From Tribonema minus (Eukaryota > Sar > Xanthophyceae > Tribonematales > Tribonemataceae), in contig JAFCMP010000357.1 in assembly GCA_017506865.1 (NCBI GenBank), positions 129,001 through 193,000 of the forward strand: DNA of 64,000 bases, written 5' to 3'. Every line of letters starts with the position of its first letter. The stretch's first letter is position 1. Both the position numbers and the translations under genes were made by a program. Positions 1 to 64,000 of the stretch are shown piece by piece. The notes below the pieces were generated by a model. It had not been told where the DNA came from. It ran no database searches and saw nothing but the letters and a program-made list of their open reading frames with translations.

Positions 1-1122
1 ATCCCGGCCCACGCCCCTTGCTCTCCAGATCTGTTCTACCATCGCTATATCCTGTGTCAGCTGCTCAGCGGAGCTGCTGATTACTCAACCCACGGCGCCG
101 CTGCCGCTGCAACGACAGCAGCGGACGCCGCCACTGCAACGACAGCACTTGACGCAATGACGCACCTCACCGCATCCCCACCTCTGCTTGTTTCAGCTGC
201 ATGGTCCCATTTGCCTCTCGCAACACTGGCACTGGAACTGCCCTCCCCCCGTGTCCCCCTTCGGAGCAGTGCTGCGCAACTACACCAGCCGCTCCTCCGA
301 CTTGCAGCTGCCGCCGGCGGCATCCGCGCAGCGCACGTCGCCGCTGCTGCCGCCGCTGCTGCTGCCGCCAGCTCCAAGCGTGACAACGCTCCACTCTCCG
401 CCAGCAATGCTCAGGCTGGAGGGACCCGTGGCAAAAGAACGCGCCAGGTTCCCCACGGACTGTATCAGCAGCGACGAGTCCAGTGTCGCGGGCGCGCGCG
501 TGTGCGTGTGAAGCGTGTGGGAATCGGTCAGCGGCAGCGAGGACAGCTGCAGCGGCGGGGCTGCGGCGCACGTGTGCTGCGGGGCGGCGGCAGCAGCGGC
601 GGGCGCAGCGGCGGCGGCGGCCAGCGTGGTTTCGAAAGTGGCGCGAGAGAGGGGCTCAGCATTGTCGTTGCCGCCGCTGCTGCTGCTGCTGCTGGTGATA
701 AGCAGTTGCCGCGATGCCTCCGGCTCCGCCTCTGCATCCTCCGCCGCCACTGCGCTCGCGGCGTAGCTAGCGCCGCCGCCTCCGCCGCTGCCGCCGCCAC
801 TGCTGCTGCTGCTGCTGCTGCCGGACTGCGGCTGCGCGGCGCTGCTGCCGAGGCTCGGCAGCTCACCAGAGTGAAACATGAGCGCGGCGCCATCGCTGGG
901 ACTGGCCAGATTGCGCAGCTCCATGCTCTCAGCTCCGCGCCCGTCGGACAGCGCCGCTGCCGCCGCTGCCACGTCGCTGCCCGCAGCGATGCTCGCCGTC
1001 TCCGCCACGGCCTGCGTGCCAGCATCCGTGGTCGCCTGCGCCTGCTGCTGCTGCCTCTCCGCACGCGCATCGCCGCCGTTGCTGCCGCTGCCAGCGCCGC
1101 CGCGCCGCCGGGCTCCCCCTCA

Positions 1123-1155
<33 letters not shown>

Positions 1156-2785
1156 GGCACCAGCGGCGGGGGCACATGCAGGCTGCCTCCTGCCGCGTGC
1201 AGCTGCGCCTGCTGCTGCTCCACCCACTCCGTGACGAGGGTGTCGGCGTGCGCGGCGCGGCGCTCCTCGCTGATGTGGCCGTCGCGCGCCAGCAGCTTGA
1301 GGCGCGTGAGCGTGCGGAGCAGCGCTGCGTCGAGCTGAGCGCTGTAGAAGTTGAGGGGCGAGCGCGCGTCCAGGGGCTTGACGATGGCCATGAAGGGCTC
1401 CGCCGTGTTGAGGAGGATGCAGCGCGCGCAGAGGTCGTAGTCCGCCCGGGCGAGCGACTTGTATCTGCAGTGCTCAGCGTCGCAGGGCGCATGTGAGGTC
1501 ATCGTCACTAGTGTTTGGGGGTTGATGCACGTAAGGGTTATGGTCATGCAATAGTGACTACAACAACGAGGAAGTGTGCAATTTGCGGAAAATAACCCAA
1601 CACAGTGAGCTAATGCATTCCCTATACTACCTTGACATATTCAGCAACTATTGGTTCACGCTGAAACAGCTCCAGGGACCACAATTCACCTGGCCACATG
1701 ACTGTCATACAAATCACCTGCTGCTCGGACAGGGATGTTCAAATGTGCATGAAAAGCTGCGCACCGAATCAGCTGCGTTATGGCCTGCTGGCAAAGACAT
1801 TGCAAACGATACATCATCAAATGACATATGCAACAATCCCACAACTCCACAGTCACAGTGCAAGACAGCTTAAATCAACGTCCATGACCCTTGCACCAGA
1901 CGAAGCGACACTTAATCCGCTACATGATCATTATTCTGCAGTGCTTGCTACGTCGATGATTGCATTGCCTCGTGTAGCAGATAGGCTTTTGATTGCTCTT
2001 GCTGCAACTGATCGACAGGTGCTGACACTGCTATCACATCAACACATCCTTCCAAATTGCAAGATTCTGGCGACGAGGGGTATGGGATATGTATGAACAC
2101 TGAAAAATGAGTGCAGTGATCACACATAGAGGAGGCTTCTGCGGAAGAACGCACAGCCCGACACAGATGCCACAACGTAAGCCGAGTGCTTGCGACCAAA
2201 ACGTGGATGCGCTGCATCAGCTATTCAATCACACCTGATTCATGCACTAATTGTCATTGCTGTTCTTGTCAGGAAGCCATCAGGCATTTGCATTCTGCGA
2301 CGTGTCATGCGTCAATCGACACCTCGTGCGATATCGATATATCAATTTTCATTCTGGTCAGACATGGTGCAAGGTTCGGTGAATATGTTGCTACCATTGC
2401 CATCCTTCAAATCTAGTGTTGCTAGCCACAGCTTGATAAGGGCGACAAAGCAATGAACGCGCAGCAATGGCAAAAATTTTGGACTCGAGATGACACACCT
2501 GATGCCTGTGATGGGCAATGTGCCGCAGTTGTCGCAGCGGATCCCCAGGTGCATGGCTGCTGTAACGCGAATTCCTACGTCAGACGACCCCATCGTAGTG
2601 CCCGCGCTCAGGGAAGGCGGCAATCCAGTTAGCAGCGCCTTGACTTCAGCACTACAGAGGTTGATGGCTTGAATCAGGTGCGAGACACAGAAGGACAGGA
2701 ACGCTGCCAGGTCGTCAATGACTACCGAAAAAGCACCGCTATGACTAGATAGAAGCGTCTCCTCCTTGCTATCTTCCCTATCCAT
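1..2785 (-). CDS. NBR1: NBR1-like ZZ-type zinc finger protein (partial, runs off left edge)
   Basis: Likely a plant-type NBR1-like protein, an autophagy receptor in the known family. Exon 1 (2785-2499) ends in GIRCDNCGTLPITGIR, and a GT donor follows. Exon 2 starts at 1464 after CTGCAG and reads YKSLARADYDLCARC. Joined, they give a ZZ finger of the plant NBR1 type (PITG-RFKSKV-EDYDLC), followed by a KPLD stretch that resembles the family's DKP motif. The usual central Cys pair of ZZ is absent, as it is in plant NBR1 as I recall it. No PB1 domain is visible upstream of the finger, and the FW and UBA parts would lie beyond the window or in unresolved exons. After a poly-Gln run the frame shifts near 1110; the Ser/Gly/Ala-rich frame then runs to about 285, where a TAG follows a possible GT donor. 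The start at 2785 is the first ATG of the open frame and is uncertain. Confidence 0.6.
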
Positions 2786-3204
2786 GAGGATAGCGCAGGT
2801 TGAAGTGTCCTACAAAGTGAACACCGGCACAACTCGAGCTATGCGGTGCAGGCACCTTGATTCGTAGCGCAGGAGCCGGTGTGCCGGTTTGTTAGACAAT
2901 CCTGCGGTCCGCTGCCTGCAACAGGTCCACCAAGCCCCCTTTGGTGTGTCTGTGCACGTGCTCGCCTTCGCAATGCATGCGTGGCACGGCCTTATTAGGC
3001 TGGTTCCGAAAACTGGCAGTTAACGCTGCAGTCGTGTGCGCTGAGTTTGCTGATCAGGAAGACGGCAGGAGCAGCAGCTATCTCTCTCTGACAAGGTGGC
3101 ATGTCGTGACAGCACAGGAACACTTGAGCCACAGGCCGTGGGCGAGCACGGCGTTGAACTGCGCTCGACACGCGATGCGATGGTAGCAGCACCGTGCCAT
3201 CACC
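2786..3204. promoter_or_regulatory. shared upstream region of two divergent genes
   Basis: This gap separates the start codons of the NBR1-like gene (-) and the ULK4-like gene (+), so it should hold both 5' untranslated regions and promoters. I see no clear TATA box or repeat. Function is inferred from gene orientation only. Confidence 0.35.
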
Positions 3205-6200
3205 ATGGAGAAGTTCCATATGTACGACCAGATCGCCTCAAGCACCCATTCGCAGGTCTACAAGGGCCGACTAAAGGTATGCGCTAATGATGAACCTGCA
3301 GATCAGAGCATGGATCGACCAATTTTCACACGAGAATGATTTCATCGTCACGCTGTTCCTCACACGCGACGCAGATGAGCATAGAGTACGTTGCCATCAA
3401 GAGGGTCGACAAGAGCCGCATGGACTCCGTCGTCACGGAGGTGCAGGCGATCCACCGCCTCTGCAGCCCCAACGTGCTCAAATTCCACGACTGGTACGAG
3501 ACCAGGAACAACGTCTGGCTGATCCTGGAGTACTGCGCAGGCGGCAGCCTCAAATCCCTCATAGAGCAGGATGGAGGAGAGCCAGAGTCAGCGGTGAGGC
3601 TGTTCGGGGTGGACCTGATGGCGGGGCTGCAGCACGTGCACGCTGCGGGCCTGCTGCACTGCGATCTGCGCCCTGCGAACATCCTCGTCGACGAGTACGG
3701 GATCCTAAAGTTGAGCGGCTTCTCCTGCGCTCAGAAGATCGCTAGCCTCAAGCCCCTCGCGTCCCCCGGCAGCAGCGCCAGCGCGCCGGGCAGCAGAAGC
3801 GGCGGGCGGCAGCAAGAGCAGGCCTCAAACTACGCTGCGCCTGAGCTGTTCCTGCGACAGTTTAGCCACAGCTTTGCTTCAGACTTTTGGTCGCTGGGCT
3901 GTCTGCTGCTGGAGCTGCGGACAGGCACACCCGCCTTTGATGCAGCTTTACTGCCAGACGTCGTACAGTCGATCATGGATCGCGAGCCGGGGGGCCTGGC
4001 GGAGCTGGAGGAGGGAGGGTTGTGTGATCTGATCCGTGCCCTTCTGGACAAGGTGAGCCAGCATAGTTTGATTAGATAAAGACCATAGCGTAACTCTGCA
4101 CTGGCATTGCATCACTAAGATCACCCCAGGGTGTAACAACGTTGATGATCAAAATGTTGCAATTCACGTTGCTCGTCTGAGCAGTGCATACCAAGTATGC
4201 ATGTATGCCGGGAGGGGACGAGCACATGCTGCAGAGTCACAGTCCGTTGTCATGTCATTACAAGGCCTTTTCTGCAGCCTGCCGCCAACACCACGGTGTC
4301 AGCCAGTTGATGACAGAACAGGCGTCCTCAGGTTAAAACTGCTGCTTTGCCCATGCACGCTTTGTGAGGACCCTCAAGCGATGATTCCTGGTAAACGGCA
4401 TGCATATCTGCATGGCAGCGCCTGATTTGCCTCAACGATTGCACATTGCAGAGCCCACTGGAGCGGCCGGACTGGAGAGCACTGCTCAGCCACCAGTTTT
4501 GGGGCCAGTGCTCAACACCAGCACCGCTCACCATGCCGCCGCAGCCGCACTTCGATGCCGCTGCCGCTGCCGCAGCAGCAGCATCAGCAGTCGGTGCGCT
4601 TGACCTGGGGCGGACTCAGGGCAGCAGCACGCCTCAACCAGGAGCTGGTGCTATCCGCATTGCAGACCGATCCGCCCTCTACGTCAGCAGCAGCGGTGGC
4701 AGCAGCAACGACGTCCTGCTCAACGGCTCCGGCGCTGCCGCCGCGTCATTGCGTCCTGTCAGCGCTGCAGCCGCTGCTGCAGCCGCTGCTGCTGCTGCCA
4801 GCGACAGGCGGCAGCCCCAGCAGCGGCAGCTCGACACACAGCCGGATGATGCCTACGGCGAAAGCTCCTATGAGGAAGACTTTGAGACAGATGAGGAGGG
4901 CACCGCTTTGCCACGGCCGCGCAGCGCGGCGGCAGCGCTCTCGCGGCTGCGCGCCGCTGCTGCTGCTGCCGCCGCCGCCGGCGATGGCGCTGCCGCCCCT
5001 GCCAGCGTGCGCTCCACGGCCACTACCAAGCTCGGGGGCTACTGCGAGCAGCTGCGCGCCTCCTCGGACGCGCACACGTCCAGCGAGTACGAAGCGTGCG
5101 CGCAGCCTGTCAGCGCCAGGTCGCGCTCGCACACAGCCGCTGAGGCGCTGGCAGGCGAGAAGGCGGGCGCCAGCCAGCAGCGATGCTCAGCAGGAGGGGA
5201 CCCAGACGGCGTGCGTGGAGCTGAGCGGGGGCGCGCAGCCAGCGCCGGCAGCAGTGCTCAGGAGGAGGAGGCGGTGGAGAGGAGCAGTGACCGCATGTGG
5301 GCGGAGCACGCGCGCGTTGAGCGCTGCTGCTGCTCCCCCCACGCGCTGCTGCTGCACGCCAGCGACGCGCACGTCGCGCCCATCGTGTGCAGCAGCGGCG
5401 GCGGCAGCAGCGGCGCACGCTTCGATGCCTCGGCGCTGCCGTTCGAGCCGCTGAGCGCTGATGCGGTGGCGGCGCTCCCGCAGGCGGCGGCGGAGGCGTT
5501 CCTATCGCGCGTGTACGCGGCGCTATCGGTGGCAGCGGCCGCTGCGCCGCGCACGCTGCAGGCCGTGGCGTATTTGGAGACGCTGGCGCCGTCGCCAGCT
5601 GTGGCCACGTTGCTGGTGAACAGCTCGTTCATGGCGCTGCTGCTGCGGCTGCTGCGGCCGCCCCGCGCGGCTGCAGAGGCGGCGGCGAGTGCGCTGCCGC
5701 TGCGCGTGGCATCGCTGCTGGGGCTGCTTGTGCGCTACGCCAGCTACATAGCGGATGATGTCATTGACGGCACTGGCAGCGGCAGGAATGGCGGCAGCAG
5801 CAGCAGCGGCAGCAGCGGCAAGCACAGCGGTTTACTGCAGGCACTGACGTCTGTGGCAGCGGCGGGGGGCTCTCTAGATCTGGGGGTCAGGCGCGGTGCT
5901 GTTGCTGCGCTCGGGGAGTTGCTGTTTTACATGGCAACGCAGGACGGCGGCAGCAGCAGCGGCAGCAGTGCAAGGCTGCAGGCGGGGAGTAGGGTTGGTG
6001 TCTGGGGGGCGATGGCGGTGGTGTGCGACTGCTTGGCGGAGTGCGGCGATGGCGTCATCAGGTGAGGACAGAGCTGAGCAATGAGCATCCATAACCTGGT
6101 GCTTACTGCTTACATAATGTTCTTGTAGGCGACAATATTGCAATGTGTTACTATACCGTTTGTTTGTTCAGTTCGAAATGTGCAGTAGTCTTCACGTCAA

Positions 6201-8605
6201 TGGTCTGCACGTCCATGTGAAGAGCAATCGTCTTCATGTCTTCACCAGCATGAATGTTCCTTATGCATCTCCACCTGTGATGATAGTCTGATGCATTAAA
6301 ACAGACTTGCGCAGCTGAATCAAATGCACTGAGGCTGAATGTGTGTATAGTTCGAATTATCACATGCCCGCATATGCCACATCATATGTGTTCTGAAAGA
6401 GACAGCGGAGCAGTACTGGAATTCATGGCAAGATTTCAAAGCTCACATCACTCGTCATCATACGGTAAATTCATAATGGTGCAGAAAAACCAGACCACCC
6501 AGTCTGGGATGCCAACATACATCTCTCGTCTCTCGCGCGCCTGTTGCAGATTACATGCCGCGCAGACCCTGGCAAACCTGTTTGCGCAAGGCGCCCTAGT
6601 CATCCAGCACTTCTGCGGCGGCGGCAGCTGGTCCTCCGCTCACGTGGCAGCAGCGCTGCTCGCGCTGACACAACGGACGCCGCCGCAGAGCGCTGAGCAC
6701 ATGGCAGTAGCAGCAGCGCTCAGTCATTTGCTGTGTCACACCGTCACAGCAGCCGCTGAGCAGCAGCAGCGCAGCGGCGCACGCTCTCACAGCAGAGGCG
6801 GCAGCGCTGGCGGCAGCAGGAGCGGCAATGGCGCCAGTGCAGCTGTATCAGCGGAGCTGGCGAAGCTTCACGTGGCAGGTACCATTGTAGCAGGGGTAGC
6901 AGAGGGGGTACCGCCCCCCGTTCAGGCCGCATGGCTCACCATAGCCAACGCGGTGCTGCTGCTGCCAGCGGCGGCTGCGGCAGCAAAACTCGTGCAACGC
7001 CCGGCGGTGCTGCAGTACATCGTCGCCTTAGCGCAGCAGGCGAGCTCGAGCGTGACGCGCGGCAAGGCGCTTCTGGCCGCAGCGCTCGTGTGCGACGCGT
7101 ACGGCGCTGCCGCCGCTGCAGCGCTGCTCAACCTGGGCCTGCTGCCCGTGCTGCGCGCTGCGATGGCGTCGCTGGCCCCCAGCTTCTCTCTAGCGCAGCT
7201 GTCGGAGCCGCAGAAGTACCACTACCGCTGCGCGCTAGCGCTGGCGAGCTGCCTGTGCGCACAGGCGTCGACGGCGGTGCGCGCGGTGGCACGCGGTCAG
7301 GGCGACATGGAAGCGTACGCGGCTGTTGCTGCGCGTGTGCTCGGCAGCGCGCTGCTGCGGCGGGCGGCGGTCACACCGCGCCTCATAGAGGACCTGTCCT
7401 CCTGCCTGTCTCTAGCACAAGGGGGGCGCGGGGCCACTGGGTATGAGGGGGTGCTGCGGCTTACAGGCGTGCTGGCGCGGCATGCCGAAGCGTGCCTGGC
7501 GCCGCACCTTGCGTCAGCCGTTGAGCATCTGCTGCCGTCGCTGTGCGCGCTGCTGTCTGACGCTTCTGGCAGCATGCGGGCAGCGGCTCTGGGCCAGCTC
7601 TCCGTGCTCTTGCCTGCGCTGCTGAGCATTGAAGAAGGCGGCAGCGGCGGCGGCGGCGGCGGCGGCAACAGCGCTGCGATGCGGCTGCAGGTGTCGAGCG
7701 CCCTGTGCGATAACTTGCTGCTGCACTGCCGTCACCTGTTGGCGGACAGCGCCAGCGTTCGCGTCGCGTTGCTCAAGCTGCTCCTTGCCACCGCACGCGC
7801 CTGGGATGGCTTAGGCGCAGCTCTGCAGCAGCGCCACATCCTGCCCCTTATCGCCGCCCCCTTGGCCAAGGGTGGTGCCGAGGAGACGGGTGCACATATA
7901 GCGGAGCTGCTGAGTGAACTGGCCGCACACGATGCAGTTGTAGCGCAGGAACTGACGGCACTGCACGTCGCCGAGGGCATCGCTGCCGCAATTGAGTGCT
8001 TCTCACTCTTGCGGGCGCAGCGGCCGCAGTGGCAACTTCAACTCGGCGCCACTCTGCTGAGCGGTACTGCAGCGCGCGCGCAGCCTCAGGCGCGCCGCGA
8101 CCTGGCGCCGCTGCTCACTGCCACACCGCACGTCTGCACTTCGCTGGCGCTCTTGTGCGACAGCGGTGATGCAAGCGCCGCACCCTCCGTCGCCGCCGGC
8201 GTGTCGTGGCTGAGCGCGATGCTGCGCTGCTTTGGCGGCGCCGCGGCAGCTGCGCTTGCAGGCGGCGCGCCGCCGTCGCCGCCGCCGCCGCTGCAGCGCA
8301 GCGCGTGGCCAGCGAGCGCGCCATCGTCAACGGGTGGTGCTGCTGCGCCGTGTCAGCAGCTCAGCCGCGTGCTAGTGTGCGAGTGGTGCGCAACTGGCGT
8401 CAAGGAGGAGGCCCTGCGGCTGCTGTTGCTGTTGGCTGGCTCTGACAGGGCGTGTCGTGTTGCGCTGCAGAGCCGGCCTCTGGCGACCGCTCTTAGACAA
8501 GTGGCTGATGAAGGTGGGGTGTTGTGCGCGCGCGGTGCCAACAGCCAAGAGTGCGTACGGCTGGCGCAGCGGGTGCTGGTGCGCATCAATCAAGACGCCG
8601 CATAG
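3205..8605 (+). CDS. ULK4: ULK4/RUNKEL-like (fused family) predicted pseudokinase
   Basis: Four exons fit with continuous phase: 3205-3276, 3375-4052, 4452-6061 and 6550-8605, giving about 1,471 residues (human ULK4 about 1,275; Arabidopsis RUNKEL about 1,366). The N-terminus MEKFHMYDQIAS, then VYKGR, VAIKRVDKSR, NVLKFHDWYETRNNVW and LEYCAGGSL follow the ULK4/RUNKEL kinase domain. Exon 3 supplies the end of the domain (ERPDWRALLSHQFW). The rest is Ala-rich and probably forms ARM/HEAT helices, as in the family. The VAIK lysine (residue 33) and the HCD aspartate (121) remain, but the glycine loop is ASSTHS and DFG is replaced by GFS (139-141), so catalysis is doubtful. Family members act in cilium or phragmoplast microtubule organisation. 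A long disordered Ser/Ala/Gly segment lies just after the kinase domain. TGTAA occurs about 85 bases after the stop. Confidence 0.88.
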
Positions 8606-8734
8606 ACACATGTCATATAGCAGCGGTACAGCCGCAAGCACACGTTGCAACCACGACAGCACAGCACATGGGTGCATCTCCCGTATCTCTTGTAAATTTA
8701 CAGTTTGAAACTACTTGCCGCAGACGCTTGTGCA

Positions 8735-10932
8735 CTATTCTGCCCGCATGTATCCGACTACAGGGTAGCCCTTTTGTCGCAGCTTTGCCTCCCATGCAGT
8801 GAGATTCCGCTGCTCTTTTTCGCTGAGGTTTGCCATGTCCAGCGTTCCATCTATGTCAGCTTGCGTCATCGACATACGCGCCAGCACGCACGATGCGTCG
8901 TTGCCCACCAGACATGCATACGGGCACCCGACATCATACATATCGAGCCCCCCGAAACTGACATCAAACACCACGCCGTTGCAGGCCATGTACATGGGTG
9001 GGATTGCGTAACCGGCTGGCACTTGGCTCTGTCGTCCGTTGAAATGCCGAAGCTCGTGCCGTTGGAAGGGTTTGGGGGGTGGCGTCCTCACCAGCCTGCC
9101 CAGCACTGCGCACCCTTTTGCCTGCAGCATCTCGACCCACCCGCTCAGGGTCCTCTGCTGCTGAGGCGTGAGGCAGGAGAGGTCCTCTCTGTCCAGATCT
9201 GCCGCGTCGCACGAGCCAGTGGCGAGGCAATAGGATGCGTCGTGACGAGTAAGAAAGTGGTAGCGGCCGCCCTCGCCATACACGCCGGGGTCGCTGCTGA
9301 CGTCAAATACGTACCCCTGCATGCAAAGGCAAAGCAGAGTCGGGGCCGGGTCAGGCATCGAACAAGCCAGCATGAGAGAGGGGACTGCTGCTGTATGGTT
9401 TCAGCATGGGTGCCTGTATTGAGCACTGATCAGTTCATGTTGAAGTTGAAGTATGCAGCTTGCGTTTGACATCGCTGGCATTGCGATACCTGCGTACGGC
9501 TCCCGCCAAGCATCTGGCTGCTCAGCTGGTCGAGCGGAATTGCATTGCTTGAACATCTGTCCCTTAGCTTCATGGTAATTGATGTTCGCGAAGTATATCA
9601 AGTTTGCAGCTCACTCTTGGGACACTGATCAAGAGTGCACTGGACACACACACAGGCTTTAGATGCTTGGCTACAAATGACATCAAGCGGACCAAGAGCT
9701 GGCTCATTTTACAAGAGTAACTGTCACGCAATTGAAATATTCATGTTCCCATCGGTTGCACATGGAGTATTATCACCCTCTTGATATCGGTTGCTTTGCT
9801 TAATAACTGGAAGGGCTTGTTGGCAAGCAGGGTATCAATCATGCGCGCCGTCTGCTGATTGGCCTCTAAGTAGTCACCGCAAGCAATACCGTGACCAAGT
9901 ACGTCCAAGTGCTTGTCAGAGGGCAAGCCTAAGAAGTGCAACAGGGCACGAGGTGCAGCATGCACACCCAGGTGACTGGGACCTGGAAGCAGCACTTGAA
10001 TTTGACAGGGCCATGCAATGCTATTGTGCATGCGGCCACTCCAGTAGGCTTAGCCTTCACCGCAACGACCGCACCGTGTGCTGAGCTGTGCTGTTTTGGC
10101 ACAACAAGGTGGGCATACGGTGACGATGTGCTGTGGAACAACACGAGACTCTCGGGACTGCAGCAATGCCTTGTGACCCTGGTGCATTGCTGCCTGGTGC
10201 ATTGCTGCATAGATCAACGCGGCCAATGACCGTTTGTCAAGAGTCAACTGCTGCTGCGCCAAAGGGGCTTGCGTTTTGTGCCAGGTTTGAGCATGATGGC
10301 CGGCGTCATGTCATGCATCTCGGTGTACACTCAATACATCAAGTACCTAGCAATCACCACAGCAATCGGTACGGCAGGCACCTGATCTGCTCAGCACTTA
10401 CCTGCACACTAATGCAGCGTTCACACTGCTGCAGCTGCTCCAAGCTGTAATTCCTCAGGGCTTTTCCGCTCAAGCTGTGCGCTGCAGCGTGCACGCCCTG
10501 CAGATGGTCGCCTGATGAGTGCCACCCGCCTTGCCATGGCCCCTCCTGCAAGTCCCGCGCTACCTCTGGCTGTGCTGCCGCCGCTGCTGCCGCCGCCGTC
10601 GCTGCCGCTGCTGCTGTCAACTTCAGCTGGCAGCGCTGCAGCAGCTGCTGCACATCTGCATTGTCCGGCTGAGCCTCCGCAGCACGCTGCGCATCAGCGT
10701 TTGCACCAGCAACGTCGTCCGTCTCAAGCCTGGCCAGCGCTTGAGCTTGCAGGAGCTGTACCCACAAATTTGTGCCCATGGGACATGGGGGCTTTGGTGC
10801 TGTCACGAATGCCCGAACTGCAGCGTGTTTGTCCAGCATGACCATGGCCTCAATGTGCCGCTTTGCACTGATTTGCTGCTGCGCCTGCTGCAGCGCCCCC
10901 ATCAGCTCCTGCGTGCTTCCGTGTGCCGCCAT
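8735..10932 (-). CDS. TPR protein with two tandem cytochrome b5-like (MAPR-type) domains
   Basis: Two exons, 10932-10402 and 9316-8735, separated by a 1.1-kb intron with a GTAAGT donor, give 370 residues. Residues about 1-110 are Ala/Gln-rich helices resembling TPR repeats (LWVQLLQAQALARLE, DAQRAAEAQPDNADVQQLL). An Ala-rich linker follows, then YSLEQLQQ. The splice rejoins CISVQ to GYVFDVSSD, restoring a cytochrome b5-like core of the membrane-associated progesterone receptor type (GRYHFLTRHDAS, LATGS, then WVEMLQAKG). A second copy follows with NGVVFDVSFGG, YACLVGNDAS, LARMSM and WEAKLRQKGYPVVGY. Such domains bind haem or sterols in known relatives. No membrane segment is seen, so this looks soluble. 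It is divergent to the EF-hand-like gene. Confidence 0.75.
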
Positions 10933-11470
10933 GGCAATAGCAGAAACTGTAGCCGAAAAACAGTGAAGTTGAAGTTAGTGCAGCGACAGTTGAGAATGGG
11001 TTCAGAACACAGGTTGCCTGTGACTGCAGCTAATATGACGAATGATTCAAATTCGTGTGTTGTGAACTTGATCGCAGACAGGACTGCAGCTGCAATTAAA
11101 TACCTTCGGTGCTCGTCATGCTCAACCCAGCAAGCTTGTGCGGCAGACTCGTTGGTACATACACAAGTTTCACCTGCAAGAAGCACGTCCTAATGCGAGC
11201 AGCCTCACCTCAAGCACGCGCAAGTATTCGTTGTCTTACTTGCACAAAGCGCGCGCGTCTGTCTCTGTCTCTCGATACGAGTTCAGCCCAAACTGCAACT
11301 TGCACTTCCAGGGAACAGGTTCCCAAATCTCCGGAAGTTCACGTGAACTAGATTGCGGCTGTGCAAGACATGACGTGAGGCAAGACTTTAGCGTCCTTGG
11401 TGAACATTGAAGCCAGAGTAACGCATCAGGGATCTGGCGCTAAGTAGCTAGCGCGTGTACATCACGAACG
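10933..11470. promoter_or_regulatory. shared upstream region of divergent genes
   Basis: No open frame here has protein-like character. The segment holds one GAAGTTGAAGTT motif near 10963 and lies between two divergent start codons, so promoter content is inferred. Confidence 0.3.
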
Positions 11471-12601
11471 ATGGGCTGCCAAGTTTCATCGTACGCTGCA
11501 GTAGACGAGCCGGACTCACCTCCAGGCGACAAGGCCGGCGTGCTGACTCCCACAACAATCAGCGTGTCCAGCGCAGTAGGAACAGCGTCGCCGACTCGAT
11601 CCTGCAGGAGCGAGAGCATCGATTATGCGCCCGTAGATACAGTCGGCCATTCTGAGGCGGGGCTGATCGTCACAGGCGCGCGGCACGACAGCGACAAGGC
11701 ACTGCGGACCGCGTCGTTAAAGCGCCAGCGGCCAGAGCATCAATCCAGCCTTAAAGCAGAGCACCTTCCACAGGCGAGCGCCCCATCATTCAACGGCAAG
11801 CAGCTTCAGCAACTGGCGCAGGCTTTCAACGAGTACTCAACGCTCGACTCTCAAGACCTACCACGATTGGCCTTGGACAGAGTCCCGAAAGCGCTCGAGC
11901 AAGTCCCGATTGTTGGGTTCAGGAGCTTGCCAGCGCCCCTCGCAGAGCGCGTTTTCAGCTCAATTGTCGAGGGCGATGGCGACGGCTGCTACACCTTGAA
12001 GGACTATCTGCGTGCGGCAAACAAGCTGTCCAGCACCAAACGACCGTTCTGGTTGGACCTCACCTACAAGGTCTACAACGGCGATGGCGGTGTGAGCAGA
12101 GCGCACATGGCGGAGGTTGTGCGCCTGGTCTCGCGCGCCATCCATGCCCAGCTCAACGCTTTTGCGGCGGCGGTTAGCGGCGAGCGCCTGGGCGACAAGG
12201 CACTGGCACGGGTAGCCGACGCATGCGCGGACAGCTTCGTGGAGAGCGCATTCAAGGAAGCGAAGGACCCCGCACAGATGTCGCGCAAGGAGTTCACCGC
12301 GTGGGTGCAGACGAAACCACAGATAGTCTGCTGCCTGTGGGAGTTCAGCCTGTCGGCGCCGCTGGCGCTGGGCCCCTTCTGTAAGTCAACGTCTTGATAG
12401 GCTCGGTGTGGTACATGTTTGTACATGACGTATTTTCGACGGTTTATACGCAGTCCTTCCGCATGTAGCGTCACCATCCTGGGAGCAGTGCTCAGCGCGG
12501 TGCTGTTGCCAGTCCCGCCATTTTGCCCTATGACTCGGAGGCGACAGAGCCTTAGGATACGGTCGATGATCGCAGAGCCTGTGGAGTGCAGGTGGCGCTG
12601 A
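11471..12601 (+). CDS. EF-hand-like protein with N-terminal myristoylation/palmitoylation signal
   Basis: The open frame starts MGCQVSSY: Gly2 fits N-myristoylation and Cys3 palmitoylation, so membrane attachment is likely. An unstructured Ser/Thr-rich stretch of about 90 residues precedes helices (LQQLAQAFNEY). At about 170-185 there is an EF-hand loop EGDGDGCYTLKD, with acidic residues at 1, 3, 5 and 12 and Gly at 6. A second, degenerate loop has NGDGGVS but lacks acidic residues at its ends. The layout resembles the front half of EF-hand/TLD proteins, but I find no TLD domain downstream. Unspliced, it stops at 12397. A GTAAGT donor at 12381 and TACGCAG acceptor at 12453 would instead add a Cys/Arg-rich tail of about 49 residues ending at 12601. 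Which end is used is unknown. Confidence 0.6.
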
Positions 12602-13503
12602 GTGCTCGCATGCGCACCACCACAGTGCATTTATTCATTACGTCGGCAGCCCTGCTGTAGCAGCAGTGACGGCAGCCAGTCAAGCACGGCACCAGCAGGC
12701 AGCAGTAGCCCAATACTATGTCTTGGCGTTGAGGTATTCACGAAACTTCAATGCTGCCTGCGGTGCGCACGCGGCACCCACTTGAAGCTGCTTGCACCAA
12801 TAAAATGCTGTGGTTTTGAAACAATATTGCTGTGCTCTTGACTCAAGCGTGTTTGCTGCATGCCTTGTTGGAGACGGCCCATGCCGATACCTGCCTCGTA
12901 TGCTTGTGATTACCTAGTGCACCTGCAAGTTCATTCATGCCCACATTCTGGTGACTGTTGTGGCACACCCGATAGATTGCAAGGTGCTTCTTTGCATGTG
13001 ATCTGGATCATTCTGTAATGTGCCCCTGCGTCTGGCATGGATCGAGCTGGTGTCCAGGTTGTGGTTGTGAGAGCGCAGGAACTCATCATGGCCACTGCAA
13101 CCTTGTTGCTCCATGAATGCTCACATGCATGCATGCTTGCCTTGCTGATCGCCTGGAGTTGACGCGGCTGGTACAGTGTGGGTGCGATATTTTGAAAGCG
13201 TATGCAGTGTTTCTTGCCAGGCGCATGTTGCCCCAGGGCGCATTGCCCATTGGATGGTGTGATGACTTGTTCGATATGTGATGCCTGACTCTGATCACGC
13301 TTGCTCTTACAAGCGTTAAGTGCTGTTCTGTAGACTGCTTGACGACATTTGATGGAGTGCCCCAAAGCTCCAAGTACTCGCCCCCGTTGCACTCCAGTGC
13401 TTCAACCCTACTTGCACTACCTACAGTAGGGTGGTGAGGTTGTGTGAAAACTTCAATGCCTCGTACCTCAACACCTGCGTTGTGCGCACAGTTGCCTTTC
13501 CGC
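12602..13503. other. intergenic region, no gene recognised
   Basis: Only short shadow frames are present. GC content is lower than in exons and there are several ATGCATGC-like runs near 13120. I found no missing OHCU decarboxylase domain here, so the next gene seems to be a stand-alone hydrolase. Confidence 0.4.
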
Positions 13504-13584
13504 ATGGATGGACATCAGCAGCGGCTGCATCTGCTAGCTCGAAGCCAATCTCAGAGCTGTTCGAGGGCGGCGACCCGGCCAACC

Positions 13585-14018
13585 ATGTCTCGCTCCCCCA
13601 TCACATCGCACGTGCTGGATACTGCGAGAGGCAGACCTGCTGAGGGCGTTCCAATGGTACTGCACGCTCTCAATGGCGCAAGCTGGACGGTTTTGGGCAG
13701 TACTCTCACCGACAGCGATGGGCGTGCGCCAGGCTTGCTGCCTGCCAATGCGGTACGTGCGGAACCCGAGCAAAACTGCATGTTCCATGTGTTGAATTGC
13801 CAACTGTTGACTGCCATGGTGCGCGCCGTTGTGTGCAGGTGATTCGGCCTGGAGTGTACAAAATCACATTCGACACAGCTGCATACTTCGGAGCTATCGG
13901 AGTCCAAGCGTTTTACCCGGAAGTCACGATCGTGTTTGAAATAGACGACGCCAGCCAGCACTATCACGTGCCGCTACTGCTTAATCCCTACGGCTACAGT
14001 ACATACAGAGGTAGTTGA
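13585..14018 (+). CDS. 5-hydroxyisourate hydrolase (transthyretin-like protein)
   Basis: This enzyme hydrolyses 5-hydroxyisourate in the uric acid to allantoin pathway. Two exons, 13585-13752 and 13839-14018, join in phase 0 and give 116 residues, the normal family length. The frame shows [20 protein letters not shown], a TDSDGR segment, [39 protein letters not shown]. The catalytic set is complete: His of SHVLD, Arg of DGR, His of HYHVP and the C-terminal YRGS. An upstream ATG at 13504 would add 27 residues; it could carry a targeting signal, but no good PTS2 match was found. In land plants this domain is fused to OHCU decarboxylase; here it stands alone. Confidence 0.93.
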
Positions 14019-15053
14019 GGAGCACTACTCAAAGCGCCACGTGCCTCAAGTCACTACTGTGAGATGCTATAGTAGTGCACAAGTGCCTGCTGCAGCTGCT
14101 TGCTGAAACGAGCTCACCATCAGCTGTCAGCAGTAGACTTTGTGAAGCATTTTTTATATAATGATTAAAACAGCTTCTGGGCCAAGGGCATTTGTGCTCC
14201 TGCAATCATGTGCATGGGGATTCATGCTTGCATCATGACATTGAATCGGTGGCGCGATGTTGATGGTGCCATGGTGCAGCCATGTCAGTGCATGGTTCTT
14301 GATCAAGTTCAGCATGGCCTAGCTGATTTTTTTTTTGATGTGCTGGTGAACCATCAAGGCGCCCCTGTAAACCTCCCATTTGCATCACGATGCTGTCGAT
14401 AACAGACGCTTGATGATGGTACTGCACCCGTCAGCGTTTTGTGCCTTGTCAGGTTTGCACGGATCACCAGCACTCACACTGTTGACCAGCATGTGGCTGC
14501 AACTGCGCCTGCGTTTGCACCTTTGATGGACAACTTTGCAGTCCCTGTAGACAAAAGAAACCGGTAGAAAGCCACTGCACTTGCAAACGGCCTCACAAGT
14601 AGCGACGCACCTCTACGGAAGGACATGTGCTACACATACCAATGCATTTTGGGCATAAGGTCTTGGTGTGCGCAGCAGCAGAGCGGGGTGGATTTACACT
14701 TGTATTTCCGACAATGTTGCAAAATAGTGAGAACACTGTTGTTTTGTGGCGTAGGTTGGCTCGTGCAATGCAGGTACAGCAGCACCAGCTTGCATGCGAC
14801 TGCATGACATTTTCAAAGCAAGAGGTATATACCTCTAGTAGAAGTATGTGAGAATCCATCACTTTGAGCGTCGCATTACAGCATTGAATGTCTGGTACAA
14901 GCAATTCATGAGATGCGACCGGCAAACCCAGCATAGCTGAAGTGGCATGCAATGACATGTCTGTATCTGTATGCATGTTTTCATTTTGGTCTCGAGAGCG
15001 CTTGCTGGTGTACAATATGTACAGGCAGGTCAAAATTGAACGTTGCTGTATGC
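14019..15053. other. intergenic region, no gene recognised
   Basis: The region is AT-richer with a T9 run near 14330, a TATATAATG stretch near 14155 and an AGGTATATACCT palindrome near 14821. No frame shows family motifs. The last bases are probably 3' untranslated sequence of the lipoyl-like gene. Confidence 0.35.
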
Positions 15054-15854
15054 TCACTCAGGCTGCTCCTTGTCTAAGAATGCCTGCAGCTGCGGCACTT
15101 TATGGCCGTTGCCTTCCTCATACAACTGCACATCATGCGGTATGTCCAACGTGTCGCTCTGCAGCGCGGACACGCTGTCCTCCTCTTCGCAGAGCAGCGC
15201 AATGGGCTCACCCACTCGCACTGTTTCCCCTTCTTTCCTGAGCAATTTCGCCATGAATCCCGCTTCCAGCAGCTCCACCACCATGGACGTTGAGCCGCTG
15301 CTCTCGGGCGTCTTGAGGCCCTCAGCCACCAGCGTGTCGGTGTCTATGGTCAAGGCTGCTTCGTACTCTCCAAATTCGTCCCCAGGCGACAGCAGCCACT
15401 TCTTTATGGTGCCTGTCTTCATGCTGGGGCTGAGCCGCGGCATGGGCAGCCACAGTGTGTCATGCGGCATCCCTGAGGCCACCAGAGGTACAGCATGGTG
15501 TGGTGTCGTTACTAAGCGACAGCGCTATTGATGATGGGGAGCACGCATCTAGCACCTGAGAATCTATGAAATGCACAACTGCGCACATCTCTAAAATCTT
15601 GGTAGCACTACACGCGGGACGTTGTGATTCGCGGCATTGCCAGCGAAGGCAACGAACGCACCATACGAAGACTCTGAAAGCACACAGTCTGTCTCATCTT
15701 CGTGGAGTCAGATGTAGCAGCGTCAACGCAGAACATGTTCGACACTGAGGCAGGGCAGCGCGTACTGACCTTTTGCGGTAGACGACGCGCGCAACGCGCA
15801 AACTTGCTTCGCGGCCCTGACGGCTTGACACCCAGCTCTCGAGAATCTCAGCAT
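15054..15854 (-). CDS. mitochondrial lipoyl-domain-like protein lacking the lipoyl lysine
   Basis: Two exons, 15854-15770 and 15472-15054, join in phase and give 167 residues. Exon 1 reads MLRFSRAGCQAVRAAKQV and continues Arg/Ser/Ala-rich, a typical mitochondrial presequence. Exon 2 starts with a lipoyl domain of the 2-oxoacid dehydrogenase E2 or E3BP type: LWLPMPRLSPSMKTGTIKKW, LLSPGDEFGEYE, then VELLEAGFMAKLLRKEGETV and GEPIALLCEEED. In active lipoyl domains a DK(A) hairpin carries the lipoylated lysine; here the turn reads IDTDTLVAEG, with Thr at that position. There is no subunit-binding or acyltransferase domain. It may be a structural or regulatory relative of PDH component X, which is inference. 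Confidence 0.7.
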
Positions 15855-16634
15855 AGCGTCGTGTGTGTGCGTTGGTGTTTTTTTCATCATCGTGTCCGCG
15901 CTTTGTCAGGCCAGGTGATGACCGGTAACCACAGGGCCTTATTCATTATCTGTGAAGGGGAGGGGGGGGGGTATATCTCCCATTTCAGTCCATGTCTTGA
16001 CCGGCAATCACAGGGTCCCGGACTTCAATATGTACTTGCCAACAGACTTCAGCACCTGACCAGGCAATGCTTGCGCAGTAGGCTCCAGCAGCACCGGGAC
16101 TGGAACAAAGTGTCTGTCTGCATGCTCTGATCAAGGGACCTGCAGCTGCATTCTGTGATCATGATCGCTGACAAGGGCATGGCCTGCAATTGATGCAACA
16201 GCTTCCATGAACGTGCACAACGGCGGAACACAACCCTGTATGTGCATTCAAGAGGGACCGCCGCCAACTTCAATCAATGCTTCATGCAGCAAGCATGATG
16301 CAAATAATGTTGCACACACATCAATGTCAATCTGGCAGCTCAGCACCTAGGTACACGAGGGTTCTGGCATGCACCCATTCGTCCGCAATCGCACTGGCAG
16401 CACTACAGCTTACAAGCTAGATTCTAGTGCAAGGCAGACAAGCAGCCAATCACCCAGAAAACTGCAAGCACTGCAGCATGAAACCAAAAGCAGCAACTCA
16501 TTTCCTGGTCCAAGCGTTTATGCCGTGCTTAATATTCGTGACGAGCCTACCTGACGCTAGCTATCAGAATTGTGTGCAATAAAGTGACAACGGCATGGTG
16601 TAATTTCCCAGCAGTGAGTGGCTGGCAGGCCACA
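15855..16634. other. intergenic region, no gene recognised
   Basis: Contains a G9 run at about 15961-15969 and no frame with family motifs. It separates the starts of the lipoyl-like gene from the end of the DDAH-like gene on the same strand. Confidence 0.35.
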
Positions 16635-18493
16635 TCATGTGTGCACCGACTCTACAAACACGCACAGGGACGTGAGCCCCATGCCCGCCTTCACAAACTC
16701 ACTCATCTCATGCTCCAAGATGCTGTTCTGCTCATTCAGCTCAAACGCGCCCCTGATGAGCCCGACGCTGTTCTCGCACCTATCCGCCTGCAGCAGTGCT
16801 CCTCGCCACTTCCCGGAATTGAGGCTCAGCACGTTCGCTGTAACATTCACGGTGCAAAGAGGGAGTGTCAGTAGAGCCTGCATTCATGCGCAATGCTGCA
16901 GGTGTAGTAATGCAACGCGTATCTGAGCAGAGCAGGCGCAGAACAAGCGCCGCCTTGGGGCCTTCATATGGACACTGCTTGCATACCAGGCCCACCTGAG
17001 TCAGAATAGCAAAACGGCAAAACGTGCTGGAGCAGACGCATTAAACTGGACAACACTTTTAATACAGGATGTCCATCGCCACAATCCCGGTTTTGACGCA
17101 TCAATGCAGCCTCTGAAAGTAGTTGTTGCACCACACCTCCCCCACATGTACAAGTCTTCAAGTGCACCAATTGAGGTATACATGTGCCTGCCTGACGAGG
17201 AGTCTGATGAGGCCATTATAGTAACAGACTAATAGCGAGATGTTCCCATGGCACATACGGCTCATGTACAGTAGTGATGAACACAGGCACATGCTAGCTT
17301 TTATGAGCACGTCTACAGCAACGATGGACACAAGAGAAACGAACCATTCGCGGGCATCCACAGCACGCCTACATTTAACAGTAGACACATGCACACGCTA
17401 GCTTTTCTAGGCACAAGTACAAGCAAAAACTGTCCGCGGTCGGTTGACATCGTACCTGACGGTTCATCAGGCACAGCGATGGCCTTGTACGAGCTCCTGC
17501 CCACAGCATCCGCCATGCGCCCCGCCACCTCCAGCCCCACGTCATTGGCAGCCACGCACAGCAGCCCCGGCCGCAGGCTCGTCACCAGGCTCTTGAGGGA
17601 AGCGGCGGACGCGCCAATCCCCTCCAAATCAATGGGGATGACCGGCAGTGACTTGCCAAAGGCACGCTTCAGGCACTCCACCCCCGCGTCGTTTGTCCTG
17701 GCGTTGAGGCCCACGAACATGTGCTTGCCGGTGAAGAGGACGTCGTGGCCGTTGAGAGTGGCCTGCGGGTCCATGTTGCTCATCATGTGGAGCTTGATGC
17801 CCTTGATGCCCTCGTTGTTTTCCAGGGAGCTGCGCACGGCTGCTGCCTCGCCGCGTCTGCTGGGGTTCCCTGGCTTTGTCAGAACCGCAGAGCCCCTGGC
17901 AAAGACCAGGAGGTCCTCGATGGCAGCACACTCGGGGTGGTCCTCGCTAGCTGCGCACAAGAGCGAAGTTGCACAAGAGGGAAGTACGGGGGTGTACAGG
18001 GGTCAGTGTATCGGCTAAAGATATAGGACTGGGAGGGGGGGGGGCGAGTGCATGTGCACGCCAACAAGACAATGTGACATCAGCACACAAGCGCACAAGC
18101 GTGCACTTCAACATGTGCTGCCAACACCTTGAGGCAGGCTAGAAGTCACAACGCTGCATAACGCTGCACGCGTGTTGCAAAAAGGCGAGCGCCATGATAT
18201 TTCAAAAGATCTTGCTGTGTCAAAATGAACGGTGAGAGCTGATTTCCTCCATGACGAGCACGCATGACAATGCACACAGCTGCACGCACAGCAGCACTGA
18301 CGTCCCCTTTGTTGGTACCTGGCACTTCGACTACTTCGTCCACTAGGTGTCTGAGCGTGCCAACGTAAGCGTCCCACTGGCGTCGCGCCAGCGCGACATC
18401 GATGAGGGTGCCTGCTGGCTGAGAGAGCGATACGGCTTGCCCGAAGCTGTTCGGCACCTGCCGCACGAGCGCCAAGAGCCTGCCCTTGATCAT
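16635..18493 (-). CDS. dimethylargininase (DDAH)-like protein with altered catalytic residues
   Basis: Three exons (18493-18319, 17950-17456, 16837-16635) join in phase and give 290 residues; known DDAH is about 255-285. Exon 1 has MIKGRLLALVRQVPNSF and DVALARRQWDAYVGTL, the usual DDAH start. Exon 2 has the ECAAIEDLLVFARGSAVLTK strand, the RPGAPSRR-like KPGNPSRRGE, and HDVLFTGKHMFVGLNARTN. Exon 3 restores ANVLSLN and ends LTSLCVFVE. DDAH converts methylated arginines to citrulline, using a His and a C-terminal Cys. Aligned by eye to human DDAH1 (HLKS, LTCCS), those residues are Ser176 (SLKS) and Ser280 (LTSLC) here, with a Cys two residues later. So the fold looks conserved but the chemistry may be lost. 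It is divergent to the C2orf81-like gene. Confidence 0.85.
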
Positions 18494-18823
18494 AGCAAAG
18501 TGGGATAGATGTGTGCAATCACAGAATCCAGTTGCGCGTTGCCGGCCCTGCACAGCAAGATTGGCACACGACAACGTGTGATTGACCCGCTGGATGCAGT
18601 AGATCGCGTCCCTCTATGTTTAATTTGTAGGTCTGGCAGCCTGTCTGTCTAGTGAGATCACACACACACACCAACTTCAACAACTTCGAGGTAACGACTT
18701 TTTTCGTGTGCCAACCAGAACGACATCGCTTTGTGATGGTGGCGCAATGCGTTTGGACAAGACCGCCGTTTGAACGCTCAGTAGACTGCGAAGTACAGGT
18801 GTCGGCGGCGGACCTAACACGCA

Positions 18824-20719
18824 ATGCCTGCTCCGCGGCCCTCGACAGGTGCGATGCATGAGCCAAGCGCAGCCTCGCTGCAGGCCTTCATTGCAGCAAC
18901 AGCGGCGGACACGGTGGTGCTCGATGTTGTCAACGAAGTCGTCGACGCAGCATCAGCAGTGTTCCTTGAGCGCGAGGTGAATGCGCTGCTGGTGCCTTAT
19001 GCGGCAGAGGCGTGCATAGAGGATGTGCAAAGAGTGCTGTCGTGGGCATTCTTACAAGCGGACACGCCCCTGTTGACGGAGCCGCCTGACGTGGGCGCAG
19101 AGCCGCCACCAGTAGACATTGATAGCTGGGCGAGGGGGCATGTGCCCACACGAACTCTACACAAAACGGACTACGAGAGCACCCTGCCTATGTGGTCACC
19201 AGACGGCACGCACGCTGGCAGCGATGAGAGCAAATCCATGCGGAGCCTAAGGAGCAAGCGCAGCAGAGTGGCAAAGAAAGTGTCATCCCCGCCCAACAGC
19301 GCAGGCGCCAGCAACGCATACGACGACCTGGCGGGCCCGCCAGCTCGAACCGCAGTACCTACCAGCCCCACCATCATGGAGCTCTCATCACCCGCAGCGT
19401 TCGCAGGGGGCGGGGGGTTCGGACACAGCGCGTCGAAACAGCGCGTCAGCGAGGTGGAGGATAGGCGGCGGCAGGAGGCGGAGAGGCGCGCGGCGCATGC
19501 CGCGGCGGAACGCGCAGCAGCGCAGCAATTAGAAAAGGCCATCGCTAATCTCAAGGGGCGAGAGTGGACACTGGACGGCCAGGGGCACCTGCTAGAGGTG
19601 AAGCGGCCAAACCCCGACAGCCTCCCCGCGGTGGTGCCGACGCTGGGGGTGGAGGTGCGCGACATCGGTCTCGACAAGACAGCCCCCAATAAGAGCTTAG
19701 GCAGCTCTCTGGGCAGACAGAGTCGCAAGACGCGCGTAGCACATGGGCGAAAGGCCTCCAGCACCACTGCTCCCCCGGCCGCTGTGTTCTTCGCCGAGGA
19801 CCCTGTTGCGCAGCCCAGCCTGCTGCTCACTGTGGACCTGGCGCCAGGGGTGGGCCTGCGTCAGAACGACGTAGTTAAGGAAGGGCCGCCCCCCATCGTC
19901 GACCCCATGCACCTCAGCAAGCAGGAGTTTCAGCTGCGGACGCAGCGCTTTAGCGAGCAGGACAGCCTTGCGGGGTCAAGTATATTTGGCGGCGCCGATG
20001 CGTCCCTGGCGTTCAGCCCGGTAAGCTCGGTGATGGTCACGCCAACGCGCGAGACGGAGGCCGATGCATGGCGCGCAGGGGGTAAGACAGGGGGACAGCT
20101 GCTGCCGGTGAAGAGTCCCATTGTGGGGGGGTCGCTGGCTGGGGGATCGGCGCAGAGCGTCGGCGACAGCGTGGCGACCGCAGGAAACGCGCCGAGGGCA
20201 CCGGCTGCAACTGCCAGGCCCGAAGGCGAAGGCGGCGAAACGGACGCGCACTGGCAGCTCTACACATCAGCCGAGTTCTCCAATCCGCCAACTGGCGGCA
20301 AGGTGACGCTTGCGTGCTTGCCATCCAAACCCGCAAATACGGGGGCGGGGTCTAGTGTGGGGAGCTCACACCGGCGGCGCGCAGGGGGACCGCACAGGCG
20401 GTACATGTCTCAGCCGCCGCTGGGCAGGGGCGGCCCGCACGTGCCATTAGCTCTAGACGATGCGTCCGTAATGTCGGGCATGAGCGTGGGCAGCGGTCGC
20501 AGCAAGGACAATTCGCTGCGCGCCGTCAAGGCAGGGGCGCTGCCGCCCATTAGCATGGCACCCACGAGCGGTAGCGCGAGCATGGGGGGAGTGAGCATGC
20601 AGTCTGCGGCGTCTTCGCAGCGCGATGTGCAGCTACGCGCAAAGGCGCGCGCTGCGGGGCAGGGCACGGTGCACAAGAGGAAAGGCAACGCGCTCATTCA
20701 GGCGCTGCTGCTGCGCTAG
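18824..20719 (+). CDS. C2orf81-like protein, probably cilium-associated
   Basis: A single exon of 631 codons. Residues about 15-110 match the start of the vertebrate C2orf81 family from memory: a helical VVLDVVNEVVDAASAVFLE, a VPYAAEACIEDVQRVLSWAF segment and DSWARGHVPTRTLH (human has a similar DSWAQGSVP). The middle holds a basic SKSMRSLRSKRSRVAKK stretch and a coiled coil of EAERRAAHAAAERAAAQQ type. WTLDGQGHLLEVKRPNP and the remainder are Pro/Ser/Gly-rich and probably disordered. The family is uncharacterised; a ciliary role is inferred from its expression pattern in animals and from nearby ciliary genes. An alternative ATG lies at 18854. Confidence 0.6.
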   Translation: MPAPRPSTGAMHEPSAASLQAFIAATAADTVVLDVVNEVVDAASAVFLEREVNALLVPYAAEACIEDVQRVLSWAFLQADTPLLTEPPDVGAEPPPVDIDSWARGHVPTRTLHKTDYESTLPMWSPDGTHAGSDESKSMRSLRSKRSRVAKKVSSPPNSAGASNAYDDLAGPPARTAVPTSPTIMELSSPAAFAGGGGFGHSASKQRVSEVEDRRRQEAERRAAHAAAERAAAQQLEKAIANLKGREWTLDGQGHLLEVKRPNPDSLPAVVPTLGVEVRDIGLDKTAPNKSLGSSLGRQSRKTRVAHGRKASSTTAPPAAVFFAEDPVAQPSLLLTVDLAPGVGLRQNDVVKEGPPPIVDPMHLSKQEFQLRTQRFSEQDSLAGSSIFGGADASLAFSPVSSVMVTPTRETEADAWRAGGKTGGQLLPVKSPIVGGSLAGGSAQSVGDSVATAGNAPRAPAATARPEGEGGETDAHWQLYTSAEFSNPPTGGKVTLACLPSKPANTGAGSSVGSSHRRRAGGPHRRYMSQPPLGRGGPHVPLALDDASVMSGMSVGSGRSKDNSLRAVKAGALPPISMAPTSGSASMGGVSMQSAASSQRDVQLRAKARAAGQGTVHKRKGNALIQALLLR

Positions 20720-20971
20720 CGGCTTCACATTTTGTTTACAATGTATTACATGGCACACGTGTGCATATGCCGCTTCTGCGCAGCTGTGTGTTCTGTGATC
20801 ACATGCACTGGCGGCAGCTGACGTGTCCGGCTTGCACTGCTGTGCTGTGCTGAGATGGTGCGCACCTCTGCACGCCTGCTGTATCATGCCGTGCGTAATG
20901 TCTGAAGGACACAAAAGCCGTGCATATAGGAACAGCGTACGGCCGTCACGTTGTGCACTCAGGTACTGCTG

Positions 20972-22144
20972 CTACTGGCGCTGCTGCCGCGCGCGCAACG
21001 AATCCTGAACGATGCTAATGCTATCAATGAGCCACACGCCGCTGGGATTTCTGAGGCTGACCTCCAGGTCCACAACGCGCTTGATGCCGCCGTCAAACCA
21101 CAGCCGCACGCCAACGCGCCCCCTCACCAGGCTCGCCCCGCCCGCCCTCCCGAGCACCGTCACCTCCCTCTTGTCCCACTCCCCCAGCAGGTGGAACGGC
21201 GACTGCTTGAGCTGCACCGAGAGCAGTTTCGCCGTGGGGCTCCGCCGCAGCAGTTCGCGCCAGGGGTCGGCGCTCGCGCGCAGCTTCTCATGGCGCGGCA
21301 GCGGCGTGCTGAAGGCCTGCACGACGGCCGAGCCGTGGTAGGCCGCCGGCGCGTGCTCCTGCTTGAGCGCGTCTAAGACGGTTATCACCACCTCCTCGGG
21401 GGACTGGCCGTAGCGGGGGGTGGGGCTCTCCGGCGTGAAGGCGCTGTAGTCGCCGCTCAAGAAGTCGTCGATGAGGTCCTCCAGCCGCTGCGTGAGCTCC
21501 ACGCGACGCTGCGCCGCCAGCGCTTGTTGCGATTCTGCGTCAGCCGCCTCTGCGTCGCTCTCCTCGAAGGCATCGTCTGATACGGGCGCAGCCTCGCTGC
21601 CGCCATCTGTCGCAAATGCCAGTGGTGGTGTTGATGCTGCCATTTTACTGGCGTGAATGCTGGCACCAGTCTCCTGCTGCTGCTGTTGAAGAAGCTCTTC
21701 CTGCTTGAGTGTTTGGCTTTTCACTCTCCTGCGTCGTTGTTGGGGGGCCGCTTCTTGGCTGATCACCCGATACGATGCACCTGTGGCAGGATCCATGATT
21801 GCTGGAGCTTGCTGCTCCTGCGTGTCGGCGATGCTACTGCCGATAGCTGATATGGCTGCACCCGGTTCAAGGTCGTCCTGTTGCTGCTTGTGCCCCGTCT
21901 CTGAGCGCTGGTCCTTGCGAGGACGGCCTGGCTTTCGGGCGCCGCCATTGCTTGTCGGCGTATGCTCCTCGCTGACGGACATCACTGCACGCAACGCCAC
22001 CGGCCTGGAGCGACCATGGCACCCGCATACTGCTAAAGTCTTACGGTGCACACCACGTGCCGGCGCAGCGATGAAAGCGCGTGTGCCTTCGGTGGCGAGC
22101 AGAACACCAACTGTCATACTTCGCATAATCCCGCTGCTTGGCAT
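20972..22144 (-). CDS. AT-hook protein with conserved C-terminal domain, possibly organelle-targeted
   Basis: A single exon of about 390 residues. The N-terminus (MRSMTVGVLL, then basic, Ala/Arg/Ser-rich, no acidic residues for about 30 positions) resembles a chloroplast or mitochondrial transit peptide. An AT-hook core GRPRK sits near residue 75 (RKPGRPRKDQRS). A Gln/Ser/Ala-rich linker follows. From about 250 a folded domain starts: SPEEVVITVLDALKQEH, VVQAFSTPLPRHEKL, then WDKREVTVLG, VRLWFDGGIKRVVDLEVSLR and VWLIDSISI. This resembles NTF2/SnoaL or DUF4864-like proteins, but I cannot assign it firmly. The gene is convergent with the C2orf81-like gene, 252 bases apart. Confidence 0.65.
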   Translation of the reverse strand: MPSSGIMRSMTVGVLLATEGTRAFIAAPARGVHRKTLAVCGCHGRSRPVALRAVMSVSEEHTPTSNGGARKPGRPRKDQRSETGHKQQQDDLEPGAAISAIGSSIADTQEQQAPAIMDPATGASYRVISQEAAPQQRRRRVKSQTLKQEELLQQQQQETGASIHASKMAASTPPLAFATDGGSEAAPVSDDAFEESDAEAADAESQQALAAQRRVELTQRLEDLIDDFLSGDYSAFTPESPTPRYGQSPEEVVITVLDALKQEHAPAAYHGSAVVQAFSTPLPRHEKLRASADPWRELLRRSPTAKLLSVQLKQSPFHLLGEWDKREVTVLGRAGGASLVRGRVGVRLWFDGGIKRVVDLEVSLRNPSGVWLIDSISIVQDSLRARQQRQ

Positions 22145-22688
22145 GTACTCCACCGATTTTAGCTACCCGTTAGGTACCGCCAATCCTCGCTGCCGCAGAG
22201 GTGACGCAGAGAACAGCAGCTCGGAGTTCCAGAAGAGAAAGCTCAAGTTGAGGTTGAAGTTCATTCATTGGTTGAACTTTGATGAGTGAAAGGGAGGACG
22301 ACACCAACAAAGGGGACGCAACCACCTTCCAGATTGATTTTTGTGATGCATCGATTAGATTCTGCGATACATCAAGGAAGATGGTCGTCGATCAAGTCAC
22401 TGAAGACTTGTGCATTCCAGGGAGCTGTTGGAGCTCCCAGGTGCAGACCAGATAGCCTCAGCACCCAAACTGGGGTGTTCATCAGATAACCCACACCTCT
22501 GCACGAATCAAATGGCATTATAGCCTTGGCCTGACCAGTCACTGCACACGTTACATGGATCTCCTAAAGACAGCGATGCACCCCCGGGCGGCAAGAGTCG
22601 TGCCATGACAGGGGTGCATCTCACTGCTACACATATACGGAGCCCCAAACACAACGCCACTGCATTGTGCGGGCACTTTGCACGGCGG
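22145..22688. other. intergenic region with AAGTTGAGGTTGAAG motif
   Basis: Upstream of the AT-hook gene and downstream of the CFAP53-like gene. A degenerate GAAGTT-type repeat lies near 22244-22260. Minus-strand TGTAA, a possible polyadenylation signal for the CFAP53-like gene, occurs near 22550. Nothing else is seen. Confidence 0.35.
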
Positions 22689-25600
22689 CTATGTGTACCA
22701 CTGCGTGTGCTTGAGAGGGTGGTGCAGTACAACTTTGCCGGATTGAGCTTCCAGCCGTGCTTTGTGTTCCCTCTCGCACGCCTCCATGCGCTTCATGGAG
22801 AGATACTCCTCCTGGCGCTCGCGTGCGCGCGCCGCCGCACGCTCGTCCACCTGCAGCAAGGTGGTGCAGCGCCACGGTCAGTGAGGGGTGTCAGAGAGAT
22901 GCGAGACTCATCCAGTGAGCACAAGCGCGGGCTGGCCTAATCCTAACCCTAACCCTATCCATAAACGTACTGTAACCCGCTAGCACTGTTATGCACTGCT
23001 GTTGCATCCCAGCAGGAGCATGTGATAATTTGTTGGCAGGGTCACTTGCAAGCGGCACTGATGCAATGCCATTTGGAATGCTTTGTTGGGGCTGGTCGTG
23101 CCCCCGCTACCAGTAGCACTCGCGTCCATGCATTTCCACACTGCCCTGAAGTTCGTTGCTCACACACCGGCAGCATGACACGTCGATAAACACCACTGGT
23201 CTGCATACCCGCATGCAACCGCCTGCAACGCAACCAGGGCGCACCGCGCACGCTGACCAGCGCTGCCATGTGGCTGCTGAGCGCTGCCGCATGCGCCCGA
23301 AACCCATAAGAAAAGCAGCAAGAACACAGCGCGCCTGACCGCGCAGCTCGGTGGCCTGGTCCGCGCCGACGAGCGCTGCCACGTGGCTGCTGAGCACTGC
23401 CACAAACGCTTGAAAACGAACACGAAAAGCAGGAGCGCGCAGCTGCACCTGTCCGCGCAGCTTGGCGCGCTGATGAGCGCTGCCACGGGGCTGCTGAGCA
23501 CTGCCACATACTAGAAGTACGCCCCAAAAACCATGAGAAAAGCAAGAAGCAAGAGCGCGGCCGCACCTGTCCGCGCAGCTTGGCGGCCTGGTCCAGCAGC
23601 GCCGCGCGCCGCTCGCGCTCCTTGTCTGCCTCCTGCGCCTCCGCGCGCGCAAAGGCCTCCCTGTCAAACGCCGCCTGCTCGTTCAGCGCGGCGCGCTCCG
23701 CGGCGTCGGCCAGGCGGCGCGCGCGGATCTGCTCCTGCCGCGCCGCGTGGACCTGCGGGCGCGAGTCGCGAGTCGTGAGTCGCGGTGTGTGTTGTGGGTG
23801 GGCATGGCTCAGGATGTGATGCGGGGCCAGGGGCGGTAGGCGGTAGGTACAGGGATCGCGACAGCACGGAGAGTACAACGTTATAAGTGCATGCGTACTA
23901 GTCGAAGTGACCCCACAGGTCTGTCTCAGGCAGACGGCGTGTGTCTGGTAGATACAATGAAGGTTTGCTGTATCATCTTCCCCATGCCACCCTCAGGACT
24001 CACTGCCATTGCTGTTGCAGTGCGCACACGCTCGTGACCTGCGCCGCGCCCCGACAGCAGCGCTCGGTCGCCACTACCTGTGCACCGAAGTCATCGCAAT
24101 TCATCCATCGCGATTCATTCATCGCAATTCATCCAACAAAACTCATTCATCCACTGCCAAATTCATCCCCCGCAATTCGTTCATTCACAGACCTGCGCCA
24201 TGAGCGCGCGACGCGCGTCCGCGCGCTTGGCCTGCTCCGCCTCGCGCGCCTCCCACATCTTAGTCTCCGCGTCCGCCTGCGCGGTGTCCAGCTTGCCCGC
24301 GTCTTCTGCCTCCCTCTCCATCTGCGCCTTGAGGTACGCGGTGTACTGGCGCATGGCCTCGCGCTCCGCGTCGCGCTTGCGGTGCTCCTCCGCCTCGCCG
24401 GCGCGCTCGCGGTCCACTGCTCAGCAGAGAGAGTCAGGGAGTGAGTCTCTGAGTATGAGTCTGAGTTGTGCACGTAGTGCTCCTCCGCCTCGCCGGCGCG
24501 CTTGCGGTCCACTGCTCAGCAGAGGGAGTCAGTGAGTGAGTGTGTGAGTCTGTGAGTCTGAGTTTCGGCCGTGGTTGCGCTGCTACTCCGCTCTCGCCGG
24601 CGCGTGATCACAGTCGACTGCTCAGCAAGTGGCACACAAGATGAGTACGAGTGTAAGTCTGAGTGTGCGTTGCTCTGTTCACCAGCACTCGCACAGTCCA
24701 CTGATCAGCAAGCGGGCAAGTGAGTTACTTACATGGTGTGTGTGAGAGTGTGAGTCTGAGTCAGGGTGGCGCTCGACTCACACTTGGTGGCGTTCTCATG
24801 GCCCACTGCTCAGCCAGGGCATACGGACACTGTAGTCGTGCATCGGAGTCAAAGTGGCAGCGTGCGTGCCTCGTGGTGGAGGCGGCTGCGTTAATGCAAT
24901 CTGATGTCCGCGTGCGGTTAGTGCGGTGTGCAGGCAGAGGTTCAAGCCGAGCACACAGTTGAAGTTAAGCCGTAAAGCAGTCGGTGCGCATCAGCGCCTG
25001 CACCTCCCAGCACACCCCCACGCTGCGCAGCCGCTCACCTGCGTATTTGAGCAGCGCCATGTCGCGCTGCTGCTCCAGCGCCGCCGCCTCCTCGCGCAGC
25101 CTCTGCCTGTCCTTGTTGAACTCGCGCACCTGCGCGCCGCGCGCGTGCGCCGCCTGCGTCCTGTCCCTCTCCTTCTGCTCCTCCGCGGCCACGATGGCGC
25201 GCAGCTCGTCGAGTTCGAGGCGGTCCTCCTCTGCTGAGCGCTGCTCCAGGGCCATGCGCCGCGCAGCGTTGTATCGCACCTGGCCGAGAGGAGCGGACGA
25301 GCCGGTGTTGATAATATTAGCCCCAGCAGGGATAATTACTTGCTCATTACAGGCCTGAGAGCAATGCTGAGGGTAAGTTTTTTGAGGCAAGACGGTGATG
25401 TGGCGCCTGGCAGCAGTCGCTCGTGTCGACAGTCGCAGTGCTCTTCACCGCAGTACAAACCCACGGCCCACTACTAGCGATTGCACATCGGTGACGCATC
25501 CTGAACGTTTCATTACCGTGACATTACCGTACCTGTGCGGTGAGGCCGTCCTTGACGACTTCCGCGGTGCGCCGCCGCGTCTCCTCGCGCTCTCTCTCCT

Positions 25601-26189
25601 GCGCCTCCAGCCACGCCATGCGCTCGTAAATCTGGGCAGTGTACTGAGCATCCTCCTCTGCCTCCCGCGCCAGCCTCAGCGCCTTCTCTTCCAGCTGCTG
25701 CTCTCGCTGAGCGTTGACCCAGTCCAGGAACGCTTTGCTGTCGAGGGTCCGTGACGCATCGCAGGAGTCCCGCCACTGTTTGTCGTACATGTCCTGGACG
25801 AACTGTTTGCGCGCCGCCTCCCGTGCATCTCGCAGCTTGGTGGCCTTCTCTCGTATCCTCTCCTTTCGCTGCTCCAGGGTTTCGGTTCGGTTGAGGACTT
25901 CGTGCTCCCACTCAGCCATCTCCTGCTGCCTCTGGGCCGCCAGTCTGCGCCGTCTGCCCTCCAGTGCTGCCTTGTCTGCCTCGGTGAGCCGTGTCATCCT
26001 GTCCCTGCCCTGCCTGGCTGCGATAGCATCGTGAGTCTTGTTCTCCCAGGTGGCATACTGCAGTGCTGCACGTGTCTTATTGATGCTGGCTATACTATTC
26101 TCCAGCTGTCTTTCCTGAGCTCTGGTCTTTTCGAAGCGCCCTTGGTGTGTGTTGACGGCGCGCACAGCGCCTGGATTTGGCCCAAACAT
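22689..26189 (-). CDS. CFAP53: CFAP53 (CCDC11)-like ciliary coiled-coil protein
   Basis: Five exons (26189-25533, 25279-25039, 24416-24193, 23752-23567, 22850-22689) join in continuous phase and give 489 residues, close to human CFAP53 (514). The protein is almost wholly charged coiled coil of the trichohyalin/plectin-homology type: QERQLENSIASINKTR, LEQRKERIREKATKLRDARE, WRDSCDASRTLDSKAFLDW, then many Arg/Glu/Ala helices. The C-terminus EEYLSMKRMEACEREH, ending in HPLKHTQWYT, fits the family end. CFAP53 is a microtubule inner protein of axonemal doublets, which implies that this organism makes flagella. Two introns contain tandem copies of the neighbouring exon edge (see repeats). An upstream in-frame ATG could add 26 residues. 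The assignment rests on length, composition and remembered motifs. Confidence 0.7.
22941..22959 (+). repeat. short interstitial telomere-like repeat (CCTAAC)
   Basis: Just over two units of CCTAAC with flanking variants, inside the last CFAP53-like intron. Confidence 0.5.
23225..23600. repeat. tandem repeat derived from an exon edge (period about 118 bp)
   Basis: The end of CFAP53-like exon 4 (CTGTCCGCGCAGCTTGG on the + strand, including the splice donor) is repeated at about 23450 and, more diverged, at about 23332. A still more degenerate copy lies near 23225. Each unit also holds GAGCGCTGCCACGTGGCTGC and an AAAGCA tract. All copies lie inside the following intron. Confidence 0.75.
24380..24725. 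repeat. tandem repeat derived from exon start and splice acceptor (period about 98 bp)
   Basis: The first bases of CFAP53-like exon 3 with its acceptor (GTGCTCCTCCGCCTCGCCGG through CCACTGCTCAGCAG on +) recur at about 24477. Decayed copies lie near 24580 and 24680. A GAGTCTGAG microsatellite separates units. The second copy keeps a usable AG acceptor, but its open frame soon ends in GTGCACAAC-type sequence. Confidence 0.75.
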
Positions 26190-26857
26190 GATGGCCTTGT
26201 TTTGTCGATGATGGCAGTTGGCGGCTGAAAGGCGGAAGGCAGCGGCTGCAGCAGTCTCGTAGTACAACCCCGGTGCTCAGGAGATTGATAGAGCTAAATC
26301 ACCATCCGGGCGGAGATTCTGGCCTGCCTTTGCTGCTCCTGCAAAGTGTGTGGGCGAAGTGAAGCAGTTTTACCAAATAAAAGAAGAACCAAACAACGGT
26401 TTCACGGATGAAACTGTCAAGACAGAAAAAAAGTGTGAAAGAAGGCGACGACGACGACAGACGACGATAGTGCGGCGTCACCGGCGTAGTACGTACGCTC
26501 GCAAGTACGTTTCGCCTGAAAACGCAGCCGCGGCCAGCTGGGGGGGGCTTCCGGTCTGTAGACGTCGATCTGAAAGTCTTGCCACGGAGGATCTACATAG
26601 CGCATCAACTGCAAGTGAGTGACATGTCCAATCACCTGCCACGACGATGGACAACGCACCCAGAGCACGATGTCCACGTCTAGCTAGCATACTAGGCCAT
26701 ATTAGAAGCGAGCTTTCCGATGTTATGCACAATGTCAATCGCTTCATTGTGTGAGAATCAACCAAGACAGCCAGGCATTCGCATGCTAGGCTGATGGACC
26801 ACTGGCGGCGGCATCACATGCTCGCTGTCTTGTGCTGATGACAGGGCTGGGTTCACC
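26190..26857. promoter_or_regulatory. shared upstream region of divergent genes
   Basis: Lies between the CFAP53-like start (-) and an unknown gene (+). It contains an AAATAAAAGAAGAA stretch, a GACGACGACGAC run near 26446 and a G8 run. No protein-like frame. Promoter role is inferred from orientation. Confidence 0.35.
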
Positions 26858-27904
26858 ATGGCTTCGGCGTCTGTGAGCTCGCCTCCGAGACGCACTTCGA
26901 AAGTTGAGAGCCTCATCACCGCACTCAAGGATCTCAAATCAGAAGAACTGTCGCCAGACCTGGTGGAACGGCTGCAGGGATACGAAGACAGAGACAAGGT
27001 GCGAGAAGAGACCACGGAAAGCCTGCGGCAACGGATGAGTTTGAACAACGGCAACAGCCGCCCTGTATACGTACCTACGCAGCCCGCAGCCCTCCGACCA
27101 GTATCCGCAGCAGACAAAACACGCGCCCTCACTCCCCTTCCCAGCCCCCCGAAGATCAACCCTGATGCGGAGCCAGCAGTGAGGCTCAGCATCGCCCAGC
27201 AGGTCTCGCCTGCAGCAGCCCGAGAACGGCGCCCAAGTTCGCGCCTCCTCCCTCATCTAAATCCCAATAGCGGCTCCCCACGGTCACCTTCCCCAGACCG
27301 CTGGCCGGCAACACAGGAGGCCCAGCTGCAGCAGGCGCCGCCGCCGCAGCAGCAGGCACTGCAGCAGCAGCAGCACCAGGAGCAGCCGCAGCCCACGCCG
27401 CTCATAGACACGGCAGCAGCAGCGGCGGCGGCGGCGCGCAGGCGCTCCAGCAGCAGTGCGCGCTGCCCCAGCGCTCGGCGCTGCAGCCGCTCCCTCAGCC
27501 CCACTAACCTCGCCAGCGTCACCTCGGTGCCTCCGTTGAGCGCACGGCGGGAGTCTTCGTCTGCGGCAAAAGGTGACGGCGCGCGCTCGAGCGCAGCGGC
27601 GGCAGCGGCGGCAGCGCAGCAGCAGGGGCAGCGCCCCAGCCTCGACAGGCAGTCGAGTAGGCCGCGGCGCCTAAGCTTGGATGAGGTGGCGGAGAAGTGC
27701 AGGGAGACCAACAGCATGTGCCGCGCTAATATGCTGGCGATGATGGCAGCGTCGGCGGCGCCGTCGGCGGAGGCGGCAGCAGCACCACAGCAGCAGCAGC
27801 CGGAGGGCAGCACCGGCGGCGAGGGCGGAGGTGTTGCCGAGCCGACTTGCTTGGCGCCAGAGACTGCGCCAGCTGTGGAGGCAGGTCCTGACGCTGGTGC
27901 ATAG
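26858..27904 (+). CDS. unrecognised low-complexity protein
   Basis: A single exon of 348 residues with an ACCATGG start context. I do not recognise a family. Residues 1-65 look folded: SKVESLITALKDLKSEELSP, then LVERLQGYEDRDKVREET, probably two helices. The middle is Pro/Ser/Gln-rich with poly-Gln and poly-Ala runs. A second possible helix near 275-310 reads LSLDEVAEKCRETNSMC followed by RANMLAMMAASA. The tail is Gly/Glu/Ala-rich. The protein is probably disordered overall. Shared upstream sequence with the CFAP53-like gene could mean co-expression, but that is only a guess. Confidence 0.55.
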   Translation: MASASVSSPPRRTSKVESLITALKDLKSEELSPDLVERLQGYEDRDKVREETTESLRQRMSLNNGNSRPVYVPTQPAALRPVSAADKTRALTPLPSPPKINPDAEPAVRLSIAQQVSPAAARERRPSSRLLPHLNPNSGSPRSPSPDRWPATQEAQLQQAPPPQQQALQQQQHQEQPQPTPLIDTAAAAAAAARRRSSSSARCPSARRCSRSLSPTNLASVTSVPPLSARRESSSAAKGDGARSSAAAAAAAAQQQGQRPSLDRQSSRPRRLSLDEVAEKCRETNSMCRANMLAMMAASAAPSAEAAAAPQQQQPEGSTGGEGGGVAEPTCLAPETAPAVEAGPDAGA

Positions 27905-28336
27905 TGTTGCGCTGCGTGAGATCCGTGTAAATCCGCAGCTGTCGTTGCCGCAGTGCGCTGAGCGTGCGCAGTGTTTAATGACTTGAAGAAGATACTGTTT
28001 GTACCCGACCGTGTGTGCTTGTTTTGCCATCACTCAGTACAGCATCAAAGCAATGTCCTCGCAACTTTCATCTGGCATAGCATGAGCAACTTCACTTGCC
28101 GACCGTGCACTGAATGTGTTGCGAGGCAGATCAAACTCACCTTGTCCATCATTCAATAGTGGCAGTTGGCGCGCACAGCAGACAACAAGTGCACTGCATC
28201 TGACAACTCAGTAGAATGATGACTCAACATGAGCTGTCCTACACTGCATCAGGCAGGCACACAGGCTGCACCAACAGCTGGGATCAAAAATGCGCTGCTG
28301 GCATCTGGCACCCATCGATGATTTTGATTGGCGAAA
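27905..28336. other. intergenic region between convergent genes
   Basis: Presumably the two 3' untranslated regions of the unknown gene (+) and the TYW gene (-). No other feature seen. Confidence 0.35.
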
Positions 28337-31300
28337 TCACTCTGGCGCAGATAATTGCAATGCTGGTGCAGATGCAGGTCGGCACTCAATGTCAGCCACA
28401 AAGTGCGCGACCCTGGGCGCATAGCTCTTGACGCGCTCCACATGCCGGCAATCAACGCGCCAAGCGCCCCCCTTGACCTCCTGCAACAAGGCCCTAAATG
28501 CCTCCGCCACCGCCTCCCCCCACACAACCCCCTCCCCGTCCCTGTAATTACCGTGCACATGGCACCACCCTCCCGTGCTTCTGAGCACTGCTGCTGCCAC
28601 GGGCCAGCCGTCCTCGCTCGAAGGCAGCAGCCCCAGGTTAACCCTGTCCGCCACACCGCTCAGCGCGCGGCGCAGCGCAGGGTCCCTGTTGTCGCCGTGG
28701 TGTATGGTGCAGCGCTCAGCAGCAGCAGCGCTCAACGCGGCCACGTTCGCGCGCAGCGCCGCGACGCTTTGCGGGTTCCACTCGCACGCGTGCACGCGCG
28801 CCGCGCCGGCGTGCGCCAGGTAGGGCAGCGCGTAGTAGCCGATGCCTGCGTAGAGGTCCACGATGGTTTCGCCGCGTGCGGGGAGGCGTGCCACGCGCAG
28901 CTTCTCCGTGATGTTGCCCGTGCAGAACATGACCTGGGAGGGGGGGGGGGGGAGAGTGTGAGCGCGGAGCGGCTGCTGCAAGGGGGGTTCTGTTTCTTGC
29001 AACGGGGTATGTATACATCATGCGCAGGAGGCTGCAGCGCGCATGATGGCATCTTAAAAGGAATGGGATGCAAAACAGTTGCTTCCTCTGTGAAGCCCCA
29101 TTGACAAAAGCGATACCGGCTTCGAACTAAGCGTGCGCGACTGCAGACAGCGTGGAACAGAGCACGTAGTGTTGCCCTGCGTAGACGATGCAAAATAAGT
29201 GTGTCCTGCATGCAGCACTTTTGGCAATGAGTGGCGTGCCTTGCAGCGCCTCCCAGCACTTCGGTGTGCTAAACGAATTGCAGTCACAACAAAGAGAGCA
29301 CGATCGGCCCCCAAGCGCCAACTTGGAGCCCAAAGCAAGCACAAAGACCAATGGCTGGGGTACAGCTTCCCCCAATTCTACTGCTGGCAGTTTCAAAGTG
29401 AACCTACTGAACTACCAAAGGCAGCAGCTATCATGTACGACTGCGTACTCCATCTGCAGCTGTGCTCAGTCTGCAGCAGCAGCTGTTGGGCTGAGCCTGT
29501 CTTTGCTGCATTCGTCTCGTGTGATGGCACATGCTGCATGTGACCTGTAGAAGCAGGCGGCAATGGAAATTGATGCAAAATGCTAGGATTCGAGCCCACC
29601 TTGGTCAAGTCGAAGCTCTGGGAGATACCGTTCTCCTTGACTACACATGTACCAGGACAAAAGCACAAAGGGCAAGAAGGCATCCACACAGAATATCAGT
29701 CTTAAATTGCAGGGATTGTGCAATGGGGCATGACCATACTGATGAGTGCACAGGACGGGTAATTTCAGAGGCGTTTGTGAGTACACTCAGAAGATGCACG
29801 TAGATTCTGGCAACAAGCTGAATATCCACCATCTGGGCTATTGCACGCCTCAAGGTAGAATACAGCATGTGTATCTTGTGTTGTTAAAGTGTGGCACATG
29901 ACAACGCTCGACGCTATGCCTACGTAGTCAACACATGCCAGCACAAAGTTGTCTTTACTAAATGATGCAAGCACAACAAGCTTCACGGACGAAGGTTGGG
30001 ATGAACCTAAACCTTGAGCCACTAGAGTGCTTCAACTGCAACTGGCGACACGCCTGTACATGTCTCGACCACGTGCATGCCATGCATGCAATCTTGATTG
30101 TCCATTGCCACATTGCCATTTATACTGGTCGCAGTTGGATGAGTGCAGTCAGATGTAGTAGTATTTTGAACTCAATCTCGATGTTTACGAACATGGCTCT
30201 GTGATTTGTGCAAAGATTGGGTACTGCTTTTCCTTTCCAGAGAAACTGTGCGTCTGCAGATCAAGAATGGGACGTGTTGAGGCGTCCATGAGTCAGCAAC
30301 GCTCAGGCCCACATCAATCACATAACTTCAACAACAAGCACACGTCACCACGGCAAACCTCACCTGTGACCCACCCAGCCCCCCCCCTAGCAGACTCCGG
30401 CCATACCACCGTCGCGTGCGACTCGCGCATAGGCCCCGCGTCCACCTCCGCCTTCATAGCGACGCGCGACGCGCGAAACGACGCTGCCACCGCGCCCCAC
30501 GCCTCCTCTGCCGAGCGCTGCCACTCTGGCTCGCTGAGGGCGCCATGTGGCGCCAGCACCACGTCCCCCAGGAGCTCCAGGGGGATGTTGAGCGCTGCTT
30601 CGGAGAGGGCGGCGGCGCGCAAGGGGGGGACGTCCGAGCGCAGCAGGAGGGACTGCGGCGCGGCGGGGGTGGGTGGTGGTGATGTGAGTGATGGATGAAC
30701 GGCCTTAATGACGGTGTTGGGGATGGCTGTGGTCGTGTGAGTGATAGAAAAACGGTTTGATAGTAGTGTGTAAAATGATGGTTATGACGTGAGCGATGGA
30801 GGAGCGGCGTTAACAACGGTGGTTAGGATGGCGGATGTTGATGTGATAGGGTTGGGGGCGGTTGAGGTGAGGAGCGTGGTGGGTGATGCTCAGCACTGTG
30901 CTCACAAGCTGGGTGAGGGTGTGCAGTACAGCGCGGCGCGTGCAGCAGTGCGGAGCAAAAACTTGAGTACTGTGAGTCATTGGCCAAGAGTAAGTGCATT
31001 GGACAAGAGCAAGTGATTACACAAGAGTGAGTTGTTGGACAAGAGCAAGTCATTACAGTAATTAAGATTGAGTCGCTCAAGAGCGAGCATGCATATACAG
31101 AAGGTAGCTAAGGCCACCAGCTCCTGGTGGCCCCAGAAGCCGTTTAGCAGTGACACCAAACAATTGCTTCTTGTGAAGCGCGCTGTAGTGGCGAACCCAA
31201 TGGCTCGCCTTATACTTCAAAAGCGAAGTATTCCTTGCTTTGACCGGAAATAAGTATTTGAGAAGTGCGCCTGAGCTTTGTTAACTTGACGTGCATTATG

Positions 31301-34300
31301 CCGCGTAGTTCAGTTGTGCCTTGCTAGGATTACACACACTACTTAAGGGCATGCACCACTAACAAGGTTATGTGACCTTGCACCGCCAGGCACGGGGACT
31401 CTTGCCCTTTCATGATTCTCTGACCGCCGCTACGTCAGGCATATGCCACAGGCCAACAGAGCGCTGACTGTCTTGCACCACTTCAGCAAAAAACTGCTTG
31501 CAAGGCTTCCGGGAGTGTCAACTTCAAGGATGCACATCTTCACAGCAAGGGGCTCTGATCCCTGCTCTTTGATACATACACTGTCATACAGTACACAAAC
31601 TCATGCATATACATACATACCTGTAGAGCTGATCTGAGCGTTGCGCGCCTGCTGGACAGCGCCACCTTGCTGGCAGGGCACCCATGCGCCCCCGCCCTCA
31701 CCTCCCCGTTGGCCACCAGCGCCGCCACCGCCGGCAGCGCCAGCGCAGCGTCGAGTGCCTGCGGCGTGGGCTGCAGCGGCAGTGCTCTGAGGTTCCCCCT
31801 GACATCCCCGCCGTCATCGCCCCCCTCCTGGTAGGGGACAATCCCCTTGGTCTTGTCCAGGAGGCCTGCGCCTTCGAGCACCACCTTGAGCGCTTTGACC
31901 AGATGCGGGGGAGCGATGAAGCACGCCTGCGGCTCTGCTGCATCGCCGCTGAGCTCCGCGCTGACGTCCGACTGCACACGTAGGGGGGATCTGGCGCTGC
32001 GATTGGGGGGGCGGTCACTCGCTCCATGACTCACGACTCGACTCGGCTGCCCCAGCGGCGCCCCGCGGGCCGCCTTCTCCTCGTCCGCTTCAACTTCAAC
32101 TTCAACGTAGATGCGCCACGACGACGCGAACGCGGGCCCGAACATGCCCACGTGCGCCCCGCCGCCGACCGTCAGCAGCGCTCCGCTGTCATCGGGCGCC
32201 TCACACACCGCCAAGTGGGGCTGCAGCCCCGCCTCGTTGTCTCCATCCTCCAGCACCTCCAGCCATGTCCACGCCGCGCGCGTCGCGTGCGCCGCCAGCG
32301 TGCCCCCGCGCCGCTGCGCCGCCTGTCCCCCTTCCGCGAGTGCCTGCCTTGAGGGCGCACCGCCGCTGCCTCCCAGCATGAGTAGTAGTGCGGGGTGCGT
32401 GGGCAGCGCGGCGCACGCGTGCGCGAAGCGGCCCTGCGGCGCCAGCGTCGCGAACTTCCACTTTGAAGTTGTGCCGTCGAGGACGTAGACTTCCCTGGCG
32501 CCGATGGTGTCGGCCAGATCGGGGAGCCCCCCTGTCACCGCCAGCACCCACCCAGCCCCATCATCGGTGGCCGTTGATTCGATGTGAGGGTCAGGAAGGT
32601 GAAGTACGCACGCTGCGTGGTGGAACAGCGGAGCGGGCAGCGGCGCCGCCTGCCGCCACCGCAGCGCTGGCCAGCCGCAGCCGCGCTCAGCGGTCCAGAT
32701 CAGGGTCCAGCAATCTGACAGGACGCTGTTAGCATCCCTTCCGCCGGCGATCAGAGCGCTGCCGCCGTGGCCGCCTGCGATGCTCTCGGCAGAAGTTGAA
32801 CTTGAAGAATCAGGAGTTGAAGTTGGAAGTATCGTCGCCGTGTGCCCCCACCGCCCCCCTGGAAGCGCCCCCCCCCCCCGCGGCTCCACGCAATGCCACT
32901 GGCACGTGCGCAGGCAAAAGAGCCACACATCGGACAGCGCTTCGCAGGGGGATGTGCGCCCCCCGTACAGGCACAGGAACCCCCCCTCCTCCTGGACTCC
33001 AGGGGTAGGCAGGTATAGAAGGGTGTGGCCCTCGCGTGCCTGTGGCATTGCCGGGGCAGCCTGCTGTGCTGCGGGTGCAGCGTGCTGCTGCTGCTGCGGC
33101 GGCGGCGGCGCATGAACAGCGCGCCACGAGATGTGCTGCTGCAGCCGCCGCCGCTGCCGGTGCTGTTGCCGTTGACCGCCGCCGCTGCCGCTGCCATCGC
33201 CACTACTGCAACTGCTGCTGCCATCGCTACGCATCACCGCGCCTTCCAGCAAGTCACCCAGCCGCCGCACCGTGGCAGCATGGGTTCCCCCGCTGCTGCA
33301 GCGCCCGTACCCCCCAAACAGCATCAGCCGCCCTGGGGTCACGGCGGTAGGTACCGCCGACACTACCGCGTGGCCCCAGCGTTCTATCGATTCGCTGCCG
33401 TGCGCTGCAGTCAGCTTGGACCATGTTATGTTCACCCATGCAGGCTTGCTGAGCGATGATGCGTTAGACGCGGCACCTGAAGCGGCGACAGCGCCGGCGG
33501 CGGCGGTGGCGGCAGCAGATGTAGGGGCTTGGACAGCAGCAGCGGCGGCGGCGGCGGTGGTGGCAGCCGAGCTGCTGGCAAAGTGCTCTACGAGCGCCGC
33601 GTGCAGCCTGTTGGTGTGCCGCAGGTTGTCGGCAAAGCGCGCGTTGGCGACTTGAACAATGGTGACCATTGCAGCGCTCGGCATGATGACGCGCCCGCAG
33701 TGCACCAGCGGCACCTGCGCTCACAGTTCGGCACAATTAGACAGGTAGAAAAAGCAGGAGGGGTAAGGAGGGGGGGGGGGGGATGTATGGTGGGTGCGAA
33801 TGTATGCTTGCTGTATTTGCTTGCTCTTGCACCTGTGGCACATGCGCACTTGAAAGAATAGTGTGCAAGTCAGCACTTGGCCATCTGCCAGTATTGTCAG
33901 CGCTTTGTGCACATTTAGGGTTAGGGTTGGCCTTGTGGGGATGTTCACATGTGGTGAACGCGCAAGTGCGCAATGCTAGATGCATGTTGCGCTGCACGAA
34001 AACCATCACTAAAACATTTTGTCAAAATCACACAACAGCGCAAGATGGACTGTACATCCCAAGGCAGTCAAGGGCCAATGCTCCCAACATTTCTAGTCAA
34101 GTAGCAGCGGAGAGTTCCCAGGGAGCAGTAGCAGTGGCTGTACCTCTTCTTCGCGTATGACTCAAGTGCCCGTGATATAAAGCGCTTTCTTAAAAAAACA
34201 TTTGAGGACTTCAAATGAGCGGCAGAGGCAGAACTGGCTGACTGAATTTGAGCTGAGCTTGCGTGGTACATGCATGTAGTCCTCATGATGAGCTGGAGTA

Positions 34301-35355
34301 TCCCTGTGTCAGCACACTTTCCAGAAGTGAACAAACAACCAGGGCCTCACCTGCAGCGCTGTGGACGTAGTCCTAATGGCCACAATCACCCTCCCCCTGG
34401 CGCCTGTGACAATGCCACTTTCCCTGAACCCCGCCGCCAGCGCCACCTTGAGCAGCCTGTCAGCAGCGCTCAGATTGCGTGCGCTGATGTGAAGTATCAG
34501 AGGCTCGTGTTTGAGGATTGCCTGCTGCACTGCGGCACCGCTGCTGCCGCAGACATCGCCACAGCCGCCGTTGCTGCCGCCGCCGCCGCTGCTGCCACCG
34601 TCATCGCCGCCGCCACCGCCGCCATCGCCAGCGCCACCGCCACCATCGCCGCCGTCACCGGTGCTGCCGCCGTTGTCGCTGCCGCCACCATCGCCGCCAC
34701 CAGCGCCACTGCCACTGCCACCATCGCCGCCGTCACTGCTGTTGCTGGCAGTGCCGCAAGCTCGCTCCACTGCAGCGATGACTTCGTCTGGGTCGACATG
34801 GCTGTGCTTTGCAAGTAACCATGTGCCAAAGCCTTTGCCGCCCTCTCCCCCCCCCTGCGTCCCTGTGAGATGCCCCCCAGTTGCATACACAGCAATCCTG
34901 CCGCTGCATGGGAACCATTAAAGTCAAGCAGGCAATGTTGTCAGCTTCGTACATCTCTCATTTCATTTGCATGATGTTGTTGTGTATTTTCTGGAGTTGC
35001 TCTGGTGCTGCAGTGCTCACAAGGAATTCCTGCATGAAACGTGTGCTCGGCTATGCATGGTGTGCACCAGATCATCAACAAGCGTCCGTGCAAGCTGAGT
35101 GCTCATGACTTTGTGCTTGTCTCTGCATCAACGAGCGCATTACCTGCAGCTGCTTGTGGTGTAGTAGTCCTGCTGCGAGTTTATCATGCTGACGGTATCT
35201 GCTATCGGAGCATCTAAGTTGCCCTTAGGGCTTCTGTCATCTATGTTGGCTTGCAATTTGTGGATGATGCACGCCTTGCTCTGATTGAACGCCGCGTCTG
35301 CTGCTGCCGATGGTGACATTGCCGGTACAGCACTGCTCTTCTTGCCTCTGGCCAT
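28337..35355 (-). CDS. TYW3-kelch-TYW2 fusion, wybutosine synthesis
   Basis: Six exons (35355-35144, 34903-34351, 33714-31621, 30652-30364, 29640-29600, 28933-28337) join in phase and give about 1,261 residues. Part 1 is TYW3: DDRSPKGNLDAPIADTV, YYTTSSCSGRIAVYATGG, FGTWLLAKHS, EPLILHISARNLSAADRLL, SGIVTGARGRVIVAIRTT, VPLVHCGRV. A Gly/Asp/Ser loop interrupts it. Part 2 is kelch (LMLFGGYGR, FLCLYGGR, GRWGHTATILP, LLLMLGGSGG), like the LCMT2/TYW4 propeller. Part 3 is TYW2: LLGDVVLAP, KENGISQSFDLTK, VMFCTGNITEKLRVARL, VDLYAGIGYYALPYL, ACEWNP, NLGLLPSSE. TYW2 transfers the aminocarboxypropyl group of AdoMet and TYW3 methylates the tricyclic base in tRNA-Phe. Arabidopsis At4g04670 has the same order. 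Exon 5 is only 41 bases. Confidence 0.92.
32088..32106 (-). repeat. GAAGTT motif array inside a coding exon
   Basis: Three GTTGAA units in tandem within exon 3 of the TYW gene, read as Val-Glu repeats (YVEVEVEADEE). The same motif recurs widely in this window. Confidence 0.7.
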
Positions 35356-35646
35356 GCTACCAGGAAAGTGTCTTACAAACACACACACACACACAGGTCA
35401 TGCACAATGGCACACATTGATTGATGTTGAAGTTGGAGGGTCGCCGGTTGAACTTTAGGGACGACCAACAACTGGTGCAACCTCTGTTTGAAAGCGGTGA
35501 AAACTGCCGTTGGAACTGTGATGTGTCGTCCTCCTGTCTAATGTTGCAACTTCAAGAGCACATCAAAGAAGGCACACACAAACACATACACATCTTCAAG
35601 ATCAACGAAACAACTCAATTGTACGTCAAGTAGACAGTGGGACCGG

Positions 35647-38600
35647 TCATCGGTAGCCCATCTCCATGGGCTGCATGCTTGATGACAGCGGCTGCGTCAA
35701 GTCCTCCAGGAAAGCGGATGAGTTGAGCACGCAGCTGCCCCCTAGGACCACCGAGAAGTTGGGGGAGGCCGCATTAAGCTCTGCTATCTTGGCTGCTTCT
35801 TCATACGTGACGCCGCCCACAATGTACACTATCATTTCCTGGGGTCTGCCGGTGAGCTGTGCGCCCGTGAGGGAGGGGTATTCTTTGTCCTTGAGCTTGC
35901 CCTTCAGCGCAGCCTGCAAGCACGGACAAAGCAGCGAGATGGATCATAAATGATCTCATTTAGGCGCACTGGAGCATCGTGCGCGTCGATTATGCAGTGA
36001 AGCACTTATGCAGACAGCGAGTATGATGAGCATGCAGCAGCTACACAGTAAGGCGAGTCCTGTCCTGCAGCCCAGGCTCAGTGGTGATGAGCGAGTATTG
36101 GTGTTTGCACACTGATAAACTGACATCGTTGCTGCTCTGGTAAGCAACAAACTTACAACTGTAACAAGGTAGCACTGGTGTGCTAGTGCATGCTGAGGAC
36201 TCTGCTACGGGTATCAACCTGGCCGCTCAGAGTCACACCTCTGACTCTGATTCTGACTCCGACCCTGACCGTTCAGCACGCACCGTACAGCAACATGCCC
36301 AGTGGCCAGCGCACGTCGCGGTTGCTCGCCATCACCATCCAGGCACATCTGGCCATGCCAACAGCAGCGGAGGCACCACATGACACTGTGACAATGATGA
36401 CAGTATCCACAACGCTCAGCGCGTCTCTCACCTCAATGACCGTCATCACGTACGGCACGTGCTGCGAGTAGACGTTCTCCACGCCCTGCAGCGAGCTGGT
36501 GATACTCTTGCCGATCATGGACATGAGGTTCCCCTGCCCGTACAGCCCAAGCCCCCGCTGCGCCCTCCCCCCAAACCCAATCAGCGCGTCCAAGAGCGCC
36601 GACTTGTCCGGGGGGACGCCTCCGTCCGCCAACTTCAACTTCAATGACCGCATGTTGAAGTTGGGGTTGTCCTCGTAGCGCAGCGCGTAGAGCATGGCGA
36701 GCCGCAGCTTGTCGCCGGGCTGGATGCGCGGGCTGGCTATTTTCTCCAGCAGCGCGCGCTGCGCCGGCAGTGGAATGAATCGCATTTCAGCAGCAGCGCT
36801 CAATGGGCATGACCCCAGTGAATTCAATCAATGGATGGCATGGGTTTGTTTGTAGTGCAGTGGATCACGAACGTGTGGGCAGATCCTGAAAGCGGCGCTT
36901 TGCGCACTTGCTCGCCAGAGCTAAGGGCTCAACGATGGCCGTCGCTAGGCTACGGCATTGTGTCCGCTGACAACAATGGGCCATGCAATGACAGTGCCTG
37001 ATCATGCATAATGCGCACCTAACACTGTCCCTAGTCGATTCCAGGCATTGCATAATCATCACTAGCGGGGTTAGCCCTGAGATACACCACCGCAGTACCT
37101 ACGAGCAACCTTTATCCCATGTGCCATCAACATCATACCTGCTCAGTCTGCACTACGCAGTCCTTGACTGAAGCTGCATTGCTCAAAACCCGCCGGATGC
37201 GCTGCATATACGCTTTGCGTAGTGACGCACTCATGCATCATAGCCACTACTTCAGGAGTATCGCGATTACCACTTGAAGCATCAGTATCACTTCAACTTC
37301 ACCATTACCACATAGGTACGCTCAATCACCTGGTGCCCCGCCTGATCGTCGCTGCACGCCAGCTCCTGCTCCAGCTGGCTGACATCCAGCAGCACGCGCT
37401 CGTCCACGAGCCGCGCCAGCTCGCTGAGCACTGCCACGTGTTTACTCACATTCAGCGACTGGCTCTTGAACGCGGGGAACCGCTCCAGGAACGCCTGCGG
37501 AAGGGGGTCGACAGGGTGCCAGTGATGCAGAAAACGACGGTTGCAATTTTGATTATGTTCTGAGCTGCTGGTTGCGGCGCTGCGGTGCCGCAGCCTGCTG
37601 CAACAGGAGCACCGAAAGTGCTGCAGTCAGCAATCAGATTCGGAGTACTGGCAGCATGGCAGTGTGTTGCTGTGGCTCAACTAGCAATTTAGGGACACTG
37701 ATGCTTCAGTGGTCAACACCCATGAGCTTGGGGGACCATTGAGTGATGGTACACCACGCTACTGAACTTTTGTGTACTGCAGCTTGTCTGATGTTGCAAA
37801 GCAATGCTGAAAGCACGGGCCGCACTTGCCAAGCACCGCTGTGATGAGCGGTCTGTGTTGACGCACATGTAAACAGTAGACGAAGAGAGTGCACAAAAGC
37901 TGGTGATATGGTATGCGGCACACATAGAGCGGAGAAATGGCATGCAGCAGGCTAGGCTGCATCTACAGCTTCTCCCATAGTGTGTCAGCCATGCACGTGA
38001 CCCACGCAAGAGTCCCATCATTATCACATTTACCACACGGGAAGTCATTCAATGTGCGTCAACTTCAACTGCACAGAGGTTCGCAAGCATGTCACTCATG
38101 CTACACACGCAGCCGCTGTTCACGGCGAAGCGTCACCTGCATGTCCTCGATGGTCTGGATGTTCTCGTTGAGCTTGCTGAGCCGCTGATACTCGTCCATG
38201 AGCCCCTTGACCGCTGCGCCCAAGTCGCCAAAGTTCGCGTACCGGTTCTTCGCAAAGAAGTCGTCCTGCGTGCAGCTGAGCACCACCTCCTCCAGCTCCT
38301 TCCTCACGCCGGGAGCTCCGCGCAGCACGCAGCGGTTGTCCGTCAGTCCCAGCAGCTCGTGCACCATCGCCTGATAGGTCCACTGGCTCAGCAGGGGGGT
38401 GACGGGGTCATCTTTCCGGTCCAGAACGAGCAGGAGAGGGCCGTCCTGCCGCCTGAAGTCGAAGATGCTGTCGGCGGCGATCTGCGACGACGCCTCCGCC
38501 GCCACCTTGCGCGCCTGCTGCGAGGATGCTGCGTAACGGATTTGGGCGGGCTTGCGCTTGACGCTCAGCAGCATGCTCAGGAGGGCGTTGACGTTGCGGG

Positions 38601-39171
38601 TGAATGGCGCGCTGCCGCTGGGCTGCGAGGGGCCGCGGCGCACATTAGCGGTGAAGAAGTCCTCGTTGAGGGCCGCGAAGTCTGCGTAGTATTCTTGCAC
38701 CTGGCGCACCACTTCGTGCTCCCCATCGGCGCTGGCGAGCTGCTGCAAGAGGTCTTGGTGCACCACGTTGGAGAAAAACACGTGGTACTCGCTGAAGCGA
38801 GGGTTGGAGACCTCTCTGCACAGCGCAGCAACGCTCTCCAGAGTTGGCTGTATAAAGACTGCAGCCTTGAGGTGGGGCATTCGGTCTCGCTTTGCTCCCA
38901 GCAGCTCTACCAAGTAGACTTCCTTCTCCATGACCTGACTTTGGGAGTAGACCATGCTCACTATCTGAGTGGTAGTGCTGTCAAGCAGCAGCGCCTTCAT
39001 GCCTTCCAGCCTCCCATCGGAGACGATGCGGTCGACATAAGACTTGACTGCTGCGATGACATTCATGCTCCCAGATCCACCTCCAGCTGCCGTCGCTGCA
39101 GTGGCTGGAGCAGCTGCGGCGCCACTGGTGCCCGGCGAGGCCTTGCCTGGCGCAGTTGCTTGCCTTTTCAT
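35647..39171 (-). CDS. VPS45: VPS45, Sec1/Munc18-family protein
   Basis: Four exons (39171-38137, 37494-37330, 36758-36432, 35913-35647) join in phase 0 and give 597 residues (human 570). VPS45 binds syntaxin-type SNAREs and promotes fusion at the trans-Golgi and endosome. Seen in order: MNVIAAVKSYVDRI, MKALLLDSTTTQIVSMVYSQ, VMEKEVYLVELL, the domain-3a region (LVLDRKDDPVTPLLSQWTYQ, MVHELLGL), NVSKHVAVLSELARLVDER, DKLRLAMLYALRYED, QGVENVYSQHVPYVMTVIE, GRPQEMIVYIVGGVTYEEA and LGGSCVLNSSAFLEDL. About 35 Ala/Gly/Thr-rich residues precede the canonical MNV start; translation could begin at 39171 or 39066. A GAAGTT motif in exon 3 adds SLKLKLADGG to a variable loop. Divergent to POLD3. Confidence 0.95.
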
Positions 39172-39457
39172 GGCCCGCAGCCTTGGCACACCGCCTTGTG
39201 TGTACTGGGGGATTTTTTTCTTCCTGCAGTTTTGTCGTCGCAGCTGCTCAACCGAACTTCACTTCCCGCTCTTTTGCTGAGGCACAGAGTGCAGTCGCTC
39301 TCGCCGCTGTGTGGTAGCTGTAGCCCACCTGTGAGGCACATCTGCCATCAGCGAAAGACCGAGGTAGGGTATTTGTAAGGCTACATTACAGCCTGAGAGA
39401 GCCTTCATCAACCTCCCCCAGATTTCAAACAGCGAATCCTGAATCCTGGTCGCAGCC
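39172..39457. promoter_or_regulatory. short bidirectional promoter region (VPS45/POLD3)
   Basis: Under 290 bases separate two divergent start codons, so both promoters must lie here or overlap the 5' ends of the genes. No clear TATA element seen. Confidence 0.4.
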
Positions 39458-41165
39458 ATGGCGGTGACTGCTTCGGAGTGCTTGGAGGAGCTCAATGGGC
39501 TGGTCATGGACGAGCTGCGGACGGTGACATGCAGGTGGCTGGCTGTGCACATGTCGATATCAGCCACTTCAGCTCAGCTGATGCTGCGCCAGTATGCACA
39601 GTCCCAGGGGAGCAAACTCTCGGTGACGTACTACATCAGCGGCAGAGGGATGCCACACGGGACCAACCGGCTCGCAGCCCTGGTAGTACCGGCCGGGAGC
39701 CTGGCGCAGGCGATCAAGGCCTTTGACACAGTCACTGACGCTCACGTCTACAGTGTCGCACCTGCCAAGGACGGCGGAGCCGGCAAGGCGGCTGTGACCG
39801 CGGCGCTCTGGGAGGCTGGCCTTGAGCACCAGCGGCACATTGGCAGCGGCAGCGCTGAAGATGAGGCGCAGAAGTTCCACTCGCTGGCCTCCATCAAAGG
39901 CGTGACGTGCCAACTCTCGCGGCGCGCCCGCGCACCCCCTCCTTCCGCCGCTCCTGCTGCTGCCGTCGACGGCGGCATCACCGTTGACAGCAAGAAAGCT
40001 GTGCAGGCGGCGCCACCGCCATTAGTCACCAGCAACATGAAAGCTGTCAACGTCAACGACTTCTTCAGCCGGCACACTTCCAAGGGCAACGACGCCAGCG
40101 CCAAAGTCAAGAAGGAGCCAGCCGCCGGCGCCAAAGTTAAGAAGGAGCCAGCAGCAGCGTCGAAGGCGAAGGGCGGTGCAGCTGCCAAAAGTGCAGCAGC
40201 AGCAGCAGCAGTCAAAGCGGAGCCAAAAGAGGTTGACGCGGCAAAAAGCAGCAGCGATGCTGCTGCAGCAGCCGCTGCGCCTGCGCGCAACGACGATGCA
40301 GCTCCCGACAGCGCAGCAGAGTCGGCGGCACCTTCACAGGAAACCCCCGCAGCAGCGGCAGCTCATGCGGACGCAGGCGCGGCCGCGCCTGAGCACAATG
40401 GCGCAAGCAGCGGCAGTGCACAAGCAGCAGCAGCAGAAGCAGCTGGCGCATCGCACCATGCGCCCACACCCACCGCACAGCCAGCCGCTGCAAAGGCCTC
40501 CAACGGCTCACCCGCTGCAGCAGCAGAGCGCAAGGACGGCTCTCCTGCCGCTGCCGCGGCCGCAGCCAGCGACAGTGAAGAGGAGGCAGAGGCGATGCTG
40601 GACGAGGTCCCGGGTGGCGAATCCGCTGCGTCAGCCCCTGCCGCCATGGAAGTTGAAGTTACGGGCGAAGAGGACGAGGCGGAGTGGGACGACAGCGCCG
40701 CCAACAGCAGCGGCGTTGCGGACGGCAGCAGTAGCAAGCCCTTCCCGCCTGCGCAGAGCGCTGCCGCGGCGGCTGCGCCCAAGGTCGGCAGCAGCGCTCA
40801 GGCAGCAGCAGCAGCAGCGCCCGCCAAAGGCGAGAAGAAGGCGAAAGCGGCGGCGGCAGGGAAGGGCAAGGGCAAGAAGGGCGGCGCCGCAGGGGGCGGG
40901 GAGGCCAAGCCGAAGGCGGTCAAGGCAAAGCCTGCGCCGCCCGCCAAAAACCGCTACGAAGATGCCGCCACGGACGAGGAGGAGGACGCAGAGGACGGTA
41001 CGCCGCGCGCCAAGAAGAAGCGCGCTAAGAAAGCGGCGGCGGCGGCGGCGGCGGCGGGCGGCAGCGGCAGCGAGGGCAGCGGGGACGAGGGCGGCAGCGG
41101 CGCCAAGCGCAAGCGCGCCAAGGCGGCGGACGCGCAGGCGGGCGCCATGGATAAGTTTGCACTGG

Positions 41166-41196
<31 letters not shown>

Positions 41197-41485
41197 GGGG
41201 CGCAAGCGCACCAGGCTCGTGGACCAGGTGGAGTCGTACATGGACGAGAAGGGCTGCCTGTGCACGGTCGTCAAGCAGGTGGAAGTGGAGGTGGAGGAGG
41301 AGGAGGCGCCGGTGGTGCCGGCGGCTGCGGCAGCGCTCAGTAGCAAGAAGGGCGGTGCTGCTGCCGGCACCGGTTTGAAGGGCAAGGTGGCGGCGAAGGG
41401 GTCGGGAGGGGGGAAGGGGGGCAAGAAGGGGCCGGAAAAGGGCGGCAAGCAGACCAACATGATGTCGTTTTTCGGTAAGAGGTAG
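39458..41485 (+). CDS. POLD3: DNA polymerase delta subunit 3 (POLD3/Cdc27-like)
   Basis: A single exon of 675 codons. Residues about 5-80 match the POLD3 N-terminal winged-helix region that binds the B subunit: LNGLVMDELRTVTCRWLAVH, SATSAQLMLRQYAQSQG, LSVTYYISG. The long middle is Ala/Lys/Glu-rich and disordered. It holds three SUMO-type sites (VKKE twice in a duplicated AKVKKEPAA segment, and VKAE) and acidic clusters. The C-terminus QTNMMSFFGKR is a classic PCNA-binding PIP box (Q-x-x-M-x-x-F-F), as expected at the end of POLD3. The subunit tethers polymerase delta to PCNA for replication and translesion synthesis. Human POLD3 is 466 residues; the excess here is low-complexity sequence. A GAAGTTGAAGTT motif encodes MEVEV near residue 398. 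Confidence 0.9.
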
Positions 41486-42510
41486 CAGCGGCCGGCTATG
41501 TGCCTGCTGCGTCAGCAGATGCGCGCGTGAGCATGGGGCAGGTATCGTTTGCTGTGTGTGTGCTAGTGCCCTTCAAACGTGATGTCAGTCCACTCTGATG
41601 CCATTGGTGCCGTGCACACGCCATCTGCCTGTACCACGCTTGTCTGATGGACTGTGTGTACGCAATGTTGCCCATGCCTGAGAGCGTCGCTGAGGTTATG
41701 GTGCTGCACATCGTGCGCTTGTTGCCATCCTGAAAGGCGCACCTTTAATTGCTCGCAGAAGGGTGTCGGTCGTGTGTGGTCATGTCAGTCTTTCAGTGTT
41801 CTAAGGCAGGTTAGGTATATGATAACGTGCTGCTAGCTGCGAATGTCCAGTTTTGCATGTGTTGTTATGCGCTGATTGGCCGCGATATGCTGCAGCTGCA
41901 ATGTATTCCCACGTATTTGCCATGGGTGCAACAACGCTCAGGTTGGCGCATGTCAGCACTTGGCGTGCCTCTGCCTCGCAAAAAGCTAATTATATAATCA
42001 TAATGTCACTCCATGAAAGCCCGTGGTAGACAAAGAAGGTGCCGTGAGCCATTCACAAAACTTGAAGGTGCTGAGAGACCTTGGCTGTTTGGCCCTGTCA
42101 TTGGAGCCGCAACGCATGCTTGAACCTGCGCCATCATGCACATACATGCATACTACTGTTGCCAAAGCCGAGCAGGCGCGGACACATACTTTACAATTAA
42201 TCCTCGGGCGTGAAAGAGCCCAGGTGGTAGGTGTCAAGCTTGCCAGCATCTACAATGCATCTTGACAATGTGAAACTGTCTCAATGCGCATTGGCAACCA
42301 CATCTACTATGACATCGCCACCTGGCACGCACTTTTGACTCAAGCCGCGCAGGCGCATGTATCAAATGCGGGGTGATTACTGCAACGCCCACTGCAAGCA
42401 ATATTTCTTACACTTTAACATGCAAGGCAGCAAAGCCATGGCAGCAGAGCACGCGGAGCCTTCATGTTGGAGCGTGTGAAGAAATCAGCCATGTTCATTG
42501 TGTCATGTGA
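41486..42510. other. intergenic region, no gene recognised
   Basis: Probably begins with the POLD3 3' untranslated region. Only short shadow frames follow and nothing matches a known family. Confidence 0.35.
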
Positions 42511-43240
42511 CAGGGTTGGCACGTGCGTAGATAGTATATATACGGTATATTGGTACATACGCGTATATATACGCGTAGACGCCGAAACGGGGCGTATATT
42601 CGCGTATACGCTTTTGCACCGCTGTGGTGCTCACGAGCGCTGCCCGTGGCCCAGCGCATGCCAAGGGTAAGGTGGCTAGGGCTATCTGGGGGCCAGAAGC
42701 GGAAAGGCAGGGCTGAGCGGTGGTCTCAAGCCACAGAAGGCGCCTGCACAGCCTAAACTTGGCAATTCAGTGGCTCAGGCAGCTTCGCACCTGGCCAGCA
42801 GAGCCTGCATGAGCCTTCACGGCTTGTTCTGTCGGTGATGTGGAAGAGGACGATGGGAAGGGAGTCGCTGCACATGCTGACAGACACGCTGCCCTCTGAC
42901 GAGGCGCAGCTTTTCAGCGGCACCATGCGGTCGGCGCACTCAGGCCGTAACCAAGCTTCTTTTGGCATTTCGGCCAACTTCAAGAAAATCCCACACTTCA
43001 AGTGTTGCTCTGATGACACTTTATGAAGGCAATTATTTCTAGTGTCTGCATGTCTGTAATCAGCACCCTGAGCCCGTTCGAATGCACCTGGTTTCAGAGA
43101 AATCTAAAGACGACAAGTCGTCGTAGCGAGATTTGGCTTTGTCAGATACGCTAATATACGCAGTATATACGTATTGTACGCCAAAAATACGTATATATGC
43201 GGGTATGCAAAATCCAGATATACGCAATGTGCCAACCCTA
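42511..43240. mobile_element. putative non-autonomous hAT-like element (MITE) with terminal inverted repeats
   Basis: The left end CAGGGTTGGCACGTGCGTA is matched, in inverted form, by the right end TGCGCAATGTGCCAACCCTA-like sequence (about 12 exact bases, then looser match). Both ends continue into alternating TATATACG tracts. The interior (about 42650-43020) has no transposase motifs. CAGGG/TAGGG ends resemble hAT elements. No clean 8-bp target duplication was found, so age or family is uncertain. Confidence 0.55.
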
Positions 43241-43699
43241 GTAGTCACTCATGTCAAGTTGTGGACAGAAAGTGACGAGCCTGAGTGAGGCAGAATGTGT
43301 CCGCCTGAGCACTGAAGCACAACGCCCTGCCTGCCGTCCCCGCTGATACACCTCTTGACGCATATTGCGCCTACCGTCCATCACGAATCTCTGCTAGCGT
43401 ACACGACACACGGAGCTCTGAGCAGGACAATAGCTCTGTATTCGATCCATTGCTGAGCGCTCATACAACTTTGTGCAATACTTTGTACCACCATGCACAT
43501 AACCTGGGTGTTTGCGCCCCACAACCAGCCCTTGGCATACTTTGCAGGCCGAGGAAGGATGCAGGAGTGCGCTCCTTGGCAGTGTCGTACACTGCATGCA
43601 TACAAATAGTTGCGCTTTTGGTATGAAGGCCGCCGGTTTGGCGTCATCTTCCTTCCGTGTGTGCTGTGAGTCATGTAGTATGCACCGCTGCACACAACT

Positions 43700-44920
43700 G
43701 TTGTAGTTACCATGCGGGATCGTGCCACACGCGCTGCTGCGTGTGCGTTGCGTGCAGGCGCGCCTCCGCTGCCGAGCCATGCAGCAACGCCATCGCCGCA
43801 AGCGACGCAAGCATGTGTCGCGAAGTCAATGGCTGCTGCCGACGCTGGTGGCGCCCCTGCTGCTGCTGCTGCCCGCTGGAGCACTGGCGCGGCGCGCTGC
43901 GCAGAACAGCCACCAGCTCCGCGTGACAGTTGCGCCAACGGCGATGTACATGAATGGCTGCCGCAGCGGGCGATGCTATCGCCAGGGACCTGCCATTGGG
44001 ACACGATGCTCTAGTGCTCGAGGACTGCTGGTGAAGGAGAGGCGTCAGGTACCGTATCATTACAGGGGACGCACAGGTTCTACTTGATGGGGGGGTGCCG
44101 CAGCTGACGCTGCTGTTGCTACTGCTGCCGCTGAACGCAAACTTTGCTGCCCTCCGCAACTTCCTCTCTGAGACTGGCAGCATCTCATCTGTTGCTTCCG
44201 GCTCACGAAAGGGTGGCATGCTGGACGCTGTGTGCTCTATAGGTCAGAGTGAGGGCCCACCGACAACTCGACGGAACCAGACGACTTGGAAAGCCCGGAT
44301 CCGAAGTTCGCAGGTACCGAAACCGCGGTGCTGCTTCAAACTCCAGATCTGGATGCCTCCCTTGAGCTCATGCAGTTGCTGCCTGATGACGACGGCGCTC
44401 CTGCAACTGCGGCTTGGTGCTCCTGATGCTGCTGACGATGCATTGATTTTGAGGCGGTTAGGCGCTTTCTCACTTCAGCCACGCGCAGGTGGGACGTGCA
44501 TCACCTCCGCAAATCTGTCGTGAAGCGTAGCAATCAACGCATGCTCGATGTCGGTGCCAGCGGCTGGAAGTACGTCAGCTACGTCGGTCGATGAGATGAC
44601 TGATGCGGTCATGTTGCTACAATGGTGCTCTATGTTCCTGGCTCCGTGTTGCTGGTTGCGGAGCCTGGCATGCAACGGCCGTTGGCCCGGGTGCCTTTTG
44701 GTGAAAATGAGTTTGCGAGGGCTCAGGAGTTGCCCATGATGTTCTCTCCACGCAATCAGCGGCTCCGGGCCCCGGCGGTGGTAGCTGACCGCGGCAATGC
44801 GTCCGTCGAATGCAGGCCCAGGAAATGCTGGAAATCCTACCATGTTTCGGATGCCATACCAAATGGTCAAGCGTGCGTGTGCGAGCAGGATGACAGCGCG
44901 CAACTCCATAAGCAGCGGTC
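43700..44920 (+). pseudogene. interrupted coding-like stretch, unrecognised
   Basis: A start-like frame (43722 on) has a basic head, then a hydrophobic segment SQWLLPTLVAPLLLLLP AGALA resembling a signal anchor. A second frame reads RIITGDAQVLLDGGVPQLTL and then LNANFAALRNFLSETGS. A possible 76-base intron (44242-44317) links this to TAVLLQTPDLDASLELMQLL. The same frame then continues protein-like (FEAVRRFLTSATRRWDVHH, later VLYVPGSVLLVAEPGMQRPL) but is broken by several TGA codons. TGA is a normal stop in other genes here, so recoding is unlikely. Either a decayed gene or missed introns. The minus strand also offers protein-like frames, so even the strand is unsure. Confidence 0.3.
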
Positions 44921-45037
44921 ACGTGACGCACTGACATTGTTGGCGGCCAATGCTCTGCTGACAATGCTGAAAGCACATCTCACGCGACTCTCCGAATTTT
45001 GTTTGTTGCAATCGCAGCAAAAGAGGGCTGCGAGGCA

Positions 45038-46352
45038 TCACGGCTCTTGCAAGGAGCGCTTTCGCCTCTCCTTGAGCCAGTCGGGAAGGACTCGTGGCGG
45101 CGTTAGCGGCTGGCACGAGTCGACCGCATGCGCCATGGCATACCCCTTTGCCATGTACTCTTGCAGGTCCTCGTCGCCCAGACAGGCCTGCAGTGCACAG
45201 CAGACAATGAAAGCCACAGTGTTGGCACCTTCATTGGTGGAAACCAGAGTCAGAGGAAGCTTCTGAGAACTGAAGTATGCAAATCGAATGGCACAACGCG
45301 CATCACCTTGAGTGCAATGAGCGCGGCGGCGCGGCGAAAGGCTTCTATCATAACCAGATGTGTTCAATGAGTGACAGCATAGAGACGCGCTGGTCTAGTT
45401 GGTCGCTGCACACTGCGCATGGCGCAGAACCATGCCAGCGCACTCACACGCATGACATGCTTCAGTAGCCCCCCCCACTGAATCTTGACTTTGATTGTTG
45501 GCCAGAGCGAGTCACTCGCGCAGACTTCTGTATTTTGTGAGGAACTGTCCGAGGAACTGTCCGAGCATGTCTTCATGCAGTTGTGCATGAGGGGGCCTGG
45601 CCTGCTTCATTGCTCGTGCTTGTGCTCTGCCGCCCAAAATGAGTGACGTGCTCTTTCCACAATGCATATTTGCGGTCTCCAAGCACTGTTGTATGGGCAC
45701 CGGACGATGCCTACAGTAGCACCAGCCTATGAATTGCCATGTGTCACAACCTGACAACTAATCAGTGCGTGAGGGTCCTGCTGTGAAGTGATGTCGTGCA
45801 CCCCAACATCAACTGTCCAATATCAGTGCATCACAATGGGGCACCCACCTGCAGCCTTGGCGTTGCTGTGGCTTGACACACTGGGGGACCATTCTACACA
45901 AGCTGCGACAGCCATTGCGACTGACTGTTGGAGCACTGTGACGTGCAGGGTACATATCACACAAAGGTTGAAGTTGTGTAATTAAGGTTCTTACAACACA
46001 GATGGACAGAGCTACATGTGCGCTCAGTCAATGTGCGACAAGAGACAATTGTTTACAAGACCGTAGCGGCACTCACCTCCAGGCATTCGCGGTACTCCCT
46101 CAGCGGGTGTACAGTGATTAGAGTGCTGGCCTTGATGCCAAACGTGTTCTGCACAGCGGACGAGGGGCGCGCAGCAAGCAGCACTGTGACACCAGTCTTG
46201 CGACGCAATTCACAGACTAAGGCTTGGCTGCTACGCTCCTGGTGTCCAGAAAAGTACACAAGGAGGACGTAGGGGAGGACCCCGAGATGCCATTTGGCGG
46301 CGGTGGCGTTTGAGTGGCTGTCGTTGCGAACTTTCAGACTGTCATACGACAT
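45038..46352 (-). CDS. unrecognised gene fragment, probably two or more exons
   Basis: Exon 46352-46077 ends at a good GTGAGT donor and reads KWHLGVLPYVLLVYFSG, then ALVCELRRKTGVTVLLAA and STLITVHPLREYRECLE. Exon 45262-45038 follows a TTCTCAG acceptor in the same phase and reads KLPLTLVSTNEGANTVAFIV, later LQEYMAKGYAMAHAVDS and ends PPRVLPDWLKERRKRSLQEP. Both look like folded protein with alternating strands and helices, perhaps a Rossmann-type or phosphatase-like fold, but I recognise no family. Exons may be missing between or upstream. The start at 46352 is a placeholder. Confidence 0.4.
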
Positions 46353-47550
46353 GTAGATTCCTTACAGCTAGATGCCAATCATCTGAGCTTTTTCGCGCCC
46401 TGAGCGAGAATTAATAAAAAGTACACAAGCCATACATACGCCCGAGCTCATACACAACACACACTACGGTAGCAGGCAGCGAGCATCACATGTCAACTGG
46501 AAGTTGAAGTCTGCTGTACCCCCTCTGAAAACGACACAGGCGATAGCGATGCAAATCGTGACAATGACATGAGCCAGGTGTTGGCAGCACTTTCGCAACT
46601 GTGCGACTGTGCAGTGGTGGCAAAGCGAAGGACGGGTATCATGAGCGCAGAAGCACAGCAAACCACGAGTACACTAGAAACCCATTCATCAAAGGGATGT
46701 GCGCCTCAGACATCAAATATATGCGCACGGACCAGCGCAGTGACTTTTGCGTATCATTGATTCAATCCCTACAAAACACTGTTTTAAAAAAGTATGCGTC
46801 ATTAACGAGCCAAACCGCTGACACAGCGTGCGCCTGCCACAAGGTAAGAAAGTTACTTCAGCAACTTCAAGTGATGACGGCTGTTAGCATCGCACTCGAT
46901 GACAGCATGGCCGACGTCAGTGCTTCTGGTCACAGCTTGGTGCTGCCAACATTGATCCTACGGCAACCAAACAACTTGCATAGTTCTCACTGAATGCAGA
47001 CGCTGCAGAAGTGAAAACTTCATGTGCATTTGCAAATCCTTGATAGGTTCAACTTGAAGTGGCTTGCATGAGTTGCACTATGACGCAGTCTCAGCCCGCA
47101 ACCCTGGCCCAATGCATGCGACACGTCAGTGGCTGTTCCCCGATGCAGGTGGACGTGCCAGTGTCACTCACCTAACCCTAACCCTAACCCTAACCCTAAG
47201 CAAGCGAGTAAGAGCCTCGGCCTCCCCCACCCTAGCCATGCTCAGGATCACTTTAATACGGGCTCTGCGTCAGTTTCATGTGCTGCAACTTGCGTACTTT
47301 TCTGAAGTACCTCTATCGCGTTCACACACCCTCGCAGTCGCCATTCCTAACTTCAACCCTACCCCTACCGCTGCCCCTATCTCACGACCTCAGCCCCCGA
47401 ACCTCCCACGCACCCATAAAGGCAATTCTTTTTAGAGATTGCTGAAGCAGCTCAGTGAAGCTACAGTAGTTGTTTTGTACTGTTCACATTGCGCTTCTCG
47501 TAGGAATTGAACTCGCGTCCAAGGCCGTACCAGACCCACAAGCGCGCAGC
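46353..47550. other. intergenic region, no gene recognised
   Basis: Lower GC than exons. It includes one telomere-like block (listed separately) and degenerate CTAACTTCAACCCTACCCCTA sequence at about 47348. No protein-like frame was found. Confidence 0.35.
47171..47200 (+). repeat. interstitial telomere-like repeat (CCCTAA)
   Basis: Four and a half CCTAAC units in perfect tandem, far from any chromosome end visible here. Confidence 0.9.
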
Positions 47551-50500
47551 TTAACACGACTCAGCCGTCAGACGCACCTCCACGATCGTGGGCTCCACGA
47601 TGAACGTGCCAAACTTCTCACTATCCGTGACCACCTTGCAGCCGGCGTGGCGGTACGTCCCCAGGAACTGCGGCAGGCCCGCAATGAGGTCGCCGTCGTT
47701 GACGACGCGGAAGTGCTGCCGCACGCGTGCGTCCAGACGGCGCGCAAACGCTGCGTTGCCGACGCGCGGCGCGCCGAAAGTGTACAGGCTCAGCTCGTCG
47801 GGGAGCGCAAAGTTTGAGGCGATGTCGTACGCTGCAAGGCACGCCATGGCGCCGCCGAGGGAGTGCCCTGCGAGTTGTCAAAGTTGAAGTTGGCGGCAGC
47901 GATGATGTGTATATGGCTCTCCATGCAGCAAGGCAGGTTGAAGTTGGCGGCAGCGATGATGCAGCTCTGTGCCGCAAGGTAACAGCAATGGAGATGTCGT
48001 GCATACACGCGCAACTTCGGAGTGTGAGGCGGAATGTCCCGCCAACCTTGAAGTTGGCACACATCTGCACAGCTTTGACCGCGGGGAGACGCTTGAGACC
48101 TGCAGTTGAGCACTGTTCATGGTGCGCACCATGATGCTGCATGCAGCAATGCTGTACACGCAGCAGCCTGAGCCTGAGCACTGCCCATGACCTTCAAGTA
48201 CTGCCCATGCAACAGCTGAAACTTCCTGTGACCATGTAATTATGCTAATATATCGACACACTTAGCTTGCATCAACTGAAAGAAACCCCGACAGGCGCAC
48301 CTGTGACGTAAAGCGGCAGGTATTCGCGCTGCAGCTCCATGGCCACCGCTGCCATTGTGTTCTCTCGCACACTGCATCGTGGAGGTTCAGAGACATGCAG
48401 CAGCAGCATCAAGTCTTCATACAGCATTGACACTGAAGTTGACAGGCCTGGAAGCGAGTTGTTGGTGAATTGCTGGGGGATGATCCGTTGCCACGCTTTC
48501 CGTTGTGACAAAGGTGCATGACCGGGACAGTCATCGCGGCACCGCTGTGAAGTCAACACCATTCACAAGTGGTTCACAAGTACTTCAAGCGTGTACTGGG
48601 GCGGCATCTGCATGCGTACCGTTGACGTGTGGACTTCACGCACCAGTATGTGCAGCATGCACTTCAACAAACCATCTGCTCATACTACAGATAATACGTA
48701 TGAGATACGACCGCAAGCGCAGGCATTGAGCATGCGTGTATGCACACTATCAAAGTGACATACCGGCAGCGTGGCGCAGCAAATCGACACAATGACCACC
48801 ACCAGAGAGGAACAGCCACCGCACCTGAGATAACTCTCCAGGAAGCCCGAGTGCACACGCGGCAGCGCCTGCCTGGCCAGCGGTATCCGGTGCACCAGGC
48901 CCCTCAGGGCGCTCTGTATGCGCCAACCCATCCCCTTCACCCCCTCGCTAAAAAAAAGTTCTACCAGGTCCACGTCCCCCTCCCCCCCCGCCGCCTGTCC
49001 CCCTGCCTGCCCCCCTAGTGCCGCCGCCACCCCCCCGTCGTCTGATTGGACGGAGGATGATCGCGATTGGCGCCGACCGGAGGCAGACCAGCTTGCGCTT
49101 TCGTGCTCGTACTCGTTCTCAGAATCATACCAGGATGGCCCCGCTGTTTGCTGCTGCTGCTGCTGTTGCTGCTGCTGGTGATGGTAGCCGTGGCTGCTGC
49201 CGCTGCTGTTGCTGTGCGCCTGATACTGCTGCTGCTGCTGCAGCTGCTGTGGGTGGGGGCGGTCAGCAGGCACGGGAATGGCGATGCGACCGCGGCCGTT
49301 GGGGCGCAGCTGCGGCAGCGCTGCCTGAGCAATGCGGATGTCTGTGGCCACGTTCTTGAGGTGAGCGGTGCCGCGGAATGCCAGGACCTGGTAGGGTAGG
49401 ATGGTATCATGAGAAGCATCGAGTCAGCGGCAGTGCAATTGACGGAATGTTGCAGTTGTTGAAGGCACACGAGTTTCACCTGCCTGGTCTGTAACCAGGT
49501 TGAGGATGCAGCCTCGAGCACCCAAAAACGGCAGAGTACGAAGTGCCTGCCAGTGGCAGGGGTCGACAGGGAAACACAATCAGAGCCAAGTGGCGTCAGA
49601 GCAACATACAGCACTACTATGAGCAAGCTGTCTGGGTGGCAGTGCCAAGTAGCCAGATTGATGCATCATTCTGATTCATTCACGCTGCTGCTGAAACTGC
49701 ACTGCCCAGCACGATCATGGTAATTGGCCAAAACCAAGCGTGTAGCTATGCTCACCAGCCTGTCCTTGCCCCTGCAGAGCACTGCCTTGGTCTCAGTGGC
49801 CTCGTTGTAGACGTAGGCCACCAGAGTAAGCCCCAGGTACCCAAGGTCCTGCCTTGCTGGGGCAATCTGTTGACAAAAAAGAGACATCACACGCACAGGC
49901 GTGGTCGAGTCGTTCATCCAAGCTGCTGATAAGCATCGGCACAGCTTTGGGGTACAGTTCATGATCAATAGCAGTATGTGCTTTGAAGCGTGACAGGTGT
50001 ACATGCCTTGCTCAAGCAGTAGCCCAATGACAACCTTTGCAACGAAGTAGGTAACTGGCTTGCTTCTGCTATACATTGAGCATTGACAAACTGCAACAAC
50101 ACACTACGTCAATGAGCAGATGCCGTGAGGGTACCTATTACAGCAGGAAGCTTTGCGGCTAGGCCTGTGCACCTTGAAGTTGCGCTTGAAGTCATGGGAC
50201 AGATCTCGGCTTCCTTCAAAGAGTGAAGATACCGCTTGCGAGGATGCGCCGTTCACCATGATATCCTTCAAACGGTCATTTGCTACTGTGCCACATCGCG
50301 CTTGCGCGTTATACATTGCCAGATCATCGGAACCACTGGCAACATGGCTGGTGCATGACTGTAACCCTTAACCTTTGCAATTTCATCGTGAAGTACAGTA
50401 GTCCACACTTATACATGATCAAGTGCCAATAGCACACTGAGGATTGATCATCACCAGAATGTACCATCAGTGGCGATGTCTGGTACCCTGCTGACACTGA

Positions 50501-53500
50501 TGAAATTGTTCACCATAATTCATGCAGGTATGCTGCCTGGCTGCACATCACTCACCGCCACCGCACTCACAGAGCAGGTGGCACGTCAACTAAGTGCTCG
50601 ACCTCACTGATCACAAGCATACTCAAGCTGAAGCGCCAACCCTGGCAAAGTTGAAGTAAGAACAGCCCAAATAAGGCACCATATACATATACAGCAGCGC
50701 TCTGCAGCGGTCGCCTCACCATGTCATCCGGGGTGTAGTTGCTGGGGTCATAGTACGCCTGCGAGGAAGAGGCAGAGGGCGATGCAGCGGTTGAGCACGC
50801 AGCAGCTAACCCTGACCCTAACCCTAACCCTAACCCTAACCCTAACCCTAAGCAGCAGCGGTGGCAGCACCAAGAGCGCCTGTGGTCGCGAGGGGGGAGA
50901 TGTGACAACCGACCTGTAACCCTAACCCTAACCCTAACCCTGACCCTAACTCTAACCCTAACACTAACCCTAACCCGTGTTTTGCTGCCGGACGGCAGCT
51001 CAGGCGGGGAGCGCCTTCTGCACCCGGCACAAGTGCGAAGTGCAAGGGTGCAGCAGGCGCACATACAACAGCAACATGTTCTGCAGGCTGTACCGCACAG
51101 ACAACGACTAGGCTAGGGGGGGGCGAGGTGCAGCACGGATATATATATGCATTTCTTTTCCAAATTGTACAACTGAAGAGTGTGATGTTTGGCGTACATG
51201 CTAGCCAATTGCAGTGTTCAGAACGGGATGCCGTGCACATGCTAGCCAACTGCAATGTTGATGCCGTTGTTGCGCATGCATGCAAACAGCCTCAAAAGAA
51301 GACTTTGCAATCCCGCAAATTGTTCTGAATGGCCTGCCACGCCGCCTCACCTGCCAAGCCGCTTCGCAGAGAAAGCACGCCGTCTCGAGGCAGAAGAGCG
51401 GCTGCCGCAGCTCCTTGGAGTCCCTGTAGCGGCGCTTGACCTCCTTAGGGGGAAGGTCGCGCTCCAGGGTGACGTAGAGGCGGTCTTGCTTGCGCGATAT
51501 GGAGTGCACTGGAGGCAAGAACAGGTAAACCTGCAGCAGAACAAACAATGAGGGGCACAGTTTACTTCAGTGATTGCACCATCTGCTGTACGTCAACAAT
51601 GATCAGCGCACAGGGGGGGAAAAAAGTCAGAGGCGCCTTGTAGCTGGTTATACGCCGCGTCCGATGCCGGCGGTGTAAACAGTGGGGGGAATGAGAGCTG
51701 CCGCACATGAAGTTGACCCTTGCGGAAGTGAACTTGAATTGTATGCGCCCCTCATCTGCTTGCTCTGGTTCAATTCAATGTCATTTAAAATTGATCGTGT
51801 TTGCAGCTGATTCAACCCCTGGTACTTCCCTTTTGTTGTTAAGTTGAGAGCTCTGGTCTTTGACGCCGAGCAGACTTTGCAGAGTCAGGCAACAGAAGCG
51901 TTTCCTTCCGTCTGGTACATATCATGGGTACATAGTTTGCGGATTGTCAAGCTGTACTTACTTGACATACCGGCATGCACTCACACCGGTAGGAATGCAG
52001 AAGCTGAGTTGCACGCACCTCACCAAAATATACACATGCTTGTACCACTGAAGGGCTGTGCATTCTTTCCACCACCTTGCACATGCTGACTTCCAGCTTC
52101 TTTACTGCCTGCGCACATGTACTGAAGGTAGATGCCGACAACATATGCCAAGCTCAGCCAGCGGATCAATGCATACGCTACATGCAGACAAAGGCTGTAC
52201 ATGCCCGCATGCACCCACGGTTTCCATACAGAATATGATCCTCACCGTCAGGCATCACTGCAACAGTCTACTGGACTCCACGCAGACAGAAGCATCGATG
52301 CCGAGCATCTCCGGATGTTCTCGCACCTTGCACGCTAGAGCACTGCCAACGCCAGCTTCTAGGAGCCCATGAAGGCAGCAAGGTAAGTACTGCCAATGCC
52401 AGTATATAGGAGCCATGTAAACGCAGCAAGGTATGTATGCAAACAACAAACCTTTGAGCCAACCTACCCCTATATGATGCAGCGCTCGCCTGCGTGTAAA
52501 CAATGCAGCTGACAAACAGCAGCGCGCCGAGCAGCAGGCGCAGCAGGGTATGTATACCGTCCAAAATTCATACCTACATCCCCTTGTCAATAAAATCAGC
52601 AGCGCTCACCTGCGTGCACACGACGCAGCTGACGAACAGCAGCGCGCCGAGCGGCAGTCGGAAGCCACGCGCCCAGCTGCTGATGAGCAGCGCCTCCAGT
52701 CCGAGGCCGCCGCGCCACGTTGTGGGCAGCAGCTTGAGCATGGTGTGGTGGGACGCATAGCTGAGCATTGATGCCAGTTGAGCCGCCAGGCCCGCGCACA
52801 GGAGCATGATCAGCAGCATCACCTGGTTTGCGGCGGGGGGGGTGGCTCGGGGTTAACTGTGTGCGAACAAAGTGGGCATACATGCTGTATAGTCGAGAAT
52901 TACGGTAGCGGTCGTCGTGGCTGGGAAAAGTGGTGCTGTGGCAGCTTGCGCATTGGACGTTGCGCACTGCAACAGTGCAACACGTTACCACCGCCACCAC
53001 CATGTAAGTACACATTGTAACCCACTGATGCTTGTCCAGCAAGGGCTGCTTTAATGAATAAAGCCAGGCCACCGAGCCACTGATGATGACCCAGACCCAA
53101 TAGCACTGCGCAATGATGCCCTGATAGCTGATGCCTTGTCACACTTTGCACGACATCGCATGCATGCGTCGTCTGCAGTATTTGACCGCACTGCGCAAGC
53201 ACTGCGAAAAGTACTGCATTACAGTCAGCCAAGAGCCTTCACAGCAGCCAAGACGCAACACGATAGCCTTACAGCGCGTTTCGCAGAACGGCTGATGCAG
53301 CTTCACCCAAGGGCGAAAGCTTGATATGAATCGCAACTTGACCCATGCATGTACATATGTTGAACGTGAACTTGAAGTTCCATTTGCGGCGCGTGCGCGC
53401 ACCTGCCCCAGCATGATCCTGTACGTGAGCTGCTGGCGCCGGTTGACCATGAACGGCTGCCCCTTCAGCACGCGCGCCGTCCTAAACGCCACCCTCAGAA

Positions 53501-56500
53501 ACCACACCACCCACCCGCAGGCCAGCACCCCCGCAGCGATGCTCAGCCCCTCATAGGCCCCCCTTGGGGCCCCCTGCAGGGTACCCCACGGCCAGTTCCC
53601 CGGGGTCGCCTCTGGGTGGCGTAAGAAGCAGAGGCAGATGCTGACGGCCATGCCCAGAAGTGCGTATAGCACCTTCCAGGAGATGAAGTCTAGGAAGAAC
53701 TCGCTTTGGCTGTGGTGGTGGGGGACTCCCTGCGGTGGGGGGTGGGGGTTACGGGGTGCTTTGAGACGCATGAAGACATTGCGCACATGACGGCAGGCAG
53801 CCGGTTGTACGCCAGCATCGACTCTCATGAGCATGAATGTCATACCTACAGTATGTGTTGCTGCAGCTTGTCAGTATCGCCTCGACCATGAAGCACATGA
53901 CTCATGACTCACGACTGGCGAGTCATGACCTGCGCCGACCCCACGATGCAGCAGGTGGCCAAGTGAATGCTGAGCACTATATTCATCAACTCATGTGTCA
54001 TCACTAAATGCTAGGGTCATTGATTGATGCATTGCATCAGTCGTAATGCATAATGCACACACCTCAGCACTAAGTCTCAAGGGTGCCAGCAACATGAAAC
54101 TCTTCACTCTATTGTTGCAGTCTGAATTGTTGCCAGGCTTGAACATACAGCAACAAGGTGGGTTTGATGTTCCTTGCCAATATTGCTATGCCCATGCAAG
54201 CATGGCCCACTCCCAGTGCTGACAGGAAACGAACTCCTACTACTGCTGCTGCCCCGTCGTTGGCACCTATCAATGATGATCACCAGACCAAGAGGACGCA
54301 CAAGTTGAGTCACAGCACCACTGTTGCAGATGGCAGAGTGCACAAGCTAATCTGCACTTGCATGACGGTCCTCAACTTCAATTGCAAATGTCAGATACAG
54401 AAGCCGCACATTCAGGGGTCAGCGTAAGGGTAAGGTAAGGGCAAGATGTGGCACACTTGAAGTTGACACGTGCCCAATTGAAGCTGACCTGCGCTAAAGC
54501 TGCACAGGGGTAGCCCCCCCCCTCCGTCCCAGCCCACCCACCCCCCGCCGCCTTGTTCTTAGGCTTATTGGTAAACCGCTGCCCATCCATGAGTATCACC
54601 CAGCACAACCACAGGAGCTGCTGGCCCAGTCCCTGTACGAGTTCTGAGGCCACCACCAGGCGCAGGTTGAGCACTGTGTCGGAGGGGAGCGCTGCCACCT
54701 CTAGCACCGCCAGCAACTGCCATGCGCACAACAACAACAGGACCACCATGTGAGACAGGCTGCGCTGTGAGAGCACTTGCATGGACAGGAATTTGGAGGT
54801 GTGGGCCACAGAGTGGACCAGGATCATGGCTACATGAAGCAGGATGTCACAAAAGGCGGAAGTGTGACACAAAGCTGACAAATGCTGCATCCCCTCGCCA
54901 AGCATCATACATGAGCAGGCAAGCCTGGTGACAATTGCATCCGCATGAGTTATGGAAACGAATCAAAGATCGTAGAGCACTGGTTGACAAAGGATGGTTA
55001 GCCGCAAGTGCCTTCCACCAATAACCGTGGTCGCCGCTGCTGCAGTCATTGGCCACGAGTCAAACAGTGCCATCACAACCACAGGTCAAAAGACTTCTGT
55101 GTGCAAGCTTTTTAGCGTTCGAGGGCAGTTGGCAGTGTATGTTGACTGTAGTGCATGCAGCTCAGGCTGCCAGAAGTATGCGTGTGCTCAAGTATGCTCA
55201 AGTGTGTCCAGATAAGGCCGCCTGTTGCAATGGCATGCCTCAATGTGGCCAGACTGACACTGCATTGTGGCTTCTACTCATGCACTAATAGTAGCGCTGC
55301 ACCTGAAGTGCTACACTCCCATGGTCAACAACACGCAGCGCACTTTGCAACGTATATTCTGGCATGTTGCACCAAGGCGTTGCCCTGTCATTTTTTGTTA
55401 AATGATTATCCAGCACGGACTCTACACAGTGGTTAGGACGCACCGGCCATGGTTCATTCACAGCTCAGCAGGCCTGCACACAGCACAGCGTACAACATGG
55501 CCAGCAACCCCTGAAGGCCATCTACATGTGCGCCACTTACGGGGTTTTGCCAGCAGATGAGCGCAAAGAGCATGACACTCAGCCAGAGGCCCTCAGCGTC
55601 CTGAGGCCGGTGCCCTTTGTGGCGCCGCCGGCACGCCGCGCGCCACCACACCATGGTGATGCTCAGAGAGATGGCCAGCAGCACCAGCCGCAGCACGGCC
55701 AGCAGCTGCAGAGGCAAGAGGCGATGACACGAGGAGCATATGACGTCAGGCAGCTGTGAGTGAGCTGTGAAATGTGCAGCTTGGCAGTTTACGGGATGTA
55801 CATTGTAGGTTGGCAGTTATGGGATGTAACTGTAACTATCACCAGACACCCTGCTACCGGAGCCGTGCGTCCAAGGAGCACAACAGATAAACGTGACATG
55901 CAGGCAGCTGAGCTCATGCATACATGGAAGCCGCAGCTGTCAGCCATGCACATGAGAAGTCAAGTGTGACATTTAACTTCAAGTGTCTGGTGTGTGACCA
56001 GTGCTCCCTGTGCCAAGTGCTCATTGCATCTACGTGAGCAGAATGACCATTGCTCCGGGGGCTAGCAACAGTTGCGCATAGGTAAAGAGGCAAGCAGGCG
56101 CATCAATTCATTTATGAATGCAATTCGTGTATGGCTGATTACACTCCTCGACAAGACACTGTGCTGTGAGTGTGGCTTGAGCTTTCTGGCGCTACATGCG
56201 TGCCATCACGAGTAGTCAGTGCTGGCGTGCATACAACATGTGTTCATCTTCTTGAAGTTGTGAGCAGGCTGCAAATAAGTTGAGCGGGCAGAACCCGGCA
56301 TTGATATCATGGTGTAGTCAAGCATACTCTGAATGGCAACATCAACTCGCCAGCATGTCTATACACATCAATCTGCATACGGCTGTGCGGTTAGGGCCAT
56401 ACAGGCTCAAAACACCTGTTGCAAGGTCAAGTGCCACATGGATTAGCGCCTATCCAGGGCTGCGTCCTCACCTTGGCATAAGCTCTGCTTTCAGATGTAA

Positions 56501-59500
56501 GCTCAAAGGCCGCACTGGCCACAAGCGCTTCAGCACCCTGGCCCCGTATGCCACTGGCATCAGCAGCCACTGCAAGGGTGGCTGTGATTTTAAATGCGTC
56601 GTAGCGCCTGCATGGTATGTGTGAGTGGGGCAAGGCAGCAGCAAAAATAGAGCATCCAAAGTGTTAGTACATGGGGTGGCGCAAGGCTTTGCCGCCCCAA
56701 GGTATGAAAATTAGGCTTTCAATATAACTTGACTTCAAGGTAATTAGCAAGTCTCTGTCTGTAGGTACCTTGCATTCGCAGGTTGCCATCTCATACTTCA
56801 TGAGAGTTTGGAATTACACGACAATGATAAGTGGCATCTGTCCACCGCAACACCTCCGTCAAGTACCAAAACGCAATGTTGAACGGTTTTAAGGGTGACC
56901 AGTTGCACAAATTTTGCCTGCAGTGAATGACGCCAGTGCAGCACCACTACGTCCAGTTGGACAGATTGTATATACATTCACTGAAAAACGTGATGATAAA
57001 CGAGCTAGTCACACAAGTACTTTTACCAGAGCAAGGACCAGCCCGCAACATGACATGAGTGGCACAGCTCACCCGAGCAATCCAGGCGAGTCGAAGATGA
57101 TATGTAGCAGCGTTGCTGCGTCGCAGTGTTGTTCACTTGCAGTTGCCAAGCCGTTGGGGTCCGTCGTTGACATGGCGTTGCACTCAACAACCTGCAGCAG
57201 TTGAGCATCATCATTGACTGCATAAAAAACGCTGCTTCGATCAGGCTCAGGTTTCAGTGTAATCATGTCATGAACCTGAGGCAAATGCGCTGTGAGATGA
57301 CAGCCAGGTGCGTCGTGCTGGCATCAAACCCGGGACGAGGAAAGACAACGAGGCGAGCATGACTGTGAAACATGATATTTTGGAGTTATCTTGGTGGAGC
57401 ACATGGCATTTACAAGCTCATTGCCGTTTGCACACTTGGCGGTTACGGCACTTACCCTTTCTGGCACACCGACCACAATACATTCACTTCTGGCAGCATA
57501 CGACTGGCGTCGGTCTTGTGTTGCAGTGGGTCATCACACCAGGCGCGAGGAAAGACAAAGAGGAGGGTATGACTGTGAAACATGATACTTCAAAGTCATG
57601 TTGTTGGAGCATAGGGCAGTTGCATGCTCATTTGCATGCGTGGCGGCTACGGCTGTTATGCGTGCCGGTACACAGACCACAATACATTCACCGCCAGCAG
57701 CACACGACAGGCGTCGGTCTTCTGTTGCATTGGTCACCTTGGTGTCTGCCTCTGTCGATGTGGAGCAACAGGCTGGTGAGGAGCTGCAACATATGTCACC
57801 AGAGCGTCTGCCAGGTTCTGTTCCTGACCCTGACCTAGCGCTGGCGCTGATGATTCCGCTCAGCGCAACCCAATGATGATGATAATCAGCGCAGTGCCTG
57901 CAGTCATCTTAATAGGATGCTATATCACCAGGGGGCAACCCTACCCTACTTCTTCGGTACTCTGGTTGACAGACATGCCAGAACCCAGGAGTGCTATCGC
58001 GCCTCCTGACAGGAGGCATGCTTGTCAGCGACAATGGATGCTGCAAGCCTTCCAACAAGCCGCTACTGAACGCGTGATGTTGATGCGCCCCATGAGCTGC
58101 TATTGCGGCTGAATAGTCAATTCAATGTACATGCTGCTCTCTTGGTGTTTGGGTTAGTATTAGAGCTGGGCTCATGGCACACTTGACAGATGGTGCCTGA
58201 CCCTGCAAGCTCTCACGGTGGAGCCTGTGCCGAAGCAATTTGCATGAAAAGTCTTCGGGGTACTCAACATGTAATGGATCACTCTTCTTTGTAGTTAAGT
58301 GTGCAACATAGGAGCACACCACTCCAACTTACCTGCCAGGACTGCTCCGCGGCACGAGAATACACCGTTCGCCACCCCCCCTCCCCCTTTGGCACTGCAA
58401 CGTCCACATCTGCCCCCACCATGTACGCCACAGCGCCGCTGCCCCCTATCGCCTCGCCATCGCCCCCCTGGGGCTCCATCGCAAACTGCGTGACGCCCTC
58501 CGCAGGCTGGAACAGGGCCTCAAGTTTGAAGTACGAGTTGTCGTTGGGGGCGTCCGGAATGAGCCACGTGCAGGTGCTTGCTGAGCACTGAGCAGCGCCT
58601 GGCGGGAAAAACCTGGCACTTACGCCAAAGTCGCTGGCGTCGAGCCATATCGCCAGCGCCAGGCACACGTACGGCAGCATGAATATGACGTAGGTGGAGA
58701 CAGTGCTCAGCGCCTCCAGCCGAATATCCGCAGCCTCGACGAGCTTGACGCCGTGCTTGAAGAGGACCGTGTTGCCGCCCTGGTCGGCGCTGGTCTGGTG
58801 TGGCAAGTGCAGGCACAGATGTGGTAGTTGTAAAGAAGTCAGGCGCGCAGTGTGGTCTGTGGGTGACAGCTGAGGAGCAGACGGTGTACGCGTTTGCAGG
58901 CCCAGATCTGATCATTTGCTAGCAAGTATCGACGACGGGTAGGCCAGACAAGTCATGAGCTTTACAACACATCAAGCAGCGGGTTATCACATAGATAATC
59001 AGGACCTTCATGTCAGTGTAAAGATGAATGACAATGTCTTACTACCAACATCACTCCAATACAGGCACAGGCAGCACAGCTCACAGGCCATCAAAGCACC
59101 TGCTGCTCACCCCTCACATTGTCAGCAGCAGCCCCAGCAGCGGCACTGCTCCCGTATCCGCGGCGCTGGCGCTCGCTCGCAGCAGTCAGAGGCCACATCT
59201 CTCGCCGCTCCTCCGTTCCAGATTGTGCAGCAGCGCGCCTGCGGTTGGCCTCAAAAGGGTTCACGGGGCTGCGCTCCAGCGCGCTTGGTCGACTTTCCGC
59301 GCGTGGCGGCGAGTCGGATAGCAGTGGGCTGGCCTTCACAACCGCGGCACTGAGTTGCGCTGGCGGGAAAAGCAGGGGGGACCGGCGCCTGCCAGACTGC
59401 GAGTTGGTGCTGGTGGCACCCCCTCTCTGCGGCAACGCATGAGTTGGCGGTGCCTGGAAGGGGTTGCTGCCTGCGACGGCTGCGCTGGTTTCAGATGCTC

Positions 59501-59783
59501 TTGCGCGGGGCGGCCTCAGGGAGCGTGAATGTGTCGCTGGCGCTGCGGTAGCGATGGTGTGTCTCTGCTGTGCGGCGCTCGTGTAGTAAGCAGGCTGTTG
59601 CTCAGGGCTCCTCCCGGGAAAAGGCTCTAGGGGCGTGCCAGCTTCAGCTTCCGGGTACGTGACACTGGCTCGGCTGAAAACACCTCTGTTCCTCGAATAG
59701 CGAGGGTTGGAAGGCCCATCCGTACCCTCTGGGCCCAAATAGTTTCCATAGCCACTGCCAGCATGTCTTCTGCTGCCTGACAT
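47551..59783 (-). CDS. Wntless/GOST-like seven-helix protein fused to a class 3 lipase
   Basis: Sixteen exons fit one continuous frame of about 1,394 residues: 59783-59100, 58794-58333, 57275-57073, 56607-56472, 55705-55541, 54884-54489, 53729-53403, 53120-52989, 52822-52610, 51530-51351, 50758-50720, 50358-50173, 49866-49756, 49387-48825, 48371-48301, 47867-47551. Exon 1 encodes a disordered Pro/Ser/Arg head (NPFQAPP, NPFEAN). Exon 2 has a first hydrophobic helix (YVIFMLPYVCLALAIWL), then a lumenal-type domain to exon 4 (FELTSESRAYAK). Exons 5-9 hold about seven membrane helices, including LICWQNP, reminiscent of Wntless (FDNP). Exons 10-16 are a class 3 lipase: ETACFLCEAAWQAYYDP, VLAFRGTAHLKN, VHSGFLESYL, GHSLGGAMACLAAYD, TFGAPRVGN, VVNDGDLIAGLP, YRHAG. 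The Ser-Asp-His triad is present. Possibly a membrane-bound acylglycerol or phospholipid lipase. Exon 1 and 8 borders are the least sure. Confidence 0.72.
47883..47985. repeat. two-copy tandem repeat, period 54 bp, with GAAGTT motif
   Basis: GTTGAAGTTGGCGGCAGCGA occurs at 47883 and 47937, each followed by TGATG. It lies in the intron before the last lipase exon, only about 16 bases upstream of the acceptor. Confidence 0.8.
50807..50850 (+). repeat. interstitial telomeric repeat (CCCTAA)n
   Basis: About seven tandem CCCTAA units with one CCCTGA variant, in the intron between lipase exons 10 and 11, 49 bases from exon 11. Confidence 0.95.
50916..50977 (+). repeat. second interstitial telomeric repeat block in the same intron
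   Basis: About ten CCCTAA units with several single-base variants (CCCTGA, CTCTAA, CACTAA), 65 bases from the first block and in the same orientation. Confidence 0.95.
52330..52440. repeat. two-copy tandem repeat, period about 55 bp
   Basis: ACTGCCAACGCCAGCTTCTA...GGCAGCAAGGTAAGTA is followed directly by a diverged copy ACTGCCAATGCCAGTATATA...CGCAGCAAGGTATGTA. Intronic. Confidence 0.7.
52490..52555. repeat. intronic partial copy of the edge of 7TM exon 9
   Basis: The + strand CTGCGTG...ATGCAGCTGAC AAACAGCAGCGCGCCGAGC is a close copy of 52611-52655, the last bases of exon 9. On the minus strand it reads LLGALLFVSCIVYTQ against LPLGALLFVSCVVCTQ in the exon. Confidence 0.75.
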
Positions 59784-60227
59784 GACTATGCAGCGCGTAA
59801 AGAAGCTGCTCTGAGCTTTCGGATCTCCTGATGTAAAAGCTACCAGTGTACGGTGCTGCAGAGATTCATAGCGAGCTCTATGACCGCGACAGTCTCAAAT
59901 TGACTGCCATGCATGCACATACTGTATCACAGGAAATTATTAGGCAGCACAGCACGTGCATCTCACGCTGATCCCAAACCTCACACTTGAACTTTTGTTC
60001 GGTAACGAGTTTGCGGCAACTCTGCGGGTTGTGCTGCCATGCACTGCCTGCTGGTGACGAACGCCGACTGCAGATGGTGCTGGCTGGTGTGATGCTAATG
60101 CTGTACTGACACTTCTTCTCCCTTTGAGGTTCACGTTTAACCTTCAAGCGTTTGACCAATACCGTACGTAGTACCTACCTCGCTTTTGGCTGGCTGCAGA
60201 TTAGTAGTTCGACAGCCCCTGCAAACC
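59784..60227. promoter_or_regulatory. shared upstream region of the 7TM-lipase and eL6 genes
   Basis: Divergent start codons flank this gap. A GGCTGCAG acceptor-like site at about 60198 could mark a 5' untranslated intron of the eL6 gene. No other signal seen. Confidence 0.35.
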
Positions 60228-62343
60228 ATGGCGCCCGCCGCTGCTGCCAAGCCCACCGGGGAGAGCCGCTGGTACCCCGCTGATGACATCAAGGCGCCTC
60301 GCAAGTCGAAGGCCAAGAGGAGCGTGCACAAGCCCACCAAGCTGCGCTCTTCCATCACGCCTGGCACCGTCTGCGTGCTGCTGAGCGGCAGGTTCAGGGG
60401 CAAGCGTGTGGTGTTCCTGAAGCAGATGGCGTCTGGCACTCTTCTGGTCACTGGTGAGTGCCCATAGTCTGGATCTACAGGTACCGCCATTAACTGTCTG
60501 CGCTATGCAGTTTTTTTGTCTGTGCATCTTTGAGTTTTTGCTAACTTTGAGCGGCAGCTGAATTCTGAGCCCGATGACGCAAAAACTCTGCGTGAGGCGC
60601 CGCGAGCGAGGTCCGTGCTAAAGGTGTTCTGCGTCTGCCGACAGTCCAATATGGGCCTTGCACGGCGGCAGGCGCAGGGCAGTGGAAGCTCGGGCTGAGC
60701 GACCACAGCCGAAGATCGCAAAATACGATTATGAGAACTGAGGGCTCATTGAATGTAGTGACCAGATCCTGCCATAACTGGTCTGCGACACGTGCGCGTA
60801 AGCTGCTGCCTGCTTGTGTGGTAATTCTCGCTCCAAGTGCTTGCAGTGCTCTCCTCGGCGAGCCGCTGTGGCTATGCAGCCGAGGCACTGGCCGTGATGC
60901 ACACCGCACACCATCAACCTCCACCATGCGCCTCTACGCATCAGCGCCTTGATTGCACACACTCAACCTCCTATGTGCGCGGGTACCGGTTCTGTTGCAT
61001 TGTTTCTTCTTGTGGTTTCCACTCTCCCCTTGTTATCAGGCCCCTACAAGGTCAACGGCGTGCCCCTGCGCCGCGTGAACCAGGCCTACGTCATCGCCAC
61101 CTCCACCAAGCTGGACGTGAGCAAGGTGGACGTGTCCGCCATCGACGACGCCTACTTTGCACGCGCGCCTGAGGCAAAGAAGACCGCCGAGGACGCCTTC
61201 TTCGCACAGGCTTCCAAGGTGACCCTTGTAGCTATATCTCATTGTTTCAGAAAGCGAAGCACTAGTCTGCAGTGTCAGTAGAGGGCTGTTGCAATGATGT
61301 CATGCATACATGCAACGGATAGACGCGCAAGCCGGCCTGGTGCTGAGACTATGGAAGTGTGCGCTTGGTTGCTTGCGTTGCAAATGCGTTGTGGGTGGCA
61401 GGCTTTGTAGCTTATGGCGCCAGTTTCATCAGCTCCTTTGCACAAGGAAGGCGTATCTCAAGGCATTTTCAGCCTGTTTGAATAGCATGGTGTCAGCCAT
61501 CAGCCATGGTACGCCTACGCACACATACATGTATATTTATGCCCATTACAGGAGCAGATGCTGCACCGGCCCCGGTACCACCCACTCGAGGGTGCTCTGC
61601 GGGAGTCGTTAGTGGGCGCCGCGCGCCTTTGACATTTGTTGCCTCGTGTGTTGCCTCTCTGTCTGCTCCGCTGTGGGTACATCAGGAGTCTGTGGTCTCT
61701 GACCAGAAGAAGAAGGACCAGGACGTTGTTGACGCCTCCATCCTGGCTGGTCTCTCCAAGGTACGTATGTATACACGCATGAATTCATGAATTGACATGA
61801 ATTCAATTGACAGCCCGCGCGCATCCCTTTGAGGTTTGTCGTGACCTTTCTGTAGGGTCGTGTTCATATGTATGCATAGCACTTCCAAGGTGCTGGCCGT
61901 GTGTGGCTCCTGTCTTGACCATGCCTCGCTGACCAATCAAAGAGTGCCTGCGGGAACGCATTTGAGCTGAACTTGATGCCTGGCGAGGACAAAATACTGT
62001 GGCCCAGCCCCGCTTTTGATGCGCTTGAAGTAAGTGTAGCCATATGGCCGGCAGCTCACCAACGAGTTGCTTCTTATGGGGCTGGGTTGTGGAGGCAGCA
62101 CCACTTGCGCTCTCACTGCTGCGTATTTTGCCACAATCATCACACCTGTTTGAATAATGTGCCTGACAATCGCGTCACCACTTGTTCTAGTTGCGTGTCC
62201 AGTCACAAAAACCTTTTGACCACCTGTACTGACCGTCACCATTGTCATGTGTTTTTGCTTCACAGGACAAGCTGCTCAAGGCATACCTCAACGCTAAGTT
62301 CTCTCTGACCAAGAAGGACCGCCCCCACGAGATGGTCTTCTAG
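60228..62343 (+). CDS. RPL6: 60S ribosomal protein eL6
   Basis: Four exons (60228-60453, 61040-61218, 61686-61760, 62266-62343) join in phase and give 185 residues, near the fungal and plant length. Exon 1 has a short Ala-rich head, then [39 protein letters not shown] and [19 protein letters not shown]. Exon 2 continues [26 protein letters not shown]. Exon 3 is [20 protein letters not shown]. Exon 4 ends [21 protein letters not shown]. These are the eL6 landmarks ([43 protein letters not shown]). The start lies in an AACCATGG context. The protein sits in the large ribosomal subunit. Confidence 0.97.
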
Positions 62344-64000
62344 GCCATCACACATCAAGGCTGACCTTGGCTAAATGCAGCTGGCAACTAACTTTGCAAA
62401 AGTGTCTTGGCATCCTGCTGTTTGCTTGCTGCGGTGCATGGTACCTGCTTGGCATGCTGACTTGGAGTTTGCTACAGAACCAGTGTGCTTGTTGCTTTTT
62501 TGAACTGCGCTGGCACGCACTGCCTTGGCTGCCCTGGCTTGCCCCAATCCATGTCAAATGCACTGCAACAGGCAAATTACTACTGCCGCAAAAGGCGAAA
62601 AGCATGACAGGCCATGAACCAATGATATACGAAATGTCCTATCAGGCGCAAGTCTCAGAGTGCTGCGTGGAAACGACTTCCTGTTCGCTAGCTTTTTGCC
62701 ATTTGTTTACAAGTTGAAAAATTTCGCTGGCTTGTCTGCGTATAGCACATGCATGGTTTTTGTCCGATGAATGAGCACAAGATGCCTGCCTGGTTTCAGG
62801 TCATGGACATGACTGATGATTTGTATTGCCTATAAATGCTGCTGCTGTTGCAACCTACACGTACAGACTGCCACAGAATCGTTGATGCTGGCAACATACA
62901 TGTGATGCAGTTGGTGCATCTGCTTGTGACTTGCTGTATAGCATGGAACTACGCCATGGCGGTAAATTCAGGCTTCAATGTGCTGATGGGGCAATCAATT
63001 TGCACTTCCTGAAGGCAAGCAGCACTGCAGCCCCCCAGAATCTGCCCCAGATGAGCGTGTGAGCCCGAACCCTGCGTAAGCTTAAGCCTGAACTCCGCGG
63101 CACATGCCTGATGAGATTTTTGTCTGGCTGGAGGGCAAAAGTTCTCAAGCAGCCTCCCGCTTCCATCCTGACTGAGAATGTGCTGGTGGGCAGGTTCTCG
63201 TCATCACATACTCAGTGTGCACAAGAGCGTGTCAGCTGTAACGTGTGTTGTGTGTGCGTGCGTGACTTTGCTACATATGCATGGGTTTGTGTGCAAGAGG
63301 TTTCCTGCATGGCAACGCAATACAAATGGGGCACTGCAACACAAGCCACTGTAAACATCAAGCACCTGCAACTGCTGGCTTGTCACTCAGTCCAGGCCTT
63401 TCAGATCCACAAAAAGATTGGCATCGCGCATTGCTGACAAATAAGCTGCATATATCAATGTGAAGGAACACGTGCTTCAATGGCTGGTTTAGTGTCACAC
63501 AGATGCACAACCTGGGTCGCAACAGCAAGCAAAACCCAACACGCCACATGAGTTGGTACCATTAAAAAAGGTGTAAATTGTTGTTCCCACGCATTGTGCA
63601 GCTGACTTAACAGATGCATGATAAACCGCCCGCTAAGTGCGCTGGCGCGCTCTCGCCATGTGTGTGTGATGCTACAACTACAAGTGCTATTTGGCATCCC
63701 CAGCCTCTGCCTCCACCCCCAACTGCGCAGTAGTCACACAGCGCACAGCGCGCGCGCACAACCCCCTAGTGCGCGCATTGCGCTGGCCTGTGCCCTCAAA
63801 ACTGTGACATGGGTAGGTAGGGTATAAGTGCAGCGGTACCGGCCCCACCCTGCGCGCTACTGCACTTGCCCCCCCCCCCCCTTCTCCACTCCCCCTGCTG
63901 TCTCGTTTCTCTCCGTGTGATGTAAACACCTCCATTGGTTGAATCGTTTACACACCACCAACATCTCACATTCCCGACTCAAAGCCTTGACAGGACAAAC
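62344..64000. other. no gene recognised
   Basis: The first part is the eL6 3' untranslated region. Several short plus-strand frames exist but none shows family motifs. A C12 run near 63870 and pyrimidine-rich sequence follow, and may be the 5' region of a gene beyond the window. Confidence 0.4.

Follow-up and report, generated by a model that had tools for sequence, protein, structure and literature searches.

A predicted gene joining a Wntless-like membrane module to a class 3 lipase

Results

Gene model

The window, by which we mean the whole stretch of 64,000 nucleotides that was analysed, carries on its minus strand a predicted gene running from an ATG start codon at 59783 to a stop at 47551. 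Rebuilt from the DNA, the gene has 14 exons and 13 junctions and encodes 1221 residues with zero internal stops. Its exons and the codons of the catalytic triad are as follows:

59118..59783, minus strand: exon 1, ATG and a low-complexity head of 222 residues, with NPF at residues 107 and 175
58333..58779, minus strand: exon 2, predicted helix 1 (about residues 248-266) and first portion of the lumenal region
57073..57275, minus strand: exon 3, predicted lumenal region; third-position G+C weak
56472..56607, minus strand: exon 4, end of the predicted lumenal region; third-position G+C weak
55541..55705, minus strand: exon 5, predicted helices 2 and 3, with a QNP motif at the exon end
54489..54716, minus strand: exon 6, weak helix 4 and a cytosolic loop; start uncertain
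53403..53729, minus strand: exon 7, predicted helices 5 and 6 and a basic loop
52610..52822, minus strand: exon 8, predicted helix 7 and first portion of helix 8
51351..51530, minus strand: exon 9, last part of helix 8 (VYLFLPP), a basic linker and the inferred start of the lipase half; in-frame ATG absent
50720..50758, minus strand: exon 10, AYYDPSNYTPDDM; ends with the earliest in-frame ATG of exons 9-14
49756..49866, minus strand: exon 11, probable strand region at the N-terminal side of the lipase (2.9 bits in a weak second alignment)
48825..49387, minus strand: exon 12, FRGT strand, Gln/Gly-rich insert at the lid position, and VHSGFLESYL
48301..48371, minus strand: exon 13, helix and strand before the nucleophile elbow (LYVTG)
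47551..47867, minus strand: exon 14, HSLGG elbow, remaining catalytic domain and stop; C-terminus provisional
47860..47862, minus strand: codon of Ser1119, the nucleophile in GHSLGG, aligned to a solved lipase
47689..47691, minus strand: codon of Asp1176 in NDGDLIAGLP, aligned to a solved lipase
47647..47649, minus strand: codon of His1190 in YRHAGC, aligned to a solved lipase

The original prediction had traced an exon chain over this interval through 15 consecutive junctions. Its phase-consistent course from a low-complexity head through membrane helices to a lipase stands, whereas the junction count does not, since 14 exons with 13 junctions suffice. Each of the 13 introns of the final model has GT at its start and CAG at its end, and the reading phase is kept at every junction; because the sites were picked to preserve phase, however, this agreement is not independent proof of each junction. 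The motif thought to be rejoined across exons 9 and 10, ETACFLCEAAWQ followed by AYYDPSNY, is present in the DNA. The sequence GAG/GTGCGT at 47577 resembles a splice donor, so that the last exon may run on and the C-terminus is to be taken as provisional. Head to head with the predicted gene lies a Ribosomal_L6e gene, which starts at 60228 on the plus strand.

Third-position G+C of the coding sequence is 74.6%, compared with 51.5% (0.515) for the introns overall, while codon positions one and two have values of 0.656 and 0.507. The lowest third-position values are those of exons 3 (0.51) and 4 (0.47). This weak codon bias, together with a 51-base stretch of exon 8 that is repeated within intron 8, could point to a decayed or unexpressed gene, or to a model stitched from chance open frames. 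We consider such an origin highly improbable, given that 14 of the 14 exons are open and in phase, that the catalytic triad is intact and that third-position G+C reaches 0.746.

Class 3 lipase domain

When the whole protein was searched against Pfam, its C-terminal part matched Lipase_3 (PF01764) with 98.3 bits (E 4.7e-28, cut-off 22), covering positions 31-137 of the 140 in the profile and beginning at residue 1080. Among solved sequences, 34 distinct ones matched the lipase at E up to 0.001, the best being 5tgl, which we take to be a fungal lipase. In the alignment, residues of 5tgl that are presumably its catalytic ones stand opposite the GHSLGG elbow, the NDGDLIAGLP Asp and the YRHAGC His. 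The Ser-Asp-His triad is complete and in order, with a GxSxG motif, and the class 3 lipase with an intact triad that had been called from the letters alone is borne out by the profile score and by the alignment of Ser1119, Asp1176 and His1190.

FRGT (residue 909) and VHSGF (1083) are 174 residues apart, with Gln and Gly runs between them. We presume that this insert occupies the lid place of fungal lipases, and not the position of the loop in animal diacylglycerol lipases (DAGL). Scanned alone, exons 9 to early 12 matched no Pfam family; they were assigned to the lipase on the basis of phase and of the 2.9-bit second alignment around FRGT.

A paralogue search with the first gene model returned at least 30 matches, 13 on contig C357 and 17 elsewhere (36 of 49 candidates scored). 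All 17 matches outside C357 begin at residue 1134 or later, within the lipase domain, and within 17,001 bases of C510 and 9,901 of C9, the contigs of the nearest lipases, the best match outside the lipase had an E of 0.17. No relative with both halves was found among the matches scored in this genome. One 207-residue query each against viral_contigs and genome_contigs likewise yielded none, a result that is little informative because these collections are viral or prokaryotic.

Predicted membrane topology and N-terminal head

Hydropathy places helix 1 at about residues 248-266, followed by a predicted lumenal region of about 220 residues and by seven helices between about residues 485 and 800, the segment limits having been set manually from the hydropathy peaks. 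Helix 1 is well supported, and six of helices 2-8 have peaks of at least 1.9. The peak of helix 4 (1.24) does not rise above uncalled segments in the head, the lumenal region and the lipase (1.17-1.26). No Pfam family matched the lumenal region, the length of which fits a GOLD domain.

The predicted cytosolic segments contain 6, 4, 6 and 11 Lys and Arg residues, compared with 1, 2 and 2 in the short lumenal loops. Lys and Arg also outnumber Asp and Glu in the head (31 versus 19), whereas the opposite applies to the lumenal region (12 versus 28). The lipase was placed in the cytosol because of this charge pattern, which supports a predicted cytosolic orientation. The head has two NPF motifs; when its sequence was shuffled 20000 times, two such motifs arose in 3 cases. 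NPF motifs bind endocytic EH-domain proteins, and their presence suggests that the head may bind such proteins.

Probable Wntless-like core and the start of exon 6

The label of the membrane part depends on where exon 6 begins. Twelve in-frame AG sites could serve as its start, and four of them (54884, 54764, 54716 and 54698) were scored in Pfam. The first model, of 1277 amino acids with exon 6 from 54884, was rejected; it matched zero 7TM Pfam families at E up to 10, and its membrane core matched no solved structure by sequence. Cores with exon 6 from 54884 or 54764, scanned alone, gave no match to PF06664 (WLS-like_TM). Comparison by eye with L009, a Wntless-like gene of the same genome, showed about 56 surplus residues after QNP in the first model, and the acceptor was shifted to GGCAG/TTG at 54716 because of this excess. 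Since a Wntless-like protein had guided that choice, further exon 6 starts were scored. The site at 54716 ends its intron with CAG, as in the other 12, whereas 54698 scores higher in Pfam.

With exon 6 from either 54716 or 54698, PF06664 is the only 7TM Pfam family matched. The curated cut-off of this family is 28.3 bits and is intended for whole proteins. By this measure the profile search divides between the two starts: the whole protein lies above the cut-off with 54698 (30.4 bits, E 3.2e-7) and below it with 54716 (26.7 bits, E 4.1e-6). The stretch from the head through helix 8 scores 28.2 bits with 54716, just under the threshold, and the core alone reaches 32.4 bits with 54716 (E 7.7e-8, above the cut-off) and 36.3 bits with 54698 (E 4.8e-9). 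The end of exon 4 and exon 5, which are independent of the exon 6 choice, have PF06664 as their best family when scanned alone, below the cut-off at an E of 0.0021. Exon 6 alone, exons 7-9, and exons 6-9 joined gave zero Pfam matches.

L009, on contig C514, is the sole PF06664 match listed in the genome search. It is a single open frame of 493 residues that scores 146.6 bits and lacks a lipase, the closest lipase match on C514 being about 133 kb away. Direct homology between the core and L009 was ruled out as proof of the relation, as their alignment is no better than that of shuffled sequences: the pairwise score of 36 compares with a shuffle mean of 38.6 and was reached by 321 of 500 shuffles, both the Smith-Waterman and the global scores fell under the shuffle mean, and hhalign gave nothing useful.

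The Wntless label, which had been drawn from topology and the QNP motif, thus gains a profile match with the starts at 54716 or 54698 and finds none with the longer exon 6. We regard a Wntless-like identity of the membrane part as likely, on sequence grounds that are conditional on this one splice site. It could instead be that a single gene encodes a lipase with a polytopic algal anchor that is not related to Wntless, and that the PF06664 score reflects convergence of membrane sequences. The match is near the cut-off and hinges on one splice site, the relation is absent from the pairwise comparison with L009, and polytopic lipases for which no such module is listed are on record. Among 14 tabulated lipases of Chlorella vulgaris, six have predicted helices (4, 6, 7, 7, 7 and 9), and only PF01764 is listed for these six class 3 enzymes in the table (PMC7910983). 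Nevertheless, we consider an unrelated anchor unlikely. The E values for PF06664 range from 4.1e-6 to 4.8e-9 in a whole-library search with the two shorter starts, and none of six shuffles that preserve the pattern of hydrophobic residues matched the family. Moreover, the predicted order, one helix and then a long lumenal stretch before seven more helices, is that of Wntless, whereas the longest gap after helix 1 in the tabulated Chlorella lipases is about 90 residues (Lip_3928; PMC7910983).

By the same table, the notion of four helices for known membrane class 3 lipases is too narrow. Lip_4551, Lip_2999, Lip_3076, Lip_4232 and Lip_4575 resemble the predicted protein in having six to nine predicted helices before Lipase_3, and since such enzymes are listed there, a many-helix algal lipase is not new. 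As described in the table, these proteins are set apart by having no Wntless-like domain listed and no long lumenal gap (PMC7910983).

One gene or two

Intron 8 is, at 1079 bases, the longest of the 13 introns. The hydropathy peak of helix 8 (residues 782-800) crosses the exon 8/9 junction at residue 796, and exon 9 continues the frame of helix 8 through the basic linker. Deleting VYLFLPP, the exon 9 end of this helix, left the PF06664 score of the core unchanged (32.3 versus 32.4), and Pfam therefore fails to link exon 9 with the membrane domain.

It is conceivable that two neighbouring genes, one for a Wntless-like membrane protein and one for a class 3 lipase, were misjoined between exons 8 and 11. 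Exon 10 ends with an in-frame ATG, the first available, at which a separate lipase gene could start and still make the lipase domain; alternatively, its start could come from an unseen exon. The length of intron 8 would also fit this arrangement, as would the fact that exons 9, 10 and 11 are needed by neither Pfam profile and that L009 and the nearest lipases (C510, C9) lie apart from each other in the genome. Several features nonetheless make two genes distinctly unlikely in our judgement. Exon 9 extends the hydrophobic run of helix 8, its frame lacks an ATG as far back as the preceding stop, exon 8 carries a standard donor, and third positions are coding-like in exons 9 (0.83) and 10 (0.85). 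TGTAA is the usual polyadenylation signal of green algae, and nine copies occur on the coding strand between 60000 and 46000, seven of them in introns (1, 2, 3, 4, 7 and 10). Intron 8 contains none, compared with about one expected by chance, which is a weak argument and a doubtful one if the host is not green. One continuous predicted gene, and hence a fusion, is the favoured model.

Discussion

The open frame, the lipase domain and the triad residues are read directly from the sequence, and on this basis we propose that a single gene at this locus encodes a polytopic membrane lipase. The first two thirds of the protein would have the Wntless layout and would be followed by a cytosolic class 3 lipase with a complete triad. 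We judge this account to be probable, if by no means certain. The gene product would most likely be an acyl hydrolase that is bound to the membrane, faces the cytosol and is steered by a Wntless-like module. In the predicted layout, a cytosolic head precedes helix 1, a lumenal domain of about 220 residues and seven helices with a PF06664-like core, after which the last helix would lead through a basic linker into the cytosolic serine lipase.

The catalytic half has well-known counterparts. The predicted protein shares with fungal triacylglycerol lipases (5tgl/1tgl and others) its class 3 sequence, the GHSLGG elbow and the aligned Asp and His, but the fungal proteins are secreted, single-domain enzymes. 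Animal DAGL alpha and beta are class 3 lipases in which four N-terminal helices directly precede the catalytic domain. They are similar in placing a cytosolic class 3 lipase behind a polytopic membrane module, and differ in that the predicted protein has about eight helices and a lumenal gap of about 220 residues, whereas DAGL has four helices and no large lumenal domain.

For the membrane half, the closest analogy is to GOST proteins, among which Wntless (WLS/GPR177) and TMEM181 are described as relatives and are covered by the Pfam family WLS-like_TM, PF06664 (PMC9711517). The predicted arrangement of helix 1, lumenal domain and 7TM core resembles that of these two, the PF06664 match being conditional on the exon 6 start. 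In contrast to them, it has a C-terminal lipase, a long disordered head, a divergent core and no recognised GOLD domain. Passages of the same paper describe Wntless as a carrier of lipidated cargo and propose that GOST proteins hold membrane-associated cargo by means of their lumenal domain and of a cavity in the 7TM part that opens onto the membrane (PMC9711517). By analogy with Wntless holding acylated Wnt, the 7TM core might bind a lipid or a lipid-bearing cargo in the membrane. The cytosolic lipase could then cleave acyl esters in the facing leaflet, with diacylglycerol, monoacylglycerol or polar glycerolipids as candidate substrates, and lipid cleavage would thereby take place at the sites of sorting or engagement of the receptor module. 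The Gln/Gly-rich insert at the lid position may serve as a regulatory handle, and the NPF motifs of the head as an endocytic one.

It is tempting to go further and to regard the protein as a receptor-coupled lipase, in which a 7TM cargo receptor of Wntless/GOST type would have direct control over the cytosolic lipase attached to it; binding or sorting of cargo would then free a lipid messenger or locally reshape the membrane. We offer this extension tentatively and think it rather less likely than otherwise. The passages on GOST proteins report no definitive evidence of G-protein signalling by them (PMC9711517). A formal parallel is provided by the GPCR-bigrams, such as the GPCR-PIPK of oomycetes and choanoflagellates, in which a 7TM domain is combined with a cytosolic enzyme (PMC6033456, PMC12716839). 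Judged by gene model and charge pattern, the predicted protein would fit their design of an N-terminal 7TM domain and a C-terminal cytosolic enzyme, in some cases a lipid-acting one, on a single chain. The passages on them name PIPK, INPP, AC, PDE, TKL and an N-terminal aspartic protease as types but no lipase, and no word beginning with 'lipase' occurs in the main texts of the two papers (PMC6033456, PMC12716839). If true, receptor coupling would thus define a lipase type of GPCR-bigram, beyond those named there.

The pairing of a Wntless-like domain with a lipase was not found in open-access PMC among the matches listed. One paper contains both words in passages unrelated to such a pairing (PMC12419801), and two passages of another do not mention Wntless (PMC13334175). 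A natural enzyme fusion can tell which partner a GOST module couples to and on which side of the membrane, here a predicted cytosolic lipase. If real, the gene would allow a test of whether GOST modules steer lipid turnover, and lipases would join the enzymes that are fused to 7TM domains.

The gene had been assumed to come from a chlorophyte, and this is probably not the case. The genome assembly that we searched (158-Mb, 554 contigs) contains 92 chlorophyll-binding matches, and an exon-by-exon search found no match to the RuBisCO small subunit in it. One antenna protein was nearest to fucoxanthin proteins, while a second was uninformative. An rbcL fragment on contig C334 matched nine solved chains at 115-118 bits, compared with 65.5 for the 1gk8 chain. 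We take the nine better-matching chains to be diatom and red-algal form ID enzymes, and 1gk8 to be that of Chlamydomonas. Given the red type of rbcL, the absent small subunit and the fucoxanthin-like antenna protein, an alga with a red-derived plastid is likelier than a chlorophyte. The C334 match is fragmentary and may stem from DNA transfer. A second match to the RuBisCO large subunit was recorded in the genome at L031.

Other Wntless-like and possible GOST loci, and the probable host lineage

A second Wntless-like gene is present elsewhere in the genome (L009, G000:C514:572520-573299); it is a strong match (146.6 bits) and consists of a single open frame without a lipase. Two additional loci, L025 and L026, gave exon-sized matches to GOST_TM (PF06814) of 27.3 and 26.5 bits, barely above the cut-off of 25.2, which suggests that other GOST proteins may be present in this alga. 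The original prediction had taken the host for a chlorophyte. This is probably incorrect, because a RuBisCO large-subunit fragment (L030, G000:C334:714136-714324) is red-type by sequence comparison, a search of the whole genome returned no match to the small subunit, and one antenna protein is most similar to fucoxanthin proteins.

Neighboring genes and repeats

Features around the lipase gene and elsewhere in the window
6287-8602, plus: 772-codon open frame that matches a ULK4-like HEAT repeat at 27.6 bits, against a cut-off of 27
45040-46352, minus: candidate next gene downstream of the lipase gene, reading begins MSYDSLKVRND
60228 onward, plus: gene for ribosomal protein L6e, in head-to-head orientation to the lipase gene
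33915-33926, 47176-47199, 50816-50851, 50920-50937: interstitial telomere-like TTAGGG/CCCTAA arrays, seen in the sequence

The start codons of the L6e and lipase genes are separated by 445 bases, and the two genes possibly have a promoter region in common. The first exon of the candidate downstream gene had no Pfam match.

Two of the four telomere-like arrays lie within intron 9 of the lipase gene. In intron 8, a stretch of 51 bases (52490-52540) nearly repeats the final part of exon 8, with 44 of 51 bases identical, and is followed by GC where the exon has its GT donor; judged by its sequence, this segment is a partial duplicate of exon 8.
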